DNA from: Vulcanimicrobiota bacterium
GTDB taxonomy: Bacteria > Vulcanimicrobiota > Vulcanimicrobiia > Vulcanimicrobiales > Vulcanimicrobiaceae
Length of the DNA: 61,379 nt
Assembly (NCBI GenBank): GCA_027307235.1
Contig: DAHUXH010000017.1
Location: forward strand, 1 to 61,379
Direction of reading: 5' to 3'
The first letter of the stretch is position 1. Every line of letters starts with the position of its first letter. Shown one piece after another: positions 1-61,379 of the stretch. The translations under genes and the position numbers were made by a program. The notes beneath the pieces are model-generated. The model made no database searches. It was not told where the DNA came from and saw only the letters and a list, made by a program, of their open reading frames with translations.

Positions 1-306
1 CGCATCCAGTTCCAGCCCCTTCCCGAGACCGAATCGCTGAAAGCCTTGTGTGTACTGCGCGAGCGTCTGCGGCGTTGCCGACGGTGCGACGGTGAGTTGG
101 TATCCGTTTTCGAGAACGACGTGCCCCTTGTCGACGGCGCACGTGCTAAAGCCGACGGTCGGCCGGTTCAGCGACGCGAGCAGGCGCCCCGGGCCGCCGC
201 ACGGATCGGAGGATTGGTCATCGGCACGTGCGATCGCGGCCGGAAGCAGTGCGGCGACGGCGGCCGCCACAAAGAGGCTGAGAAGTGAAAAAGCGGTTCC
301 GCGCAC
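1..306 (-). CDS. Secreted protein of unknown function, N-terminal part
   Basis: The reading frame is open from a GTG at 304-306 to the left window edge, giving 102 residues; the C-terminus lies outside. There is no ATG, which makes it easy to miss. Residues 1-28 look like a Sec signal peptide (basic start, hydrophobic VAAAVAALL, cleavage near AIARA-D). Two cysteines (residues 36 and 56) follow in the exported part, compatible with a disulfide. An AGGGG box lies 6 nt before the GTG. I do not recognise the family. The frame contains no stops and the signal peptide is convincing, so I consider it real, but the start could differ. Confidence 0.55.
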   Translation of the reverse strand, partial: MRGTAFSLLSLFVAAAVAALLPAAIARADDQSSDPCGGPGRLLASLNRPTVGFSTCAVDKGHVVLENGYQLTVAPSATPQTLAQYTQGFQRFGLGKGLELDA

Positions 307-591
307 GGCGAACCCCTGTTCGCAGCGGAAGAGCCTCGCCCTCTCAAGTTCGTGCTCGAAGAAGGATCGCCTATAATATTTGCGAATGATTCGCGAATAT
401 GGAGACGAGAAGGCACCATCGGTGCCGCCACTCCGGCGGAGCGACCTGCGCGCGATGCGCTCCTCGGCCCGCGCTGCGCGTGGCCGGGCTCTTCGCCAAT
501 TTCGTCGACACCCTAGGCAACCGTCCGCCGCCAGCCGTCCCTTCGTCTTTCCCACACCTCTGATTCACTCGTTCTGAAGGGACGTTTTTCC
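307..591 (+). promoter_or_regulatory. Intergenic region with a long, hairpin-rich leader for the TonB-receptor-like gene
   Basis: No convincing gene in these 285 bases. A TATAAT box at 72-77 past base 300 (372-377) could drive the downstream gene, though its -35 (TTCGTG, 349-354) is weak. That would give a leader of about 200 nt. The leader holds consecutive potential hairpins: GGCACC/GGTGCC at 412-426, CCGCC/GGCGG at 425-439 and GGAGCG/CGCTCC at 438-463. GCGAAT is repeated just after the -10 around the palindrome ATTCGCGAAT. A ribosome site GAAGGGA lies 9-10 nt before the ATG at 592. I saw no match to the conserved cobalamin-riboswitch boxes. Confidence 0.35.
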
Positions 592-2967
592 ATGCGTGAT
601 TATCTCTCGCGCTGCCTCATCGTGGCAGCCGCGCTCGTCTGTTCATGCCTTTCCGTTCCCCGGCCGGCCCTCGCAATCGGAACCGCCGTGCTCGCCGGGA
701 CCGTGACGTTCGATGCCGCGCCGGTCTCCGGCGCGACCATCACCGCCACCGGCAATAACGTACGTCTCGAAACCCACACCGATGCGCAGGGACGCTTCGC
801 TTTCACATCGCTCGGCGTTGGAAGCTATCATCTCCAGGTAGACGGGCAAGGGACGGCGACGTCGTTCGACGTCGACCTTACCGCTTCGGGTGCGACGTTG
901 GCGATCGAACTCCATCCGCGTGAGATCGGCCGCGCCCTCGCACGCTCGTCATCGGTGCGCGGATCGGGAACCGATCTGACACTGAACCAGACGCAACTAA
1001 CGCGAACGCCCGCAAGCACGAATTTCCCGAGCTTGCTGCTGCAACTGCCGGGCGCCGCGCGCGGCGCCAACGGCGTGGTGCACATCAACGGCGACCACGG
1101 CGACATCAACTATATCGTCGACGGCGTTCCCATTCCGCAGGAACTCAATCGCGACATCGGCACCGAATTCGACCTCGCCAACGTGTCGTTCATCGACGTC
1201 ATCGAAGGCGCGTATCCGGCGCAGTACGGCGAACGTTTCGCCTCGGTGATCAACGTGAGCACGCGCACAGGCACCGGCGCGCCCGGCTTGTCCGGCTCGC
1301 TCGATTCGGGATCGTTCGGCCTCATCAATGGTGAACTGAGCGCGCACGAACGCCTCGGCGCCGGTGCGCTGGTCGTTGCGCTGCGCTCGAGCCGCAGCAA
1401 TCGTGCGCTCGACCCGCCCAATTTCGATTCCCCGCACGATCGCGGGAGCGATCTCAACCAGTTCGTTCGCCTGACGATGCCGCACGGATTGGATTACTTA
1501 AACGTCACATTCAGCCACTCGTACCAAACCTACCAATTGCCCGTCGACGTCGCCGCGGGCGAGCCGGCCGGCACCGACGACAACGAGACGCAAGACGACA
1601 CGTTTGCCGCGCTGCAATACCGGCACGCCATCGGCGATCACGGTCTGTTGTCGTTTGGTCCGGCCTTCAAAGTGTCCCACATTCGCGATTTCGGCGATCT
1701 GGCCAACGATTTCACGTTCGGCGAGAATCTCAATGTCGAAGCGGGCGGTTCCGCGACCGATTGCGCTAACGCGCTCACGACTCCCGCGGTCTACACGATC
1801 TTGACATGCGGGTATTCCCTCAACGGCGATCGCACCGCCCGCGATGAGCGCTTCAATCTCGACTACGTCGTGCGCAGCAGCGCACATGACGTGCGTGCGG
1901 GAGCCGCATACGACGCGACCGGCGTCGCGAAGATCTTCGCCGTCACGCTCCAACCCAACAACTTCCTGTCAGGACTGTTGACGCCGTCCACGCCGGGCGC
2001 GCCGGGCGCGTCGCGCGCGCCCTACACAGTGGTCGATCGCGCACCGAATAGCGGTCACACACAGGAAGCCTACCTTCAAGATAGCTGGCGCATGGGCACG
2101 GGCTACCAGGTCGACTACGGTGTGCGCATGGATGCGTTTCAACTCGCCTCCAGCGAGTTTCAGAACGCCGCATCGCAGATCAGCCCGCGCATCAAGGTCA
2201 CGCGGCTCTTCGGGGAGCGTTCCAGCGCTTACGTATACTACGGACGATTCTTCACGCCGTTTTCGTTTGAGAATGTTTCACCGTCGGCGGCTCAGACGCT
2301 CAATCTGCCGTTGCAGCAGCAAGTCGCCGCATTCGACCTGCGGCCGCAGCGCGATTCGGTCTACGAAGTGGGCGGACACCTTCCGCTCGGATCGGGTGAT
2401 CTCGGCGTGCGTGTCACGCAGAGGAATGCGACGGACTTGATCGACGATACGCAGGTTGGCGTCACGCTGCTCCACCAGGACATCAACTTTCAGCGGGGCC
2501 GCATCGCGACGCAATCCGCGTACTACCAAGTGCCGATGGCGCGCGAGGGACGCTTCTACGCATCGATCAATCACACGTACTCAGTCAACAAAGGATGCGA
2601 AACGCAATTGCTCGCACCGTGCTTCGGCTCGCCCACCGATTGGACTCCGGCCGATCACGAGCAACGTTGGGGTGTGACGGCCGGTATGCTGCGCAATGAC
2701 GCGAGCGGCGGGTGGTTCTCAGCCGATGGCGAGTACGGGAGCGGTTTGTCATCGGCAAGTTGCCCGGCCGGTACTCCGGGCTTCTGTAAGCGCACACCGC
2801 ACGTGGTGTTCGATGCTGAGAAAGGCTTCGCCATTCGCCCGGGAACCGCGATCACGCTGCGCATCGGCAACGTGTTCAACGATCGCTACATGATCACGCT
2901 CCAGAACGCCCAGGGCAATCACTTCACAAGCGGCAGAAGTATCGATCTGGGCCTGCGCTTCCAATAA
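592..2967 (+). CDS. TonB-dependent-receptor-like outer membrane protein with carboxypeptidase-regulatory domain
   Basis: A 791-residue outer-membrane protein. Residues 1-28 are a signal peptide ending PALA. Residues about 30-110 form a carboxypeptidase-regulatory-like beta-sandwich (GTVTFDAAPVSGATI, then DAQGRFAF), as in Oar/SusC-like receptors. A plug domain follows at about 120-225 (INYIVDGVPIP, QYGERFASVINVSTRTG), then a long barrel region with alternating aromatic strands that ends in a C-terminal aromatic-X pattern (GLRFQ). No TonB box was identified. Substrate is unknown; no transporter or TonB genes are adjacent. A palindromic element starts immediately after the TAA stop and probably ends transcription. 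Confidence 0.85.
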   Translation: MRDYLSRCLIVAAALVCSCLSVPRPALAIGTAVLAGTVTFDAAPVSGATITATGNNVRLETHTDAQGRFAFTSLGVGSYHLQVDGQGTATSFDVDLTASGATLAIELHPREIGRALARSSSVRGSGTDLTLNQTQLTRTPASTNFPSLLLQLPGAARGANGVVHINGDHGDINYIVDGVPIPQELNRDIGTEFDLANVSFIDVIEGAYPAQYGERFASVINVSTRTGTGAPGLSGSLDSGSFGLINGELSAHERLGAGALVVALRSSRSNRALDPPNFDSPHDRGSDLNQFVRLTMPHGLDYLNVTFSHSYQTYQLPVDVAAGEPAGTDDNETQDDTFAALQYRHAIGDHGLLSFGPAFKVSHIRDFGDLANDFTFGENLNVEAGGSATDCANALTTPAVYTILTCGYSLNGDRTARDERFNLDYVVRSSAHDVRAGAAYDATGVAKIFAVTLQPNNFLSGLLTPSTPGAPGASRAPYTVVDRAPNSGHTQEAYLQDSWRMGTGYQVDYGVRMDAFQLASSEFQNAASQISPRIKVTRLFGERSSAYVYYGRFFTPFSFENVSPSAAQTLNLPLQQQVAAFDLRPQRDSVYEVGGHLPLGSGDLGVRVTQRNATDLIDDTQVGVTLLHQDINFQRGRIATQSAYYQVPMAREGRFYASINHTYSVNKGCETQLLAPCFGSPTDWTPADHEQRWGVTAGMLRNDASGGWFSADGEYGSGLSSASCPAGTPGFCKRTPHVVFDAEKGFAIRPGTAITLRIGNVFNDRYMITLQNAQGNHFTSGRSIDLGLRFQ

Positions 2968-3073
2968 GGAAAAGCGGTGCTTTCCGTCAGGCCTTCGTTG
3001 CGGAGAGGCTAAAGTGTACGGTAGTACACTTCGCCTCTCCGTGCCTCGGCCTGACGGAAAGCACCGCTTTTCC
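2968..3073. repeat. Palindromic gene-end element, copy 1
   Basis: A 106-bp near-perfect palindrome starting one base after the TAA of the preceding gene. The outer 26 bases (starting GGAAAAGCGGTGC, ending GTCAGGCC) are repeated exactly in reverse complement at 3048-3073. Inside are GCGGAGAGGC/GCCTCTCCG arms and a centre with GTGTAC and GTACAC. The centre and the CAGGCC shoulders are shared with copies at 28421, 39188 and 51116, while the outermost arm differs. It lies between convergent genes (receptor, Fic) and probably acts as a bidirectional terminator; its origin is unknown. Confidence 0.9.
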
Positions 3074-3106
3074 CGGGTGACGGGCGAGTTGTTGCGTTCG
3101 CGGGTG

Positions 3107-4204
3107 TTACTCTGGGAGCTGGTAGTGGGCGGAGCGTCCGGCTCCTTCGCTGCGCAGGATGCCTTTTGTGACAAGGTCGCTGAGATCGCGCAGCGCGGTG
3201 TCTTTCGATGTGCCGGCAAGACGCGCCCAATTGCGGGTGTTGAGTTTACCCTCGTAACCATGGAAGACGAGGGTGAGCATCTTCTTCTGGCGTTCGTTGA
3301 AGACGACGTGTGAATGGGCACTCCAAAAGCGGTTTGCACGCAACACATGGTCTAGTGTGAGGTTCACCGTGCCGATCGCGTTCGCATAGGCCTGCAAGAA
3401 CCACACGATCCAATCCGTGACGTCGGTCGTGCCGCTCTGGGCGCGTTCGAGCATCTCGTAGTACGCCTTCAGTTGAGCGCGTATCTGTTTGGACATGCTG
3501 AAGAAGCGCTGCGGCGATTCGTCGTCTTGCGCAAGCGCCATATCGGCGATTGCGCGTGCGATTCGGCCGTTGCCGTCTTCAAAGGGATGCACCGTGACGA
3601 ACCACAGGTGTGCAAGTGCGCTGCGGACGAGACCGTCGTCGCTTCGAACGCTGAACCACTCGAGGAAGCGCGACATTTCGTGTTCAAGGCGGTCGGCCGG
3701 CGGAGCGATGAAGTGCGTGATCGGCGAGCCGTCTTTGCGGTTGCGGCTATACACGCCGATCGGTCCGGAGCGCCATCTGCCGACGGCAATGCGACGGCCG
3801 TCAGAGCGGCCATTCGGAAAGAGTCCCGAGTGCCAGGCGAAGAGACGCGCTGCGGTGAGCGGTTCGGCATAGTTCCGAGTCGCGTCGACCGTCATCGCGG
3901 CGACGCCAGCGGCTCGCGCATCTGCCGGTGCGATGGCAGCCTCCGGCATGCCGAGATGGAGCGCGACTGACGAGCGGACTGCGGCGTAGTCGATGTGTTC
4001 GCCCTCAATTTCGGACGTTTCGATCGCATCGGTGGTGAGGGTATCCAAGGATGCGTCGTTTCGTTGCTCAAGACCGATCTGCGCCATACCCGCGGACAGC
4101 TCGCCTTGTTGGCGCCGCGCAAGGCCGAGCGGCTGGAGAAGCTCGGCTGCCCGATAGTGGAGGCCGGGCCAGTCCGGCTGCTGCCAGATGTAGAATCGCC
4201 GCAT
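3107..4204 (-). CDS. Fic-family protein (class II, self-inhibited AMPylase-like)
   Basis: A 365-residue Fic protein, predicted to transfer AMP (or another nucleotide) to a target protein. The catalytic loop HPFEDGNGR is at 206-214 with all key residues (His206, Glu/Asp, Asn-Gly-Arg). An N-terminal inhibitory motif of the S/T-x3-E-G type, TSEIEG, lies at 63-68, which marks class II Fic proteins held off by their own Glu. The last 60 residues look like a winged helix (LVTKGILRSEG), as in DUF4172-Fic proteins. It stands alone with no antitoxin partner. It has a good promoter whose start point falls only a few bases before the ATG, with no ribosome site, so translation may be leaderless. Confidence 0.9.
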   Translation of the reverse strand: MRRFYIWQQPDWPGLHYRAAELLQPLGLARRQQGELSAGMAQIGLEQRNDASLDTLTTDAIETSEIEGEHIDYAAVRSSVALHLGMPEAAIAPADARAAGVAAMTVDATRNYAEPLTAARLFAWHSGLFPNGRSDGRRIAVGRWRSGPIGVYSRNRKDGSPITHFIAPPADRLEHEMSRFLEWFSVRSDDGLVRSALAHLWFVTVHPFEDGNGRIARAIADMALAQDDESPQRFFSMSKQIRAQLKAYYEMLERAQSGTTDVTDWIVWFLQAYANAIGTVNLTLDHVLRANRFWSAHSHVVFNERQKKMLTLVFHGYEGKLNTRNWARLAGTSKDTALRDLSDLVTKGILRSEGAGRSAHYQLPE

Positions 4205-4244
4205 ATTATGCTAGGATTATGCCAGAGATAGTATCATTTTGCAA
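4205..4244 (-). promoter_or_regulatory. Promoter of the Fic gene with possible operator
   Basis: On the minus strand TTGCAA (4239-4244) and CATAAT (4216-4221) are separated by exactly 17 bp. Transcription should start near 4209, only about five bases before the ATG (4202-4204). The palindrome GCATATTATGC (4201-4211) overlaps the start codon and predicted start point and could be an operator. No Shine-Dalgarno sequence is visible. Confidence 0.55.
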
Positions 4245-4245
4245 T

Positions 4246-4272
4246 AAATCACCGCAGATGATGCGGTGATTT
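4246..4272 (-). terminator. Hairpin terminator downstream of the beta-CASP ribonuclease gene
   Basis: An 11-bp perfect stem (AAATCACCGCA / TGCGGTGATTT) with a 5-base loop lies 29 bp after the stop at 4302. It abuts the -35 of the Fic promoter. The T-run after it is short. Confidence 0.55.
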
Positions 4273-4301
4273 AGTTTCGAAATCGCCGCAGCGGCGCTTC
4301 T

Positions 4302-5657
4302 TTAGACCGTGACGGTGAGCCCGCGTTGGGCAACGGCGGCTGTCCAGCCGCGTTGCTGGTGCGCGAGGGCGGCGAGGGCGGTTGCGGATTCGGGCTCGCC
4401 ATGCACGGCGTAGAGGTGCGGCGTGGTCGTGCAGGTGCCAAACCAGCGCGTGAAATCATTGCGATCGGCGTGCGCGCTGAATCCCTGCAGGCTCATGATT
4501 TTGGCGCGGACCGCAAGGGTGTCGCCGTAGATACGCACGCTCGGTGCGCCGTTGACGAGCACATGTCCGAGCGTTCCCGCTCCCTGATACCCCACGAAGA
4601 CGATCACGGCGTTGTCGTCGGACAGATGGTTGTGGAGATGATGCAGGATGCGCCCGCCCGAGGCCATGCCGCTGGCGGAGATGACGACGTGCGCGCCTTT
4701 GAGCCGGTTGAGCTGCTTCGATTCTTCGGCCGTCCGGTGGACGGTGAGATTGTCGCAGCCGAACGTTGCGATGTCGCACCCGGCGGGAAGCGAGCGGTGC
4801 GCGTTCGGAAAGTTCGCGAAGAGGTCGTCGACCTTCTCGGCCATCGGGCTATCGAGGTGAATCGGCAACCCGGCGAGTTTCGTGTCGGCCGCCTGCAGCC
4901 GCCCGATCGCGAACAGCAGCATCTGCGAGCGCTCGACCGCGAACGCCGGGATGACGACGGCGCCGTTGCGCGCGATTGCGTCGAGCAGCGCGGCATGCAG
5001 CCCGTCGATGGAGTCCTCGGGATGAACGCGATCGCCGTACGTCGACTCGCTGACGATGACGTCGGCGGCGCCGATCGCATCGGGATCGAACAGCAGCGGA
5101 CGCCCATAGCGTCCGAGGTCTCCGGAGAACACCGCACGCGCGCCGTCGAGGTCGATCTGCGCGAAGGCTGATCCGACGATGTGCGCGGCATTGCGGTACG
5201 TGACGCGCGCGACGCCGAGAAGATCGAACGTCTCGCCGAGATCCTGTGCGTGCACGAGGCGCATCGCGGCGGCGACGTCGGCTTCTTCGTAGAACGGAAG
5301 CGGCGGGTGATGGCTGTGCTGATAGCCGTGTACGTGCAGTTCTTCTTGCAGATGCGCGGCATCGTCGAGGACGATCTGCATCAGCGAAGCGGTTGGTTTC
5401 GTCGCGAAGATCGGTCCGCGAAAGCCGTCGCGGACGAGTTTGGGAAGATAGCCGACATGATCGATGTGGCCGTGCGTCACGACAACCGCGTCGATCTCGC
5501 GCGCCTCGACCGGCAACGGCGCATGGTTGAGCGCATCGGCGTTTCCAAGTCCCTGAAACAGACCGCAATCGACGAAGAAGCGTTTGCCTTTGCACTGGAC
5601 GAGATGCTTGCTTCCCGTGACGGTGCCGGCGGCGCCCACGAACGTGATCTCAGCCAC
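4302..5657 (-). CDS. MBL-fold beta-CASP ribonuclease-type protein (YSH1/CPSF-73-like)
   Basis: About 451 residues of metallo-beta-lactamase fold with an inserted beta-CASP domain, the architecture of RNA-processing exo/endonucleases. The zinc motif HGHIDH is at 62-67; further ligands appear in NAAHIVGS, FSGDLG and the C-terminal GFSAHAD. The beta-CASP part has the VISASGMASGGR block typical of the bacterial YSH1-like group. I chose GTG at 5655-5657 because TCCT on the plus strand (AGGA) sits 5 nt upstream and the domain begins at once (AEITFVGAAGTVTGS). It overlaps the upstream LOG gene by 8 bp, so the two are probably co-transcribed. Target RNA is unknown. Confidence 0.88.
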   Translation of the reverse strand: MAEITFVGAAGTVTGSKHLVQCKGKRFFVDCGLFQGLGNADALNHAPLPVEAREIDAVVVTHGHIDHVGYLPKLVRDGFRGPIFATKPTASLMQIVLDDAAHLQEELHVHGYQHSHHPPLPFYEEADVAAAMRLVHAQDLGETFDLLGVARVTYRNAAHIVGSAFAQIDLDGARAVFSGDLGRYGRPLLFDPDAIGAADVIVSESTYGDRVHPEDSIDGLHAALLDAIARNGAVVIPAFAVERSQMLLFAIGRLQAADTKLAGLPIHLDSPMAEKVDDLFANFPNAHRSLPAGCDIATFGCDNLTVHRTAEESKQLNRLKGAHVVISASGMASGGRILHHLHNHLSDDNAVIVFVGYQGAGTLGHVLVNGAPSVRIYGDTLAVRAKIMSLQGFSAHADRNDFTRWFGTCTTTPHLYAVHGEPESATALAALAHQQRGWTAAVAQRGLTVTV

Positions 5658-6264
5658 GGGTTTCCTGCGCGATCCTGGGGCGAGGCGCGGGAACTGCTTG
5701 ACGGTTGAATGCGGCCGACGTCGGGATCGACTCCGACAGATACTTGTCCAAGCACGCATCCACCAAATCTTCGGGCACGTCGTTCGTGACGATGATCGCG
5801 CCGGTGTCTTTCTTGACGAGCGCGGCGATGCGTGTGAGTTCGTTCGAGATGCCGCCGGAGTTGGTGACGATGCCGATGAGTTTGCCTTCGTCGAACGCGA
5901 TCGAAAACTCGCCGAGCGTGCCGCTGCGGCCGCCGATGTAGAGCACGAAGTCGGAGGAGTGAATGTTGTGCGTTTCGCGGCCCATCAATCCCGAGCCGGT
6001 GAACACGATCGAGGTGTACGGCTGCAGCGGCGAATTGTAGAGATTGACGTGCTCTTCGCGCGATAGCGCGGGCGAAACGCCCAGGCTCATTCCGCCGGCG
6101 TCGTTGGCGCCGAGCACGGCGGCATGCGGCAAGCCGGGGCAAGCGCCGGTAACGATGGTGGCGCCGCGCTCGGCGATGCGCCGACCGAGTCGCCGGGCAA
6201 GATCGAGTTGTTCCGCCGTAATCTCTCCGCCCGCCGAACCCATCACGCCGATCTGGATCTTCAT
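5650..6264 (-). CDS. LOG/SLOG-family Rossmann protein (TIGR00725-like)
   Basis: A 204-residue protein with the Rossmann-type fold of the LOG (lysine decarboxylase-like) superfamily. The glycine-rich loop GGRSGTLGE at 111-119 corresponds to the PGGxGTxxE signature of the family, and GACPGLP near 40-46 is the first nucleotide-contact loop. Relatives cleave nucleotide monophosphates (cytokinin riboside phosphoribohydrolases) or bind nucleotides; the variant GGRSGTLGE is found in the less studied TIGR00725 group. Translationally coupled with the downstream ribonuclease (8-bp overlap), which hints at RNA or nucleotide metabolism. Confidence 0.75.
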   Translation of the reverse strand: MKIQIGVMGSAGGEITAEQLDLARRLGRRIAERGATIVTGACPGLPHAAVLGANDAGGMSLGVSPALSREEHVNLYNSPLQPYTSIVFTGSGLMGRETHNIHSSDFVLYIGGRSGTLGEFSIAFDEGKLIGIVTNSGGISNELTRIAALVKKDTGAIIVTNDVPEDLVDACLDKYLSESIPTSAAFNRQAVPAPRPRIAQETRG

Positions 6265-6352
6265 ACGATTGGTCGGTTGTTCTCAACGGCGCCGGCGCCC
6301 TCTCTGGACCGGCGCAAAGTAAGATGGCGCGCCATGCTCGAAACACACGCGC

Positions 6353-8011
6353 ATGGCGCAACGCGATCAATTAGACGTCGATGTTCTCTTCGTGGGAGGC
6401 GGCCCGGCTAGTCTGGCGGGCGCGATTCGGCTTGCACAGTTGGCAAAAGTCGCAGGCCGCGAGCTGGAAATTCTCGTCATCGAGAAGGGTGGAGAGATCG
6501 GCAGCCACGGTATCTCCGGCGCGGTCATGGACCCCCGCGCGCTCGATGAACTGCTGCCGCAGTGGCGCACCTCCAACGCGCCGATCGAGTCGGCGGTCAC
6601 GACCGACGAGATGTGGTTTCTCACGGCGGGCGGCAAGATCAAGGCGCCGATCACACCGCCCCAACTCAACAATCATGGCAAGTACGTCTGCTCGTTGCAG
6701 AAGATGGCGCGATGGCTCGGCGAGCAAGCCGAGGCAGCGGGCGCTCAAGTCTTCCCGGCGTTCCCCGGGCAAGAGCTGTTGTGGGACGGCGACCGCGTTA
6801 TCGGCGTTCGCACCGGGGACAAAGGGCTCGACAAAGACGGCAAGCCTAAATCGAATTACGAACCGGGAGCCGACATTCATGCCAAAGTGGTCGTGCTCGG
6901 TGAGGGGCCGCGTGGAACGCTGACAAAGCAGGCCATCGCGAAGCTGCGTCTCGACGCCGGATGCGAGCCGCAAGTCTATGCCGCGGGCGTGAAAGAGATT
7001 TGGCAGTGTCCGCAAGGGACGGTGAGAGCCGGCAGTGTGATTCACACCCTCGGCTATCCGCTCGATGCGCAGACATTCGGCGGCGGCTTCATCTACGGCA
7101 TGGCCAATGACGTGCTCGACATCGGTTTGGTCACCGGCCTTGACTACAAAGACCCGACGACCGATCCGCACAACGAATTTCAGCGGTATAAAGCCCATCC
7201 GGCCATTCGCAAAATGCTCGAAGGTGCGACACTCCTGCGGTATGGTGCGAAGGCCATTCCCGAAGGCGGCCTCTTCGCGATGCCGCGCAATTACGCCGAC
7301 GGACTGCTGATCGTCGGCGACTCCGCCGGATTCCTGAACGGCATGCGACTCAAGGGCATTCACCTCGCGATCAAATCCGGCATGATGGCCGCCGAGACCG
7401 CATGGGAAGCGCTGTCGGCCGATCGATTCGATCAAACCCAACTCGCGTCGATCGCGACCAAGTTCCGCAACTCATGGGCATACGACGAGATGCGCAGCGC
7501 GCGCAACTTCCATCAAGCCTTCAACGGCGGATTGATTCCGGGGATGCTCAACGCGGCGCTCTCGACGGTCACAGGCGGACGCGGTTTCGGCGTTGCCGAT
7601 CGCTTGCACGGCGAAGCCGGTTACGAGCGCATGGAGAAACGCGGGTACAATCCGCCGCTCTCGCCGCGCGCGATCATCGACAAGGTCGTCACGTTCGACA
7701 AGCTCACCGACGTCTTCAACAGCGGCACGATGCATGAAGAAGACCAGCCGTGTCATCTGCACGTCGCCGACACGAACATTTGCCGCGACCGCTGCACCGT
7801 CGAGTACGGCAATCCGTGCCGTCACTTCTGTCCGGCGGCGGTGTACGAGCCGATGTTCGAGCGCGGGCAGGACGGGCGCTTCGAGGGACGCTTGCAGATC
7901 AATTTCACGAACTGCGTGCATTGCAAGACGTGCGACATCGCCGATCCGTATCAGATCATCACGTGGGTTCCGCCGCAGGGCGGTGAGGGCCCGGTGTACA
8001 CGGGGCTGTAG
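6353..8011 (+). CDS. Electron transfer flavoprotein-ubiquinone oxidoreductase
   Basis: A 552-residue flavoprotein that passes electrons from ETF to quinone at the membrane. The FAD-binding motif (VGGGPASLAGA) is at about residues 12-22, and the C-terminal ferredoxin-like part carries the 4Fe-4S cysteines (GNPCRHFCP and CVHCKTCD) followed by the family ending ITWVPPQGGEGP. Length matches the family. No etfAB genes are nearby, so the electron donor is encoded elsewhere. The downstream thiO start overlaps the TAG stop by one base. No strong ribosome site precedes the ATG. Confidence 0.95.
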   Translation: MAQRDQLDVDVLFVGGGPASLAGAIRLAQLAKVAGRELEILVIEKGGEIGSHGISGAVMDPRALDELLPQWRTSNAPIESAVTTDEMWFLTAGGKIKAPITPPQLNNHGKYVCSLQKMARWLGEQAEAAGAQVFPAFPGQELLWDGDRVIGVRTGDKGLDKDGKPKSNYEPGADIHAKVVVLGEGPRGTLTKQAIAKLRLDAGCEPQVYAAGVKEIWQCPQGTVRAGSVIHTLGYPLDAQTFGGGFIYGMANDVLDIGLVTGLDYKDPTTDPHNEFQRYKAHPAIRKMLEGATLLRYGAKAIPEGGLFAMPRNYADGLLIVGDSAGFLNGMRLKGIHLAIKSGMMAAETAWEALSADRFDQTQLASIATKFRNSWAYDEMRSARNFHQAFNGGLIPGMLNAALSTVTGGRGFGVADRLHGEAGYERMEKRGYNPPLSPRAIIDKVVTFDKLTDVFNSGTMHEEDQPCHLHVADTNICRDRCTVEYGNPCRHFCPAAVYEPMFERGQDGRFEGRLQINFTNCVHCKTCDIADPYQIITWVPPQGGEGPVYTGL

Positions 8012-9138
8012 TGTTCGGTTCGGATGTTGCCATCGTGGGCGGCGGGCTGATCGGCCTGTCGCTTGCGTTTGAACTGGCGCGACGCGGAGCCAACGTGCGC
8101 GTCTTCGAACGCGGCGAGGCGGTGAAGGCCGCGTCATGGGCTGGCGCGGGAATGCTCGCGCCCAACAGCGAGGGTGAGATGCCGCCGGCGCTGCGCGCCA
8201 TCTGCGAGAGATCGCTTGCGATGTATCCGCAATTTGTCGATGATGTCCGCTCGGCGGGCGGCGTCGATCCGAAGCTGCACCTCGATGGGATCGTGTCGGT
8301 GTACGCGGAGCCGGACGATCGCGCGGCATTCGATGCGGCGGTGCTCGATCTGCAGCGGCGCACGGTGCCGTTCGCTCCGCTCGCGGTGCGCGACGTGCGT
8401 GCGCTCGAACCGGCGCTGAGCGCCGAGGTGAAAGCCGGCCTGCTCGTGCACGGAGAGGGGCATGTGGACAATCGCAGACTCGGCCGCGCGCTGCGGGCCG
8501 CATGCGTCGCGCGCGGCGTGGCGATCGTTGAAAACGTCGAGCACCTGCGCGTTGAGAGCGATGCGCGGCGCGCGCTCGGCGTGCGCAGCAGCGCCGGATA
8601 CGTACCGGCGACTGCGATCGTGAACGCAGCCGGCGCATGGGCGGGCGAGATTCCCGGTGTCCCGGCATCGTCGACGCCCGCGATGATTGCGGTGAAGGGG
8701 CAGATGCTCGCACTTGCCGCCCCGAACGGCTTGGTGCGTCACCCCGTCTATTTTCCGGGCGGCTATGTCGTGCCGCGTGACGACGGACGTCTGCTGATCG
8801 GCGCGACCGTCGAACGCGCCGGGTTCGATGTGCGCACCACCGCTCACGGCATCTCGTCGCTGCTCACCGCGGCATTGCGGATCGCGCCGTCGCTGCGCGA
8901 TTTCGCGGTGACGGAAACATGGGCGGGCATCCGGCCGGGAACTGCCGATGGCCTGCCGTTTCTCGGTGCGACGCCGCTCGACGGCTATGTTCTGGCGACC
9001 GGACACTACCGGAACGGCATCTTGCTGGCACCGCTCACGGCCGTGCTGGTTGCCGACGCGATCGAAGGCCGGCATGACGCTTGCGCGCCGTTCTCGGTTA
9101 CACGCGCGCACGGCACCGTGGGAAGCGGCGCCGTATGA
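8011..9138 (+). CDS. thiO: Glycine oxidase ThiO
   Basis: A 375-residue FAD-dependent amine oxidase that converts glycine to dehydroglycine for the thiazole half of thiamine. The dinucleotide motif VGGGLIGLSLA begins near residue 9 and WAGIRPGTADGLPFLG in the C-terminal half is the DAO-family signature. Assignment as ThiO rests on thiS and thiG following directly: thiS overlaps the stop as ATGA. The GTG start overlaps the preceding stop codon by one base, so the four-gene block 6353-10122 is tightly coupled. Confidence 0.9.
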   Translation: MFGSDVAIVGGGLIGLSLAFELARRGANVRVFERGEAVKAASWAGAGMLAPNSEGEMPPALRAICERSLAMYPQFVDDVRSAGGVDPKLHLDGIVSVYAEPDDRAAFDAAVLDLQRRTVPFAPLAVRDVRALEPALSAEVKAGLLVHGEGHVDNRRLGRALRAACVARGVAIVENVEHLRVESDARRALGVRSSAGYVPATAIVNAAGAWAGEIPGVPASSTPAMIAVKGQMLALAAPNGLVRHPVYFPGGYVVPRDDGRLLIGATVERAGFDVRTTAHGISSLLTAALRIAPSLRDFAVTETWAGIRPGTADGLPFLGATPLDGYVLATGHYRNGILLAPLTAVLVADAIEGRHDACAPFSVTRAHGTVGSGAV

Positions 9139-9335
9139 CCATCACCGTGAACGGCGAAACGCGTGAGGTCGAACCGAATGTGACCATCGAGCAACTGCTC
9201 GAACAAATAGGTGCGCCGCACAGGGGAATCGCCGTTGCGAAGAATGACACGGTGATCCGCCGCGAGCACTATTCCACACAACACGTCCGCGACGGCGATC
9301 GCATCGAGATCATTCGCGCCGTCGCCGGTGGGTAA
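9135..9335 (+). CDS. thiS: Sulfur carrier protein ThiS
   Basis: A 66-residue ubiquitin-like carrier ending in the required Gly-Gly (VAGG). The C-terminal glycine is adenylated and loaded with sulfur, which ThiG incorporates into the thiazole. The ATG at 9135 overlaps the thiO stop (ATGA). Conserved elements include MTITVNGE, a short helix (TIEQLLEQI) and [11 protein letters not shown]. No ThiF adenylyltransferase is adjacent; that step must use an enzyme encoded elsewhere. Confidence 0.95.
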
Positions 9336-9339
9336 CATC

Positions 9340-10122
9340 ATGAACGACACCTTGACGGTGGGAACGTACGAATTCGAGTCGCGATTGATCGTCGGGACGG
9401 GAAAGTACCCGTCGATGGAGGTCATGGCGCGCGCGCACGTTGCGAGCGGCGCACGGATGGTCACCGTCGCGATCCGGCGGATCGATCTGGGCGATCCGGG
9501 CGGCAAGACGCTGCTCGACTACGTCGATCGTTCACGGATGCGCATTCTCCCGAACACCGCCGGCTGCTACTGCGCGAAAGACGCGGTGTTGACCGCGCAA
9601 CTCGCGCGCGAACTGCTGGAGACCGATCTGATCAAGCTCGAAGTGATCGGCGATGCGCAGACGCTCTATCCAGACACGCGCGAGACGCTGCGTGCCGCCG
9701 AAGCATTGGTCAACGACGGCTTCACCGTTTTACCGTATATCGGTGACGATCCGATCGCGTGCAAGCAGCTCGAAGAGCTGGGCTGCGCGGCAGTGATGCC
9801 GCTGGCCGCGCCGATCGGCAGCGGGTTAGGCGTGTGCAATCCGTATTCGATTCGGATCATCAAGGAGCGCGCGAACGTGCCGGTGATCGTCGATGCCGGC
9901 GTCGGGACGGCGTCGGATGCCGCGATCGCGATGGAGCTCGGCGTCGATGCGTTGCTGATGAACACCGGCATCGCCGCGGCGAAGGACCCTGTGCGCATGG
10001 CCGAGGCGATGAAATACGCGGTGATCGCAGGCCGGCAGGCCTTTCTCGCCGGACGCATGGAGAAGCGGCTCTATGCGGCGGCATCCAGCCCCATGGAGCA
10101 CGTGATCGTCACCGGTTCATAG
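9340..10122 (+). CDS. thiG: Thiazole synthase ThiG
   Basis: A 260-residue TIM-barrel enzyme that condenses deoxyxylulose phosphate, dehydroglycine and ThiS-thiocarboxylate into thiazole phosphate. Family signatures are GTGKYPS near the N-terminus, [21 protein letters not shown] (containing the Schiff-base lysine) and [11 protein letters not shown] in the phosphate-binding region. I prefer ATG at 9340 because GGTGGG sits 6 nt before it; an in-frame GTG at 9328 would overlap thiS. A rhodanese follows after 8 bp. Confidence 0.96.
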
Positions 10123-10130
10123 GAGGAACG

Positions 10131-10451
10131 ATGTACCAAGAAATCACGGTGGAAGAATTGGCGCAATGGCGTGACGATGATCGATCGTTCGTCTTGCTCG
10201 ACGTGCGCAACAACGATGAGGTGACGATGGCGGCGTTGCCCGGTGCAGTGCATATCCCGATGCCGCAACTTCCCGATCGCATCTCCGAACTCGACGCCAC
10301 CACGACGATCGCGGTGCTGTGCCATCATGGGAACCGCAGCGCACGTGTGGCGCAGTACCTCACCGGCAGCGGCTTCGCCGACGTCTTCAACGTCGAAGGC
10401 GGCATCGACGCATACGCTCTCCGCATCGACACCAGCATCCCGCGCTATTAG
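10131..10451 (+). CDS. Rhodanese-domain sulfurtransferase
   Basis: A 106-residue single rhodanese domain with an intact active loop CHHGNRS (Cys near residue 64) and the typical LLDVRNNDE and NVEGGIDAYA segments. It carries persulfide sulfur on the active cysteine. A strong AGGAGG lies just before the ATG. Its place directly after thiO-thiS-thiG suggests it hands sulfur to ThiS, the role played by the rhodanese domain of ThiI in other bacteria; that link is inference from position. It ends 4 bp from a convergent gene. Confidence 0.9.
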   Translation: MYQEITVEELAQWRDDDRSFVLLDVRNNDEVTMAALPGAVHIPMPQLPDRISELDATTTIAVLCHHGNRSARVAQYLTGSGFADVFNVEGGIDAYALRIDTSIPRY

Positions 10452-10455
10452 GCTC

Positions 10456-13400
10456 TTATTCGCTCAATGCGGCCACGGCTGCCATGACTTGGGCGGCGAT
10501 GGCTTCTTCGCGCGGTTCGGGCAGTGTTGACGCCGTCCAGCGTTGTGGATCGAGCGGTGGTCCGAAGCGTATCGTAACTCGGCGCGGGCGTGGAAGCGGA
10601 TGCTCGGGCAGCCAGGCCTCGAAGGTTCCGGCGATGTGTACGGGCACGATGGGTACCGGCTCTTTGATGACGAGCGAGCCGATGCCCGGGAGAAACGGTT
10701 GGAGAGAACCGTCCGTTGTCAGCCAGCCCTCCGGGAACCACACGACGATGTGACCGTGCCGCAACGCCTGCGCGGTCAGGTCAATCCCCGAGCGTGAGCC
10801 ATACACTTGGCTGATCGGCACAATCCGCGCCAAACGGCTGAAGAGCCGGCGCCCGGCGTTCGAAAACATGATGTCGACGCTGCCGGTCCAGTAGACCTGT
10901 TGCAGCACCGCCCAGGGAAGCGCCGCAGCAAGCGCCGGTCCATCGGCATAGCTTGAATGATTGGGACACAGCAGATACGGGCCGCGTTTGGGGAGATGCT
11001 CCGCACCTTCGACGTGCAATCGAAAGATCGACTTGATCACGGTACGAATGACCGCGTTGCCGGCGTACCAGACACCGCGATCGATCACACCGATGGGTGC
11101 AAGAGTGGTTGCCTCCGCACCGGGCGCCTGTGCGGTTTTCGCGACAATGGCGGCGTCGAGCATATCGCGCACGGTGACAACGGGCGCAAGAGCGTTCTCT
11201 TCAAGGACGAGTCCGAGTTCACGCTCCAGGTCCATGGTGAGCGTGATCGCATCAAGTGAATCCACGCCAAGATCGAGCTGGAGACTCGTATCGAGCGACA
11301 ACTTTTCGTTTGGAAAGCGATGCTGAAGCCACCTCCATAGCTGTTGCCCGGTCGGGTGCTCGAGAAGCGCACGGTCCGCGGCGGACATGGTTGCCTCGGC
11401 GGCACCGGTCTTGGCCATGCGTGCCGCCTGGTAGAGCCGCGGCAGCAGGTACCGCCGTAGTTTGCCGAGCGGAGTGCGCGGCAACGGTCCCTCGGTCAGC
11501 GCGAATCCGGCCAGCCGCATGTAGCCCGGCAGATTCTTTTCCGCCTCGGTGAGCGCGAGGCGAATCGTGTGTTCGGCAAGCTCGCCGCTCGATGCCGGCG
11601 CGGGCACGACGAGCGCGACGAGTTTGCCGGACTCGATCAACACCGCGAGTTCACTCACGGCGCTGCACTCGTAGGCGCGTTCGACGACATCGGGATCGAG
11701 TTTCTCGCCGCCGGAAAGCACCAATGTTTCACTCAACCGGCTTTGGACATAAAGATACCCGGCGGCATCCACCCGGCCGCGATCGCCCGTCTTGAACCAC
11801 CCGTCGGCTGTGAACGCTCGGCGCGTCGCGGCATCGTCGTTGCGGTATCCGGCGAAGACGTTCGCGCCTCGAACCTCGATCTCGCCGGAGCCGTGCGTAT
11901 CTGGTTGTGCGATGCGAAGCTGCACGCCGGGAAGCGGCTCGCCCGCACTCCCAATCCGGCTGCGGCCAGGGCGATTGAAGGTGACGATGGGAGATGTTTC
12001 GGTCAGACCGTAGCCGACGCGAACATCGAATCCCAGGCCGAGCAGCGATGCTTCGGTCGTTTCTTGGAGGGCTGCGCCGCCGCACGCGAGTCTCCAGAGC
12101 GCGGGGCCGATCTGCCGGCGCACGCGACGAAATGCCATCCGCCCGAAACCGAATCGACCGCGACGCGCGAGTGCGACGGAGACGCCGAGCGCTTGCGAAA
12201 ATGCCCACCGCGCGATCGGTGCTTGCGTCTTGACTCCATCCATGATCGCGTGCAGCAGCGCGTCGTACAAGCGCGGCACGCCGACGAGCATGCTGACGTC
12301 CGCGATCTTCAGCGTCCGCGAAAGCTCCGGGCCGCTGATGCCGGCCGGTAGGACGATCGACGCTCCGATGCTCAACGGCAAGAGCAAGCCGACGACCAGC
12401 GGATACACGTGATGCAGCGGCAGCGGAAGCAGCACGCGGTCATGCGGTCCCAAGAGATCTTCCGCGACTAAGGCGCGGATATTGGACAGAACGTTGGCGT
12501 GGCTGAGCGGCACGGCTTTTGGGGTGCCCGTCGTACCGGACGTGTGTAAGAGAAAGGCGATATCGTCCGGCGCTGCGACCGGCTGTCCCGCGAGAGACGA
12601 GAGTGAAAGCGCTGACGGTCTGGATTGATCGGCCGAATAGATGAAACGACAACCGCTCGACGCGAGCAGTGCGCTGCGTTCAGTGTCGCTCTGGCGGACG
12701 TCGAGCGGCATCGCCGCGGCGCCCGCTGCGAGAATGCCGAGGCACGTGGCTGCCCACGCCGCGCTATTGGGAGCGACGATGGCGACCGGCTCGCCGGGAG
12801 CGACGCCATTGCCGCGCAGTTGTTCGGCGACACCGCGTGCGTTTCGGAGAAGATCGTTGAAAGAAACGCTCTCGGCGCCGCCGGGACCGACGGTGATCAG
12901 CGCCGGTTTCACGTCGTGATCCGCCAATCGATCGATCAGTTCTCGAAGTGTGCGGGCCCCGTTGTCAGGACTGATGCGGGTTGCGATGAGGAACCAGTGC
13001 ACGGCGCCGTGCAACGGCGCGCGTTCGTGCGCCCAACCGCCGGCGATATCGTCGACGTGATGCGCGTGCAGTGACTCGATACGGAAATACGGCTCGACGA
13101 GCGCGCGCAGGTGAGATTCGTCGAAGAACGTGTGCGCCACACCGATCTCGTCACCCGCTGTCGGCGCAAACGTGACGTCGCTGATGCGCCGGCCGGCGCC
13201 GAAGCGCGCATCTTCGGTCGAACCGAACGTCGCAACGAACGGGGTTTCGGGTGCGAGCAGCGATGCAATGTGCGCGACGTCGCGGGCGATCGTCTCCGGC
13301 GTGCCGTGCAGCAGGGCATGCGTGGAGATGGCGCCGTCGAATGCGCGCTCGCCTGCGGGCGGCAGCGCGCCCCCGTCGGGGACGGAGAACACCGCGAAGC

Positions 13401-13521
13401 CGGCGCGCGTCAGCGCGGCGGAAGTGCGCCCGCTCCCGCTACCGATCTCGATGATGCGGGCGCCTGCGCGTCGGGATAGGCGTTCAGTGAGCACGGCGGC
13501 GAGCGGATGTGGCGTGCGCAT
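10456..13521 (-). CDS. Four-domain fusion: methyltransferase / acyl-AMP ligase / acyl carrier / 1-acylglycerol-phosphate-type acyltransferase
   Basis: About 1021 residues. Residues 15-175 are a class I SAM methyltransferase-like domain (IEIGSGSGRT). Residues about 195-690 form an ANL-superfamily ligase with LLHTSGTTGTPK (near 324), YGLTETSP and the C-terminal PRTPLGKLRR lysine. Residues 715-790 are an acyl carrier domain with the phosphopantetheine serine in GVDSLDA (Ser755). Residues 830-1000 are a PlsC-type acyltransferase with NHSSYAD (His855-x4-Asp860) and PEG. The order suggests that an acid is activated, loaded on the carrier and moved to an alcohol or lysophospholipid. The start is uncertain: GTG at 13596 would overlap the divergent channel gene. 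The natural substrate is unknown. Confidence 0.85.
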   Translation of the reverse strand: MRTPHPLAAVLTERLSRRAGARIIEIGSGSGRTSAALTRAGFAVFSVPDGGALPPAGERAFDGAISTHALLHGTPETIARDVAHIASLLAPETPFVATFGSTEDARFGAGRRISDVTFAPTAGDEIGVAHTFFDESHLRALVEPYFRIESLHAHHVDDIAGGWAHERAPLHGAVHWFLIATRISPDNGARTLRELIDRLADHDVKPALITVGPGGAESVSFNDLLRNARGVAEQLRGNGVAPGEPVAIVAPNSAAWAATCLGILAAGAAAMPLDVRQSDTERSALLASSGCRFIYSADQSRPSALSLSSLAGQPVAAPDDIAFLLHTSGTTGTPKAVPLSHANVLSNIRALVAEDLLGPHDRVLLPLPLHHVYPLVVGLLLPLSIGASIVLPAGISGPELSRTLKIADVSMLVGVPRLYDALLHAIMDGVKTQAPIARWAFSQALGVSVALARRGRFGFGRMAFRRVRRQIGPALWRLACGGAALQETTEASLLGLGFDVRVGYGLTETSPIVTFNRPGRSRIGSAGEPLPGVQLRIAQPDTHGSGEIEVRGANVFAGYRNDDAATRRAFTADGWFKTGDRGRVDAAGYLYVQSRLSETLVLSGGEKLDPDVVERAYECSAVSELAVLIESGKLVALVVPAPASSGELAEHTIRLALTEAEKNLPGYMRLAGFALTEGPLPRTPLGKLRRYLLPRLYQAARMAKTGAAEATMSAADRALLEHPTGQQLWRWLQHRFPNEKLSLDTSLQLDLGVDSLDAITLTMDLERELGLVLEENALAPVVTVRDMLDAAIVAKTAQAPGAEATTLAPIGVIDRGVWYAGNAVIRTVIKSIFRLHVEGAEHLPKRGPYLLCPNHSSYADGPALAAALPWAVLQQVYWTGSVDIMFSNAGRRLFSRLARIVPISQVYGSRSGIDLTAQALRHGHIVVWFPEGWLTTDGSLQPFLPGIGSLVIKEPVPIVPVHIAGTFEAWLPEHPLPRPRRVTIRFGPPLDPQRWTASTLPEPREEAIAAQVMAAVAALSE

Positions 13522-13554
13522 GAAGTCGTGCTTCGACGGCGAAGGCGTTACGGC

Positions 13555-15459
13555 ATGGCGAACGATGCGCTGATCGTCGTGGTAGGCGGCGATCACCTCG
13601 CCTTCGAGATTTGCCGCGAGTTATTGAAGACCGCAGGGCATCGCATCGTCCTTCTTTGGAAAGCCGACGAACGGCGTCCCGACCATTGGTTTGCGCATCA
13701 GGTGGCGGCGCTCACCCGTGAGTACGGCGCCGCCTTTTCCCATCTTGACGCATATCCCATGTCGCCTGACGCGCTCGTGGAGGCGGGGCTTCGCGGTGCT
13801 CCAGACGGCGAGCGCCCGTACGTGGTCGCGGTGTCGAGCGATGACCGGCTGAACTTGCGGGCGGCGCTGGCCGCGCGCGACGTGAACCCGAATGCGCGCA
13901 TCACCCTGCGGCAATTCAATCCGCTGCTCGGCCACAAGATTCAGGAAGGGCTGCGCTACAACTGCACGGCGGTCTCACCCGCGGCGCAGGCCGCGGCGAC
14001 GTATGCCGCCGCGGCTGTCGATCCCTCATGTTTCTTCGCGCTGCCGTTTCCGACGCTGGAGACGCTGGTCGCTCGCATCGCGCACCGTCGCACCCTCGAA
14101 CGCAACGGCCGCGTTGCGCGTGCCGCCGGCCTGTTCGCGTTTTCCGATCAGAGCGCGGACGACCTCGGTATCACCGGAATGCGGGTCGAGGATGCCGAGG
14201 CCTCGCTTCGCGTGCGCGTCGTCGCAGTCAACGGCCGTTATCCGTTCGCATGCGATGGTGCGGACCCATCGGCGGAAGGCCGTCTTGACGACGCGTACCT
14301 CTTCGCGGGATCCGACCGCGTCGCGGCCTTCGGTCCGCTCGCCGAATTCAAACGCGTTCGCGAAGCGCGCGGGGGGACGCGTGCCACGACCCGTCGCGAT
14401 CGCATCGCCGGAATGCTGCGCGATCTTCGCCTTGCGGTGCGGCGTTCCGAACCGATTCTGCGCAACGTGCTGTTGACGAGCCTGGCCTGCTACGTCGCCT
14501 TCGTCGTCTTCTTCGCGATCACCTTGCACATCAGCGTGCCGGCGGCGATGTACTTCGTCACGACCACGATGACCACCGTCGGCTATGGCGACATCACGCC
14601 GTGCAAGAATTGTGCGATCACGACCTCGCCGAGCGCCGCGCTCATGCTCTTCGTCGCGATGGCGGCGATGCTCGTCGGTATCGTCGTGTTCTCTGTATTC
14701 ACGGCCACGATCACGTCTGCGCTGAACTCAGCGCAGACACGGCGCCTGCGCGGACTGCGCGCGATTCATCGCAGCGGACATGTGATCGTCTGCGGTGCGG
14801 GCAACGTCGGCACGCTGGTGATCGACTACCTGCGCGAACTCGGTGAGGAGGTCGTGGTGATCGAGCGCGATCCTGACACGCTGCTCGTGGAACTAGCGCG
14901 CGAACAAGAGATCGATCTGCTCACCGGGGATGCGACCAACGATGAAACGATCGCCTATTGTGCGCCGGAGCGTGCGAAGAGCCTGGTCGGCGTCACCAAC
15001 AGCGACACGGCCAACTTGGAAGCCGCGTTAGGTGCAAAGACGCGGACGCGCGAGGCCAACTCCGGCGAATTACACGTCGTGTTGCGCATCGACGACCCGG
15101 TGTTCGGCGATTCGATCAAACGCCATTTCGGCATCCGTTCGTTTTCGACCACGGAGTTGACCGCGCCGACGATCGCAGGATTGGCGCGTTTCGAAAGTAC
15201 GCGTGGCCGCTTCGACCTGTTCGCGGGCGCTCAGTGGGCGCAGACGGTGACGCTTGCGGAGCGCCGTCAAGATGAGAAGAATGCTCCGCCGCCGCCGCCG
15301 GCCGACCGTCCCGGCGGGCGCGTTCGCTGGATCCCGCTCTACGTCTGGCGGGAGAGTGCGGCCGGTGAGGGAATTGCCATCCCGATTCGTGGGTTCGAAG
15401 ACGTGCGCGCTGGAGACCGGATGCTCTTCCTCGTTCCCATCGATCAACTCGTTGCTTAA
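13555..15459 (+). CDS. Two-transmembrane potassium channel flanked by two RCK/TrkA-N domains
   Basis: A 634-residue protein. Residues 1-140 form a Rossmann-like nucleotide-binding domain (LIVVVGGDHLAFEI). After a linker, two membrane helices (about 305-328 and 365-395) flank a perfect selectivity filter TVGYGD at 341-346. A second TrkA-N domain follows (VIVCGAGNVGTLVIDYLRE) with a C-terminal TrkA-C-like part. Such regulators gate K+ flux in response to nucleotides or Ca2+. An RCK-like domain on both sides of the pore is unusual; most prokaryotic channels carry it only after the pore. ATG at 13555 is chosen because the Rossmann strand begins 4 residues later. Confidence 0.88.
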   Translation: MANDALIVVVGGDHLAFEICRELLKTAGHRIVLLWKADERRPDHWFAHQVAALTREYGAAFSHLDAYPMSPDALVEAGLRGAPDGERPYVVAVSSDDRLNLRAALAARDVNPNARITLRQFNPLLGHKIQEGLRYNCTAVSPAAQAAATYAAAAVDPSCFFALPFPTLETLVARIAHRRTLERNGRVARAAGLFAFSDQSADDLGITGMRVEDAEASLRVRVVAVNGRYPFACDGADPSAEGRLDDAYLFAGSDRVAAFGPLAEFKRVREARGGTRATTRRDRIAGMLRDLRLAVRRSEPILRNVLLTSLACYVAFVVFFAITLHISVPAAMYFVTTTMTTVGYGDITPCKNCAITTSPSAALMLFVAMAAMLVGIVVFSVFTATITSALNSAQTRRLRGLRAIHRSGHVIVCGAGNVGTLVIDYLRELGEEVVVIERDPDTLLVELAREQEIDLLTGDATNDETIAYCAPERAKSLVGVTNSDTANLEAALGAKTRTREANSGELHVVLRIDDPVFGDSIKRHFGIRSFSTTELTAPTIAGLARFESTRGRFDLFAGAQWAQTVTLAERRQDEKNAPPPPPADRPGGRVRWIPLYVWRESAAGEGIAIPIRGFEDVRAGDRMLFLVPIDQLVA

Positions 15460-15480
15460 CGATTCGAATAGGAAAGCGGC

Positions 15481-15936
15481 ATGCTGACGACTGGTGGAAA
15501 GATGCCCGCGCTGACCATCGCCGATGATACGGGCGCGATGGTCAACCTGGCCGACCTTCCCGACACATATCTCGTCTTGTGGTTTTATCCCAAAGACGAC
15601 ACCCCTGGTTGAACGAACGAAGCGGCGCAGTTCAGTGAGCGTTTGCAGGCTTTCAAGAAGAAAGGTGCGCGCATTGTCGGCGTCAGTCGCGACTCGGTCG
15701 AGTCGCACGTGAAGTTCAAGAAAAAATACGGGATCCCGTTTCAACTGCTCGCGGACACGAACTCCGAGGTGTGTACCGCGTTCGGAGTCTTGGTGGAAAA
15801 GAACATGTACGGCAAAAAATCGATGGGCGTCCAGCGTTCAACGTTCTTGATCGACAAGAGCGGGACGATCGTTCATGTGTGGCCGAAGGTCAGCGTGGAA
15901 GGTCATGCCGATGACGTACTCTCGGTGATTGCGTGA
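15481..15936 (+). CDS. bcp: BCP-type peroxiredoxin, selenoprotein with Sec at the peroxidatic position (UGA codon 44)
   Basis: The frame from ATG 15481 to TGA 15936 encodes 151 residues of a bacterioferritin-comigratory-type peroxiredoxin, reducing H2O2 and organic peroxides. The only interruption is TGA at 15610-15612, exactly where the family has its peroxidatic cysteine: FYPKDDTPG-U-TNEAA against the usual TPGCT. Sequence and frame before and after are fully conserved (LLADTNSEVC, STFLIDKSGTI). The position of the resolving cysteine is Ala, so it would be a 1-Cys(Sec) enzyme. AGGAAAG precedes the start by four bases. A candidate SECIS hairpin follows the TGA. The start of the next gene overlaps the stop. 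A plain nonsense mutation is the alternative. Confidence 0.85.
15622..15646 (+). promoter_or_regulatory. Candidate bacterial SECIS hairpin
   Basis: Nine bases after the in-frame TGA, GCGGCGC (15622-15628) can pair with GCG-U-UUGC (15639-15646; one bulged U, two G-U pairs), leaving a ten-base loop AGTTCAGTGA. The loop contains a G-U about 18 bases after the TGA, which fits the spacing of bacterial SECIS loops recognised by SelB. Drawn by eye without energy calculation. Confidence 0.4.
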
Positions 15937-16706
15937 TCCAGCGGCCGCGGGTTCGAGTCATCGGCTCGAGCCCGTCCGTGCCGCGGCCCGGGGGCGCCTG
16001 CAGCTGTTACGTGGTGACCGGCGCGCGGGCGCAGATCGCCGTCGATTTCGGCACCGGCGCGTTTGCGAAACTGCGGGAGACGCAAGACGACACGCTTCCC
16101 GACGCGATCGTCATCTCGCACATGCACGCCGATCACTTCATCGATCTGATTCCGCTGCGTTACTCGCTCAAATATGGACCGCTGCGCGCCGGCGGCAAGA
16201 TGCCGCTCTACCTTCCGCCCGGCGGGGAAGCGATGTTGCGCACGCTCTGTAGTGCTTTCGCGCAAGAAGACGGCAATGATTTCCTTGATGCCGTCTTTGC
16301 CGTGCGTGAATTCGACCCGCACGAAACGCTTGCCGTCGGCGACGTTGCGGTGACGTTCGCCAAGACGGTGCATTACATCGACGCGTACGCGATGCGCTTG
16401 GAGATCGGCGGCGCGGCCGTCGTCTACTCGGCCGATACGGCGCCCAGTGAGAGCGTGGTGCGACTCGCGCGTGATGCGGACATCTTTCTCTGTGAATGCT
16501 CGCTCGGACCCGACGGTGCCGAACCCGGCATGCGCGGACATTCCAGTGCTCGCGAGGCCGGCGAGATGGCGCACGCGGCGGGCGCGAAGCACCTCGTCCT
16601 CACGCACTATGGAAGCGACGCCGATCGCGCTTCGCTGCGGGAATCTGCGCGCGGCGTTTTCACCCGCGACGTCACCGTCGCTGAAGACAGCCTGGAAATC
16701 TCCTAG
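15933..16706 (+). CDS. MBL-fold hydrolase, RNase Z-like group
   Basis: A 257-residue metallo-beta-lactamase-fold protein with the zinc motif HMHADH at 63-68, further ligands in KTVHYIDA, YSADTAPS and LTHYGS. The long GMRGHSS segment resembles ribonuclease Z/ElaC and arylsulfatase-like relatives, but the substrate cannot be named. The GTG start overlaps the peroxiredoxin stop (GTGA), so both are translated from one message. Its end overlaps the convergent pyrE end by four bases. Confidence 0.8.
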   Translation: MIQRPRVRVIGSSPSVPRPGGACSCYVVTGARAQIAVDFGTGAFAKLRETQDDTLPDAIVISHMHADHFIDLIPLRYSLKYGPLRAGGKMPLYLPPGGEAMLRTLCSAFAQEDGNDFLDAVFAVREFDPHETLAVGDVAVTFAKTVHYIDAYAMRLEIGGAAVVYSADTAPSESVVRLARDADIFLCECSLGPDGAEPGMRGHSSAREAGEMAHAAGAKHLVLTHYGSDADRASLRESARGVFTRDVTVAEDSLEIS

Positions 16707-17257
16707 TTCTTTTGGCTTGCGTCCCCGCGCGGCAGTGAAAATTGAATCAAGGCGCGGATCGGGGCGAGGCCTCTTGAAACGATCGCGCATGCCGTCACGT
16801 GCAGACGTAATTCTTCCAGACGCGCGGCGGCGGCCAGCAGTTCGCGTCCATTGGTAACGACGTCTTCCAGCAGCAGCACGCGCATGCCCGGCTCGTATGC
16901 GCCTTCGACGTACTCACCGGGGAAAGCGCCGTAGCCTTTCGGCTTTTTGCGGACCGCGATCATCGGTAATCCGGTCAACTGTGAGACGGCGGTCGCGATC
17001 ACCACGCCGCCGAGTTCGGTTCCGGCAATGGTGTCGGGGCTGGTCTCCGCGATGACTTGGGTGAACATGCGCGCGATCCGGCGCAGCACGTGCGGATCGC
17101 TGAACAGGCGGAACTTGTCGATGTAGTAGTCGCTGTGCGCTCCGCCGGAGAGCACGTAGTCACCGCGCGTGAGCGCGCGTTCGACGATGATCTTGCGCAG
17201 CCAGTTCAACTCCGACACTGGAGCGATCGGCTGATCGGGAGAGCCTAAATACTCCAT
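16703..17257 (-). CDS. pyrE: Orotate phosphoribosyltransferase
   Basis: A 184-residue type I PRTase that makes OMP from orotate and PRPP in pyrimidine synthesis. The PRPP-binding motif LLLEDVVTNG is at 128-137, and the flexible loop region with KKPKGYG at about 104-110 and GGAHSDYYIDKF near 38-49 are OPRT features. I start at ATG 17257, because the domain begins there and a GGAATG-type ribosome site is available; a longer frame upstream lies inside the peptide-binding lipoprotein gene. It overlaps the end of that gene by 13 bp. Confidence 0.9.
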   Translation of the reverse strand: MEYLGSPDQPIAPVSELNWLRKIIVERALTRGDYVLSGGAHSDYYIDKFRLFSDPHVLRRIARMFTQVIAETSPDTIAGTELGGVVIATAVSQLTGLPMIAVRKKPKGYGAFPGEYVEGAYEPGMRVLLLEDVVTNGRELLAAAARLEELRLHVTACAIVSRGLAPIRALIQFSLPRGDASQKN

Positions 17258-18870
17258 TCCTGCGCATTCCAGGTTTCGACCACCGGATTGGGGTCGAAGC
17301 CTTTGAAGTCCGGTGACATCGGTTGCAGCAACTGATTCCACCAGAAGAAGATCTCCGGCACGTCGCTGGCCAGGAGTCGTTGGACCTTCGCGTATGCGGC
17401 CTTGCGCGTCGGATGATCGTAGTGCGTCAGCGCGACCTGTTGGGCGTCGTCCATCTCGGCAGTGCAGTAGCGCGAGTAGTTGTAGCCGGCCGGCGCGCGG
17501 TTCTTGCACGTGAAGTTTGACGAGTCATCCGGGTCGATCCCTGCTATCCACGCCGCAAGACCCAAGTCGAACGCGCCGCCTTGGAGGATGCCGCCTTCGC
17601 CGGCGGGCGCGAAGAGCACGCTGCCGGGGTAGTAGCGCAGGTGGATGTCGATGCCCACGGACTTGAGCATCGCCTGCAGCAGCACCGAAGCGCGGCGGCG
17701 CGTGACGTTCGAATTGTTCGTCACGAGCGTGAGCGACAACCGCTGGCCGTTCTTCTCGAGAATGCCGTCCGGGCCGGCAGTCCATCCGGCTTGCTGCAGC
17801 AGGGCGCGAGCTTTCGCCGGGTCGTGCGGGTAGATGGTAACGTTCGGCTCGTATGCCCACAGGAAGTCGGGCTGATCTTCGGTCGCCATCTTGACCTGAC
17901 CGTACGCCAGTTCGCTGATGAGTTGCTGCTTGTCGATGGCGAAGGCGATCGCGCGCCGCACCGTCACGTCGCGCAGCAGCGGGCGCGACGTGTTCAACCA
18001 GACGCCTTCGTACCCGTTGTAGCGCGACACGCGCAGATCGATGTTCGGAATCGACTTGAGTGCGGGGTAGTTTTGCAGCGAACCTTGGAATATCCAGTCG
18101 ATCTCGTGCGTGCGCAACTGGTTCACCGACGTGTTCTCATCGGGAATCGGCTTGATGATGATGTGCGCAAGCTTGGGTTTTCCGAGAAAGAATCCGTCGT
18201 TCGCGGTCAGCTCGATGTGGTCGCCGCGCGCCCACGAGGCGAACTTGAACGGACCGTCGGAGACCATCGGTGCGGCGTTGAACGGAATTTGGTTGACGTT
18301 GGGATACCGCGCGAGCACGTGTGCGGGGACGATCTCGATCGGACCGTCGCTCTCGGCAAAAACGGTGCTGACAAACGGTGCAAAACGCTCTTTCAAGTGG
18401 AAGACGACGGTGTGGCCGTCGGGCGTCTCGACCGAACGAACTTCGTCGTACCCGTGACGGGTAATGACGTTGTTGTCGGGATTCATCATCGCTTTCCACG
18501 AGAATGCGACGTCTGTGCTCGTCACCGGCACGCCGTCCGTCCATGTGGCGTCGGAATGCAAGTGGTAGGTGATCGTCAGGCCGTCCTTGCTGATCCCGCC
18601 GTTCTCGATCGTCGGAACGACCGTAGCGAGCATCGGCACCGGGTTTCCGGACGGGTCGGCCGTTACGAGCGGCTCAAACATGAGCCGATCGATCATGACG
18701 TCGGTCGTGTTGGACGCGAGCAGCGGGTTGAGATTCTTGGGCTCGGCTTGAATGGCGACGCGGAGCGTTCCGGGGATGGTTCCCGACGGTCCGCCGACCT
18801 TGGAACAACCGGCCACGAGTACGCCAAGGAGGATGAAGGTGCAAAGACGTCTCACGCGCGTCACTTTCAC
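17245..18870 (-). CDS. Peptide/nickel-type ABC transporter substrate-binding lipoprotein (SBP_bac_5)
   Basis: A 541-residue lipoprotein of the family 5 extracellular solute-binding proteins. A lipobox VAGC places the lipidated cysteine at residue 22. The domain shows the usual blocks (AEPKNLNPLL, TYHLHSDATWTDGVPVTSTDVAFSWK, RRAIAFAIDKQQL). GTG at 18870 is chosen because it overlaps the EF-G-like stop as GTGA. No permease or ATPase genes are adjacent, so it is an orphan in this window. A paralogous protein is encoded at 52568-54199. Confidence 0.9.
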   Translation of the reverse strand: MKVTRVRRLCTFILLGVLVAGCSKVGGPSGTIPGTLRVAIQAEPKNLNPLLASNTTDVMIDRLMFEPLVTADPSGNPVPMLATVVPTIENGGISKDGLTITYHLHSDATWTDGVPVTSTDVAFSWKAMMNPDNNVITRHGYDEVRSVETPDGHTVVFHLKERFAPFVSTVFAESDGPIEIVPAHVLARYPNVNQIPFNAAPMVSDGPFKFASWARGDHIELTANDGFFLGKPKLAHIIIKPIPDENTSVNQLRTHEIDWIFQGSLQNYPALKSIPNIDLRVSRYNGYEGVWLNTSRPLLRDVTVRRAIAFAIDKQQLISELAYGQVKMATEDQPDFLWAYEPNVTIYPHDPAKARALLQQAGWTAGPDGILEKNGQRLSLTLVTNNSNVTRRRASVLLQAMLKSVGIDIHLRYYPGSVLFAPAGEGGILQGGAFDLGLAAWIAGIDPDDSSNFTCKNRAPAGYNYSRYCTAEMDDAQQVALTHYDHPTRKAAYAKVQRLLASDVPEIFFWWNQLLQPMSPDFKGFDPNPVVETWNAQEWSI

Positions 18871-20909
18871 ACAACCGCTTTCGGTCCTACCGCTTTCGTG
18901 ATGGGAACCGGATCGTAGCGCTCGTGATGCCACGTGTATGAACCGAGACCTTGCGTCGCGGTGCGCAACTCGGTGATGTACCGGGACAGTTCGACGTGCG
19001 GGACCAAGGCTTCGACCACGTCGAAGCCGGTGCGCTCAGACGACGTCATCCCCAGAATCTGACCGCGCTTTCCGGTGAGCTGAGCGATCACGGCCGACGT
19101 GAATGCGGACGGAACCTCGACGCGCACGCGCACGATCGGCTCGAGCACGACCGGCTTGCACTTGGGCAAAGCGTCGCGCACCGCCATTCCGGCGGCGACG
19201 CGAAACGATTGCTCGCTTGAATCGACGTCGTGGTACTGACCGTCGAAGAGCGTCACTTGCACGTCGGTAACCGGAAAGCCCGACGTGCCGTGAAGTAAGG
19301 CTTCAAAGACGCCCTTCTCGACGGCCGGAATGAACTGCCGCGGCACCACGCCGCCGACGATGGTCTCGGCGAAGGCGCAGCCGCTTCCGCGCTCGCGCGG
19401 TTCGAATCGCAACCACACGTCGCCGAATTGCCCGTGTCCGCCCGTCTGATGTTTGTACCGTGAATGAATCTCGGTCGGCACGGTGATCGTTTCGAGGTAG
19501 GCGATCGCCGGTGCGGCGATCTCGACGTCGACCTTGTATTTGCGCGACAAACGCTCGACCGCGATCGTCACGTGCTGTTCGCCCGATCCCAATAGCAGTA
19601 GCTCGTTGGTGACGTCGGCGCGCTGCGTTCGCAGCGCCGGGTCTTCATCGACGATGCGCGAGAGCGCTTGTGAGAGCCGCGCTTCGTCCATGCGTTCTTT
19701 GGGTTTTATCGCGGCGGCGAACACCGGATCGGCGATCGGCGCGTGCGCAAGCATCACGGTGCGGCCGTTGCCGGTGAGCACGTCGCCGGTCGAGACGGTT
19801 TCCAGACGAGCGAGCGCGACGAGTTCTCCGGGGCCTGCTTGCGCGAGCGCTTCTTGCTTCTTGCCCTGGAGGCGGAAGAGACCGGCGCAGCGCACCTTTT
19901 CGTCTCCCCTGCTCAGATCGTTCAGGGTCGCATCCGGTTTGATCGTGCCCGCGATCATGCGCACCATCGACAGCTTTCCGGATTGCGGGTGGACCATCGT
20001 CTTGATGACGCGTGCGACCGCCGGCGCGTCGGCGTCGGGCGCGATCTCCCGGCCTTCGACGTCGAGTTGCGGAGCGTCGGCGGGTGAAGGCAGCCAGGTG
20101 ACGATCGCGCGCACGAGCGCGGCGATGCCGGCACCGGTCGCGGCGGCGCATGCCAGGACGGGCACGATCTGGTCGTGCGAGCACTCGGCGCACAGGTCGC
20201 GTTCGACCTCGTCGAGCGGCGGTTCGGCGCCTTCGAGCAGTTCTTCGAGCAGATGGTCGTCGAAGTCGGCGATCGCTTCGAGCATCTGCGCGCGGGCGCT
20301 TGCAATGCGTTCGCGCAGACTCTCTGGGAACGCGGCGATGCTCTCGCGATCGCCGTCGCAGCGGCGCGCTTTCATGTCGGTGAGATCGACAAACCCCTCG
20401 AACGACTCGGCCGCGCCGATCGGCCATTGCTCGGCCACGACATGCCGTCCGTAGGCGCTTTGCAACGCGTTCAAGGTCCCTTCGAAGTCGGCGCCGGGCC
20501 GATCCATCTTGTTGATGACGAACAGGTGCGGCAAGCGGCGCGATTCGAGATATTCAACTACGCTCAGACTGTGCGCCACCCGCGAGGGATCGGCATCGAC
20601 GACGACCACGGCGGCGTCGACGCCGGCCAGCACCTGCTTGGTCTCTTCGAAGAAGTCGATGAAGCCCGGACAATCGGCGAGTGTGATGTGAACAATGCCG
20701 TCAGCGGTGCAGTGCGCGAAACCGGCCGTGGTTGACTGCGCGTGCGCGATGCACTCGGGTTCGTGATCGGTGGTCGTGGTGCCGTCGGCGACCGATCCGC
20801 GCCGCGCGATCGCGCCGGTGAACGCAAGGATCGCTTCGGCCACGGTGGTCTTGCCCGAATGATGGGTGCCGACGATGGCGACGTTGCGAATGCGGGACAG
20901 ATCTGTCAT
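18867..20909 (-). CDS. Elongation factor G-like GTPase (EF-G2/FusA2 type)
   Basis: A 680-residue translational GTPase with the full domain order of EF-G. The P-loop is GTHHSGKTT (14-22), G3 is DCPGF (canonical DTPG), and G4 is NKMD. Domain IV/V segments include GGHGQFGDVWLRFEP and GFDVVEALVPHVELSRYI. The divergent G3 and the lack of the standard EF-G ribosomal-protein neighbours place it with the EF-G2/EF-G-like paralogues rather than the main translocase; the exact job (stress or recycling) is unknown. GGAG lies 9 nt before the ATG. Confidence 0.88.
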   Translation of the reverse strand: MTDLSRIRNVAIVGTHHSGKTTVAEAILAFTGAIARRGSVADGTTTTDHEPECIAHAQSTTAGFAHCTADGIVHITLADCPGFIDFFEETKQVLAGVDAAVVVVDADPSRVAHSLSVVEYLESRRLPHLFVINKMDRPGADFEGTLNALQSAYGRHVVAEQWPIGAAESFEGFVDLTDMKARRCDGDRESIAAFPESLRERIASARAQMLEAIADFDDHLLEELLEGAEPPLDEVERDLCAECSHDQIVPVLACAAATGAGIAALVRAIVTWLPSPADAPQLDVEGREIAPDADAPAVARVIKTMVHPQSGKLSMVRMIAGTIKPDATLNDLSRGDEKVRCAGLFRLQGKKQEALAQAGPGELVALARLETVSTGDVLTGNGRTVMLAHAPIADPVFAAAIKPKERMDEARLSQALSRIVDEDPALRTQRADVTNELLLLGSGEQHVTIAVERLSRKYKVDVEIAAPAIAYLETITVPTEIHSRYKHQTGGHGQFGDVWLRFEPRERGSGCAFAETIVGGVVPRQFIPAVEKGVFEALLHGTSGFPVTDVQVTLFDGQYHDVDSSEQSFRVAAGMAVRDALPKCKPVVLEPIVRVRVEVPSAFTSAVIAQLTGKRGQILGMTSSERTGFDVVEALVPHVELSRYITELRTATQGLGSYTWHHERYDPVPITKAVGPKAVV

Positions 20910-20947
20910 GCACGCGCTCCTTGTTCTCTCGTGAAGAGAAAGAAGAA

Positions 20948-20975
20948 GCCCGGTCGTGGTGACACGACCGGGCTC
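20948..20975 (-). terminator. Rho-independent terminator after the PHP/H1-tail gene
   Basis: A 12-bp perfect GC-rich stem (AGCCCGGTCGTG / CACGACCGGGCT) with a 4-base loop is followed on the minus strand by a T/C-rich tract. It sits between the end of the PHP gene (20985) and the start of the EF-G-like gene (20909), so the latter probably has its own promoter. Confidence 0.85.
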
Positions 20976-20984
20976 TTGGAAGCG

Positions 20985-22655
20985 TCAGCGGCGCTTCTTG
21001 GTGGCCTTCTTCGACGACGCTGCTTTTGCCGGCGGCTTCTTTGCCGTGGGCTTGGCGCGCGTCGCCGTCTTTGCTACAGGCTTTTTCGTGGGTGCCTTCT
21101 TCGCGGCGGCCGTGGGACGTTTGGTGACGGTCTTCTTCGTGACCGTCTTCTTTTTCGCGGCGGGTTTTGCTTTTGTCGCCGCCGCCTTGACGGGGATCTT
21201 CTTCGCCGCGCTCACCGCGGGTTTCGCGGGCTTGGCCGCCTTCGCCGCCTTGGCCGGCTTCGCAACGGCTTTTGCAGCGGGTTTCGCCGGCGCCTTCACC
21301 GCTTTGGCAGCGGGTTTTGCGGCGGCTTTCGCCGGCTTGGCCGGCTTCTTCTCGGCCGGCGCCTTGGCGGCTTTTGCCGGTTTCACCGGTTTTGGCAGTT
21401 TTGCCGGCTTCGTCTTCGGCTCGGCGGTCTCGGACTTTGCCGCGGCGCTCGCTTTGCTGGATGCCGCCCCTTTGGCCGGCCGTTCGGTCGCGCGCTCCGG
21501 CCCGGTCGTGCGTTTCTTCGGACCCACGTCGCGCCGCGTCTTCGCCTTCGATGATTTTGAGACTTCGGGCTCTTCGGGCAATCCAAGTTCCGCGCGACTG
21601 AATCCCGTGATGCTGCTGCCGCTGATCGTTTCGCCTTGCGTACGCGACTGCGCTTCGATGTGCTCTTTGGTCGCCCGCAACGCGACGCGGGCCAAGCGCC
21701 CGGCGACCGGAAAGACCAGTTCGTTGATGTCGCACTCGTCGAGCAGCTGCAAGATCGCGTCGAACGCGCCGCCTTGATCTTTCGGGCTGTGCGCGGCGGA
21801 GCCCACCGCGATGCCGACGCCTTTGGCTTTGGCCTTGCGCAGCAGGCGGCGGTTGGCTTCGAGATACCTTCGTTTGGCGTCCTCGGAACTCTCGCGGTAC
21901 AGGAAACGCGTATTCAATTCGATCGCCATGCCGCGCGCCGCGCACGCGTCGATGATGCGATCTTCGTACTGTTCGAGCTTCTCTTTCGACGGCCAATGCC
22001 CAAACGTCGCCGGTTTATAGAAATGACCGACGATGTTGCCGGGAAGTTTTTCGACGTCCTCGATCAGCCTGGCCATGTAGAGTTCCCACAGTTGATCGAC
22101 GCCGACGAGGTCGAAGAAGTGCGTGAACTCAGGGTTGTCGTACGGCCACGGCCAATCCGGGCCTTTTTCGGGGTGCGTGATCGGCACGAAATGTACCGAG
22201 CGAATCATGCCGTCGGGACGCATGGCATCGACGATGTTCTGCGCATCGGGACGCGAGCGCGGATCGTTGTCGACCTCGGCGCCGATCGCATAGAGCATGC
22301 CGCGCCGCAAACCTTCGGAGACGACCGCTGCATGTGCGATGTCGACGCCCGCCGTCTCGGCGGCGCCGTAGAGGTCGCCGGCTTTGGCGAGCTTGAGCGC
22401 GCGCCGCAGCGTGTTCACCGCACCCGGGTCTTCGAACGTCAAGTAGTTGATATGGTCGGTGACCATGAGAAAGCGCGGTGCGCCGCGACGGCACGCATGA
22501 TAGAACCATAGGAACAGCATGCGCGCCGAATAGGCGATCGGCCGCTCCTCGCTATAGGGACGATGTTCGCCTTTGGCATGCCCGTGCGTGTCGGGAATTG
22601 CGGCGATACGTGGGTCGTTCAGCGTTCTACTTCCTTCATTCCGCGCGGGATCCAC
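20985..22655 (-). CDS. PHP-domain phosphoesterase with C-terminal histone-H1-like Lys/Ala/Pro tail
   Basis: About 556 residues. Residues 20-360 form a PHP metal-dependent phosphoesterase-like domain: H24-G-H26 and HRPYS at the start, VTDHIN, a C-terminal VGSAAHSP. Residues about 366-556 are a low-complexity tail of Lys, Ala and Pro (repeated AKPAKAAK-type units) ending in KKATKKRR, like bacterial histone-H1 proteins, and should bind DNA or RNA electrostatically. The start is uncertain: GTG 22655 lies inside pcp; a CTG overlapping the pcp stop with GGAAG upstream is an alternative. The catalytic substrate is unknown. A terminator follows. Confidence 0.8.
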   Translation of the reverse strand: MDPARNEGSRTLNDPRIAAIPDTHGHAKGEHRPYSEERPIAYSARMLFLWFYHACRRGAPRFLMVTDHINYLTFEDPGAVNTLRRALKLAKAGDLYGAAETAGVDIAHAAVVSEGLRRGMLYAIGAEVDNDPRSRPDAQNIVDAMRPDGMIRSVHFVPITHPEKGPDWPWPYDNPEFTHFFDLVGVDQLWELYMARLIEDVEKLPGNIVGHFYKPATFGHWPSKEKLEQYEDRIIDACAARGMAIELNTRFLYRESSEDAKRRYLEANRRLLRKAKAKGVGIAVGSAAHSPKDQGGAFDAILQLLDECDINELVFPVAGRLARVALRATKEHIEAQSRTQGETISGSSITGFSRAELGLPEEPEVSKSSKAKTRRDVGPKKRTTGPERATERPAKGAASSKASAAAKSETAEPKTKPAKLPKPVKPAKAAKAPAEKKPAKPAKAAAKPAAKAVKAPAKPAAKAVAKPAKAAKAAKPAKPAVSAAKKIPVKAAATKAKPAAKKKTVTKKTVTKRPTAAAKKAPTKKPVAKTATRAKPTAKKPPAKAASSKKATKKRR

Positions 22656-23329
22656 ATCTGATTCTTTCCCTTGGGCTGCTCGCGCATATCCTGCGGGGCA
22701 CGATGCTCGATCCATGGCACGATCGTCTCGATGAGCGTTTCGATGGCTTTTTTCATCAGCTCGAACGACATCGAGGGGTGTCTCTCAGGGTCGGCTGCGA
22801 TCGCCTGCGCCGGGAGATACGGCAGATGGGCGAATCCGGCGATCACCGGCGGCGCGGTGTGTTCGGTCAACGCGATGATTTCGTACAACGCCTGATTGCA
22901 GAGAAACGTGCCTGCCGAATTTGAAACGTATCCGGGAACACCCGCGGCACGCCACGCTTCCAGAACGTTCTCGAACGGAAGATTCGACAGACGCGCGTCA
23001 GGCCCGCCGCGCGCGATCGGATCGCCTTTGCGCATCACGCCGACCGCGTCGGGCTGATCGAAATCCAGCACGTTGAGCGCGACCCGCTCGAGGGCGACGG
23101 CGGGTCGTCCGCCGGCTTGCCCGAGACAGATGGCGATATCCGGCCGCGTCTCACGCACCGCCTCTTCGAGGCGGTCGCGCAGCGTGCGTGTCTCGACCGG
23201 CAGCACGCGAACGGCTATCAGGCGGCCCGCAATCGTGGAGCCGTCGAGGGCGCGAGCGACCATCTCGCTCGGATTGACGCGATCGTTCCCGAACGGTTCG
23301 AAACCGGTGATCAGAACGTGTTTAGCCAC
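22619..23329 (-). CDS. pcp: Pyrrolidone-carboxylate (pyroglutamyl) peptidase, family C15
   Basis: A 236-residue cysteine peptidase that removes N-terminal pyroglutamate from peptides. The triad is visible: Glu81 (ERVALN), Cys144 (SNSAGTFLCN) and His168 (FAHLPYLP). The N-terminal ITGFEPFG and CLGQAGGR are family signatures. Residues after about 205 extend slightly past the usual end. It lies 6 bp after the sigma/anti-sigma pair on the same strand, so it may share their transcript. Confidence 0.95.
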   Translation of the reverse strand: MAKHVLITGFEPFGNDRVNPSEMVARALDGSTIAGRLIAVRVLPVETRTLRDRLEEAVRETRPDIAICLGQAGGRPAVALERVALNVLDFDQPDAVGVMRKGDPIARGGPDARLSNLPFENVLEAWRAAGVPGYVSNSAGTFLCNQALYEIIALTEHTAPPVIAGFAHLPYLPAQAIAADPERHPSMSFELMKKAIETLIETIVPWIEHRAPQDMREQPKGKNQMWIPRGMKEVER

Positions 23330-23335
23330 CGTCGC

Positions 23336-24085
23336 TTAGGTTGGTTGCTGCGACGTGCGAAACCCTTCCATTTGCAGGAGCCGGGCCTTCATTTCCAGGC
23401 CGTAGCCGTAGTTATGCAAGTTCCCGCTCGAATCGACGACGCGGTGACACGGCAGCAGCAACGGCAGAGGATTGCGCGCCATCGCCCGGCCGACGGCGCG
23501 AGCCGCCCGCGGGCGTCCGATCTGCGAGGCGACCCACGCGTAGGAACGCACCTCGCCGGGCGGAATGCGGGCCGCCGCCTGCAGTGCGGCGCGCTCGAAC
23601 GGCGTGAGGTCGCTCGTGTCGACCAACTGCGCGTCGATGCGCCAGGTGTGGAAGAACTCGTCGACCGCGGCTTGCAGCCAGGCGGGTGCCGAAGCTTCGA
23701 GGGTCGGGCGACGCAGACGCCGCTCGACCGATTCACGCACGTGCGCGAGCGATTTTCCGGTGTCGATGGCAACGAATGCAATGCGGTGGTCGCGGAAGCC
23801 CACGAAGAGCCGGCCGATCGGCGCCGGCACAGACGCGATCAAGATAGGCTCGGTCCGATTGGCGCCCTTGATGTACGCGATGTGTTCGACGACGCGTTTT
23901 GCCAGGTCGCACGACGGCTCGGGTTCGGGCAGGCGCGAGAGCCGGAACGCGACGCCTTCGTATTCCTCAAAGAGGTCTTGGCAGGGCGGGCAGGTCCGCA
24001 GATGCGCATGGACGGCGTCTTTGAGCGATTGCGTGCAGTCGCCGCGAACGTCATCCCACAGCGCATCCACTTCACGACAACGCAT
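23336..24085 (-). CDS. Zinc anti-sigma domain fused to O6-alkylguanine-DNA alkyltransferase
   Basis: A 249-residue fusion. Residues 1-60 match zinc-binding anti-sigma (ZAS/zf-HC2) domains: Cys3, then H28-x3-C32-x2-C35 within HAHLRTCPPC. Residues about 85-249 are an MGMT/Ogt-type alkyltransferase with the suicide motif PCHRV (Cys213), the helix RARAVGRAMARNP-like recognition region (RAARAVGRAMARN) and preceding GEVRSYAW. It overlaps the ECF sigma gene by 14 bp, so they are made together. I infer that alkyl transfer could be sensed by the attached anti-sigma domain; no such fusion is known to me. ATG 24085 is chosen because the ZAS motif starts there. Confidence 0.85.
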   Translation of the reverse strand: MRCREVDALWDDVRGDCTQSLKDAVHAHLRTCPPCQDLFEEYEGVAFRLSRLPEPEPSCDLAKRVVEHIAYIKGANRTEPILIASVPAPIGRLFVGFRDHRIAFVAIDTGKSLAHVRESVERRLRRPTLEASAPAWLQAAVDEFFHTWRIDAQLVDTSDLTPFERAALQAAARIPPGEVRSYAWVASQIGRPRAARAVGRAMARNPLPLLLPCHRVVDSSGNLHNYGYGLEMKARLLQMEGFRTSQQPT

Positions 24086-24737
24086 GGTCGGAATCTCCTT
24101 CGATGGCGGTACGTCCGATTTGAGGGCCGAGGATGCGGCGTAGGATACGGACCGCCCGATGGACGTGGGATTTGACGGTGCCGATGGGTTGGTTGAGAAT
24201 CTCCGCGATCTCCGGGTGACTGCGCCCTTCGATGAAGCGCAACGTCGCGGCCGCTCGCAGGTGCATCGGCAATTGGAGCAGGGCTTGTTCGACCAGCGCC
24301 ATCTCGGCATTCTGCTCGACGATGCGCTCGGGTTGCGGCGGACCCTCACCGGCGCCGCGCAGCAGCGCATCCGGATCGGCGAGCGCGTCGAGCGCGACGT
24401 TGGCCGGCCGTTTGCTGCGCAGGCGATTGCGCGTGACATTCAGCGTGATCGTGTAGAGCCACGGCTGAAGGCGTAGGTCGAGCCGCTGATCGGGGTCCAT
24501 TTTGCCGAGCGCGCGGTAGGCGCGAACGAAGGCGTCTTGCACGATCTCTTCGGCATCCTCGCGGTTGCCTGTCATACGCAACGCGAAGCCGTAGAGCCGT
24601 CGCTGATAATCGTCGACGATCCGGTCGAATGTTTCGATGGCAGGGGCCGGCTTGCCGTTTGCCTTCGCGGCCGGCTTTGCCGACGGGACCGAAGTCGGCA
24701 CGGTGATCTCCCTGAGGAGCGGTGCGAGCGCACTCAT
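24072..24737 (-). CDS. ECF-family RNA polymerase sigma factor
   Basis: A 221-residue sigma factor with region 2 (YGFALRMTGNREDAEEIVQDAFVRAYR-type core, residues about 50-115) and region 4 (LPMHLRAAATLRFIEG, then HPEIAEILNQPIGTVKSHVHRA-type helix-turn-helix, 155-205). The first 35 residues are an Ala/Pro/Lys-rich extension not usual in the family. Its partner is the overlapping anti-sigma fusion. Autoregulation is likely but I see no convincing ECF promoter before it. Confidence 0.93.
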   Translation of the reverse strand: MSALAPLLREITVPTSVPSAKPAAKANGKPAPAIETFDRIVDDYQRRLYGFALRMTGNREDAEEIVQDAFVRAYRALGKMDPDQRLDLRLQPWLYTITLNVTRNRLRSKRPANVALDALADPDALLRGAGEGPPQPERIVEQNAEMALVEQALLQLPMHLRAAATLRFIEGRSHPEIAEILNQPIGTVKSHVHRAVRILRRILGPQIGRTAIEGDSDHALS

Positions 24738-24964
24738 ACGCTCACGCCAACACTCCCACGTGGACGCCTGGTTTCACCGCGGCCGCGAGAACTCCTCAAG
24801 GCCGGCGCGTTCTCGACAAGGGGGCGTGCTGCGCCCGCGGAACGTCTGGGCATGGTTACGCTGTGCGTACCGGGCTTCACGCGACGCCGTTCGATTCGGG
24901 AAGAATCGTGCGGCGTTTTTGTTTTGCGCGCGGCGACCGTTGTTCACGAGGGAGAGGAGTGCCA
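24738..24964. other. Divergent intergenic region
   Basis: These 227 bases separate the ECF sigma gene (minus) from the gene at 24965 (plus). No ORF is convincing. GGAAC at 24839-24843 resembles an ECF -35 on the plus strand, but a matching -10 at the right distance is not clear. A GAGAGGAG ribosome site ends just before 24965. Confidence 0.3.
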
Positions 24965-25360
24965 ATGCAGCAGGTCATCGATCCCACGGAGATAGCGTTT
25001 GAAGCTTACACGGTCTGCAGTTTCTTGCCGCACCTCGATTCGGCGCGTGCGATTCCGCTCGTGCTCATCGGCTATCGGCGGCACGAACAACCGACGATCG
25101 TGTGGCTGGTTCCCAAAGAAGGTATCGACGCCCACGGACTCACCGACGATCCCTATTATGCGAAGGTGCTTCGCGACCCGCATGCCTATTTCACGAAGAA
25201 GCTCGCGAAGTACATCGACGAGACCGCCAGCGTCAAACGCGGCATTGAAATGCTCATCGACTGCCATCAAGAGCATCTCGCCTTCACGCCGCTGACATAC
25301 GTCGAACCCCGCGCCACGCATCAACGCCCGCTTGAAGTCGAACTCGTCGGCGCGATCTAG
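24965..25360 (+). CDS. Conserved-looking protein of unknown function
   Basis: A 131-residue acidic soluble protein with no signal peptide or membrane segment. It contains HLDSARAIPLVLIGYRRHE, a DPYY segment and a central helix-forming part (KKLAKYIDETASVKRG). GAGGAG sits 5 nt before the ATG, and codon use is like the neighbours. I do not recognise the family. It is divergent from the ECF sigma gene, so it might belong to that regulon; this is speculative. A short inverted repeat lies between it and the convergent next gene. Confidence 0.7.
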   Translation: MQQVIDPTEIAFEAYTVCSFLPHLDSARAIPLVLIGYRRHEQPTIVWLVPKEGIDAHGLTDDPYYAKVLRDPHAYFTKKLAKYIDETASVKRGIEMLIDCHQEHLAFTPLTYVEPRATHQRPLEVELVGAI

Positions 25361-25367
25361 CAGAGTT

Positions 25368-25385
25368 GTCGGATCCTAGTCCGAC
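25368..25385. terminator. Short palindrome between convergent genes
   Basis: GTCGGA and TCCGAC form a 6-bp stem around a 6-base loop that contains the stop codon of the minus-strand gene. No T-run. It may weakly terminate both convergent genes. Confidence 0.3.
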
Positions 25386-26089
25386 GCTCGGATGGTGCGG
25401 CGGTAGACGATGTGAACCGGTGTGATGTTGGCGCGGTCGCGGACGGTGCCGTCGATCGTGAGCGTTGCGTCGAGCGCAAGCAGCATCGCGGAGGTGAGAT
25501 CGTAGTAGGCGTTGCCGTCCATGTGAATCGTGCCGCGCACGACGACGTTCGGGCGATCCGGCATCGCGCCGGCCATCGCGCCGTCGGCGATGAATGACAC
25601 GCCGACGGCCGGGCGGCCGTTGACCGATCCGTCGGGCGCGCGCTGGAGGTAACCGGAGAGGCGGCCGCCGGAGAGCGGCGAGGCGATATCCACCGGTGCA
25701 TGCCCGTGCAGCGCCCGCAGATCGCGCAGCGTTTCGGCGTCGAGGACGATCGCGAACGGTTGGTTGAGGATCGCCAGGTAGTCGGGGTCGTCGTTCACCC
25801 GGTCTTGGAATGATCCGCTCGGCAGCAGATCCTGCGCGAACGCGCCTGACGAGCGCGTCGTGCCGCCGGCGTCGGTGCGCGAGTAGACCATGTCGACGCG
25901 AAAGTGCGTGAGGCCTCGCCGGCGCTCGACGCGCAAGCGTTCGGTGCCATCGTAAGCGATGGTTGTTTGCAGCGATCCGTCGCCGATCACAAACGTATCT
26001 TTGCCGGCGACGTGATAGTTCTGATCGGCACGCCCGGCCCCGCATGCGAACACAAAGAGCATCGCGGCGGCAAGAAACGTGCGGACCAA
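25376..26089 (-). CDS. Secreted protein of unknown function
   Basis: A 237-residue protein with a signal peptide (MVRTFLAAAMLFVFACGAGRA, cleavage near residue 21; the Cys16 could also suggest lipidation but the lipobox is poor). The exported part is beta-rich with repeated DGT/DGS turns (GDGSLQTTIAYDGTERLRVE, GTIHMDGNAYYDLTSAML). No family recognised. It starts 33 bp after the membrane protein gene at 26123 and may be in the same transcript. Confidence 0.7.
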   Translation of the reverse strand: MVRTFLAAAMLFVFACGAGRADQNYHVAGKDTFVIGDGSLQTTIAYDGTERLRVERRRGLTHFRVDMVYSRTDAGGTTRSSGAFAQDLLPSGSFQDRVNDDPDYLAILNQPFAIVLDAETLRDLRALHGHAPVDIASPLSGGRLSGYLQRAPDGSVNGRPAVGVSFIADGAMAGAMPDRPNVVVRGTIHMDGNAYYDLTSAMLLALDATLTIDGTVRDRANITPVHIVYRRTIRASD

Positions 26090-26122
26090 AAGAATGACGA
26101 ACTCCTCGAAAAAACGGTGTGA

Positions 26123-26839
26123 TTACACAGTATCATTCCGTTCGCGTACGGCGCAATCAAGATAGACCATCGCGGAGAACGCCGCCAGCGGCACCGTGAT
26201 GAGAAATTCGAGAAGAACCGACCACAGGTTTGGATCGGCCACGTGCAGCGCGTGAAACGCCGGCACCAGCAGCGCAAGCACATTGCTGATCAGTACGTTC
26301 AATCCGAGCAGGAGCAGGACGCGTCCGGTGTTCGCGGGCGTCAGACTGAGCGCGATGCTGTGCGCGCACGAGAATGGGAGGATCGTCAGCGTCGAGCGGT
26401 CGCCTGCGACCGAGGCATCGACGTCGGCCAGGATGAGCGTCCCGGAGAACAGTAGGGTCGCGGTGCCGCCGAGCGCGCCCCATAGATCGCCGGAGGCGAT
26501 CAGCCCCAGGCCGAGGCTTCCGACAAAGAAGACGAAGAGTTCGATCAGGATTACCGCCCAGACGCGTTCGAGAATGCGCTCCCAGCGCTGCGCGGCCGTC
26601 CACCCCGATTCGCCTTCGTCGACGGCCACGTGGACATAGGTGACAGTCGAGATGATCGCGCCCGCGATCGTTTCGCCGAGCAAGAGCGCGTAGGGCGCGC
26701 GGTGCAACGCGAAATAGACCGCGGCCGAGAGTCCAAACGCGGCGGCGGAGACGGCGGCGTAGAGCCTGATGCGGCGCCCGCACAGTGCGAAGGCTCGTGC
26801 GGCGAGCGCGCCGAGCGGAGCGGGCGGGAAGGCTTTCAA
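26123..26839 (-). CDS. Multi-spanning membrane protein of unknown function
   Basis: About 238 residues with five to six predicted membrane helices (around LYAAVSAAAFGLSAAVYFAL, VWAVILIELFVFFVGSLGL, GTATLLFSGTLILA, VLLLLGLNVLISNVLALLV and a last one near LLEFLITVPLAAFSAMV). No signature motif was recognised. The start is set at TTG 26837-26839, four bases after the stop of the upstream gene, because the longer frame would run antisense-like through that gene; the ribosome site is weak, so the start is uncertain. Confidence 0.65.
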   Translation of the reverse strand: MKAFPPAPLGALAARAFALCGRRIRLYAAVSAAAFGLSAAVYFALHRAPYALLLGETIAGAIISTVTYVHVAVDEGESGWTAAQRWERILERVWAVILIELFVFFVGSLGLGLIASGDLWGALGGTATLLFSGTLILADVDASVAGDRSTLTILPFSCAHSIALSLTPANTGRVLLLLGLNVLISNVLALLVPAFHALHVADPNLWSVLLEFLITVPLAAFSAMVYLDCAVRERNDTV

Positions 26840-26843
26840 GAAG

Positions 26844-27194
26844 CTATCGCGAGGTCGGCGAGTATCGCACCGAGCGGCGCGCACGCTCGCTGTTGAGGAA
26901 GAAGCGCACGTCGGCCACGCCGTCGCAGAGAACGACCGATTCAACGTCCCGAAAGCGCCGGCCGTCGATATGGACGTCGAAGTCGCCGGCGGCCAAGCCC
27001 GCGAGCATGCTGCGCATCGTGCGCTCGAATGTGTCGCGGGGCGCGCGCGCACCGATGGCTTCGCGGACGGCAAACGCGAGGAGTTCTCGTACGCGCAGCG
27101 GTGTGGCCAGAGCGAACGCGGCCGAGCCGGCGGCGGTGACGGCATGGAGATCGAGTGGGACTCGGACGCGAATCACGGGTGCAGGTTTTGCCAA
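26844..27194 (-). CDS. Small protein of unknown function
   Basis: A 116-residue basic protein with an alpha/beta pattern: an N-terminal strand (VIRVRVPLDL), a helix and a C-terminal strand pair (DVHIDGRRFRDVESVVLCDGV). The start at TTG 27194 or GTG a few codons later is uncertain. It precedes the membrane protein with a 4-bp gap and probably forms an operon with it. No family recognised. Confidence 0.5.
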   Translation of the reverse strand: MAKPAPVIRVRVPLDLHAVTAAGSAAFALATPLRVRELLAFAVREAIGARAPRDTFERTMRSMLAGLAAGDFDVHIDGRRFRDVESVVLCDGVADVRFFLNSERARRSVRYSPTSR

Positions 27195-27236
27195 ATTTCG
27201 AGGAGCCGCCTGCCGTCAAGGAGTACCGATACGGCA

Positions 27237-27632
27237 ATGTCGGGTTTCGACAACTTCTCCGCAGACGCACTCGTCGACGCCGCCGAGCGTGTCATCGCAT
27301 CCTTCGACGATGCGTTCTTGGAACAGGTGTTCCGCGACGCCGATTCGATGGACGGCGCGTGTCGCACGGCGTTGATCGATTCGATCTTTGATGCGTTTCG
27401 CGAACGCGGCGAGTCGTCGGACGATGCTGCCGAGGGCGCTGGAACGACGGTCGATGCGATCATGTCGCACGACGCCGCGGCGTTGCGCAATCTGTTTGCG
27501 TACGCCGGCGCGAGCGCCGGCCTATTGAAGGAAGCAACGGCGATCTTCGTTGAGGAGCATCCCGATTTGGTCGGCGGCTTGCCCAAACCGATCGTCGATG
27601 CGGTCTCGCGCCAACTGAGCGGCACACGGTGA
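27237..27632 (+). CDS. Small acidic protein of unknown function
   Basis: A 131-residue, Asp/Glu-rich, largely helical protein (DNFSADALVDAAERVIASF, then FREAATIF-like helices near LLKEATAIFVEEH). AAGGAG lies 13 nt before the ATG, longer than usual. Its TGA overlaps the GTG of the next gene, so the two are coupled. No family recognised. Confidence 0.6.
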   Translation: MSGFDNFSADALVDAAERVIASFDDAFLEQVFRDADSMDGACRTALIDSIFDAFRERGESSDDAAEGAGTTVDAIMSHDAAALRNLFAYAGASAGLLKEATAIFVEEHPDLVGGLPKPIVDAVSRQLSGTR

Positions 27633-28387
27633 ACGAACCCCCGCGCCGCCGCCGTCACGACGGCGACGAGCAATCCGGCCCGCGGCTTCCGTTTTTTGCC
27701 GTCGCCATCGTGGTCGCGCTCATCGGCCTCTTTCTCGGCGGGCTGCTGAGCAAAGCGACGAACCGGGATGCGGTCGCCGTCGCGACGCCGATGCTGGAAG
27801 CGATGCCGAGCGTGACGCCCGTTCCGACGCCCTCGCCCTCACCGTCACCGTCACCGACCGCGAGTCCAAGCGCCAGTCCCAGCGCGACTCCCAGTGCAAG
27901 CCCAAGCGCACCTCCCAGTGCAAACCCAACCGCAACGCCCAGCGCAACCCCAAGCGCAACAACGACGGCTGCGCCGCCGACGCGGCAGGCCGTCGCAGCT
28001 GCCTCTCCGGTTGCAACGCCGATGAGCGCGCCCACGCCGTCACCGGCGGTGACACCGAAGCCGACCGCGCACCCGGCACCCGCGGTCGCGCCGAGCGCGC
28101 GCGATCCGTTGTCATCGGCCAAGACGACGGTGACTCAGTACATTACCGCCCTGCAACGCGGCGATCGCGCGTCTGCGCGCGTGCTGCTCACCGATGGCGA
28201 CGTCACCGAGGATTTCATCGACGCAGCGACGCGTCTGAACTCCCTCAAAGCGCGCGCCAACGCGGACGGCACCGACACCGTCGAAGCCGACGTCAGCACG
28301 AGCAAAGGCGAATACTTCATCACCTTCACCATCGTCCAAGCCGCCTTCAACCAAAAAATCTCCGACCACTTCGCCATCAAACCCTAA
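27629..28387 (+). CDS. Membrane-anchored protein with Pro/Ser/Thr stalk and a C-terminal NTF2-like domain
   Basis: A 252-residue protein: basic N-terminus, one membrane helix (FFAVAIVVALIGLFLGGLL, about 22-40), then a long Pro/Ser/Thr/Ala stalk (about 55-155, period-two SP and TP units), then a folded domain (TTVTQYITALQRGDRASARVLL to the end) like DUF4878/NTF2-like lumazine-type domains. Orientation suggests the domain is outside the inner membrane. The GTG start overlaps the preceding stop. Confidence 0.7.
   Translation: MNEPPRRRRHDGDEQSGPRLPFFAVAIVVALIGLFLGGLLSKATNRDAVAVATPMLEAMPSVTPVPTPSPSPSPSPTASPSASPSATPSASPSAPPSANPTATPSATPSATTTAAPPTRQAVAAASPVATPMSAPTPSPAVTPKPTAHPAPAVAPSARDPLSSAKTTVTQYITALQRGDRASARVLLTDGDVTEDFIDAATRLNSLKARANADGTDTVEADVSTSKGEYFITFTIVQAAFNQKISDHFAIKP
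27830..28090 (+). repeat. Low-complexity repeat tract coding the Pro/Ser/Thr stalk
   Basis: Short tandem units coding PS, PT, SA and AT repeats, about 260 bp. Prone to slippage and length variation between strains. Confidence 0.7.
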
Positions 28388-28420
28388 CCCGTCCGCCCCA
28401 AAAAGACCTGAAGACTATTA

Positions 28421-28520
28421 GGAAGGTCTGATTTTCGTCAGGCCGAGGCGCGGAGAGCCGAAGTGTACTACGGTACACGAGGCTTTCCGCAACGAAGGCC
28501 TGGCGTAAATCAGCCCTTCC
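28421..28520. repeat. Palindromic gene-end element, copy 2
   Basis: A 100-bp imperfect palindrome between convergent genes. Outer arms GGAAGG-t-CTGATTT and its complement at 28497-28520 pair with three mismatches. The centre reads GTGTACTACGGTACAC, flanked by GGAGAG-type arms. It is in the orientation opposite to copies 1 and 4 (CAGGCCGAGGC on the left). The SufU stop lies five bases after it. Confidence 0.88.
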
Positions 28521-28524
28521 CCGC

Positions 28525-28917
28525 CTATTCTTCGTCGGGCCAGGCGGCGATCGTGCCGATCGCGGCGCTCTTGAGGACGCGCAGGCCGAGCATGGCGCAT
28601 TTCATACGGGTCGGACTGATGCCGATGCCGACGTTTTCGAGCACCGCGTCTTTCGTGAGGCGCGCCGCCGCTTCGAGCGTCATGCCTTTGGCCGTCTCCG
28701 TCAGCATCGAGGTCGAGGCCTGGCTGATCGCGCATCCTTTGCCTGAAAAGCGAATGTCGGCGATCTTTCCCTGATCGTCGACGCGCAGTTCGATCTTGAT
28801 GTGATCGCCGCACAGCGGGTTGGTGTCTTCGGCGACGGCGTCGGGGTGTTCGAGATGTCCGAAGTTGCGCGGATTGCGATAATGATCGAGGATGTAGTCT
28901 CGGTAAAAATCGTCCAT
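28525..28917 (-). CDS. sufU: SufU-type iron-sulfur cluster assembly/sulfur-transfer protein
   Basis: A 130-residue IscU-fold protein of the SufU group. It has Cys36 and Asp38 (LCGDH), Cys62 in KGCAISQAS and Cys107 in MKCAMLG, the ligands of the zinc or cluster site. In Gram-positive-type SUF systems SufU accepts persulfide sulfur from SufS. It follows sufS by 21 bp on the same strand. Start ATG 28917 begins the conserved MDDFYRDYILDHY block. Confidence 0.95.
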   Translation of the reverse strand: MDDFYRDYILDHYRNPRNFGHLEHPDAVAEDTNPLCGDHIKIELRVDDQGKIADIRFSGKGCAISQASTSMLTETAKGMTLEAAARLTKDAVLENVGIGISPTRMKCAMLGLRVLKSAAIGTIAAWPDEE

Positions 28918-28938
28918 GATGGTTGTTGTCGTGAAGTC

Positions 28939-30192
28939 CTACAGCTTGAAGATGACGGCGGCTTTCTCCAATGCGTCGATCAATGCGTCGACGTCGCGCT
29001 CGTCGTTGTACACATAGAACGATGCGCGCGCCGTGGCCGCCCAGCCCATCTTGTCCATGAGCGGCATCGTGCAATGATGCCCCGCGCGCACGCAGACGCC
29101 CTCGGTGTCGAGGATCGACGCGAGATCGTGCGCGTGGATGTCGGCGAAGTTGAAGGAAATCGCACCGGAGACCAGCGATGCGTTGCGCGGTCCGTAGATC
29201 GCGAGCCCGCGCGGTTCCAGCTCAGCCAAGCGTTGGAAGGCGTAGTCGGAGAGGCGTCGCTCGTGTTCGCGGACCCAGGTCATGTCGAGATTCGCCAGGT
29301 AGTCGCACGCGACGCCGTAGCCGATCGCATCGGCGATATTGCCGGTCCCCGCTTCGAACTTCCACGGAACGTCGTTGAACGTCGTGTGCCGGTACTCAAC
29401 GCGTCTGATCATGTCGCCGCCGGCCAGAAACGGCGGCATGGCGTCGAGCAGCTCGCGTTTGCCGTAGAGCGCGCCGATGCCGGTCGGCGCGAGCATCTTG
29501 TGTCCGCTCATCGCATAGAAGTCGGCATCGAGCGCCTTCACGTCGACCGCAAGATGCGGCGCACCTTGCGCGCCGTCGACGAGTACGACGGCGCCGGCGG
29601 CATGGGCGCGGGCGATGATGCGGTCGAGCGGGACGATCGTGCCGAGCGTGTTGCTGACGTGCGTGATCGCGACGAGTTTGACTCCGTCGAGCAGGCGGTC
29701 GAGATCATCGAGCACGAGCAGGCCGCGTTCGTCCACCGGGATGAAGCGCAGGTGCGCTCCCGTGCGTTCCGCGAGCAACTGCCACGGCACGAGGTTGGAG
29801 TGATGCTCGAGTTCGGAGAGCAAGATCGCGTCGCCGGAACGGATGTTGGCCGCGCCCCAACTCGCGCTCACGAGGTTAATCGCTTCGGTAGTATTGCGGG
29901 TCCAAATGAGTTCGTCCGAGCGCGCCCCGATGAAATCGGCCACCTTCGCCCGGGAAAGTTCGAAGGCATCGGTTGCACGTGACGCGATCTCGTAGACGCC
30001 GCGATGGACGTTGGCGTTGTACTCGCGGTAGTATTGCACCAGCGTGTCGATGACCGGATTGGGTTTCTGCGACGTTGCCGCCGAATCGAGATAGACCAGC
30101 CGTTTTCCGCGCGACGTCTTTCGCGCGAGAATCGGGAAGTCCGCGATGATGCTCGCGGTCTTGCTTGCGTCGAGCGCAGCGGAAACACTCAT
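28939..30192 (-). CDS. sufS: Cysteine desulfurase SufS
   Basis: A 417-residue class II PLP-dependent desulfurase that takes sulfur from cysteine for cluster assembly. The PLP lysine is Lys232 (MSGHKM), the persulfide cysteine Cys374 (RAGHHCTMPLM), and the N-terminal LDSAATSQKP and NVHRGVY are SufS signatures. The gene begins one base before the sufD stop region (sufD ends at 30194), so expression is coupled. Confidence 0.96.
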   Translation of the reverse strand: MSVSAALDASKTASIIADFPILARKTSRGKRLVYLDSAATSQKPNPVIDTLVQYYREYNANVHRGVYEIASRATDAFELSRAKVADFIGARSDELIWTRNTTEAINLVSASWGAANIRSGDAILLSELEHHSNLVPWQLLAERTGAHLRFIPVDERGLLVLDDLDRLLDGVKLVAITHVSNTLGTIVPLDRIIARAHAAGAVVLVDGAQGAPHLAVDVKALDADFYAMSGHKMLAPTGIGALYGKRELLDAMPPFLAGGDMIRRVEYRHTTFNDVPWKFEAGTGNIADAIGYGVACDYLANLDMTWVREHERRLSDYAFQRLAELEPRGLAIYGPRNASLVSGAISFNFADIHAHDLASILDTEGVCVRAGHHCTMPLMDKMGWAATARASFYVYNDERDVDALIDALEKAAVIFKL

Positions 30193-30193
30193 G

Positions 30194-31354
30194 TTAGGCT
30201 ACCTTCGCGGCAAGCACCGTGCGGATTTGTTCGCGCAGCGCTTCGGTGGGGAAATGCTCGATGGCCGGCTCGAAAAAGCCGAGTGCGATCATTCGCTCGG
30301 CGTCGTCGCGCGTGATGCCGCGACTGGTCATGTAGAACAGTTGCTCGTCGTCTATGGCGCCGACGGTCGCGCCATGGAACGCCCTGACGTCGTTGGCGGC
30401 GATTTCCAGCGCCGGGATCGAATCGATGTGCGCGTGCTTCGAGAGCAGCAATGCGTCGTCGCGCAGGCTTGCATTGCTGTGCTGCGCGCCTGCGGCGATG
30501 CGGATGTTGCCGAGAAACCGGCCCTGCCCGAGGTCGCCCGCGGCGGTTTTCGCCACGGTCTGCGAGGTCGAGTTCCCGACGTTATGTTGAATGTTCGTGA
30601 CGACGTCGACATGTTGCGAACCGGTCGGGAAGAACAGGGTCGCGATGTGCGCGTCGGCTCCGGCGTGGTCGAAGCGCACGTCGTTCGACGTCACGCAGAG
30701 CGCGGCGCCCAGTTCCGCGGTCGCCCACGACACGTGCGCGTCGCGGCCGGGCGCGGCCACGCGCGTCGCAAACACGCGGGCATCGTCGCGCAGATCCTGC
30801 ACCGACGCGAAATGCACCGATGCGCCGCTCTCGGTGACGATCTCCGCGATGCTGCCGATCATCGTGTCGGGAACGTCGCTGGTCAGGCGCTCGACCACCG
30901 TCGCGCGTGCACCGGCACCCGCAAGCACCAGCGTATAGGGAAAGAACCGCGCGGAGGTGGTGCGATACGTGATTGCGATCGGGTCGTCGACGCTCACGCC
31001 GTCGGGAATATACACAAAGGCGCCGACCTGCGCGAACGCGCGTGTGAGGAAGGCGAACTTATCAGGCATCGCCCCGAGCGCAACGCCGAACGCGCGCGCG
31101 AAGAGGTCGCGGTGGTCGCGCGCCGCGGTCACCAGATCGACGGCGATCACGCCGCGACCGCTCACGGGAGAAATCGTCACATCGCCCGTGCCCGGATCGG
31201 TGTCCAGACCGGTGAAGTCGAGCGCATCGAGATCGATCTTCCAGTAACTGCCGGGACGGCCGCGATGTGATGGTGTGGTTTCGAACGCGCGCAGCGCCGC
31301 TTCGCGCTCGCCCGCGCCGAGCACGCGCTGATCAAAACGCGAGAACTCAGGCAC
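30194..31354 (-). CDS. sufD: SufD-type Fe-S assembly scaffold subunit
   Basis: A 386-residue SufB/SufD-family beta-helix protein. The C-terminal block HGATVGAIDDEQLFYMTSRG and the preceding SNASLRDDALLLS, HIDSIPALEI are family signatures. Length and the lack of the SufB N-terminal cysteine region point to SufD. It overlaps sufC by 8 bp. No sufB gene occurs in the cluster, so either this protein forms a homodimer with SufC or SufB is encoded elsewhere. Confidence 0.88.
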   Translation of the reverse strand: MPEFSRFDQRVLGAGEREAALRAFETTPSHRGRPGSYWKIDLDALDFTGLDTDPGTGDVTISPVSGRGVIAVDLVTAARDHRDLFARAFGVALGAMPDKFAFLTRAFAQVGAFVYIPDGVSVDDPIAITYRTTSARFFPYTLVLAGAGARATVVERLTSDVPDTMIGSIAEIVTESGASVHFASVQDLRDDARVFATRVAAPGRDAHVSWATAELGAALCVTSNDVRFDHAGADAHIATLFFPTGSQHVDVVTNIQHNVGNSTSQTVAKTAAGDLGQGRFLGNIRIAAGAQHSNASLRDDALLLSKHAHIDSIPALEIAANDVRAFHGATVGAIDDEQLFYMTSRGITRDDAERMIALGFFEPAIEHFPTEALREQIRTVLAAKVA

Positions 31355-32117
31355 GCGCGATGATCTCCTCGCGAATGGTGTCGTAGCCTTCGCGCTCGAT
31401 CCGGTTGGCGAGCTCAGCGTCGCCGGTCAGCGCGATGCGGCCGTCGATCATGACGTGAACGACGTCGGGACGGATGTACTGGAGGATGCGCGGATAGTGC
31501 GTGATGATGAGAAACCCGGTGTTCCGGCCCTCGTCGCTCGCGCGCAACGCGTTGACCGACGTGCCGACGTCGCGCAGCGCATCGACATCCAGACCCGAAT
31601 CGGTCTCGTCGAGGATCGCATACTTCGGGGCGAGCATGGCGAGCTGGAGCATCTCCAAGCGCTTCTTTTCACCGCCCGAGAAGCCGTCGTTGAGGTAGCG
31701 TCCCATGAACGACGGGTCCATCCCCAACACGTCCATCTTTTCGATCAGCAGTTGGCGGAACTTCGCAGGCGGCAGTGAGTCGGGACGCACGGCCTGGCGC
31801 GCGGCGTGCAAAAAGTTCGCCACCTTCACGCCCGGGATCGCCGAAGGATATTGAAATGAAAGGAACAGACCGGCCCGCGCGCGTTTGTCGGGCGCGAGCG
31901 CGAGCAGGTCCTCGCCGTCGAGCGTTGCCGTGCCGCTGACGATCTCGTAGTTCGGATGACCGGTCAGCGCGAACGCGAGCGTCGATTTACCGCTGCCGTT
32001 GGGCCCCATGAGGGCGTGGACACGGCCGGGCTCGACCGTCAGGTCGATGCCGTTGAGGATCTGTTTCTGCTCGACGCGGACGTGCAGCCGTTCGATACGA
32101 AGGCCCGGTTCGGACAC
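31347..32117 (-). CDS. sufC: SufC ATPase of the SUF system
   Basis: A 256-residue ABC-type ATPase that works with SufB/SufD. Walker A GPNGSGKST at 38-46, signature SGGEKKR, Walker B YAILDETDSGLD and LIITHYPRIL are intact; the SGGEKKR/DETDSGLD pair is diagnostic of SufC. I place the start at GTG 32117 because AAGGAG lies 6 nt upstream; an ATG at 32144 sits between promoter and ribosome site. First gene of the sufC-sufD-sufS-sufU transcript. Confidence 0.95.
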   Translation of the reverse strand: MSEPGLRIERLHVRVEQKQILNGIDLTVEPGRVHALMGPNGSGKSTLAFALTGHPNYEIVSGTATLDGEDLLALAPDKRARAGLFLSFQYPSAIPGVKVANFLHAARQAVRPDSLPPAKFRQLLIEKMDVLGMDPSFMGRYLNDGFSGGEKKRLEMLQLAMLAPKYAILDETDSGLDVDALRDVGTSVNALRASDEGRNTGFLIITHYPRILQYIRPDVVHVMIDGRIALTGDAELANRIEREGYDTIREEIIARA

Positions 32118-32156
32118 GCGACTCTCCTTAGGTGATGGGGGCATGAGGACGCCTGT

Positions 32157-32186
32157 ATCGTACCGACGGCATGGCTAGAAAGTCAA
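32157..32186 (-). promoter_or_regulatory. Promoter of the suf operon
   Basis: On the minus strand TTGACT (32181-32186) and TACGAT (32157-32162) are spaced by 18 bp, upstream of sufC. The start point would be near 32150. Confidence 0.6.
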
Positions 32187-32197
32187 GGAGAAACTTT
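32179..32197. promoter_or_regulatory. Candidate SufR operator
   Basis: AAAGT-N9-ACTTT forms an inverted repeat that touches the -35 boxes of both divergent promoters (sufC leftward, the regulator rightward). A dimeric regulator bound here would block both, as expected for an autoregulated SufR-type repressor. Confidence 0.4.
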
Positions 32198-32224
32198 ACT
32201 ATCTCGACGGCTCCGTGCTAGGAT
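32195..32224 (+). promoter_or_regulatory. Promoter of the SufR-like regulator gene
   Basis: TTTACT (32195-32200) and TAGGAT (32219-32224) are separated by 18 bp. The predicted start is near 32231, only about four bases before ATG 32235, so the message would be nearly leaderless. Confidence 0.5.
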
Positions 32225-32234
32225 ACTCGTGAAA

Positions 32235-32870
32235 ATGCTGCAAGCCGACCGCTTTTTCGCGACCACGAGAGGGAAGATCGTCGCCGAGTTGCGCCGTCGC
32301 GGCTGCGCGTCGGCCAACGACCTGGCGCTTGTTTTTGGCGTTTCTCCCAACGCGATTCGCCAGCAGTTGGTGCTTTTGGAGCGCGATGGCTTGGTGGTCG
32401 AGGCCTCCGTCAAGCGCGGCCGGACCAAGCCGACGCTCGAATTCTCGTTGACGGCCGAAGCGGACAAACTCTTTCCGCAGCAGTACGACCGCATGCTCGG
32501 CGCGGTGTTGCGTGAGGTGCGCGAGCGCTTCGGCGACGGCGCGGTCGGAGCGATCTTCGAGGGGATCACGGAGCGCGCAAGCGCCAAGGCGAGGCGGCGG
32601 ATCACCGCCAGCGATCCCGAGGAGCGCGTCGCTCAACTGACCGGCGTGCTGCGCGAGAACGGTGTCATCGCCGATTACAGTTTGATCGACGGCGGCTTCG
32701 TGCTGCATGAGCACAACTGCCCGTACGGCGAAGTCGTCAAGGACCATCCCGAGGTGTGCTCGGTCATCCACCACGTGCTCGACGACACGCTCGGCGGCGA
32801 GCATACGCAGACCGACTCGATTGCAACCGGAGCGCGCGAGTGCCGGTTCGAACTTCGTGGCGTCAAGTAA
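32235..32870 (+). CDS. sufR: SufR-like Fe-S-sensing transcriptional regulator
   Basis: A 211-residue winged-helix regulator: DNA-binding domain at about 12-65 (SANDLALVFGVSPNAIRQQL), then a C-terminal sensor region with Cys162 and Cys175 (C-x12-C, in NCPYGEVV and HPEVC) and Cys203. The C-x12-C spacing is that of SufR, where the cysteines hold a 4Fe-4S cluster. It is divergent from sufC and 9 bp upstream of a scaffold gene, consistent with control of the SUF locus. ATG 32235 is preferred over GTG 32229 because the predicted transcription start lies between them. Confidence 0.85.
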   Translation: MLQADRFFATTRGKIVAELRRRGCASANDLALVFGVSPNAIRQQLVLLERDGLVVEASVKRGRTKPTLEFSLTAEADKLFPQQYDRMLGAVLREVRERFGDGAVGAIFEGITERASAKARRRITASDPEERVAQLTGVLRENGVIADYSLIDGGFVLHEHNCPYGEVVKDHPEVCSVIHHVLDDTLGGEHTQTDSIATGARECRFELRGVK

Positions 32871-32879
32871 AAGAGGATC

Positions 32880-33362
32880 ATGAACTTTCCGAAATTTCAG
32901 AAACTGGTCGAGGAACGCAGCGGCTTTCGCACCATGGAGAACCCGACCGCGAGCGGCGAGTATTTCAGCGACTCGTGCGGCGACATGTACAGCTTCTTCT
33001 TGAAGGTCGGGCCGGGTGCGGTGGTCGAGGACATCTCGTATTTCACCACGGGCTGCGGCTTCGGCACGGCGACGTGCAGCATCGTTGTCGATCTCGCCAA
33101 GGACAAGACGATCGACGAACTCGCGCGGCTCTCGACCGATGAGATCGAGGCGGCGCTCGACGGGTATCCCGAGAAGAAGAAAGACTATCCCGATCGCGCC
33201 CTCGACGCGCTGCGTGTCGCCATCGACGACTATCGCGCGAAGGTGGCTTCCGGCGCGATTCCCGATTACGCGACGATGCCGCGCGCGCCGCGCGAGCCGG
33301 CTGCGTCCGCGCAAGCGGCTCCCGCCGCCGACGACGGAAAGATCCTGATCAAACTTCGCTAG
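32880..33362 (+). CDS. NifU/IscU-like iron-sulfur scaffold protein, divergent
   Basis: A 160-residue protein with an IscU/NifU-N fold: Cys33 and Asp35 (SCGDMYSF), Cys59 (TTGCGFGTATC) and Cys66. The C-terminal 25 residues are an Ala/Pro linker ending KILIKLR. It follows the SufR-like gene (AGAGGA before the ATG) and is distinct from SufU, so the locus encodes two U-type proteins. The spacing and sequence are closer to archaeal/methanogen-type NifU-N proteins, a low-certainty comparison. Confidence 0.85.
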   Translation: MNFPKFQKLVEERSGFRTMENPTASGEYFSDSCGDMYSFFLKVGPGAVVEDISYFTTGCGFGTATCSIVVDLAKDKTIDELARLSTDEIEAALDGYPEKKKDYPDRALDALRVAIDDYRAKVASGAIPDYATMPRAPREPAASAQAAPAADDGKILIKLR

Positions 33363-33921
33363 GCGCGACGTCGCCGTTCAAAGGCGCGCTGCACCGCACG
33401 GTGTAGTGCGTTTCTGTTTCCGACGGTATCGATTCGAACAGCGTGAGGGTGTCGATGCGCAGCACCATCGGTGAGAGTTCGACGATCGGCAACGGTTTAC
33501 GCGGTCCGTCGTTCACGCGCGCGATCGTGATGTGCAAGACGGCGGCATCGGTGAATTCAAAGCCGAGCGCGCGATACGCCGAACGCAATGAGTAGGCAAG
33601 GCTGCGAAACGCTCCGCCTTGCTGGCGCGATCCCACGAAGACGATGCTTGGTTTGCGCTCGTGCGGAAATGCACCGACGCGGTCCAGGACCACGTCAAAG
33701 GGACGGTGCAGTTGCGCGATCTCGTTCATCGCTGATTCGATCGGCGCGACGCGCGACGGGTCGACGTTGCCGAGAAACGCCAGCGTGGCATGCAGCCGTT
33801 CGCGACGCTCGTATTTGGCCGGGAATCCTACTGAACGCAGGCGAGCGGCGGCCGCGACGCAACCGGCGCGCACCGCTTCGTCGAGCGCGATTCCCACGAA
33901 CAAGCGCGGTCGATCGGTCAT
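33349..33921 (-). CDS. thpR: RNA 2',3'-cyclic phosphodiesterase (ThpR/LigT)
   Basis: A 190-residue 2H phosphoesterase that opens 2',3'-cyclic phosphates on RNA ends. Both catalytic motifs are present: HATL (His44) and HITI (His130), with the N-terminal RLFVGIAL strand. It overlaps the convergent scaffold gene by 14 bp and the upstream MBL gene by 4 bp (ATGA). Length is typical. Confidence 0.93.
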   Translation of the reverse strand: MTDRPRLFVGIALDEAVRAGCVAAAARLRSVGFPAKYERRERLHATLAFLGNVDPSRVAPIESAMNEIAQLHRPFDVVLDRVGAFPHERKPSIVFVGSRQQGGAFRSLAYSLRSAYRALGFEFTDAAVLHITIARVNDGPRKPLPIVELSPMVLRIDTLTLFESIPSETETHYTVRCSAPLNGDVAPSEV

Positions 33922-34556
33922 CGCGTGAGGTATGGATTGCGGGTGCGCTCGATGCCGATGGTCGTGGCCGCGCCGTGTCCGGGAATGACGCGCGTGCCGT
34001 CACCGAAATCGAGCAATTTGGTGCGGATGCTATGGACGATGTCTTCCAAGGACGTGCCTCCCAGATCGAAGCGGCCGACGGAGCCGGCAAAGAGCGTGTC
34101 GCCGCTCAGAATGGTCGGCACGCCGCCGTTCCCGGCGACCGAAAAGCAGACGCTGCCCGGCGTGTGGCCGGGCGTGTGGAGCACGTCGAGCGTGACGCCG
34201 CCCGCGTGGAGACGATCGCCGTCCAACAGATCTCCGTCGATGGCGACGACCGCAGGCGCACGGACTCCCAGCCATTGTGCTTGCATCGGCAGTGTTGCGT
34301 AGAGCGGCAGGTCGGCGGGGTGCAGGAGACCGGGTGCGCCGGTTCCCTCACGCAAACGCCCGAGATCACCGATGTGGTCGATGTGCGCGTGCGTGTGGAG
34401 GAGGTAGCGTGCGCGCAAGCCGAGCGCCGCGAGCCGCCGCAGCACCTCGTCGACACCGTCTCCGCCGTCGATCACGATTGCCTCGCGCGTCGTTTCGTCG
34501 GCGACGATCGTGCAGTTGCAGGCGAGCGGGCCGAGCGCGAACGTTTCGAAGATCAT
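33918..34556 (-). CDS. MBL-fold hydrolase, glyoxalase II-like
   Basis: A 212-residue metallo-beta-lactamase protein with THAHIDHIGD (zinc ligands), HTPGHTPGSVCF, SGDTLFAGSVGRFD and IPGHGAATT, the pattern of small hydroxyacylglutathione hydrolase-like enzymes. Exact substrate is unknown. Overlaps the flavin reductase stop by 4 bp and thpR by 4 bp, so the four genes 33349-35625 are one translationally coupled operon. Confidence 0.88.
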   Translation of the reverse strand: MIFETFALGPLACNCTIVADETTREAIVIDGGDGVDEVLRRLAALGLRARYLLHTHAHIDHIGDLGRLREGTGAPGLLHPADLPLYATLPMQAQWLGVRAPAVVAIDGDLLDGDRLHAGGVTLDVLHTPGHTPGSVCFSVAGNGGVPTILSGDTLFAGSVGRFDLGGTSLEDIVHSIRTKLLDFGDGTRVIPGHGAATTIGIERTRNPYLTR

Positions 34557-35041
34557 CCGGCATCCGTTCCGGCGTCGAAGAAGGTTCGGTCGAGATACGC
34601 CAGCGGCGTGCCTGCAAACAGTTCACCCGCTTGCACGTTGCCGACGAAGATCGAGTGCGAGCCGGCGTGATGTTCGGCGGTCACGGTGCAATCGAGGAAT
34701 CCGAGTGAGCCGCGCAACACCGGAGCGCCGGTCGCCGCCACGCTATATGCCACGTCACGAAACTGCTCGTCGCGAACCTTCCCCGAGAAGTGTTCGGCTA
34801 GGTCGCGTTGCGTCGATGCGAGGATGTTGACGCAAAAGATGCCGGACGTGGCGATGTAGAGATAGCTGCGCGCCTCGCGATTGACGCAGATCAGCACCAT
34901 CGGCGGATCGGCCGAGACACTCGCGAACGACGTCAGCGTGATGCCGCGCGGTTCGCCGTTCTTCAGGCTCGTTACCACGGTGACGCCGCTTGGATAGTGG
35001 CGGAGAATGTGCTTGAAAGAACCCGGATCGAGCAGGCTCAC
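34553..35041 (-). CDS. Flavin reductase-like FMN-binding protein
   Basis: A 162-residue split-barrel flavin reductase-like domain: HYPSGVTVVTSLKNGEPRG at the N-terminus, the FMN-contacting SFASVSADPPMVLICV and HSIFVGNVQ near the end. Such proteins reduce FMN with NAD(P)H for a partner monooxygenase. No monooxygenase is adjacent. Overlaps the O-methyltransferase stop by 4 bp. Confidence 0.9.
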   Translation of the reverse strand: MSLLDPGSFKHILRHYPSGVTVVTSLKNGEPRGITLTSFASVSADPPMVLICVNREARSYLYIATSGIFCVNILASTQRDLAEHFSGKVRDEQFRDVAYSVAATGAPVLRGSLGFLDCTVTAEHHAGSHSIFVGNVQAGELFAGTPLAYLDRTFFDAGTDAG

Positions 35042-35625
35042 TTGATGCGCGAGCCGATACCGGTCCCGGTCCCGAGCGGCAGGATGGTCGCGTCGAGTTC
35101 GGGGTGGCGTAAGAAATACTCGTTGAAATCGCGCGCGGACTCGTCGTCAAGCAGACAGTCGTCGACGACGACCAGACCCGAGAGCTTCAGCATCGGAATC
35201 GTGAGATCGAGGTAGTCGATGTACTCGTCCCTGTTGGCGTCGATGAAGACGATGTCGAGATTGCGTTGTGGAAAGTTTTCGAGCAATTCGAGCGCCGACT
35301 GGTTGTAGACCACGATCGACTCGTCTTCGCCGGCGCGTTTGAAGTACGTCTGCGCAACGTCGGTGCGCGCCGCATCGGGATCAATCGTCCAAATCTTGCC
35401 GACCGGCGGCTGCGCGAGCGCCATCCATAACGTCGAGTATCCGTACGCGGTGCCGATCTCGAGAATGCGATTGGCCTGCATCGCGTGAACCAGCACGGAG
35501 AGCAGGCGGCCCGTGGCGCGTGAAACGCCCGGAACGCCGTCGGCGCGCGCGTGTTGCTCCAGTTCGAGCAGCAGCGGGTGGGGCGCCGCATGCGCCCCTT
35601 CAAGTGTGGAAAGCGCCTCATCCAT
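35038..35625 (-). CDS. SAM-dependent O-methyltransferase (caffeoyl-CoA-type)
   Basis: A 195-residue class I methyltransferase. The SAM motif ILEIGTAYGYSTLWMA, the acidic contact TIDPDAAR, FIDANRDEYIDYLDL and VVDDCLL are signatures of the small metal-dependent O-methyltransferase family. The start is ATG 35625; a longer frame to 35748 would run into the divergent LON-domain gene. Acceptor substrate is unknown. Confidence 0.9.
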   Translation of the reverse strand: MDEALSTLEGAHAAPHPLLLELEQHARADGVPGVSRATGRLLSVLVHAMQANRILEIGTAYGYSTLWMALAQPPVGKIWTIDPDAARTDVAQTYFKRAGEDESIVVYNQSALELLENFPQRNLDIVFIDANRDEYIDYLDLTIPMLKLSGLVVVDDCLLDDESARDFNEYFLRHPELDATILPLGTGTGIGSRIK

Positions 35626-35686
35626 GGTCCATGTTTTCTTGGCGGAGAAGGCGGGGTGCCCTCCCCTGGGCGAACATCGCGCGCCG

Positions 35687-36403
35687 ATGACCAGGCGTGT
35701 GCGGCTCTTCCCGCTGAACGCGGTGCTCTTCCCGGGAGCCGTGCTCAATGTGCACGTCTTCGAGCCGCGCTACAAGCAGATGCTGACCGAGTGCATCGAC
35801 GCGGGTGAGGGATTCGGCGTCGCGCTGATCGCGGATGGTGCCGAGACCGGCGATGCGGACGTGGTCCCGCACACGATCGGATCGTTTGCCGAGATCATCG
35901 AAGTCATGCCGCTCCCGTTTGGGCGCTATTATGTCTCGACGATCGGACGCAGACGCTTTCGCATTCGTGCGATCGTGAGCCGCGAACCGTTCTTGACGGT
36001 CGATGCCGAGTTCATCGACGACGAGCCGTTCGATGACGACGACGAGATGCGGCGCCTGGCCGACGGTGTGCGCCGCCGCTACGCCGAGTATCGTGAATTG
36101 CTGGTCGAGTTTTCGGGAGAAGAGGCAGCGCCGGCCCTTCCGGCGGATCCGTGCGAAGCGTCCTATCTGGTCGGCGACGGCTTGCAGATCGCGCCGGCCA
36201 ACAAACAACGGTTGCTCGAACTGGACGACACGAAGGCGCGCTTACACGCCGAACTTACCTTCTTGCAGCGCGCGCTGCCGCAGTTGCGCTCGCTGACGCA
36301 CCGCAGGCGCGACGAACTCGAAAAGCGCAAAGAGCACGGTGAAAGCCGCAGCTACCGCGCCGATCAAGAACGCTTCTTCGGAAAATCATTCAGTCTGAAT
36401 TAG
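35687..36403 (+). CDS. LON N-terminal-domain protein
   Basis: A 238-residue protein consisting of the LON substrate-binding domain without protease or ATPase parts. The opening RLFPLNAVLFPGAVLNVHVFEPRY-type block and GFGVALI, SFAEII, IGRRRFRI match the family; the C-terminal half is a charged coiled region (TLQRALPQLRSLTHRRRDELEKRKE-like). Stand-alone LON-domain proteins are common but their role is unclear. It is divergent from the methyltransferase gene (61-bp gap). Confidence 0.88.
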   Translation: MTRRVRLFPLNAVLFPGAVLNVHVFEPRYKQMLTECIDAGEGFGVALIADGAETGDADVVPHTIGSFAEIIEVMPLPFGRYYVSTIGRRRFRIRAIVSREPFLTVDAEFIDDEPFDDDDEMRRLADGVRRRYAEYRELLVEFSGEEAAPALPADPCEASYLVGDGLQIAPANKQRLLELDDTKARLHAELTFLQRALPQLRSLTHRRRDELEKRKEHGESRSYRADQERFFGKSFSLN

Positions 36404-36412
36404 AGGAGCCCC

Positions 36413-36581
36413 TAGGAGCCTGTCGGGGTATGGCCCATTTCCGTCTTCGGGCCGTCTTTTGTCCGAATACTTCGTTGCTCTTCGGTCACGAAGCGCTACG
36501 GCTTCGCTCCCTCATCGCGCCTCGTCTTCGAACAAAATTCGACACCGAATCCGAAAACGGCCATACCCCGACAGGCTCCTA
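36413..36581. repeat. Long palindromic element, second type
   Basis: Two perfect 23-bp arms (TAGGAGCCTGTCGGGGTATG-GCC and its complement) lie at 36413-36435 and 36559-36581. Inside, TTTTGTCCGAA and TTCGAACAAAA begin a second, imperfect pairing, and the centre is rich in GAAGCG/CTTCGC. The right arm contains the folD stop codon, and the left arm starts 10 bases after the upstream stop. Unrelated in sequence to the GTGTAC family; resembles the MITE-like gene-end palindromes common in bacteria. Confidence 0.85.
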
Positions 36582-37433
36582 ACCGCTCAAACGCTCGGCG
36601 GCTTTGATCACGTTCTGAAGTAACGCGATGTTGGTGACCGGGCCGACGCCTCCGGGGACCGGGGTGAGCGCTCCGGCGACCTGCCGCACGCTCTCAAAAT
36701 CGACGTCGCCTTTGAGCACGCCCTCGACGACCGTCGTGCCGACGTCGATGACGGTCGCGCCCGGCGCGAGGTCCTCGCCGCGGATGAGTCCGGGGACGCC
36801 GGTCGCGACCACGACGACATCGGCCATGCGCACGTACGGCTGGAGGCTGGGCGATTCTTTGTGCAGCACGGTGACGGTCGCGTTCTGGGCCAGCATCAGC
36901 ATGGCGACGGGCAGCCCGACCACGACCGAGCGTCCGATCATCACGGCATTGCGCCCGCAGAGCGGCCAGTGCGGGCTGCGCTCGAGCAGCAGCATCACGG
37001 CCGCCGGTGTCGCGGGAACGAAATCGCTGCCGCTGCCGAAGGCGAGGTGACCCTGGTTGGTGGGGTGGGTTCCGTCGACGTCCTTGCCGATCGGGATCGC
37101 ATCGGCGATCTCGCGGATCGAGAGGTGCCCGGGAAGCGGCTGCTGGAGCATGACGCCATGCACTGACGGGTCGGCGCCGAGCCGAAAGAGGTGCTCGCGG
37201 ATGGTGTCGGGCGGGGTAGAGTCGGGAAGATCGTCGACCGCGACCTCGACGCCGACCCGCTCGCCGGTTTTGACGAGGTTGCGAACGTATGCCACGCTCG
37301 ACTCGTTATGACCGACGAAGACGATGGTCAACCGGGGATGAACGCCCATCTCGCGAAGCGCGCGAACGCGCGCGATCACATCGTCGCGTAGCTCGGCGGC
37401 AACCGCGCGGCCGTCGATGATCTGTACCGACAC
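36579..37433 (-). CDS. folD: Methylenetetrahydrofolate dehydrogenase/cyclohydrolase FolD
   Basis: A 284-residue bifunctional folate enzyme that interconverts methylene-, methenyl- and 10-formyl-THF. Signatures: YVRNLVKTGE with the catalytic lysine, VMLQQPLP, DVDGTHP, GRSVVVGLPVAMLM for NADP, and PGGVGPVT near the C-terminus. GTG start at 37433, 19 bp from the divergent gene. The stop codon is part of the adjacent palindrome. Confidence 0.96.
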   Translation of the reverse strand: MSVQIIDGRAVAAELRDDVIARVRALREMGVHPRLTIVFVGHNESSVAYVRNLVKTGERVGVEVAVDDLPDSTPPDTIREHLFRLGADPSVHGVMLQQPLPGHLSIREIADAIPIGKDVDGTHPTNQGHLAFGSGSDFVPATPAAVMLLLERSPHWPLCGRNAVMIGRSVVVGLPVAMLMLAQNATVTVLHKESPSLQPYVRMADVVVVATGVPGLIRGEDLAPGATVIDVGTTVVEGVLKGDVDFESVRQVAGALTPVPGGVGPVTNIALLQNVIKAAERLSG

Positions 37434-37452
37434 GTGATCGCCGATTCGTCCG

Positions 37453-37752
37453 ATGGAGGATATTGACCTGGAACGCGTTCGACGCGAGGTTCAACTGGGC
37501 CGTGGATTCAACGAGGCGGATTTCGAGCGCGCGCTGCGGCGCTTTCGCGAGATGTATCAGGTCTTTCCCGAACGCATCTTGTGCAGTCCCGACGTGCTCG
37601 AACGCTACTGCGCCGTCTACGAATGCGGCGACGCGCGCGCCGCGCAGCGCGCGTTGCGCCATGACGGCATTCCGATCGCCGCGGCGGTGATCGCGCCCGG
37701 AACGGTGGCCTTTGAGGGCGAGGTCGACGAAGATCGCATGGGTGACTGGTGA
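37453..37752 (+). CDS. Small protein of unknown function
   Basis: A 99-residue acidic, mostly helical protein (EDIDLERVRREVQLGRGF, EADFERALRRFREMYQVF). Two cysteines (CSPDVLERYC) may pair. No family recognised. It is 19 bp from the divergent folD start and 12 bp before the thioredoxin gene, so it may be the first gene of that transcript. Confidence 0.6.
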   Translation: MEDIDLERVRREVQLGRGFNEADFERALRRFREMYQVFPERILCSPDVLERYCAVYECGDARAAQRALRHDGIPIAAAVIAPGTVAFEGEVDEDRMGDW

Positions 37753-37764
37753 CATGCTCGTAAG

Positions 37765-38304
37765 GTGGATGACGTGAGCCGACGTGCGTGGTGGATGGTC
37801 GCGGGCGCGTGCGCCCTGGCGGCCTTCATCGTCTTTCTCTATTTCAGCGGCGACCAATCGGCGCCGCAGGGGCCCGCCGGCATGGTCGGACGTCCCGCGA
37901 GCGATTTCACGGTCAGTGACATCGACGGCCGCCCTGCGGCGCTGGCCGACTTTCACGGGAAAACCATCGTCTTGAACTTGTGGGCGTCATGGTGCCCGCC
38001 GTGCCGCGCCGAGATGCCCGATCTGCAGCGGCTGTATGCCCGTTTCGCCAGCTCCGGCGTGGTGGTGGTCGGCGTCGATCAAGGCGAGTCCGCCGCCACG
38101 ATTCGTTCGTACTCGCAGTCGCTCGGGATTCACTATCCGCTGTGGGTCGATCAGGAGCAGAAGTACGGCCGCGTGTATGAAGCGATCGGCATGCCGACCA
38201 CGACGATCGTCGCGCCCAACGGAACGATCGTGAAGACCTTCGACGGCCCGCTTTCGTTTGATCAGATGGTCGGCGCGGTGGCGCCGTACGTGCGCCGGCG
38301 GTGA
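37765..38304 (+). CDS. TlpA/ResA-type membrane-anchored thioredoxin
   Basis: A 179-residue exported thiol-disulfide oxidoreductase. One N-terminal membrane anchor (VAGACALAAFIVFLYF, about 12-28), then a TlpA-like thioredoxin domain with active site WCPPC and the cis-proline segment GMPTTTIV. It probably reduces disulfides outside the inner membrane, for example in cytochrome c maturation. GTG start at 37765 (another GTG nine bases later). It overlaps the next gene by 4 bp. Confidence 0.92.
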   Translation: MDDVSRRAWWMVAGACALAAFIVFLYFSGDQSAPQGPAGMVGRPASDFTVSDIDGRPAALADFHGKTIVLNLWASWCPPCRAEMPDLQRLYARFASSGVVVVGVDQGESAATIRSYSQSLGIHYPLWVDQEQKYGRVYEAIGMPTTTIVAPNGTIVKTFDGPLSFDQMVGAVAPYVRRR

Positions 38305-39200
38305 CGCGGCTAGCAACGCTCGCTGCGGCGATCGTCGTGGCGGCGCTCGCGCCCTACGCCGCGCTCGGCGCGCCGCTCTTTCACGCCGGTTGGTTCAACG
38401 TCGCGCTCGCGGCATTGATCGTCCTCGTGCTGCGCGACGCGCTAAGACTCACGCGCCGCGAGGCGGCGCGCGCGCCCTGGATCGGCGCGATCGCTGCAGG
38501 CGTGACCATCGTCGGCGTTGCCGCCATCGCGAGCGGGCTCTTCGCGCCCGATGAGAGCAGCGTCGTCGGTGCGCCCGGCACGCGCGTTCCGGTGGCTGAT
38601 CTGCACGGCGATCTCGCCTATCCGCTCGCGACCGGCGATGCGGTGACGGTCGGCGTCGAACGCGCGGGGCGCGTCGTGGCCGGGATTCCGGCAACGCATC
38701 CATCCGTTGTCGGAACCTTCGTTGCGCGTCAGGCGGCGCGCCGCGTCGTCGCTGTGAACGCGCAGACGCTCGATGGGCGTGCGCTGACGGTCACGCAACC
38801 GACGAGCAGCGCATTTCTCTCACCGGTGATGCTGATGCAAACGCAGCAGACGATCAGCGGCATGACACTCCCGGTCGATAGTTTCGCGTTGCCCGCCATG
38901 CATCGCGACGTGCATGTCTATCTGTTCACGCACGCACAGGCGCAAGGATTTCGCAATTTCGACGCGCACGGCCGCGATGCGGTGCTCTTCGCAGTCGACG
39001 GCGGCGACGGCCGTCCGCTGCGCGACGGGATCGCGATTGCGCGCTCGGGCGAGCCCGTCGTCGTGGGCGGCGTGCGTCTGGCGGCCGACGTCGTCGACTA
39101 TCCCGCGATCGTGCTCGTGCCGATCCCTTCGATCCCCCTCGTCGCCCTCGGCCTGCTGATCTCACTTGGCGGCATCATCGGATATACAAGGAAGTTCTGA
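38301..39200 (+). CDS. Membrane protein of unknown function, possible redox/cytochrome-biogenesis partner
   Basis: A 299-residue protein with two to three N-terminal membrane helices (up to about residue 80), a large extramembrane domain (85-275) and a C-terminal helix (IPLVALGLLISLGGIIGYTRKF-type). The layout, and GTGA coupling to the TlpA-like gene, recall ResB/Ccs1-like partners, but no haem-ligand motif is clear. The last codons AAG TTC TGA lie inside palindromic element copy 3, so the C-terminus has been set by the element. Confidence 0.65.
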   Translation: MTRLATLAAAIVVAALAPYAALGAPLFHAGWFNVALAALIVLVLRDALRLTRREAARAPWIGAIAAGVTIVGVAAIASGLFAPDESSVVGAPGTRVPVADLHGDLAYPLATGDAVTVGVERAGRVVAGIPATHPSVVGTFVARQAARRVVAVNAQTLDGRALTVTQPTSSAFLSPVMLMQTQQTISGMTLPVDSFALPAMHRDVHVYLFTHAQAQGFRNFDAHGRDAVLFAVDGGDGRPLRDGIAIARSGEPVVVGGVRLAADVVDYPAIVLVPIPSIPLVALGLLISLGGIIGYTRKF

Positions 39201-39291
39201 TTTTCGTCAGGCCGAGACGCGGAATGGCGAAGTGTACTATGGTACACGAGCCATTCCGCAACGACGGCATGGCGTAAATCAGAGCTTCCTT
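39188..39291. repeat. Palindromic gene-end element, copy 3
   Basis: A 104-bp imperfect palindrome. Outer arms AAGGAAG-t/c-TCTGATTT pair end to end, and the centre is GTGTACTATGGTACAC. The left arm includes the stop codon and last codons of the plus-strand gene (38301-39200); the right arm includes two bases of the stop of the minus-strand tldE gene. It is a copy of the family at 2968, 28421 and 51116. Confidence 0.9.
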
Positions 39292-40621
39292 AAAATTCCG
39301 TTGCGCTGGTGAAGGTGAAGTTTTCAATCTTTGCGCTGGGGACGACGCAACTGTAGCTGTAGCCGCCGGTGCGGCGGAGGTCGCGCGAGAATTCACATGC
39401 GCGCAGCGCGCCGAGGATGCTTTGATTGAACCGCATGTTGCGCACGCCGCCGGCGATCGTGCCGTTCTCGATGAGAAAGGTGCCGTCGCGCGTCATTCCG
39501 GTGACGATGGCGTGCTTCTGATCGACGGTGCGGATGTACCAGAATCGCGTCACCAGCAGACCGCGTTGCGTTGACGCAATCAACTCGCCGGTGGATTTCG
39601 AACCAGGCATAACGAGCAGATTCAAGGCCTGCGGGCCGTAGGAATTCGGCGCCGGCAGCGCGTGACCGGTATTGCGCCGCTGGAGTTTGTGCGCCCAATA
39701 CGAGTCGGTGACGATGTCGCGCGCGACACCCTGCTCGATGAGCGTGACGCGCTCTTTGCGCTGCCCTTCGTAATCGTACGGGCTGCTCGGAGCGAGCGGC
39801 TGCGCGTAGTCGTCGACGATCGTGACGTTGCTTCCGAGCAGCGTCTCGCCGAGCTTTCCGCTGTAGAACGACGAGCCTTCGTCGAAGGCGCGCGCCGAAA
39901 AATGGTCGGCGAGATAGCTGAGCAGTTCACCGAACGCGGCCGGTTCGAGAATGACCGTCCACGAACCGGGCTCGACCGCGCGCGGCTGCGCAGTCTCGCG
40001 CGCGATGGCCGCGGCCTTCGCACCGATAGCGTGAGCATCGAGACCGGCGACGTCGTTGACGTAGCATTCGGCGAAGCCGGTGGAGTCGGCGCCGTTCATC
40101 TTGACGTTGATGCCCGCCTCGGTACCGTCGAATGACGCTAGCGTTCCGGCGCTGCTCGCGATGGTGTAGCCGCTGACGCCCGTCGAGCAGTATCCGGCCG
40201 ACCAGAGTCCGTCGGCTTCCGCGATGCGGAAGATCGTGTCGGTCATCGTCGCGCGCAGCGCGGGCGACGCGCTCGCGGTGGCCTCACTATACGAGCCGGG
40301 CGGCGGTGCGGCGGCTTCGCCCTTGGGCAGTGCGACGAAATCGGGATCTTCCGGCGCCAGGCGCGCCATCGCGAGCGCGCGCTCCGCCACGTCGCGTAGC
40401 GATGATTCGTCCACGCGATTGGTGGCCGCGACGCCGGTGCGCTTGCCGGCGATGGCACGCACCGAGACGGCCACGTCGCGGGCGGCGACGTTTTGATGGA
40501 TGCCGTTGCGCGTGAAGCGCGTCAGCGATGTGTCGCTCGAGGCAACCAGCACTTCGGTCTCGTCCGCTTGCGAGATTGCGAGCACCCGCTTGGCGATGGT
40601 CTCGCGATCGCCGCTACGCAT
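39290..40621 (-). CDS. tldE: TldE/PmbA-family metalloprotease subunit
   Basis: A 443-residue TldD/PmbA-family protein, the non-catalytic partner of the TldD-TldE heterodimer that trims peptides (e.g. microcin maturation, CcdA degradation). Family blocks include VARDVAVSVRAIAGKRTG, SSFYSGKLGETLLG and GGVRNMRFNQSILGAL. It lacks HExxxH. ATG 40621 overlaps the tldD stop by 8 bp. The stop codon lies in palindromic element copy 3. Confidence 0.9.
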   Translation of the reverse strand: MRSGDRETIAKRVLAISQADETEVLVASSDTSLTRFTRNGIHQNVAARDVAVSVRAIAGKRTGVAATNRVDESSLRDVAERALAMARLAPEDPDFVALPKGEAAAPPPGSYSEATASASPALRATMTDTIFRIAEADGLWSAGYCSTGVSGYTIASSAGTLASFDGTEAGINVKMNGADSTGFAECYVNDVAGLDAHAIGAKAAAIARETAQPRAVEPGSWTVILEPAAFGELLSYLADHFSARAFDEGSSFYSGKLGETLLGSNVTIVDDYAQPLAPSSPYDYEGQRKERVTLIEQGVARDIVTDSYWAHKLQRRNTGHALPAPNSYGPQALNLLVMPGSKSTGELIASTQRGLLVTRFWYIRTVDQKHAIVTGMTRDGTFLIENGTIAGGVRNMRFNQSILGALRACEFSRDLRRTGGYSYSCVVPSAKIENFTFTSATEF

Positions 40622-42071
40622 GATAGCCGACTCCGACGGCGACATTGCGAAAGCGCGCGGGCGAGGCGGCTTGCGTCGTGCGGCCGGTCTGCATCGGCTC
40701 GCCTTTTCCGCAGTTGGGCGTTCCCCACGCAACCCACGATGCGGCATCACCGATCGCGTCGCACGAGTTCCAAAACGCGGGTGTCATGCCGCCGTACGTC
40801 GGGTTCTTTAGCATCCGGCCACGCTTGCCGTTCTTGATCTCCCATGCGATCTCGCATCCGAATTGGAAATTCAATCGCCGGTCATCGATCGACCACGAGC
40901 GATTGCTCTCCATGTATATGCCGTCGCGAACGTCGTCGAAGAGGTTGTCGAAGGGAACATCGCCCGGCAGCAAGTTCAAGTTGCACATGCGGATCATCGG
41001 CACGAACTCCCAGCTCTGCGCGCGCACGCACGCATTGCTGGCGCGTCCGATGGTGCGCGCCGTGTCATTGCTCATCTCGTAGCCGGTGAGCATCCCGTCG
41101 CGGATGATGTCCGAGACGACGCTCTTCGTCCCTTCATCGTCGTAACCGCAGGAGGCCATGCCGCCGGGCAGCGTGTTGTCGACGACGATGGTGACGATAT
41201 CCGAACCGTACTTCAGTTTTCCGAGCTGGCTGGTTTCGAGAAAACTCGTTCCGCTGAAATTCGCTTCCCAGCCCATCACGCGATCGAGTTCGGCCGGATG
41301 CCCGCACGACTCGTGGATCTGCAGCGAGACTTGCGAGCCGCCGAGGATGACGTCGAACGTGCCGCTCGGGCATTGCGGCGCACGCAGGAGTGCGAGTGCC
41401 TCCTCGCCGATGCGCGGCGCGTTCTCAATTAGGCGTGCTTCCTCCACGATCTCCCAGCCGCCGGATTTGTAGAGTCCGATGTCGCCGGGGAACGAGCGCG
41501 TCTGAACGTCGCCTTCTCCGACGGCCATCGCTTCGAGGCCGCTGCCGGTCTGCACGATTGTCTGCGCGATCTTCGACCCGATCGTGCTGAAGAAGATCTT
41601 CTCGCTGCGCCACAGATCGAGCCACGCGCGTCCGACGGCGATCTCGGGCGAGATGCGCAGTGCCTTCTCCGCGGCGAGCAAGAGCGCGACGCGATCGCCG
41701 AGCGCGATGCGCTGCGGGTCGCGCACCACCGGGGTGGCGAAGACGTCGACATACGCGCGATCGGGAGCGAACCCGACGCGGATGCGCGCAATCGCGGCGC
41801 CGGCTCTTGCGATCTCGACGGCGCGCGCTGCGGTCGCGTCGACCCCGCGTTCGGAGAGATCGCTGGATGCCGCGAACCCCCACGCGCCGTCGACGAGCGC
41901 GCGCACGCCGTACCCCGTGCTCGTGCTGTCCGCAAGCGTCGAGACGACGCCGTTGCGCACCTCGATGCGCTCGGTCCGCGCGGTCTCGAATCGCACGTCG
42001 GCATAGTGCGCGCCGCGAGCGAGCGCGGTGTCGAGCGTGCGCGCTGCAATCGAATCAAAGGCCATGGCCAT
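40614..42071 (-). CDS. tldD: TldD metalloprotease
   Basis: A 485-residue catalytic subunit with HESCGH (253-258), the HExxxH motif of TldD, and further zinc-site and core blocks (MGWEANFSGTSFLE, GCGYDDEG-like MASCGYDDEG, MRMCNLNLLPGD-like). It works with TldE encoded immediately downstream. Starts 10 bp after the phosphodiester-glycosidase-like gene ends; ATG at 42071 begins MAMAFDSIAAR. Confidence 0.95.
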   Translation of the reverse strand: MAMAFDSIAARTLDTALARGAHYADVRFETARTERIEVRNGVVSTLADSTSTGYGVRALVDGAWGFAASSDLSERGVDATAARAVEIARAGAAIARIRVGFAPDRAYVDVFATPVVRDPQRIALGDRVALLLAAEKALRISPEIAVGRAWLDLWRSEKIFFSTIGSKIAQTIVQTGSGLEAMAVGEGDVQTRSFPGDIGLYKSGGWEIVEEARLIENAPRIGEEALALLRAPQCPSGTFDVILGGSQVSLQIHESCGHPAELDRVMGWEANFSGTSFLETSQLGKLKYGSDIVTIVVDNTLPGGMASCGYDDEGTKSVVSDIIRDGMLTGYEMSNDTARTIGRASNACVRAQSWEFVPMIRMCNLNLLPGDVPFDNLFDDVRDGIYMESNRSWSIDDRRLNFQFGCEIAWEIKNGKRGRMLKNPTYGGMTPAFWNSCDAIGDAASWVAWGTPNCGKGEPMQTGRTTQAASPARFRNVAVGVGYHA

Positions 42072-42080
42072 ATCCGCGCG

Positions 42081-44231
42081 CTATTGTCGGCCTTGCGGCG
42101 GCGCACCTGTGGGCGCGGAACCGGCGACCACGGCGCGCAGACCGCCGATGACGATGCGACCGGCGCTGCGCACCGGCGGCCCGTCGATCGCGTTGACGAG
42201 GTAGACGGAACGAAGGTGCGCCGGAAGCGGCATCGTCGCCGGGAAGCGGACGACCACGTGGCGCGGTCCGCGGAAGTCGATGCGAGCCGCGGTGAGCAAG
42301 ATGCGTTCATCGGCAGCACTCTGCACCGCGACGCGGAGAATCTCGCCGTTTGCATCGCCGTTCACGTCCATCGCGATCCCGACCGTATCCGGCGTGAGGG
42401 CGGCGTCGTTATCAAGAAACGCGGCGCGCGCACCGTTCGAGAAATCGTACGTGAGACCGACGCAGTCGGGGCACGAGGTGTCCTGCGCACTGCGCGCGGG
42501 TGCGTCGTGCGGAACCGATACGAGGTGCGCCGTGCGCAAGAATGGGAATGGTGCTTCATGCGAGCCGACGCTCACGCTCGCAAGCGCCTGACTCGTGCCG
42601 ACGCTCAGTCCGACGGTCGCATCGCCGGCGCCGGCGACGTATGTTCCGTCGGGCGCGATCCGGCCGCTGGTTGCCGTCCAGGAAAGCTGCTCGGGCAGCG
42701 CGAGCGGATAGCCGTTGCGGTCGTACGCGCGCGCTGCAAATGAGATATGCGCGTCGCGCGCGGCGTTGATCGTCGCCGGCTCGATGCGCAGACGTGCCGG
42801 CTGCGCATCGACGATGATCGGCACGCGCGCAGTGAGCGGACCTTCCTGAACGTTCAACACGCCGTTTCCGGCGCGCAGTGCGACCACGTCACCGCCCTCG
42901 AACGAAGCAAGGCCGGCGGGTTCAACATGCACCTCGACCGGATCGGTGTCGGCCGCCGTATGATCGCCCGCGTCGAGCGCAACGATACGTACGGGGACGC
43001 GCGCGCCCACGATCGCGCGCACGGCTTGCGGCAGCGCGGCGAGCGTCACCGGCGGTCCTTGCGGCGCGTCGCTCATCACCAGCAATGCATTGGCGACACG
43101 GCGCTGCTTGCCGTCGGAGGGAAGGTTTTGCATGACCGCGTCCGTGTCGCCCGGAAGGCGCGCGACGAGCGTCGAGGAGCCGCCGCCGTCGAAGGCCATC
43201 GCGTCGCGCGCGCCGAGTGATGCCAACAGCGCGGCGAACTGCGCTCGCGTGACACCGATCGACGACGCGGGTTGGCGGCCGTCAACCTCAACGAGCAAGA
43301 CCGTGCCGTCGAGCGCGATGCCGGCGCCCGAGATTGGTATGCGCTGCGTGAATTCCAGTCCGTTCGGGCCATCGGGGTCGTCGACGGCGACGCCGTCGCG
43401 CAGCAGCACCGGACCGCCGCCGATGGCCGTCGTCAGCGACGCCAGCGGTGCCGGAGCGAGATCGCCCGCGATCGTGACGACATCGCCGGCGGCGGGCAGG
43501 CCCAGTTTGGCCAGAGCCGACGATCCGATCGCGAGATAGTAGCCGGCGGGCGCATCGGTCGCATTGTCGGCGATGCCGCTGACGCGATAGCGGCCGAACG
43601 GCGCGCTGCCGTCCAGCGGCTGCAGCGCGACCAGCGTCGTCTGCGAGGGCGGCAGGTCGCCGAATGCCGGTTCGATCAACGCGATGACGTTCGACGATGA
43701 CGGCAGCGCGTCGACCGCGTCGAGCGGCATCGTCGTGCTGCCGATCGCGATCGTGCCGGAGAGCGAGAGTTCACCGATCGACGCATGACCGTCGCGATCG
43801 AGCGCGAACGCAGCGCGCTGCATCGGGCCGCGCAGCAGAGTTCCGTCATGTACCACCACGTTGAGCGGTTCGTTGGTGCTGCCGATTGCGAAAAAATCAC
43901 CGTTGATCCCGGCGACGGCGTGTGCACGTTGTGCCATCGAGGTGACGGTTTCGCCGGGCGACGTCAGGCGATCGTTCGCGAGCGCGTCCTCGATGCGCAC
44001 GCCGGGAGCATGCGGATCGATCGCGACGGCGCGCACCTCGATCGGCCCATCGATGGTCTGCAGAGCGTACTCCGCGTAGTCGACGCCGGGCGCGAGCGGC
44101 CAGAACGTCGGTGCTTCCGTGTCGATCGCCGGAAACGGCGCCGTAGCTGCCAGGCGCGCCGGAAACGTGTAGGCGTGCGCGCTTGCAAGCGTGACAAAAA
44201 AGAAGACGACCACCGCGCAGAGCGTTCGCAT
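42081..44231 (-). CDS. Secreted phosphodiester glycosidase-like (NAGPA/DUF2233) protein
   Basis: About 716 residues with a signal peptide (VVVFFFVTLASAHA). Residues about 95-330 are the NAGPA-type phosphodiester glycosidase domain: AGINGDFFAIG, GGGPVLLRDG, TQRIPISGAGI, and the closing FDGGGSSTL motif. The C-terminal 350 residues are beta-rich and Ig-like (SWTATSGRIAPDGTYVAGAG is BIG2-like). It probably removes a sugar from phosphodiester-linked polymers in the cell envelope. GGAGG sits 7 nt before ATG 44231; a longer frame upstream is not needed. Confidence 0.85.
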   Translation of the reverse strand: MRTLCAVVVFFFVTLASAHAYTFPARLAATAPFPAIDTEAPTFWPLAPGVDYAEYALQTIDGPIEVRAVAIDPHAPGVRIEDALANDRLTSPGETVTSMAQRAHAVAGINGDFFAIGSTNEPLNVVVHDGTLLRGPMQRAAFALDRDGHASIGELSLSGTIAIGSTTMPLDAVDALPSSSNVIALIEPAFGDLPPSQTTLVALQPLDGSAPFGRYRVSGIADNATDAPAGYYLAIGSSALAKLGLPAAGDVVTIAGDLAPAPLASLTTAIGGGPVLLRDGVAVDDPDGPNGLEFTQRIPISGAGIALDGTVLLVEVDGRQPASSIGVTRAQFAALLASLGARDAMAFDGGGSSTLVARLPGDTDAVMQNLPSDGKQRRVANALLVMSDAPQGPPVTLAALPQAVRAIVGARVPVRIVALDAGDHTAADTDPVEVHVEPAGLASFEGGDVVALRAGNGVLNVQEGPLTARVPIIVDAQPARLRIEPATINAARDAHISFAARAYDRNGYPLALPEQLSWTATSGRIAPDGTYVAGAGDATVGLSVGTSQALASVSVGSHEAPFPFLRTAHLVSVPHDAPARSAQDTSCPDCVGLTYDFSNGARAAFLDNDAALTPDTVGIAMDVNGDANGEILRVAVQSAADERILLTAARIDFRGPRHVVVRFPATMPLPAHLRSVYLVNAIDGPPVRSAGRIVIGGLRAVVAGSAPTGAPPQGRQ

Positions 44232-44233
44232 CG

Positions 44234-45511
44234 CTAGCCTCCGATCGCGTCGTCGGCGAGGGCGAGGCCGGTGAGGACGTCCGTTCCCGGCGCGAGCAGC
44301 GTCTGTGTCGTGCGCGCACCGTCGAACACGAAGCTCGCGACGCAAAAATGATCGAATGTTCCGGCGACGATCGTTCCGTCAGGATCGACGGCGATGGCGC
44401 GGCGCTCGGTGCGATCGAGCGCGACGACGTACAGACGAAGTTCTGCGGCGCGTGCACGCGCGAGGCGTTCGAAGAGCGAACGATCGTCACACGCGGATTT
44501 CCAGACGACGATCTGCCGGCTGGCGCGCCGAAACGGAATCAAGCCGGCCGGATCGAGCATGCGCGGATCGTCGACGACGGCGACGGGAACCAGCGCGTCA
44601 AGCCGGCCTATACTCTGGGCGTCGTCGAATGACAGCGCGACGTCATACTCGAGAATGCGCTGCGCATCGGAATCGATGTTTGCGGCGCGAGGCGTCACCG
44701 CGACGCGATAGGCGCGCGTGCTGGCGTCACGCATCGCTTGCGGCGGCGTTTGGATACGCTCGATCGCCCGCCGTTCGCGGGGGACGTCTGCGATTAGTAC
44801 TTCGGGATGCCGTTCGCTCGCGATGGCCACGCGTTCACCGCGCGCATCGAGAATCTGACTCTTTCCGCAGTACGCGACGTATCCGCGTTCGCTGCCGCAC
44901 TTGTTGGCGGCGACGAACGGCACGCCGTTTTCGTACGCGCGCAGGCCGGCGAGCAGATCGGCTTGCAGGTTTTCGAGCGCGTCGGGATTGCGACCGCTCG
45001 TGACCCAGGCGGTCGGCATGACGAGCACGTCGGCACCGCGATCGACGAGTTCACGCGCGATCGTGGGGATGCGGCCGTCCGCGCAGACCAAGACGCCGAG
45101 CGTTCCGACCGATGTCACGACCGGGTGCACGCGGGAGGCCGGCGCGAACCAGTGCCGATCGAAGTGCCACAGGAACGTCTTGTCGCCGGCGCCGGCGACC
45201 GCACCGCGGTCGATCACGATGCCGGAGTTGTAGAGCCGGCCCGCATCCTCACGCACGGCACCGACGACGATGCACGCGCCGGTTCGAGCGGAGATCGCGC
45301 ACAACGCATCGAGCGCGTGCTGCACGCCGGCGCGATCGATGGATGCGCTGCCCAGAACATACGCGGGGATCGTGCCTTCGGGAAGCACGATGAGCTGCGC
45401 GTGGCGCGCCGCGGCCTCTTCGGCAGCAGCAATCGCCCGCTCGAATGCATCGTGAAAAGAGTGGAGATCGTGTGCCGCAAGTTGGACGGCCGCGATACGC
45501 AACGTCTGCAT
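44234..45511 (-). CDS. Carbon-nitrogen hydrolase (nitrilase superfamily) with a degenerate second half
   Basis: A 425-residue protein. The first 260 residues are a nitrilase-superfamily domain with the catalytic triad Glu45 (VLPEGT), Lys111 (GDKTFL) and Cys143 (VCADGR). The second half (about 285-420) repeats the fold's outline (VWKSACDD, LYVVALDRTERRAIAVDPDGTIV) without the Glu-Lys-Cys residues, as in a duplicated domain that lost activity. Amide or nitrile substrate unknown. It lies 3 bp upstream of the phosphodiester-glycosidase-like gene. Confidence 0.85.
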   Translation of the reverse strand: MQTLRIAAVQLAAHDLHSFHDAFERAIAAAEEAAARHAQLIVLPEGTIPAYVLGSASIDRAGVQHALDALCAISARTGACIVVGAVREDAGRLYNSGIVIDRGAVAGAGDKTFLWHFDRHWFAPASRVHPVVTSVGTLGVLVCADGRIPTIARELVDRGADVLVMPTAWVTSGRNPDALENLQADLLAGLRAYENGVPFVAANKCGSERGYVAYCGKSQILDARGERVAIASERHPEVLIADVPRERRAIERIQTPPQAMRDASTRAYRVAVTPRAANIDSDAQRILEYDVALSFDDAQSIGRLDALVPVAVVDDPRMLDPAGLIPFRRASRQIVVWKSACDDRSLFERLARARAAELRLYVVALDRTERRAIAVDPDGTIVAGTFDHFCVASFVFDGARTTQTLLAPGTDVLTGLALADDAIGG

Positions 45512-45586
45512 GGTGCGATAGTCTGGGATGGCAGCGGGTCATCCCTGCCGAAAAACGAGGCCCGCCATCAATAAGGAGACGAGAGT

Positions 45587-46246
45587 TTGAAATCATCCTC
45601 TATCCTCGGTGCGCTCGCGGCAGGCGCGGCCGTTGCCGTTCTCGCGACGGCCATCCCCGCCAACGCGGACAGTAAGACTGTCAGCACGACCGCGACCTCG
45701 AAAGACCCGTGCTCGGCGAAGAAGACGCACTGGGCGCGGCTACAATGCGAAAACTACAACAACTCGGCGCCTGGCGACGAGTATTTCGGCCGGCTCAAAT
45801 TGAGTTATCTGGGAATCAACAACACGTTTCGCGATGAAGCGATTCGAGCGGGTCAGAACACCGTCAGTTCCACCGTCATCAACAAGGTAGGATTTGCCGA
45901 CGAGGCGCTGCGCGACTGGGCCAAACGCTATCCGCGAGATCCCGATCTCGCACGCAGCTATTATCTGGCGACCCTCGTGCTCAGCAAGATCTACACGCAG
46001 CAAGCACAGAACGAAGCCTACGATTACATGCACGTGCTCGCTACGAAATTCGCGTCGACGTATTTCGGAAAGATCGAGAAGACCAACTTGCATCGCGGAT
46101 TCACCATGCACTGGTATGCCGACGCATCGCCCTGCGGCGCTTCGCCGCAACCCGATCCGCCCGCACCGGCGCTTCCCAGGGGCGTGAAATTGCAAGTGCT
46201 CGTCCCGGCCTGCATCGCAACACCCGCTCCCGCCTCCTCTCCCTAA
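45587..46246 (+). CDS. Secreted protein of unknown function
   Basis: A 219-residue exported protein. TTG start at 45587 preceded by AAGGAGA (7 nt). Signal peptide MKSSSILGALAAGAAVAVLA...ANA, cleavage near 27. The mature part is helical in the middle (FADEALRDWAKRYP, RSYYLATLVLSKIYTQQAQ) with four cysteines. Proline-rich C-terminus. No family recognised. A strong bidirectional terminator follows. Confidence 0.75.
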   Translation: MKSSSILGALAAGAAVAVLATAIPANADSKTVSTTATSKDPCSAKKTHWARLQCENYNNSAPGDEYFGRLKLSYLGINNTFRDEAIRAGQNTVSSTVINKVGFADEALRDWAKRYPRDPDLARSYYLATLVLSKIYTQQAQNEAYDYMHVLATKFASTYFGKIEKTNLHRGFTMHWYADASPCGASPQPDPPAPALPRGVKLQVLVPACIATPAPASSP

Positions 46247-46269
46247 GCTTCCGGAGCCCAGGGCCGTAG

Positions 46270-46310
46270 AAAAGAGAAGAGCCTCGGCATTGCCGAGGCT
46301 CTTCTCTTTT
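46270..46310. terminator. Bidirectional rho-independent terminator
   Basis: A 19-bp perfect stem (starting AAAAGAGAAGAGCCTCGG) around a 3-base loop, flanked by A-run on one side and T-run on the other, between two convergent genes. Confidence 0.95.
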
Positions 46311-46336
46311 ACGAAGCGTTGCTTCGCGGTGCGGTC

Positions 46337-47686
46337 TTAGAACTTGATTCCGAGACCGACGTATCCACCGAAGTGGCTGTATGCCGACGGTGCGTTCAGT
46401 TTGGTCTGTCCGCGATCTCCGATGACACCGAAGTCAAGGAAGAACGGCGTTGCTTCACTGAACCACTTGCGCAGCCACCAGTTGGCGCCGAGCTGGAACT
46501 GGGTTTCGTTGTATTCCAACGAGATCGGTCCAGCCGGGCACTCCGGTGCGTTGCACGTGCCTTTGACGTTCGGGTAGTAGTAGGCGCTGCCGTACCACGA
46601 GAGCGTCTGGTTGAGGTCAGGGAGCTTCTCGGCGCCGAAACCGACCGAGGTCTGCTTCGGATAGCCGACGCTGTTGTTGCGGATCAGGTAACCGACGCCG
46701 ACGTAGAGGCGCGGATTCGCGACGCGGAGCCCAAGGCGGCCGCTGAAGTCGAAATCGCGGATCGCCATTTGCGGGATCGACGTGGAGCCGCCGCCACCGA
46801 TGATGGTGACGAGACAGGCCGGGTCGGCCGCACTGGCACAGGCGTGCTCGTACTTGAATGCGCGCAGATCGCCTTCGATCATCCACGGCAGGTTGAAGAC
46901 GTCGAACTCCGCTGCGCCGCGGACGTTGAGCGACGGTCCGCCCTGGCCCGACGGGTTGGCACGGGTGCCCGCGCTGAACTCGTTGTAGACCGTGGGCGAA
47001 ACGATGTAGTCACCGGCGATGAAGACGTCGTGGTAGGGGGTTGCTGCCGGTGCGGGGGTCGGGGTCGGCGGGGCCGTTGGGGCCTCCGTCGGAGCCGCGG
47101 TCGGAGCTTCGGTCGGGGCCGGAGTCGGCGGCGGCGTCGGCACGACATAGCGGACGACGACGAGCTGCTTGTCCGAAACCCATTCGACGTATGCTCCCAT
47201 ACCTTCCGAGAGGACGCGGATGGGAACCAGGACTTGGCCCTTCCAGATCATCGGGGGCACGTCGAGCGGACGCGATTCGCCGTTGATGACGACGGTCTTC
47301 TGACCGACCGTCACCTTGACATCGGCGCCGGCTTTGCTGACGTCGACCGTCTTGCTGGCCGGATCGTACGAAACCGTCGCACCCATCTGCTCGAACATCG
47401 AGCGCAGCGGGATGAGAACGGTGCCGCCACGCACGAGCGCCGCGAGGACGCGGCCCTGCTTGAGGGTGTCGGGCTTTGCGTACACGTGGTGGTCGTTGAA
47501 AAGAATCGGGATTTGGCCCGAGGGCGGCGATCCAAAATTCGCCGCGGGAGCCGCCGACATCGCGTCTTGCGCAACCGCATTGTGTCCGATGTTGCCATGC
47601 GGTGCGTTGGTCGACGCGGCTGCCGCGCTAAGTCCGAGACCGGCTGCGAACAGCGCGGCGAGGACTCCTGTGCTCAGTCGCTTCAA
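46337..47686 (-). CDS. Fusion of copper-amine-oxidase-N stalk domains with an outer-membrane beta-barrel
   Basis: About 449 residues. TTG start at 47686, chosen because GGGAGG lies 6 nt upstream and a signal peptide begins there (RLSTGVLAALFAAGLGLSAAAA). Residues about 60-180 contain two copper-amine-oxidase-N/stalk repeats (VPIRVLSEGMGAYVEW and PLRSMFEQMGATVSYD-type units). A Pro/Thr/Ala linker (about 185-215) leads to a C-terminal barrel of alternating strands ending GGYVGLGIKF with terminal Phe, as in outer-membrane proteins. Stalk domains occur mostly on wall-bound proteins, so this may tether the outer membrane to peptidoglycan. Confidence 0.8.
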   Translation of the reverse strand: MKRLSTGVLAALFAAGLGLSAAAASTNAPHGNIGHNAVAQDAMSAAPAANFGSPPSGQIPILFNDHHVYAKPDTLKQGRVLAALVRGGTVLIPLRSMFEQMGATVSYDPASKTVDVSKAGADVKVTVGQKTVVINGESRPLDVPPMIWKGQVLVPIRVLSEGMGAYVEWVSDKQLVVVRYVVPTPPPTPAPTEAPTAAPTEAPTAPPTPTPAPAATPYHDVFIAGDYIVSPTVYNEFSAGTRANPSGQGGPSLNVRGAAEFDVFNLPWMIEGDLRAFKYEHACASAADPACLVTIIGGGGSTSIPQMAIRDFDFSGRLGLRVANPRLYVGVGYLIRNNSVGYPKQTSVGFGAEKLPDLNQTLSWYGSAYYYPNVKGTCNAPECPAGPISLEYNETQFQLGANWWLRKWFSEATPFFLDFGVIGDRGQTKLNAPSAYSHFGGYVGLGIKF

Positions 47687-47843
47687 TGTTTCCTCCCTAA
47701 TGCAAAAATTCGAATGAGACCTGAGTTGCTTCGGGGTAAGCCCGCTTACGCAGGCTTCCTTTGTTCTTCCCTTCGGGCATAATGGACCGCTACCCTTGCC
47801 ATACGGCAACGGCACACGCCTGGCCGCCGGGGCATCGGAGTTT
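47687..47843 (-). promoter_or_regulatory. Structured 5' leader upstream of the stalk/barrel gene
   Basis: 157 bases without a gene. On the minus strand three hairpins can be drawn: TTGCC-GTAT-GGCAA, CCCGAAGGG and AAGCC/GGCTT. Between them are CGTAAGCGGGCTTACCCCG and CTCAGG segments that look constrained. I could not match it to a known riboswitch family; it may be an unlisted leader or an ordinary UTR. Confidence 0.3.
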
Positions 47844-48239
47844 CTAGGCGAGTTTCTTTTCGATTTTCTCGATGAACCGCGCTCGGTCTATGATGTAGCG
47901 CTCGTGGGTTCCTTCGGCGACCGCTTCCTGTTCGTCGAAGACGTGGACGGCGAAGCTGACGCGCGGACCGTCGATCGCTACGATCTCAACCTCGGTCCGG
48001 ACGATGAATCCGACCGGCACCGGCTGCCGGTGCTCCAGCTCGATCTGCGTGCCGAGCGTGACCTGCCCGGGCTCGAGCATCGGTTCGATGCAATGGATGG
48101 CCGCGTTTTCGACCAGCTGCACGAGCGTGGGCGTCGAGAGAACGTCGACACCCTTGTTCCCTGCCTGCTCTGCCGTCATCCACTCCTCGACGCGGCTCTG
48201 GAGGCTATACGATCGCCCGATATCGAGTTTTGCACGCAT
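47844..48239 (-). CDS. Hotdog-fold thioesterase (FlK-like)
   Basis: A 131-residue hotdog-fold thioesterase. The pattern VLSTPTLVQLVENAAIHCIEPML, TLGTQIELEHRQPVPVGF and HVFDEQEAVAEGTHERYII is that of fluoroacetyl-CoA thioesterase-like proteins, which hydrolyse short acyl-CoAs. The residues Thr-Glu-His of FlK are partly visible (T37, E43 and a later His) but substrate is unknown. It is divergent from the efflux adaptor gene. Confidence 0.85.
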   Translation of the reverse strand: MRAKLDIGRSYSLQSRVEEWMTAEQAGNKGVDVLSTPTLVQLVENAAIHCIEPMLEPGQVTLGTQIELEHRQPVPVGFIVRTEVEIVAIDGPRVSFAVHVFDEQEAVAEGTHERYIIDRARFIEKIEKKLA

Positions 48240-48388
48240 CCTGCCACGGGAATACGTCGCGCCTCGTTCGGCTTCCGCTTGACATGCAGCCGATCAGGTA
48301 CTTCTCAGGTTTTCTCGATAGGACTGAATCAAAGCCGGATCGTGCGCCGTAGAAGAGTACGATAACCGGCATCTTGAACGAGGAGATC

Positions 48389-49690
48389 ATGTCGAAATTA
48401 CGCTCGTCGATGGTCGGCGCCATTGCCGCGGCCGTGGCGCTGACTGCCTGCGCAGGGCACACCGGGCCAAACGGACCGCCGCCGCTCAACGTCGACGTCG
48501 CAGCCGCGAAACGCCAAAGCATTGCGACTTTTATCCAGCTGGACGGTCAGATCGCGCCGTTGGAGCAGTCGACGCTGTCGTTTCAGCAGTCGGGTCCGGT
48601 CAGAGCAATCTACGTGAACGAGGGCGACCGCATCGCGCCGGGCCAGTTGCTCGCGCAGATCGATCCGTCGACGCTCTCCGCACAACTCGCGCAAGCTGAG
48701 GCAACCGCGCAGCAGGCGGCGGCGCAAGCGCGCGGCTCACAAGTCGGGCTGCCGATCGCCAAACAACAGAACGCCTCGAATTTGCAAAATGCGAAGGCGG
48801 CGCTCGACAACGCCAAACTCGTCTACGATCAAGATGCGGCGCTCTTCAAGCAGGGCTACGTGTCGCAGTCTTCTTTGCAGTTGGCGCAGTCGCAGTATCA
48901 ACAGGCGGTGAGCGCGTACAACGCGGCACTTGTCGGGCAGCAGGGCGACGTCGTCACCGCGCAGACCGTCAAGGCGTCGCAGGCCAACGCCGCGGCGGCG
49001 CAGGCGCAGGCGCGCGTGTTACGCACGGAACTCGCCCAGACCAACATGGTCTCGCCGTTCGAAGGCGTGGTGACCGCACGGTTGTTGGATCCGGGCGCGA
49101 TGGCCGGACCGGCGACGCCGGTGTTGCAGGTCGCGCGTCTGGATACGGTCTGGGTCAATATCAACGTTCCCGACGAAGACCTCGGTTACGTTATACCGGG
49201 CACGAAGCTCTCGTTCGTGAGTTCGTCCCTCCCCGGCAAGTCGTTTGCCGGAAAGATCGACAGCGTCAACTCCGTGCCGACGCAGGGCACCCTCTCCTAC
49301 CGTGCGCGCATGCGTCAAGCCAATCCCGGCGACGTGCTGCGCGGCGGCATGCTGGTGACCGCGACCATCGAGAAGCAGCACGCCGACAACGCCGTCGTCG
49401 TTCCGCGCACCGCGATCGCGCAGACGCAGAACGGGAACGTCGTCTACATCGTGCAGGGCACGAAGGCGAAGATGGTTCCGGTGAACGTCGGCCTGCAGAC
49501 CGACACGCTCTCGCAGATCGAGAGCCCGCTCGTCACCCCCGGAACCCAAGTCATCGTCACGCGGCCAGACGCACTTCAAGACGGCAGCACGATCGCGGTC
49601 GACAACGGGGCGGGTCAGGGAGGCGCATCCGCCGGGCGCCCAGGCGGCGGCCGCTCAGGCGCCGGACGCTCCGGGCGGGGACACTCGTGA
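48389..49690 (+). CDS. RND-type membrane fusion protein (efflux adaptor lipoprotein)
   Basis: A 433-residue periplasmic adaptor. Lipobox LTAC (Cys21), biotinyl-lipoyl half-motifs (VRAIYVNEGDRIAPGQLLAQID), a long coiled hairpin (residues about 90-200, Ala/Gln-rich) and the second lipoyl half (GVVTARLLDPGAMAGP), then beta-barrel and membrane-proximal domains. The C-terminal 25 residues are Gly/Arg-rich. ATG 48389 preferred; a TTG 15 bases upstream has no ribosome site. It overlaps tolC-like by 4 bp. No inner-membrane RND pump gene follows. Confidence 0.93.
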   Translation: MSKLRSSMVGAIAAAVALTACAGHTGPNGPPPLNVDVAAAKRQSIATFIQLDGQIAPLEQSTLSFQQSGPVRAIYVNEGDRIAPGQLLAQIDPSTLSAQLAQAEATAQQAAAQARGSQVGLPIAKQQNASNLQNAKAALDNAKLVYDQDAALFKQGYVSQSSLQLAQSQYQQAVSAYNAALVGQQGDVVTAQTVKASQANAAAAQAQARVLRTELAQTNMVSPFEGVVTARLLDPGAMAGPATPVLQVARLDTVWVNINVPDEDLGYVIPGTKLSFVSSSLPGKSFAGKIDSVNSVPTQGTLSYRARMRQANPGDVLRGGMLVTATIEKQHADNAVVVPRTAIAQTQNGNVVYIVQGTKAKMVPVNVGLQTDTLSQIESPLVTPGTQVIVTRPDALQDGSTIAVDNGAGQGGASAGRPGGGRSGAGRSGRGHS

Positions 49691-51144
49691 ACGCCCGCCG
49701 CGTGATTGCCGGCGCTTTCGTTCCGGCGCTGCTCGCTTTCGGCTCCGCGCATGCGGCCGTTGCCGGCGCCCGCGCGCAGGCCACGCCGACGCCGTATCCG
49801 GCGGCCACCGGGCAACCGCTTCCCTATCCCGCCTATGGTACGCCGGTGCCCGATGCGGTGAAACGCCGCCCGCAGCCGGGCGTCGCACCCCACATCTCGC
49901 TCGATCAAGCCTTTGCGATCGCCATCTCGAAGTCGCCGGTCTTCGCTTCGCAAATCTCACAGTATGACGTGACGCACGCGAAGTACGGCGCCGAACGCTC
50001 GGCGCTGCTGCCCAACGTGTCGCTCACCGCGACGGGCTCGCAAGTGTACACACCGGCCGGAACCGTGCAGAGCACCAACGGCACGTTCACGAGCAACGGC
50101 ATCTTCAAGAGCGACAGCATCTCGGTGCAGTTGCAGCAGTTGATCTTCGACGGCGGACGCACGCTCGCGGCGCTGCGTTCGGCGAAAGAAGCCAACACCG
50201 CGGGTTACGCCACGCTCGAACGCGACGTGCAATCGCTGCAGTTCACCGTCGCGCAGTCCTATTTTCAAGACTTGCAGGCGCAAGCCGCGACGCAACTCGC
50301 AGCGCAAGTCGTCCGGCAGAACGAAGCTCAGGAAGATCTCGTGCGCGCTCGGATTCGCACCGGACAAGCCGCGCCGTCGGATCTGTACAGCGCGCAGTTC
50401 GCGACGGCGCAGTCGCGCTCGCGGCTCGTGCAGGCGCAGGGTCAAGAGATTGCGGCCAACGCGTCCTTTGACAATGTCTTGGGGCTGGAGGCCGATGCCG
50501 ACGTGCTGCCCAACGACGACGTGCAGACGAGAACCGCGTCGCAACTGCCCGCGACGGTCCCGCTCTCATACGACGAAGCGCTCAAACGCGCGTTTCTTCT
50601 GCGCCCCGACTATCTCGCTGCCGTACACAACGTCGAATCGGCGGATGCGAACGTGCGCTTTGCAAAGCTCGCGCGCTTCCCGCTGATCACGGCCAGCGCG
50701 CGCGACGGAAAGCAATCGACCCGGCCCAACGGTTCAGGGCTGCAACAATCCGATTCGCTCGGCGCGACGCTCTCGATCCCGTTGTTCGATCAAGGCCTCA
50801 CGAACTTCAACGTAGCGAGCGCCGCTTCTCAGCGCGATCAGGCCCTGGACACGCTTCAAAGCACGCGCATCGGAGTTGAACTCAACGTCCGCCAAGGATT
50901 GGCGGCGTTGATCTCGGCGCGTTCGTCGCTCGATCAAACCAACTTCGAGGTCAAGAACGCGCAAGTGGCGGCCGACGCGGCACAGGCGCGCTACAAAGCG
51001 GGCGTCGACACGCTGCTCGATCTTCTGACCGCGCAAGTCAACCTGACCCAAGCTCAAACCGATCAACTGAACGCACTCTACGCGCTGCGCATCGCCGAAC
51101 AGACCTACGCCTTCGACATCGGCCAAACTAGCACGAAGCTCTGA
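49687..51144 (+). CDS. TolC-like outer-membrane efflux protein
   Basis: A 485-residue outer-membrane factor: signal peptide (GAFVPALLAFGSAHA), a proline-rich lead, then two OEP repeats with paired helices (SLDQAFAIAISKSPVF and PLSYDEALKRAFLLRPDYLA begin them). The end YALRIAEQTYAFDIGQT is typical. It should form a trimer channel with the adjacent adaptor. GTG start overlaps the adaptor stop. The last three sense codons and the stop (ACG AAG CTC TGA) lie within palindromic element copy 4. Confidence 0.94.
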   Translation: MNARRVIAGAFVPALLAFGSAHAAVAGARAQATPTPYPAATGQPLPYPAYGTPVPDAVKRRPQPGVAPHISLDQAFAIAISKSPVFASQISQYDVTHAKYGAERSALLPNVSLTATGSQVYTPAGTVQSTNGTFTSNGIFKSDSISVQLQQLIFDGGRTLAALRSAKEANTAGYATLERDVQSLQFTVAQSYFQDLQAQAATQLAAQVVRQNEAQEDLVRARIRTGQAAPSDLYSAQFATAQSRSRLVQAQGQEIAANASFDNVLGLEADADVLPNDDVQTRTASQLPATVPLSYDEALKRAFLLRPDYLAAVHNVESADANVRFAKLARFPLITASARDGKQSTRPNGSGLQQSDSLGATLSIPLFDQGLTNFNVASAASQRDQALDTLQSTRIGVELNVRQGLAALISARSSLDQTNFEVKNAQVAADAAQARYKAGVDTLLDLLTAQVNLTQAQTDQLNALYALRIAEQTYAFDIGQTSTKL

Positions 51145-51303
51145 TTTCCGCCAGGCCGTCGTTGCGGAGAGGCTCGTGTACCGCACGAAGCTCTGATTTC
51201 CGCCAGGCCTTCGTTGCGGAGAGGCTCGTGTACCGTAGTACACTTCGCCTCTCCGCGCCTCGGCCTGACGAAAATCAGAGCTTCGTGCTAGTTTGGCCGA
51301 TGT
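51116..51303. repeat. Palindromic gene-end element, copy 4, with inverted copy of the host gene end
   Basis: A 188-bp element. Its core matches the family (GTGTAC-CGTA-GTACAC centre, GGAGAGGC/GCCTCTCC arms, CAGGCC shoulders). The outer arms extend about 20 bp into the coding end of the TolC-like gene: the bases coding the last nine codons (from ACATCGGCCAAAC on) are repeated in reverse complement at 51273-51303. The left half is also duplicated in tandem with a 52-bp period (51131-51182 and 51183-51234, one mismatch). Confidence 0.93.
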
Positions 51304-51315
51304 GTGGGCGGGCTC

Positions 51316-51330
51316 GTGTACTTCGTACAC
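51316..51330. repeat. Isolated GTGTAC-TTC-GTACAC palindrome
   Basis: A 15-bp palindrome matching the centre motif of the gene-end elements, preceded by GGGCTC as in their arms. It lies 12 bp beyond copy 4 and looks like a fragment of another copy, in the leader of the following gene. Confidence 0.6.
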
Positions 51331-51401
51331 ATCGCGTGGCGCGCTTTGGCGGTGGCGATGTTCGGCGGGGGGAGGGGTTGGGTGGGGGTAATAGGGTGTT
51401 T

Positions 51402-52571
51402 ATGCCTATTCGTGTGACTGATGGTGTTCCGGCGGCGGTGAGCGATCCGGTCAATGCCGCGATTCTTGCCGTTTCCGAAGACCGGCTGAGCGGATTTCAG
51501 GAAGATCCGTTCGGCGAGATTGCCGCGCGCAGCGGCATCGCGGTTGACACCGTGATCGTTCGCATCGACGCGATGCTGCGGGCGGGCACGATCCGGCGCG
51601 TGCGACAGACGCTGATGGCGACCAACCTGGCTCGCGGCGCGCTGTGCGCCTGGCAGATCGATCCCTCGCGCCTCGACGCCGCCTTTGAGTTCATGTTCGC
51701 GCAGGACCCGTTTTCCGGGCATGTGGTGATTCGCTCGACCGACGCGGCGACGCCGGGCAGCACGTATCGCCTCTGGACGACGTTGAAAGTCCCGCAGGGT
51801 TTTTCGCTGCGCAAACATGCTGAATTTTTGCAGCGCCGCGTCGGCGCCGACGCGTTCCGTTTGATGCCGGCTAAGCATCTGTTCGCGCTCGGCGTCGGCC
51901 ACGTGCGTCGGCGAGGTCTCGAACCGGGCGCGCGTGCCGATGCCCTTGCCGATGTGCTGGACACGAAGATCGTCGAATTGACGCCGTTAGAATGGCAGGT
52001 GCTGCTCACGCTCAAGCGCGAGTTCGCGCCCGACGAACTGGTTCGCGATCTGTGGCGGTCGCGCGCGGCGCAGGCGCAGGTCGACTACGACACGTTCTGT
52101 CGCGTGGCGCGCGATTTGAATGCGCGCGGCGTGATCGGCCGGTTCTCGACGTTCCTCGAACACGTCAAGGCGACCGCGAACCAAGAGCGCGTCACACGCT
52201 ACAACGCGCTCTTTCACTGGGCGGTGCCGCAGGGGCGTGAGATCGACGCGGGCCGTGAGGTCGGCCGGCATTACGTCATCACGCATGCGTACTGGCGCGA
52301 GGGCGGGCCGGAGTTTCGCGGCGTCAACATCATGGCCGTCGCGCACGGTCTCGACAAGGAGGTCGTGCTCGCGCACAAGGCCGCCATCGACGTCCATCTG
52401 CGCGAGGCCGGCATCGGCTTCGGCTACACCAACGTGTTTTGGGGCGGACGCAGCGAGATCAAACCGTCCGAGATCGCGCCGCAAGCGTACGTCGAGTTTT
52501 GCTCAAGCCAAGGAATCGATCCGGCGACGATGCGCGCCGATGCCGACGAGAGGGGAGTCGACAATCCATGA
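51402..52571 (+). CDS. Double Lrp/AsnC-like protein, siroheme-decarboxylase (AhbA/B, NirDL)-like
   Basis: A 389-residue protein of two similar halves, each a winged helix plus RAM/AsnC-like domain (first half about 15-150: DPFGEIAARSGIAVDTVIVRID; second from about 195: LTPLEWQVLLTLKREFAP, with RGVIGRFSTFLEHVKATANQ). Fused or paired Lrp-like proteins of this kind are AhbA/AhbB or NirDLGH siroheme decarboxylases; a plain transcription factor is possible. The ATG at 51402 is chosen because the palindromic element and no other start precede it. TGA overlaps the next gene by 4 bp. Confidence 0.65.
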   Translation: MPIRVTDGVPAAVSDPVNAAILAVSEDRLSGFQEDPFGEIAARSGIAVDTVIVRIDAMLRAGTIRRVRQTLMATNLARGALCAWQIDPSRLDAAFEFMFAQDPFSGHVVIRSTDAATPGSTYRLWTTLKVPQGFSLRKHAEFLQRRVGADAFRLMPAKHLFALGVGHVRRRGLEPGARADALADVLDTKIVELTPLEWQVLLTLKREFAPDELVRDLWRSRAAQAQVDYDTFCRVARDLNARGVIGRFSTFLEHVKATANQERVTRYNALFHWAVPQGREIDAGREVGRHYVITHAYWREGGPEFRGVNIMAVAHGLDKEVVLAHKAAIDVHLREAGIGFGYTNVFWGGRSEIKPSEIAPQAYVEFCSSQGIDPATMRADADERGVDNP

Positions 52572-54199
52572 GATCGATCATCAGACGCGCGGGTGCGCTG
52601 CTTGCGTTGGTCGCGGTTGCCGCCTGTTCGAAAACGACGGGCGGGGGGATCGGCGATCGCGTGAACGGCTTCACGATCCCGCACGTACTGCGCTATTCCG
52701 GCGCCGAAGACATCAACACGCTCAATCCGTGGTTCGGTCAGCAGATCACGATGTTCACGATGGCGCAGATGACGATGGCCTGGCTGATTCGCTTCGACGA
52801 GCGCAATCGGCCCATGCCGGAACTGGTGACGCAGGTGCCCACCAAGGCCAACGGCGGCGTGAGCAAAGACGGATTGACGATCGTCTATCATCTTCGCAAA
52901 GGCGTGAAGTGGTCCGACGGCGCCCCGTTCGATGCCGACGACGTCGTGTTCTCGTTCAAGCAATATCTCAATCCGGCAAACAACGTGCTCAATCGCACCG
53001 GCTGGGACTTGATTCGCGGCATCGACGAGCCGGACAAGTACACGGTCGTGCTGCACCTGAAGTCGCCGTACTCGCCGTTCGTGGAAACCTTCTTTTCGAC
53101 CGGCGGCTCAAACCCGTGCGTCATTCCCAAGCATCTGCTGGCGCGCTATTCCAACATCAACAACGTGCCCTACAACTCCCTTCCCGTCGGGATCGGTCCG
53201 TTCAAGTTCGAGCGCTGGGATCGGGCGCAAGACGTGGTGATGGTTGCCAATCCGTTGTACTGGCGCGGGGCGCCGAAGCTGCAAAAAGTCATCTACCAGA
53301 TCATTCCCGACCGCAACACGGTGCTCGCGCAGTTGCAGGCCAAGACACTCGACTTGTGGTTCCCGGTGACCGGCGCATACGTGCAGCAAGCCAAGGCGCT
53401 TGATGGATACACGTTGATTGCGCACCCCGGGTACCAATACGATCACATCGACTTCAACGTCACGCACCCGGTCGTGGCCGATGCGGTGGTCCGGCGCGCG
53501 TTGCGTATGGCGATCGACCGGCCCGAGCGCGTCGCCACGATCATGCACGGCAACGGCGTCGTCACCGACTCGGTGGCTCCGCCCAGCTCTCCCTACGCGG
53601 ATCCGAATATTCCGCTCGTGCCCTTCGATCTCGCCAAGGCCAATCGGATGCTCGACGACGATGGTTGGAAGCTCGGCGCGGACGGCGTGCGCGCGAAGAA
53701 CGGTGTGCGGCTGGCGCTCAATCTCGCGACCACGACCGGATCGCCCGACGGCGATCGAACCATAGAATTGATCCGTCAGTGGTGGAAGCAGATCGGCGTC
53801 TCGCTGCGCGTGCGTCATTATCCGGTCAATCTGTTCTTCGAGTCCAACGCTCAGGGCGGCGTCGTCTATTCCGATAAGTGGGATGCGATCATCTTCGCGT
53901 GGCAGTCCGACGCGCTGGGGGACAACTCGTCGCTGTACTCGTGCAAGAACATCCCGCAGCAGAACAATCTGCGCTGGTGCAACCCGACCGCGCAGGCCGC
54001 GTACGACCGCTTCTACGACGACTACGATCAGGCCGAACGCAATCGAGACGAGGCGACGATCCTGCGTCAGCTTTTCAACGACGCACCGACGATCGTCTTG
54101 GACGTTCGCAACGATACCTTCGCCGTCAATAAGGACCTCAAAGGCTTCCACCCCAACGAGGTCTCCCCGTTCGACAACATGATGGACGTCGACATCTAG
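52568..54199 (+). CDS. Peptide/nickel-type ABC transporter substrate-binding lipoprotein (SBP_bac_5)
   Basis: A 543-residue lipoprotein with lipobox VAAC (Cys20). Family blocks: DINTLNPWF, TYHLRKGVKW-like VYHLRKGVKWSDGAPF, DDVVFSFKQYLNP, and RRALRMAIDRPERV. Paralogue of the protein at 17245-18870, sharing the overall pattern. No permease or ATPase adjacent. The TAG stop is part of a short hairpin. Coupled by ATGA to the preceding Lrp/AsnC-like gene. Confidence 0.92.
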   Translation: MRSIIRRAGALLALVAVAACSKTTGGGIGDRVNGFTIPHVLRYSGAEDINTLNPWFGQQITMFTMAQMTMAWLIRFDERNRPMPELVTQVPTKANGGVSKDGLTIVYHLRKGVKWSDGAPFDADDVVFSFKQYLNPANNVLNRTGWDLIRGIDEPDKYTVVLHLKSPYSPFVETFFSTGGSNPCVIPKHLLARYSNINNVPYNSLPVGIGPFKFERWDRAQDVVMVANPLYWRGAPKLQKVIYQIIPDRNTVLAQLQAKTLDLWFPVTGAYVQQAKALDGYTLIAHPGYQYDHIDFNVTHPVVADAVVRRALRMAIDRPERVATIMHGNGVVTDSVAPPSSPYADPNIPLVPFDLAKANRMLDDDGWKLGADGVRAKNGVRLALNLATTTGSPDGDRTIELIRQWWKQIGVSLRVRHYPVNLFFESNAQGGVVYSDKWDAIIFAWQSDALGDNSSLYSCKNIPQQNNLRWCNPTAQAAYDRFYDDYDQAERNRDEATILRQLFNDAPTIVLDVRNDTFAVNKDLKGFHPNEVSPFDNMMDVDI

Positions 54200-54216
54200 G
54201 AGCCCGACTGGCTCCT
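54198..54216 (+). terminator. Short hairpin overlapping the stop of the lipoprotein gene
   Basis: AGGAGCC-CGACT-GGCTCCT, a 7-bp stem including the last two bases of the TAG stop codon. No T-run, so termination would be weak. It shares the AGGAGCC word with the outer arm of the palindrome at 36413. Confidence 0.45.
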
Positions 54217-54263
54217 CAGAGCCTCAACCGAAACATCGGCGGGCGCTCGTTCGTATACGCGGT

Positions 54264-56402
54264 ATGTTGAAAACTCGCATGGGCGCGCTCGCCGCCGCAT
54301 TCTCGCTGGCTCTGTTCTGTCGCTTGCCGGCGCTCGCATCGGTCGATCATACGGCGTCCCTCGCTGCCGTCAAGGCGCAGGCCGCTCCGCCGCTCGACGC
54401 GTCCCTCGCCGCATCCGTCTGGCAGACGGCGCTCAAGGCCGATGGCTTCGTGAACTTCACGACCCGCGCCGCGGCCGGCCACGCGACGACGGCGTACCTG
54501 CTCTACGACGACAAGAATCTCTATGTCGGATTCATCTGCGCTCAGGCCGGGGCGCCGATCACGGCGACGCAGACCGTCGACAACGCCGGTGTCTCCAACG
54601 ACGACAATGTGACCATCGAGTTCAGCACGTCGGACAATGGCACGCGGGTCTATACCTTCAGCGTCAACCCGCACGGCGTGCGCGCGGAATCGTCGAGTGA
54701 GAACTCACGCTTCGCTCCGCCGTGGCAAGCGGTCAGCACGATTCTTCCTACCGGCGATTGGCGCGCGATGATGGTGATTCCGCTCTCCGATCTGCACGCG
54801 CAAGGCGGCTCGGCGCAGACCTGGCGGATCAATTTCGTGCGCTTCGTGGCCGCGAGCAGCGATCAATACACGTGGGCATACGAGCCGACGCAAACCGATC
54901 CAGGCAATACGCAGAACTGGCCGGCGCTCACCGGCATCACGGTCGCAACCGCGGCAGCGCGGCCGCTTCCGCGCGCCGACATCTACGGGTTGAGCACGGC
55001 CGGCTCGGACCGCCGCCAGTTCCAAAACAACTTCGGCAGCTTCCAGGACACGAACCCGCGCGCGCTCGGCATCGACGCGACCTACCCGCTGAGCAGCACG
55101 CTGTCATTCGTCGGAACGCTCAATCCCGACTTCTCGAACATCGAGCAAGACCAGACGATCATCGCGCCGCAGGAGTTTCGCCGGAATTTCAACGAGTATC
55201 GGCCGTTCTTCTCGCAAGGCTCGAATTTCATCAATTCACTCGCGGGTATCAACGTTAATAGCTTTCAGCAGATGTTCTATTCCCCGTCGATCGGCATCTT
55301 CAATCGCGGTGAAAAACTTGAAGGCACCATCGGAAAAGGTGGAGTCGGCGCGCTGAATGTCGCCGGTGCTGGATTTGACGACACGGCTTTCGGTTATAAC
55401 TACTCGCGCCCGGATAACTCGCTCGGCGCGGCATTCCAGGGCGTCATGGCCAACCACACCGGAGTGCTCGACGACACGTACGGCTCGTCGGTGTCTTCGA
55501 TCAACCCGCACAGCGGCTACGCTGCCATCGCGAACTTCGAGCAAGAGAATGGAACCAACGTCGGCGCAGTGCGCGACGCGCAGAGTCTGGAGCTCGCGAC
55601 CGGCGTGCTGACTGCTCGTGGGACCACCTTAGTCGTCTACCAGGACAACGGTCCGGAATTCAATCCGATCGACGGATTCACACAGATCAATGACGCTCGT
55701 GGTCCGGTTTTTGCCGAACAGTACAATGGCGCAGGCGGCAACGGCGCGATCAAATCCTACAACGTCATCTTCTTGGCCGACCGGTTCGTCGATCGTAGCG
55801 GTGCAGCACGCGAAGCCGATGCCATCGGCGGTCTCACCGCGACGTTCAAGAACCTTGTCTCGCTCGGGGTCAGAGACTCGACCAGCGAGTTGCGCAGTTA
55901 CGCGCAGGCATTTCCCATCTATACCGGAGCCCAGGTGACGCCGTTCAACCTCGCGCAGATCGCGTTTGGCTATCGCGACGGCACGCCGTCACCGATCGAC
56001 GCGTCGTATGGCTGGGGCTCCTTTGGCGGAGCTTTCACACAACAGATGACGTCGTCGACGTCACATCAGTTCGGCCCGGTCGGGCTCTCGCTCGAATATG
56101 ATGGAACGGTCGAGCATGCGCTTGCGGGGCTGGTCGGTGGCCCGACGAACTCGCAATGGCTGCGGCGCGTCTCGCTCACGCGCTCGTTCGGTAAAGACAC
56201 GACGCTGGCATTCGGTGTACGTTCGATCAACGGCACGGGCGGATTCGCGCTCCCCGGGAACAACCTCGCATTCTCGTTCTACCGGCGCTTCGCGAACCAA
56301 GATCTGCTGTACGTCGATTACGGCACGCCGGCGGCGAATCAGACTCTGCACCGCTGGGTGATGAAGTTCGTCTTCCACGTCGGCGGAGCATCTGGAACGT
56401 AG
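54264..56402 (+). CDS. Secreted carbohydrate-binding (CBM9-like)/DUF5916 outer-membrane protein
   Basis: A 712-residue protein. Signal peptide (FSLALFCRLPALA, cleavage near 26). Residues about 35-215 resemble a CBM9/DOMON-like beta-sandwich (PPLDASLAASVWQTALKADGFVNFT, TTAYLLYDDKNLYVGF). The rest is a DUF5916-type barrel (SSTLSFVGTLNPDFSNIEQDQTI, FFSQGSNF) ending KFVFHVGG. Such proteins are outer-membrane beta-barrels linked with polymer or peptide processing, function unproven. The gene is monocistronic. Confidence 0.85.
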   Translation: MLKTRMGALAAAFSLALFCRLPALASVDHTASLAAVKAQAAPPLDASLAASVWQTALKADGFVNFTTRAAAGHATTAYLLYDDKNLYVGFICAQAGAPITATQTVDNAGVSNDDNVTIEFSTSDNGTRVYTFSVNPHGVRAESSSENSRFAPPWQAVSTILPTGDWRAMMVIPLSDLHAQGGSAQTWRINFVRFVAASSDQYTWAYEPTQTDPGNTQNWPALTGITVATAAARPLPRADIYGLSTAGSDRRQFQNNFGSFQDTNPRALGIDATYPLSSTLSFVGTLNPDFSNIEQDQTIIAPQEFRRNFNEYRPFFSQGSNFINSLAGINVNSFQQMFYSPSIGIFNRGEKLEGTIGKGGVGALNVAGAGFDDTAFGYNYSRPDNSLGAAFQGVMANHTGVLDDTYGSSVSSINPHSGYAAIANFEQENGTNVGAVRDAQSLELATGVLTARGTTLVVYQDNGPEFNPIDGFTQINDARGPVFAEQYNGAGGNGAIKSYNVIFLADRFVDRSGAAREADAIGGLTATFKNLVSLGVRDSTSELRSYAQAFPIYTGAQVTPFNLAQIAFGYRDGTPSPIDASYGWGSFGGAFTQQMTSSTSHQFGPVGLSLEYDGTVEHALAGLVGGPTNSQWLRRVSLTRSFGKDTTLAFGVRSINGTGGFALPGNNLAFSFYRRFANQDLLYVDYGTPAANQTLHRWVMKFVFHVGGASGT

Positions 56403-56420
56403 GTCAGGCAACGTGCCGGG

Positions 56421-56987
56421 TTACGAGGTCTTCGGTTCGTCGATGTAGAGGGCTAATCTCTGGATGATGCGCTCACGCATCATCACGAATGCGACGCCGC
56501 CGGGGAAGCGTGCTTCGAAGGCGGCGTCGTAGACGATCGTGGCCGGTCCACCGGCGGCGGGAACGAAGAGTTCGGGAATCGACGTGCTCGGCATCCCGAG
56601 CGTCACTTCGCTCGGCACATACCGGAACGCGCCGAGACGACGCGGTTCCAACTTCGGTGAGCGCTCACCCATCGGCATGTAGTGTTCCACCGCGACCAAG
56701 AGATCGTTGCGGTAGAACGCGCTGACGAAATACCGCTCGCCTTTCGGGCCCGCCACCGCGTAGGTGTGCCAGCCGCGTGCCGGATAGGCAAACGCTATGC
56801 CAAGGGCGCGCTCGACGGCTTGGCGCGAGGTTCCGATTCCAAAAGAGATCGTTTCGTTGAAGAGGACGATCGGCTTGTCGATGGGCGGCGGCGGCACGTT
56901 GGGGAGCGTGCGTTGCCGTTGGTATATCTGCGCGAGAATCTCGACCGCTCGCGTCATCGCGAAGTCGGGCGGTGTGTCGTTACTCAT
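56421..56987 (-). CDS. Protein of unknown function
   Basis: A 188-residue soluble protein with a central alpha/beta region (IVLFNETISFGIGTSRQAVERALG, YVPSEVTLGMP). No signal or membrane segment. ATG 56987 overlaps the stop of the M50 protease gene by 4 bp (ATGA), so the two are coupled. A longer frame upstream overlaps that gene and is not used. No family recognised. Confidence 0.7.
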   Translation of the reverse strand: MSNDTPPDFAMTRAVEILAQIYQRQRTLPNVPPPPIDKPIVLFNETISFGIGTSRQAVERALGIAFAYPARGWHTYAVAGPKGERYFVSAFYRNDLLVAVEHYMPMGERSPKLEPRRLGAFRYVPSEVTLGMPSTSIPELFVPAAGGPATIVYDAAFEARFPGGVAFVMMRERIIQRLALYIDEPKTS

Positions 56988-57781
56988 GATCCGGCCGGAA
57001 TGATGTGCGATGCGGAGAGCAAGAAGAAGAGTCCGAACAGCGTGCCGAGATACCACAAGGCCACGCGCAACCGGGCTGCCTGCGTCATGGCGGCGGCACG
57101 GGGATCGACGTTGCCGCGTAACACGCCGATGACGCGCGGCATGCCGAACAGGCCGACGATGATGACAAAGAGCAGCGGGATGTGAATGGCGAACGCAAGC
57201 CCGATAAAGAGCGCGAAGCCCGCGATCCACATCGCCGGTGCGATCGCCCCGATCACGCGACCGCCGTCGAACGGCGGCACCGGTATCATGTTGAAGAGAT
57301 TGAGAAACGCTCCGAGATAGGCCGCGGCAAACCAAAACGCCTCATGCGTCTGGACGCCGAACGCATAGCACGCGGCCGCGAGGCCGAGGCCCGTTAGTGG
57401 TCCCGCGAGCGCGATATACGCATCTTGTTCCAAGTCCGCTGGAAGCGCGCCCGCGGTGAATGCGCCCAGAAACGGGATGAACACCGGCAACCGCGCGGCT
57501 AATCCGTACGTGCGCATCACCGCGTAGTGACCGAATTCGTGTGCGGCGAGCACCAGCACGAACATGAGTCCGAAGCGCCAGCCGAATGCCAACGTGTAGA
57601 GCCACAGCGAGAGCAAGAACGTCCATCCGAACGTGAAGAACTTTGCTCCAAGCACGACATATTTCAGATTGAGCAGGGCCAGCAGCACCGTCTTGAATTT
57701 CAGCAGCAGCAAGCCCACGCCGGTCGCGGCCGCGCCGATGCCGCCGGCGCGCCCTTTCTTGGCGGGCGGATGCTCGGGCAT
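56984..57781 (-). CDS. Site-2-protease-like M50 intramembrane metalloprotease
   Basis: About 265 residues with several membrane helices. Zinc motif HEFGH (81-85) and the second motif NMIPVPPFDGGRV, the NxxPxxxxDG ligand of M50 proteases. It cleaves membrane-spanning segments of an unknown substrate. ATG 57781 is chosen because GGAGG sits 5 nt before it; the longer frame to 57916 would overlap the divergent NDH-2 start. Confidence 0.9.
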   Translation of the reverse strand: MPEHPPAKKGRAGGIGAAATGVGLLLLKFKTVLLALLNLKYVVLGAKFFTFGWTFLLSLWLYTLAFGWRFGLMFVLVLAAHEFGHYAVMRTYGLAARLPVFIPFLGAFTAGALPADLEQDAYIALAGPLTGLGLAAACYAFGVQTHEAFWFAAAYLGAFLNLFNMIPVPPFDGGRVIGAIAPAMWIAGFALFIGLAFAIHIPLLFVIIVGLFGMPRVIGVLRGNVDPRAAAMTQAARLRVALWYLGTLFGLFFLLSASHIIPAGS

Positions 57782-57914
57782 CTCGACCTCCGGTGCGGTA
57801 ACCGGCAGGTGCGCGTCGTCGTGCGGTTCGTTCACGAGCACGAGTTCCGCGGCACTACCGTGCTCGGCCTCTCTCCACGGGTGCGGGGCCGCGTCGCGGC
57901 CAACGTGAGCATGC

Positions 57915-59264
57915 ATGGACGGGATGGTCGCACCGGCTCGGCCGCGGATCGTGATCCTGGGAGGCGGGTTCGCGGGCGTTTCGGTGGCCGAGCGTTTGGA
58001 ACGGCTCTTGCGCCCCGGCGAAGCCGACGTCACGCTGATCGGGCGCGAAAACTTCACCTTGTTCACGCCGATGCTGCCGGAGGTAAGCTCCGGTGCGCTC
58101 GACGTGCGCCATGTGGTGACGCCGATTCGATCGCAGCTTCGTCGAACGCAGTTCATCCTCGGTGACGTCGATGCGCTCGACGTCGAGCAGCGGCGCGTCA
58201 CCTTCACGCACACGCTGACCGGTGCACGCGAATCGATCGGCTACGATGGTGTCGTCATCGCGCTCGGTGCATCGACGTCGACGTTCGGTCTGCCCGGCGT
58301 GGCCGAGCGCGTCTTCGCGCTCAAGACGCTGGAAGATGCGGGCATCCTCCGCAACCGGTTGATCTGGCTGCTGGAATTGGCCGACACGGTCGACGACCGC
58401 GAGCAACGCCGCAGCCTGCTGACGGTGGTCGTGGTCGGCGGCGGTTTCACGGGGGTGGAAACGGCCGGTGAACTCGTCGAGTTGTTCAAGAGCGTCGGCC
58501 GTTTTTATCGTAACCTCACGCCGGGCGACATCCGCATCGTTCTCGTCGAAGGCGGCGCGGTGTTGTTGCCCGGACTGCCGGCAGCGATGGGCGCCTATGC
58601 CTTCAAGGCGCTGACCGGACGCGGCGTTGAGATCGTCACGGGCGACGGCGTCGCGTCGGCCGACGACAACGGACTGCTGCTGAACAGCGGCCGCCGCATC
58701 GACACTAAGACGATCGTCTGGAGCGCGGGCGTGCAGCCGAGTCCGACGCTCGTGGTCGCGCCGCTGCCGAAGACCAAGCGCGGCGCGCTGATCGTCGGAG
58801 CTGATTTTCGCGTCGAAGGCTGGCCCGGCGTCTGGGCGTGCGGGGATTGCGCGGCGATTCCGAATCCGGCCGGCGTTCCGTATCCGCCCACTGCGCAGCA
58901 TGCGTTGCGCGAGGGTCCGCTGCTCGCGTCGAACCTCGTTGCCGTCTTGCGTGGCCGCGCCACCCGGCCGTTCGTGTACACGTCGCTCGGCATGATGGCA
59001 TCGCTCGGCGCGCGGACCGCCGTGGCGCAACTGCCGGGAAATCGCGTCCTCACCGGGTTTCTCGCCTGGTTCTTGTGGCGCACGTACTATCTCTTGCGCT
59101 TGCCCGGCCTCGATCGCAAATTGCGCGTCGCCTTCGACTGGACGTTGGAGCTGCTCTTTCCGCGCGACATCGCGGAATTACGCGTGTATTCGCGGCGCGC
59201 GCAGTCGAGTGCAGCCGCCGACGCGGGGCTCGCGCCGCGCGAAGAACCGACCCTGCATTTATAG
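57915..59264 (+). CDS. ndh: Type II NADH dehydrogenase (NDH-2)
   Basis: A 449-residue membrane-associated flavoprotein that oxidises NADH and reduces quinone without pumping protons. FAD motif GGGFAG (16-21) and a second Rossmann motif VVGGGFTGVETAGEL (near 172), plus the closing GDCAAIPNP. The start could be ATG 57924 instead; the ribosome site is unclear. Intergenic gap to the M50 gene is 133 bp. Confidence 0.93.
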   Translation: MDGMVAPARPRIVILGGGFAGVSVAERLERLLRPGEADVTLIGRENFTLFTPMLPEVSSGALDVRHVVTPIRSQLRRTQFILGDVDALDVEQRRVTFTHTLTGARESIGYDGVVIALGASTSTFGLPGVAERVFALKTLEDAGILRNRLIWLLELADTVDDREQRRSLLTVVVVGGGFTGVETAGELVELFKSVGRFYRNLTPGDIRIVLVEGGAVLLPGLPAAMGAYAFKALTGRGVEIVTGDGVASADDNGLLLNSGRRIDTKTIVWSAGVQPSPTLVVAPLPKTKRGALIVGADFRVEGWPGVWACGDCAAIPNPAGVPYPPTAQHALREGPLLASNLVAVLRGRATRPFVYTSLGMMASLGARTAVAQLPGNRVLTGFLAWFLWRTYYLLRLPGLDRKLRVAFDWTLELLFPRDIAELRVYSRRAQSSAAADAGLAPREEPTLHL

Positions 59265-59296
59265 AAGAAGACCACGCACAGCCCGGAGGCACCACC

Positions 59297-60694
59297 ATGG
59301 ACATGCGCGAGCCGATCGAGCGGCTGATCCGCGATCCCAAGGAATTTACCAAGGACGTTCCGTTCCCGGATGCCTCGGAGATCCGCATCTACGACGAAAC
59401 GCTGCGCGACGGCGAGCAGATGCCCGGCGTCTGCTACACGCCCGAGCAAAAATACGAGATCGCCACCGTGCTCGCCGATATCGGCGTGCACGTGATGAGC
59501 GTCGGATTCCCGGCCGCCTCCGCCGGCGACCGGCGCACGCTGCAGTTGGTGATGAACGGCAAACGTGCGGGCGAACTCGGCGGCGTCGAGATCGTCGTGA
59601 TGTGCCGCAGCAATCGCAAAGACATCGAAGTGACGGTGCAGACGCTGCGCGAAGCCGGCATCGATCCGCGCGAAGTCACGTTCTTCATTTTTACCAGCGG
59701 CAGCGATCTGCACCTGAAGTACAAGATCGGCAAACTGCTGCTGCGCTTCGAAGGTCGCGACGAGAGCGAGTGGCTGGACCTGCCGCTCGAGTTCTACCGC
59801 AACGCCAACATCCGTCTGCAGTGCGATGCGATCACGTATGCGCGCGAATGCGGCGTCGAGCGCATCGAATTCGGCGCCGAGGACGGCAGCCGCGGCGACG
59901 TCGCCTACTTCATCGAGTATTTCAAGCGCGGAATCGAAGCCGGCGGAACGCGCCCGGCGTGGCCCGACACCGTCGGCACGCTTACGCCCGAAGCGATGCG
60001 CTGGTACGGCACACGCATCGTCTCCGCGATGCCGCGCGGCTTGCCGATGGTCGCGCATCTGCACAACGACTACGGCCTCGGAACGATCAACGCCATCACC
60101 GCCACCTCATGCGGGTTCAAGGTGATCTCGGTCACGGCCAACGGTTACGGCGAGCGCGCCGGAAACGTCAAGCTGCACGAGTATGTCGTGGCGCTGCGTG
60201 TGCTCTACGGCATCGAGATTCCCGGTTTCAAGTATGCCAAGCTTCGCGAACTCGCGCGCTACATGGAGAAGATGAGCGGCATTCCGATGCAACAGCATGA
60301 GCCGATCATCGGAACGAAAGTCTTCGCGCACGAGTCCGGCATCCACACGCATGCCATGCTGATCGATCGGCGCATGTACGAGGCGGTTCCGAGCGAGTTG
60401 GTCGGCGGCGAAACGAGCTTCGTCTTCGGCAAGCATTCCGGCGTCGCCCTGGTCGAAGACACGCTGCGCACGGCGCGCGAGCGACTCGCGGCCGCAGGCG
60501 TCGAGGTTACGCCGGACCTCGCCCACCGCGTCACCGAGGAGATCAAGCGCTTGCGCGAGGAACGCGCCGCGTCGAGCACATCGGCCGAGACCATCGAGAT
60601 CCACGAAGCAGCCATGCGCCGCCTCTCCCTTACCGCAGAAGACGTCATCCACATCGCCACCGCCCTCGGTACCCCTCAACCCCTAGCCGGCTAG
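59297..60694 (+). CDS. HMG-CoA-lyase-fold acyltransferase: isopropylmalate/citramalate/homocitrate synthase-like
   Basis: A 465-residue TIM-barrel acyltransferase that condenses acetyl-CoA with a 2-oxo acid. Signatures: DETLRDGEQMPGV (DxRDGxQ), HLHNDYGLG, ANGYGERAGN, HESGIHTHAM and KHSG. The C-terminal 70 residues do not match the usual LeuA regulatory domain, so feedback control may be absent. CGGAGG lies 7 nt before ATG 59297. Which oxo acid is used cannot be told by eye. Confidence 0.9.
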   Translation: MDMREPIERLIRDPKEFTKDVPFPDASEIRIYDETLRDGEQMPGVCYTPEQKYEIATVLADIGVHVMSVGFPAASAGDRRTLQLVMNGKRAGELGGVEIVVMCRSNRKDIEVTVQTLREAGIDPREVTFFIFTSGSDLHLKYKIGKLLLRFEGRDESEWLDLPLEFYRNANIRLQCDAITYARECGVERIEFGAEDGSRGDVAYFIEYFKRGIEAGGTRPAWPDTVGTLTPEAMRWYGTRIVSAMPRGLPMVAHLHNDYGLGTINAITATSCGFKVISVTANGYGERAGNVKLHEYVVALRVLYGIEIPGFKYAKLRELARYMEKMSGIPMQQHEPIIGTKVFAHESGIHTHAMLIDRRMYEAVPSELVGGETSFVFGKHSGVALVEDTLRTARERLAAAGVEVTPDLAHRVTEEIKRLREERAASSTSAETIEIHEAAMRRLSLTAEDVIHIATALGTPQPLAG

Positions 60695-60718
60695 CAGCGG
60701 GCACCTTTGCGTTCGCGG

Positions 60719-60761
60719 AATTGTCAATAATAGTTGACAATTAAGCATGATGCGCTATCCT
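60719..60761 (+). promoter_or_regulatory. Operator and promoter of the XRE regulator gene
   Basis: AATTGTCAA-N6-TTGACAATT is a perfect 24-bp inverted repeat (60719-60742). TTGACA inside it (60734-60739) is a consensus -35, followed after 16 bp by TATCCT (60756-60761). A dimeric repressor bound here would block its own promoter. Confidence 0.65.
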
Positions 60762-60835
60762 TATTATCGGACCGGCTCGGAAGAGGCGGCAACGTCATTT
60801 CGTTTTTTGCAGCGTCGCGCAGAGGGGGAAAGCCA

Positions 60836-61379
60836 ATGACCGCTATGGAGGCGCTTCGCCTCAATGTCGTCCGAAAGAGGGCGGAATCTCATCTGTCGCA
60901 AGCTGCTCTCGCCGAACGAGCCGGCGTCAGCCGTCCGACCATCTCCAAGATCGAGCAAGGAGATGGGAATGTCACCGTTGCCATGCTTGAAAAAATCGCA
61001 GTCGTTCTCGGATGTTCCGTCGAGCAGCTCTTCGAGCCTCGAGCAGTCGGTTGCGATGATGCTGAACTCGCGCGTCGTCTCAACACGCCGCGAAGCGAGT
61101 TTATCGCCGCCCGCCCGCTCCTCGCGGCGATCGAAGAAGCCAACAACGCGCGCTACAGCCGAGCCGGTCGCCGTCCGTCCGTGGAAAGTCGAACTGCATC
61201 GGAATGTGTCAATAGGTTTGAGGCCACGGGCATTTGGAAAATGTTACGCTGCGGCCTCTGGCTGGTTGATGTAGACGATCGGCGTAAGCTTTGGCGGTTG
61301 TGGCCGACCGTGGACGAAGCGCTCGGGATGCGCCTTCCACGCGTCAAGCAAGATGAGGCTTCGCGCGGCGTTGCGCTCG
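60836..61379 (+). CDS. XRE-family transcriptional regulator, 3' end interrupted by an insertion element
   Basis: The frame from ATG 60836 stays open to the window edge. Residues 5-65 are a helix-turn-helix of the Cro/CI type (LSQAALAERAGVSRPTISKIEQG, GNVTVAMLEKIAVVLGC). The native protein probably ended soon after YSRAGRRP (near residue 118), because from about 61206 the sequence matches an insertion-sequence end. Autoregulation is likely from the inverted repeat upstream. The part past 61206 is likely not part of the original gene. Confidence 0.6.
   Translation, partial: MTAMEALRLNVVRKRAESHLSQAALAERAGVSRPTISKIEQGDGNVTVAMLEKIAVVLGCSVEQLFEPRAVGCDDAELARRLNTPRSEFIAARPLLAAIEEANNARYSRAGRRPSVESRTASECVNRFEATGIWKMLRCGLWLVDVDDRRKLWRLWPTVDEALGMRLPRVKQDEASRGVAL
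61206..61379 (-). mobile_element. End of an IS3-family-like insertion element
   Basis: The element begins near TGTCAATAGG (61206), the probable terminal inverted repeat, and continues past the window. It carries the C-terminus of a transposase. Left boundary and target duplication cannot be confirmed here. Confidence 0.6.
61244..61379 (-). CDS. IS3-family-like transposase (integrase core), C-terminal fragment
   Basis: The minus-strand frame ending with TAA at 61244-61246 encodes WKAHPERFVHGRPQPP, then IVYINQPE, the conserved tail of IS3-family transposases (AHPERFVRG-xPxPP, ...WINPP). The rest lies outside the window. It runs against the XRE gene. Confidence 0.65.
   Translation of the reverse strand, partial: ERNAARSLILLDAWKAHPERFVHGRPQPPKLTPIVYINQPEAAA

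Follow-up and report, generated by a model that had tools for sequence, protein, structure and literature searches.

The locus described here raises the question of why a DNA-repair alkyltransferase should be joined, in one polypeptide, to an anti-sigma domain encoded beside an ECF sigma factor gene, and whether the repair reaction could control that sigma factor. It lies in a 61,379-nucleotide stretch of DNA from a Vulcanimicrobiota bacterium (contig DAHUXH010000017.1, all of which was analysed and is called the window below), part of a 2.4-Mb, 97%-complete genome. The features of the locus are as follows.

24965-25360, forward strand: 131-aa conserved protein, divergent from the sigma gene, with a common upstream region
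24749-24776, reverse strand: ECF-type promoter TGAAACC-N17-TGTT, a conserved motif 11 nt before the sigma ATG
24072-24737, reverse strand: ECF sigma factor, regions 2 and 4, 221 aa (PF04542, 62.2 bits; PF08281, 50.4 bits; TIGR02937, 101.8 bits)
24072-24085, reverse strand: 14-bp overlap of the sigma and fusion genes
23336-24085, reverse strand: anti-sigma/O6-alkylguanine-DNA alkyltransferase (AGT) fusion protein, 249 aa, ATG at 24085 (Pfam, NCBIfam)
23858-24085, reverse strand: class I anti-sigma domain (ZAS/ASDI), residues 1-76, with C3, H28, C32 and C35
23363-23602, reverse strand: AGT catalytic/DNA-binding domain, residues 162-241 (PF01035, TIGR00589)
23447-23449, reverse strand: acceptor cysteine C213 within P-C-H-R-V, invariant in 93/93 proteins
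22619-23329, reverse strand: pcp, pyroglutamyl peptidase, 6 bp downstream of the fusion gene (PF01470, 200.5 bits)

The upstream gene encodes an ECF sigma factor that contains Sigma70 region 2 (PF04542) and region 4 (PF08281) only, with these two families and TIGR02937 all above their cut-offs. Residues 6-36 of the fusion protein match zf-HC2 (24.1 bits against a Pfam cut-off of 22.2) and residues 162-241 match DNA_binding_1 (PF01035, 102.6 bits against a cut-off of 27); NCBIfam concurs on the AGT domain (TIGR00589, 96.3 bits), in which the PCHRV site is intact (P212-C213-H214-R215-V216). A preliminary description of the window had placed a zinc anti-sigma domain (C3, H28-x3-C32-x2-C35) and an MGMT domain with PCHRV in one frame and had noted the 14-bp overlap with the sigma gene; the Pfam matches and residue positions bear out the former, and the 14-bp overlap is shared by 77 of 94 loci (in 5 of the others it is 11 bp). 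A start at 24439, which would give a 367-aa protein, has only an open frame to its credit and was rejected; M-R-C opens all 93 relatives at the short start, so the fusion is taken to begin at the ATG at 24085.

The N-terminal domain belongs with the class I (ZAS) anti-sigma factors: zf-HC2 scores above its cut-off, an N-terminal cysteine is combined with Hx3Cx2C, the gene adjoins that of an ECF sigma factor, and the model has the four-helix fold. When a profile of residues 1-76 was compared with all PDB sequences, nothing but RsiW (E=4e-4) and 3hug_B (E=0.016), which we take to be RslA of M. tuberculosis, was found at E < 0.1. The AlphaFold model of this domain alone is all helical (pLDDT 80) and contains the four expected helices, with a short kink interrupting the first. 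Foldseek gave six matches for it, of which four are chains of anti-sigma/sigma complexes (RsiW, AlgU-MucA twice, and ChrR), with weak E-values; by VIA-align its best match is RsiW 5wuq (Z 6.8 over 68 residues; MucA, Z 4.6), and since a Z of 6.8 is modest for a helical domain, the profile match weighs most. In the model of the whole fusion (pLDDT 86, pTM 0.67) the relative placement of the domains is uncertain, and Foldseek matches its AGT part to M. tuberculosis OGT (E=4e-12) and Ada-C 1sfe (E=3e-11). Judged by these sequence likenesses, the N-terminal domain would bind the neighbouring sigma factor.

The fusion was then sought in 117 genomes of the class, 103 of them in the order of the window, whose members are uncultured bacteria, and in 32 genomes from other classes of the phylum (Eremiobacterota, a synonym of Vulcanimicrobiota). 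It is present at full length in 93 of the 103 genomes of the order and as a fragment at a contig end in five more (G031, G050, G056, G076, G113); it was not found in the other five (G035, G049, G054, G100, G109), whose completeness is 61-88%. No full-length fusion was found in 14 genomes of the sister family or in the 32 from other classes, where matches are confined to the AGT part. Outside Vulcanimicrobiota the full fusion was not seen in a scan of genome contigs with patterns taken from close relatives, or in plasmid records, both of low sensitivity, and a plasmid search with the first 110 fusion residues gave no match. Identical frame and architecture in 93 genomes led us to reject a chance fusion, a frameshift or a misassembly. 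An anti-phage module was also considered and rejected, as PADLOC gave no meaningful match.

At every locus where the contig leaves room, the sigma gene lies directly upstream of the fusion gene. The preliminary description had proposed looking for this architecture in other genomes, which the survey answers, and for the same neighbours, pcp and the gene at 24965; synteny with these is kept in 51 and 59 loci, respectively. The pcp gene follows the fusion gene in only about half of the loci; it is probably on the same transcript and has no part in the mechanism proposed below. The divergent 131-aa protein has no family match in Pfam or NCBIfam. Other kept neighbours are gene 25376, a PHP-like gene and an EF-G-like gene. 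The PHP-like gene (20985-22715, reverse strand) encodes a protein with a weak PHP-domain match (23.8 bits, below the cut-off of 26.4) and a long Lys/Ala/Pro-rich tail, and its synteny with the sigma locus holds in 83 loci; the EF-G-like gene (18867-20909, reverse strand), also syntenic, encodes a 680-aa GTPase with every EF-G domain present. Because its neighbours are conserved, the sigma/fusion locus has most likely been vertically inherited.

An alignment of the 93 full-length fusion proteins has invariant residues in both parts: M1, R2, C3, W10, D11, H28, C32, C35 and H68 in the anti-sigma part, and Y182, N205, P212-V216, Y226 and K233 in the AGT part; R196, the Arg finger, is conserved in 99% of them. 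PF01035, PCHRV, the Asn hinge (N205), the tyrosine (Y182) and the Arg finger are thus all present in the AGT domain, which is predicted from its sequence to carry out alkyl transfer; a degenerate AGT was rejected, as the catalytic residues are invariant. In 12 close pairs dN/dS, calculated by the simple Nei-Gojobori method with some dS values near saturation, is 0.00-0.24 for the anti-sigma part and 0.00-0.11 for the AGT catalytic part, and is higher for the linker and N-terminal AGT lobe, which are more loosely constrained. Purifying selection acts strongly on both domains. Most relatives have further cysteines in the anti-sigma domain (C48 in 77, C51 in 74 and C59 in 63 of 93), where the fusion of the window has R48, R51 and C59. 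We note that C48 and C51 form an extra CxxC in about 80% of the relatives (among L041-L132), and it is possible that this pair is a second metal or redox site.

No AGT of the host genome other than the fusion has an acceptor cysteine. The one other PF01035 protein (L242, G000:C12:118607-118843) has PAHRV in place of PCHRV and resembles, by its sequence, an alkyltransferase-like protein that lacks the acceptor cysteine. Ada_Zn_binding is absent from the fusion and from the entire host genome, and is missing in 48 of 70 high-quality genomes of the class. Given the PAHRV of the second protein and the absence of the Ada zinc domain, the fusion is likely the main or sole O6-alkylguanine repair enzyme of its host. 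Elsewhere in the survey, six Ada-like proteins (L222, L223, L225-L227, L229; Pfam was run on L225) have an AraC-type HTH and an AGT, with the N-terminal methylphosphotriester domain missing from the listed ORFs, and several genomes with such HTH-AGT proteins have no Ada_Zn_binding whatsoever. In other families of the phylum, three proteins (L239, L259, L250; Pfam was run on L239) join an AGT to a following HhH-GPD DNA glycosylase domain in one frame, a fusion of two repair functions.

We propose, with a probability of roughly 0.6, that the locus is an alkylation-responsive, self-inducing ECF sigma switch. In the unstressed cell the anti-sigma domain of the fusion would hold the sigma factor. 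On repair of O6-alkylguanine the AGT domain would take the alkyl group irreversibly onto C213; the alkylated AGT would lose its fold or be degraded, and the attached anti-sigma domain would be disabled or destroyed with it, freeing the sigma factor. The freed sigma would transcribe its own operon and so supply fresh AGT and fresh anti-sigma domain, and the response would be shut off as fresh inhibitor accumulates until AGT stays unalkylated. Sigma binding, alkyl transfer and release upon alkylation are each expected by analogy with the protein families concerned; at the level of sequence the switch has its basis in the domains, the invariant residues, the adjacency and overlap of the genes and a conserved autoregulatory promoter. 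In hAGT and SsOGT, alkylation leads to loss of stability and to degradation of the protein (PMC4605297), and in class I anti-sigma domains it is helices 1 and 4 that bind sigma (PMC7406223). Together these properties would give the fusion a natural release route, for which unfolding or proteolysis is likelier than a subtle allosteric effect.

The promoter fits self-induction. The motif [TC]GAAAC[CT]-N16/17-[GT]GT[CT] lies upstream of the sigma gene in 74 of 91 loci, where shuffled sequences would give 0.05; the count is inflated by relatedness, yet the flanking sequence diverges freely. It is found mostly 37-40 nt ahead of the start codon, and part of the remaining loci have a diverged CGCAACC-N17-GGT(T/C) at the equal position. 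The host genome has three other strict matches, all within ORFs, and in G036 the strict search found nothing beyond the sigma promoter; across 18 genomes strict matches average about 3.4 per genome, and matches to the reversed pattern 1.4. Upstream of the other AGT and Ada genes examined the motif was not seen, bar one match far inside an ORF. Since the only promoter-positioned motif of the host genome precedes the sigma gene, the parsimonious reading of these sequences is that the sigma factor autoregulates its own operon and has few or no other strict targets. A wider regulon, implied in the preliminary description, was thus not found, and we rejected it: strict matches are few, the extra ones of the host lie inside ORFs, and G036 has the sigma promoter alone. 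The searches revealed the motif at no further promoter of an alkylation-repair gene, so the alkylation response may consist of little beyond the operon itself.

A sister operon is found in other members of the order, where in 14 Eremiobacterota loci (L137-L140, L230, L231, L233, L235, L236, L241, L243-L246) a second, related ECF sigma gene lies directly upstream of a gene for a protein of about 255 aa. This protein begins with a short helix, continues with an AGT that has PCHRV and ends in an Ada_Zn_binding-like domain (above the cut-off in three of four proteins tested with Pfam, and below it in L230). Its N-terminal helix aligns to helix 4 of the anti-sigma domain, and the zinc three-helix part is missing. 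We note that this protein, encoded next to a sigma factor, combines the sensor and repair domains of Ada but has no AraC HTH. The sister operon is also present in Nonomuraea gerenzanensis (L262), Rubrobacter radiotolerans (L266) and Streptomyces sp. NBC_00503 (L267). A tree was made with 25 other ECF sigma factors of the phylum and with E. coli RpoE and B. subtilis SigW as contrasts; the sigma factors of both systems fall on one side of a branch with support 100/97, in a tree with long branches and limited sampling.

ECF group ECF122 (exemplar Cellulomonas sp. Root930) has a conserved 6-O-methylguanine-DNA methyltransferase neighbour and is listed without an anti-sigma factor, its mechanism being given as unknown (PMC8999054). 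From its AGT context, and without the ECF122 group model, the sister system is probably ECF122 or a close relative. The window also encodes an AGT beside its sigma factor, and differs from ECF122 in that the partner protein joins a complete class I anti-sigma domain to the AGT and has no Ada zinc domain. It therefore shares the AGT neighbour of ECF122 and departs from its lack of an anti-sigma factor; its sigma factor groups with those of the sister system at 100/97, on long branches.

The sigma/anti-sigma pairing, the AGT with all its catalytic residues and the Ada-like logic put forward in the preliminary description thus have the support of the sequence, extended by invariance in 93 genomes. 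The profile and fold likeness to RsiW, the autoregulatory promoter and a sister system with the Ada zinc domain add to the pairing and to the Ada-like logic.

The strongest competitor of the alkylation switch, which we regard as possible and clearly the less probable of the two, is a redox or zinc sensor with repair cargo, in which the ZAS zinc site, like those of RsrA and ChrR, would respond to thiol oxidation or to electrophiles, and the AGT is a regulated output fused merely for co-expression. Redox sensing is common among soluble zinc anti-sigma factors (PMC7406223), most relatives have the extra conserved C48, C51 and C59 that a thiol sensor might have, and in C. glutamicum the genes upregulated upon deletion of the anti-sigma factor RshA include cg0186, a putative AGT gene (PMC3489674). 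However, the extra cysteine pair is dispensable, since the window carries R48 and R51 at these positions, and the zinc motif of RsiW, the closest solved domain, is described as structural (PMC7406223). The sister system, moreover, does without the ZAS bundle while retaining the AGT and gaining the methyl-acceptor domain of Ada, which is hard to explain if the AGT is only cargo.

It is improbable that the zinc thiolates are themselves alkylated, like C38 of Ada, so that the domain opens and frees the sigma factor while the AGT only repairs. The Zn-Cys residues are invariant, Ada is able to take up methyl groups from damaged DNA or straight from alkylating agents (PMC4437013), and the sister system carries a true Ada zinc domain; but the ZAS site is of the anti-sigma type, with three cysteines and one histidine, is not Ada_Zn_binding, and is not paired with a DNA-binding domain of its own. 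Very little weight is given to a DNA occupancy switch, in which binding of the AGT to damaged DNA, and not alkyl transfer, competes with sigma binding: the AGT has a DNA-binding domain whose catalytic and DNA-contact positions are kept, but such signalling needs no invariant acceptor cysteine, though repair alone would preserve one. Just as implausible is a relic N-terminal domain that no longer binds sigma in an ordinary operon of ECF sigma and repair enzyme, for although sister proteins without the zinc three-helix part still adjoin their sigma factors, the domain is under strong purifying selection with its metal residues invariant across 93 genomes.

The alkylation-responsive switch may be compared with known systems. 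Like E. coli Ada, the fusion would be a suicide methyl acceptor that controls its own expression, and its AGT is homologous to C-Ada19; unlike Ada, it has neither Ada_Zn_binding nor an AraC-type HTH (no Pfam match to the latter), and its control would free a sigma factor, whereas that of Ada acts by binding promoter DNA. With RsiW, RsrA and ChrR it shares the domain with an N-terminal cysteine and Hx3Cx2C, encoded right after an ECF sigma gene. ChrR is a soluble anti-sigma factor with a C-terminal sensory domain, and the fusion is likewise soluble with its proposed sensory domain at the C-terminus; it differs from all three in that this domain is a DNA-repair alkyltransferase. Other AGTs joined to another domain are AGT-EndoV of Ferroplasma and AGT-2 of C. 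elegans; among the fusions named in a 2023 review of AGTs, these included, none involves sigma or anti-sigma domains, and its text does not contain the word "sigma" (PMC10779285). The anti-sigma/AGT fusion was not described in the literature searched, though an earlier mention in ECF classification work is possible. The statement in the preliminary description that no example had been described holds, in that literature, for the fusion, and does not hold for ECF sigma factors with AGT neighbours, which are known as ECF122 (PMC8999054). What would be new is an alkyltransferase as the sensory domain of a class I pair; what was known is an unexplained ECF-AGT association.

We lean, somewhat less firmly than towards the switch itself, to a reading in which the repair reaction is the signal. 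One repaired base would release one sigma factor, the single-use transfer destroying the anti-sigma domain, so that the fusion would be a lesion counter wired to transcription with no DNA-binding regulator; the sister system, of ECF122 type, would represent another branch of one regulatory family and use the methylphosphotriester sensor of Ada. If this is true, these bacteria have an ECF-sigma alkylation response that unites sensing, repair and control in a single polypeptide and that answers, independently, the problem solved by Ada. Because SNAP-tag-type substrates alkylate AGTs, the fusion could be put to use as a sigma switch under chemical control. It would also give ECF122 a testable mechanism, in which the AGT partner is the regulator.
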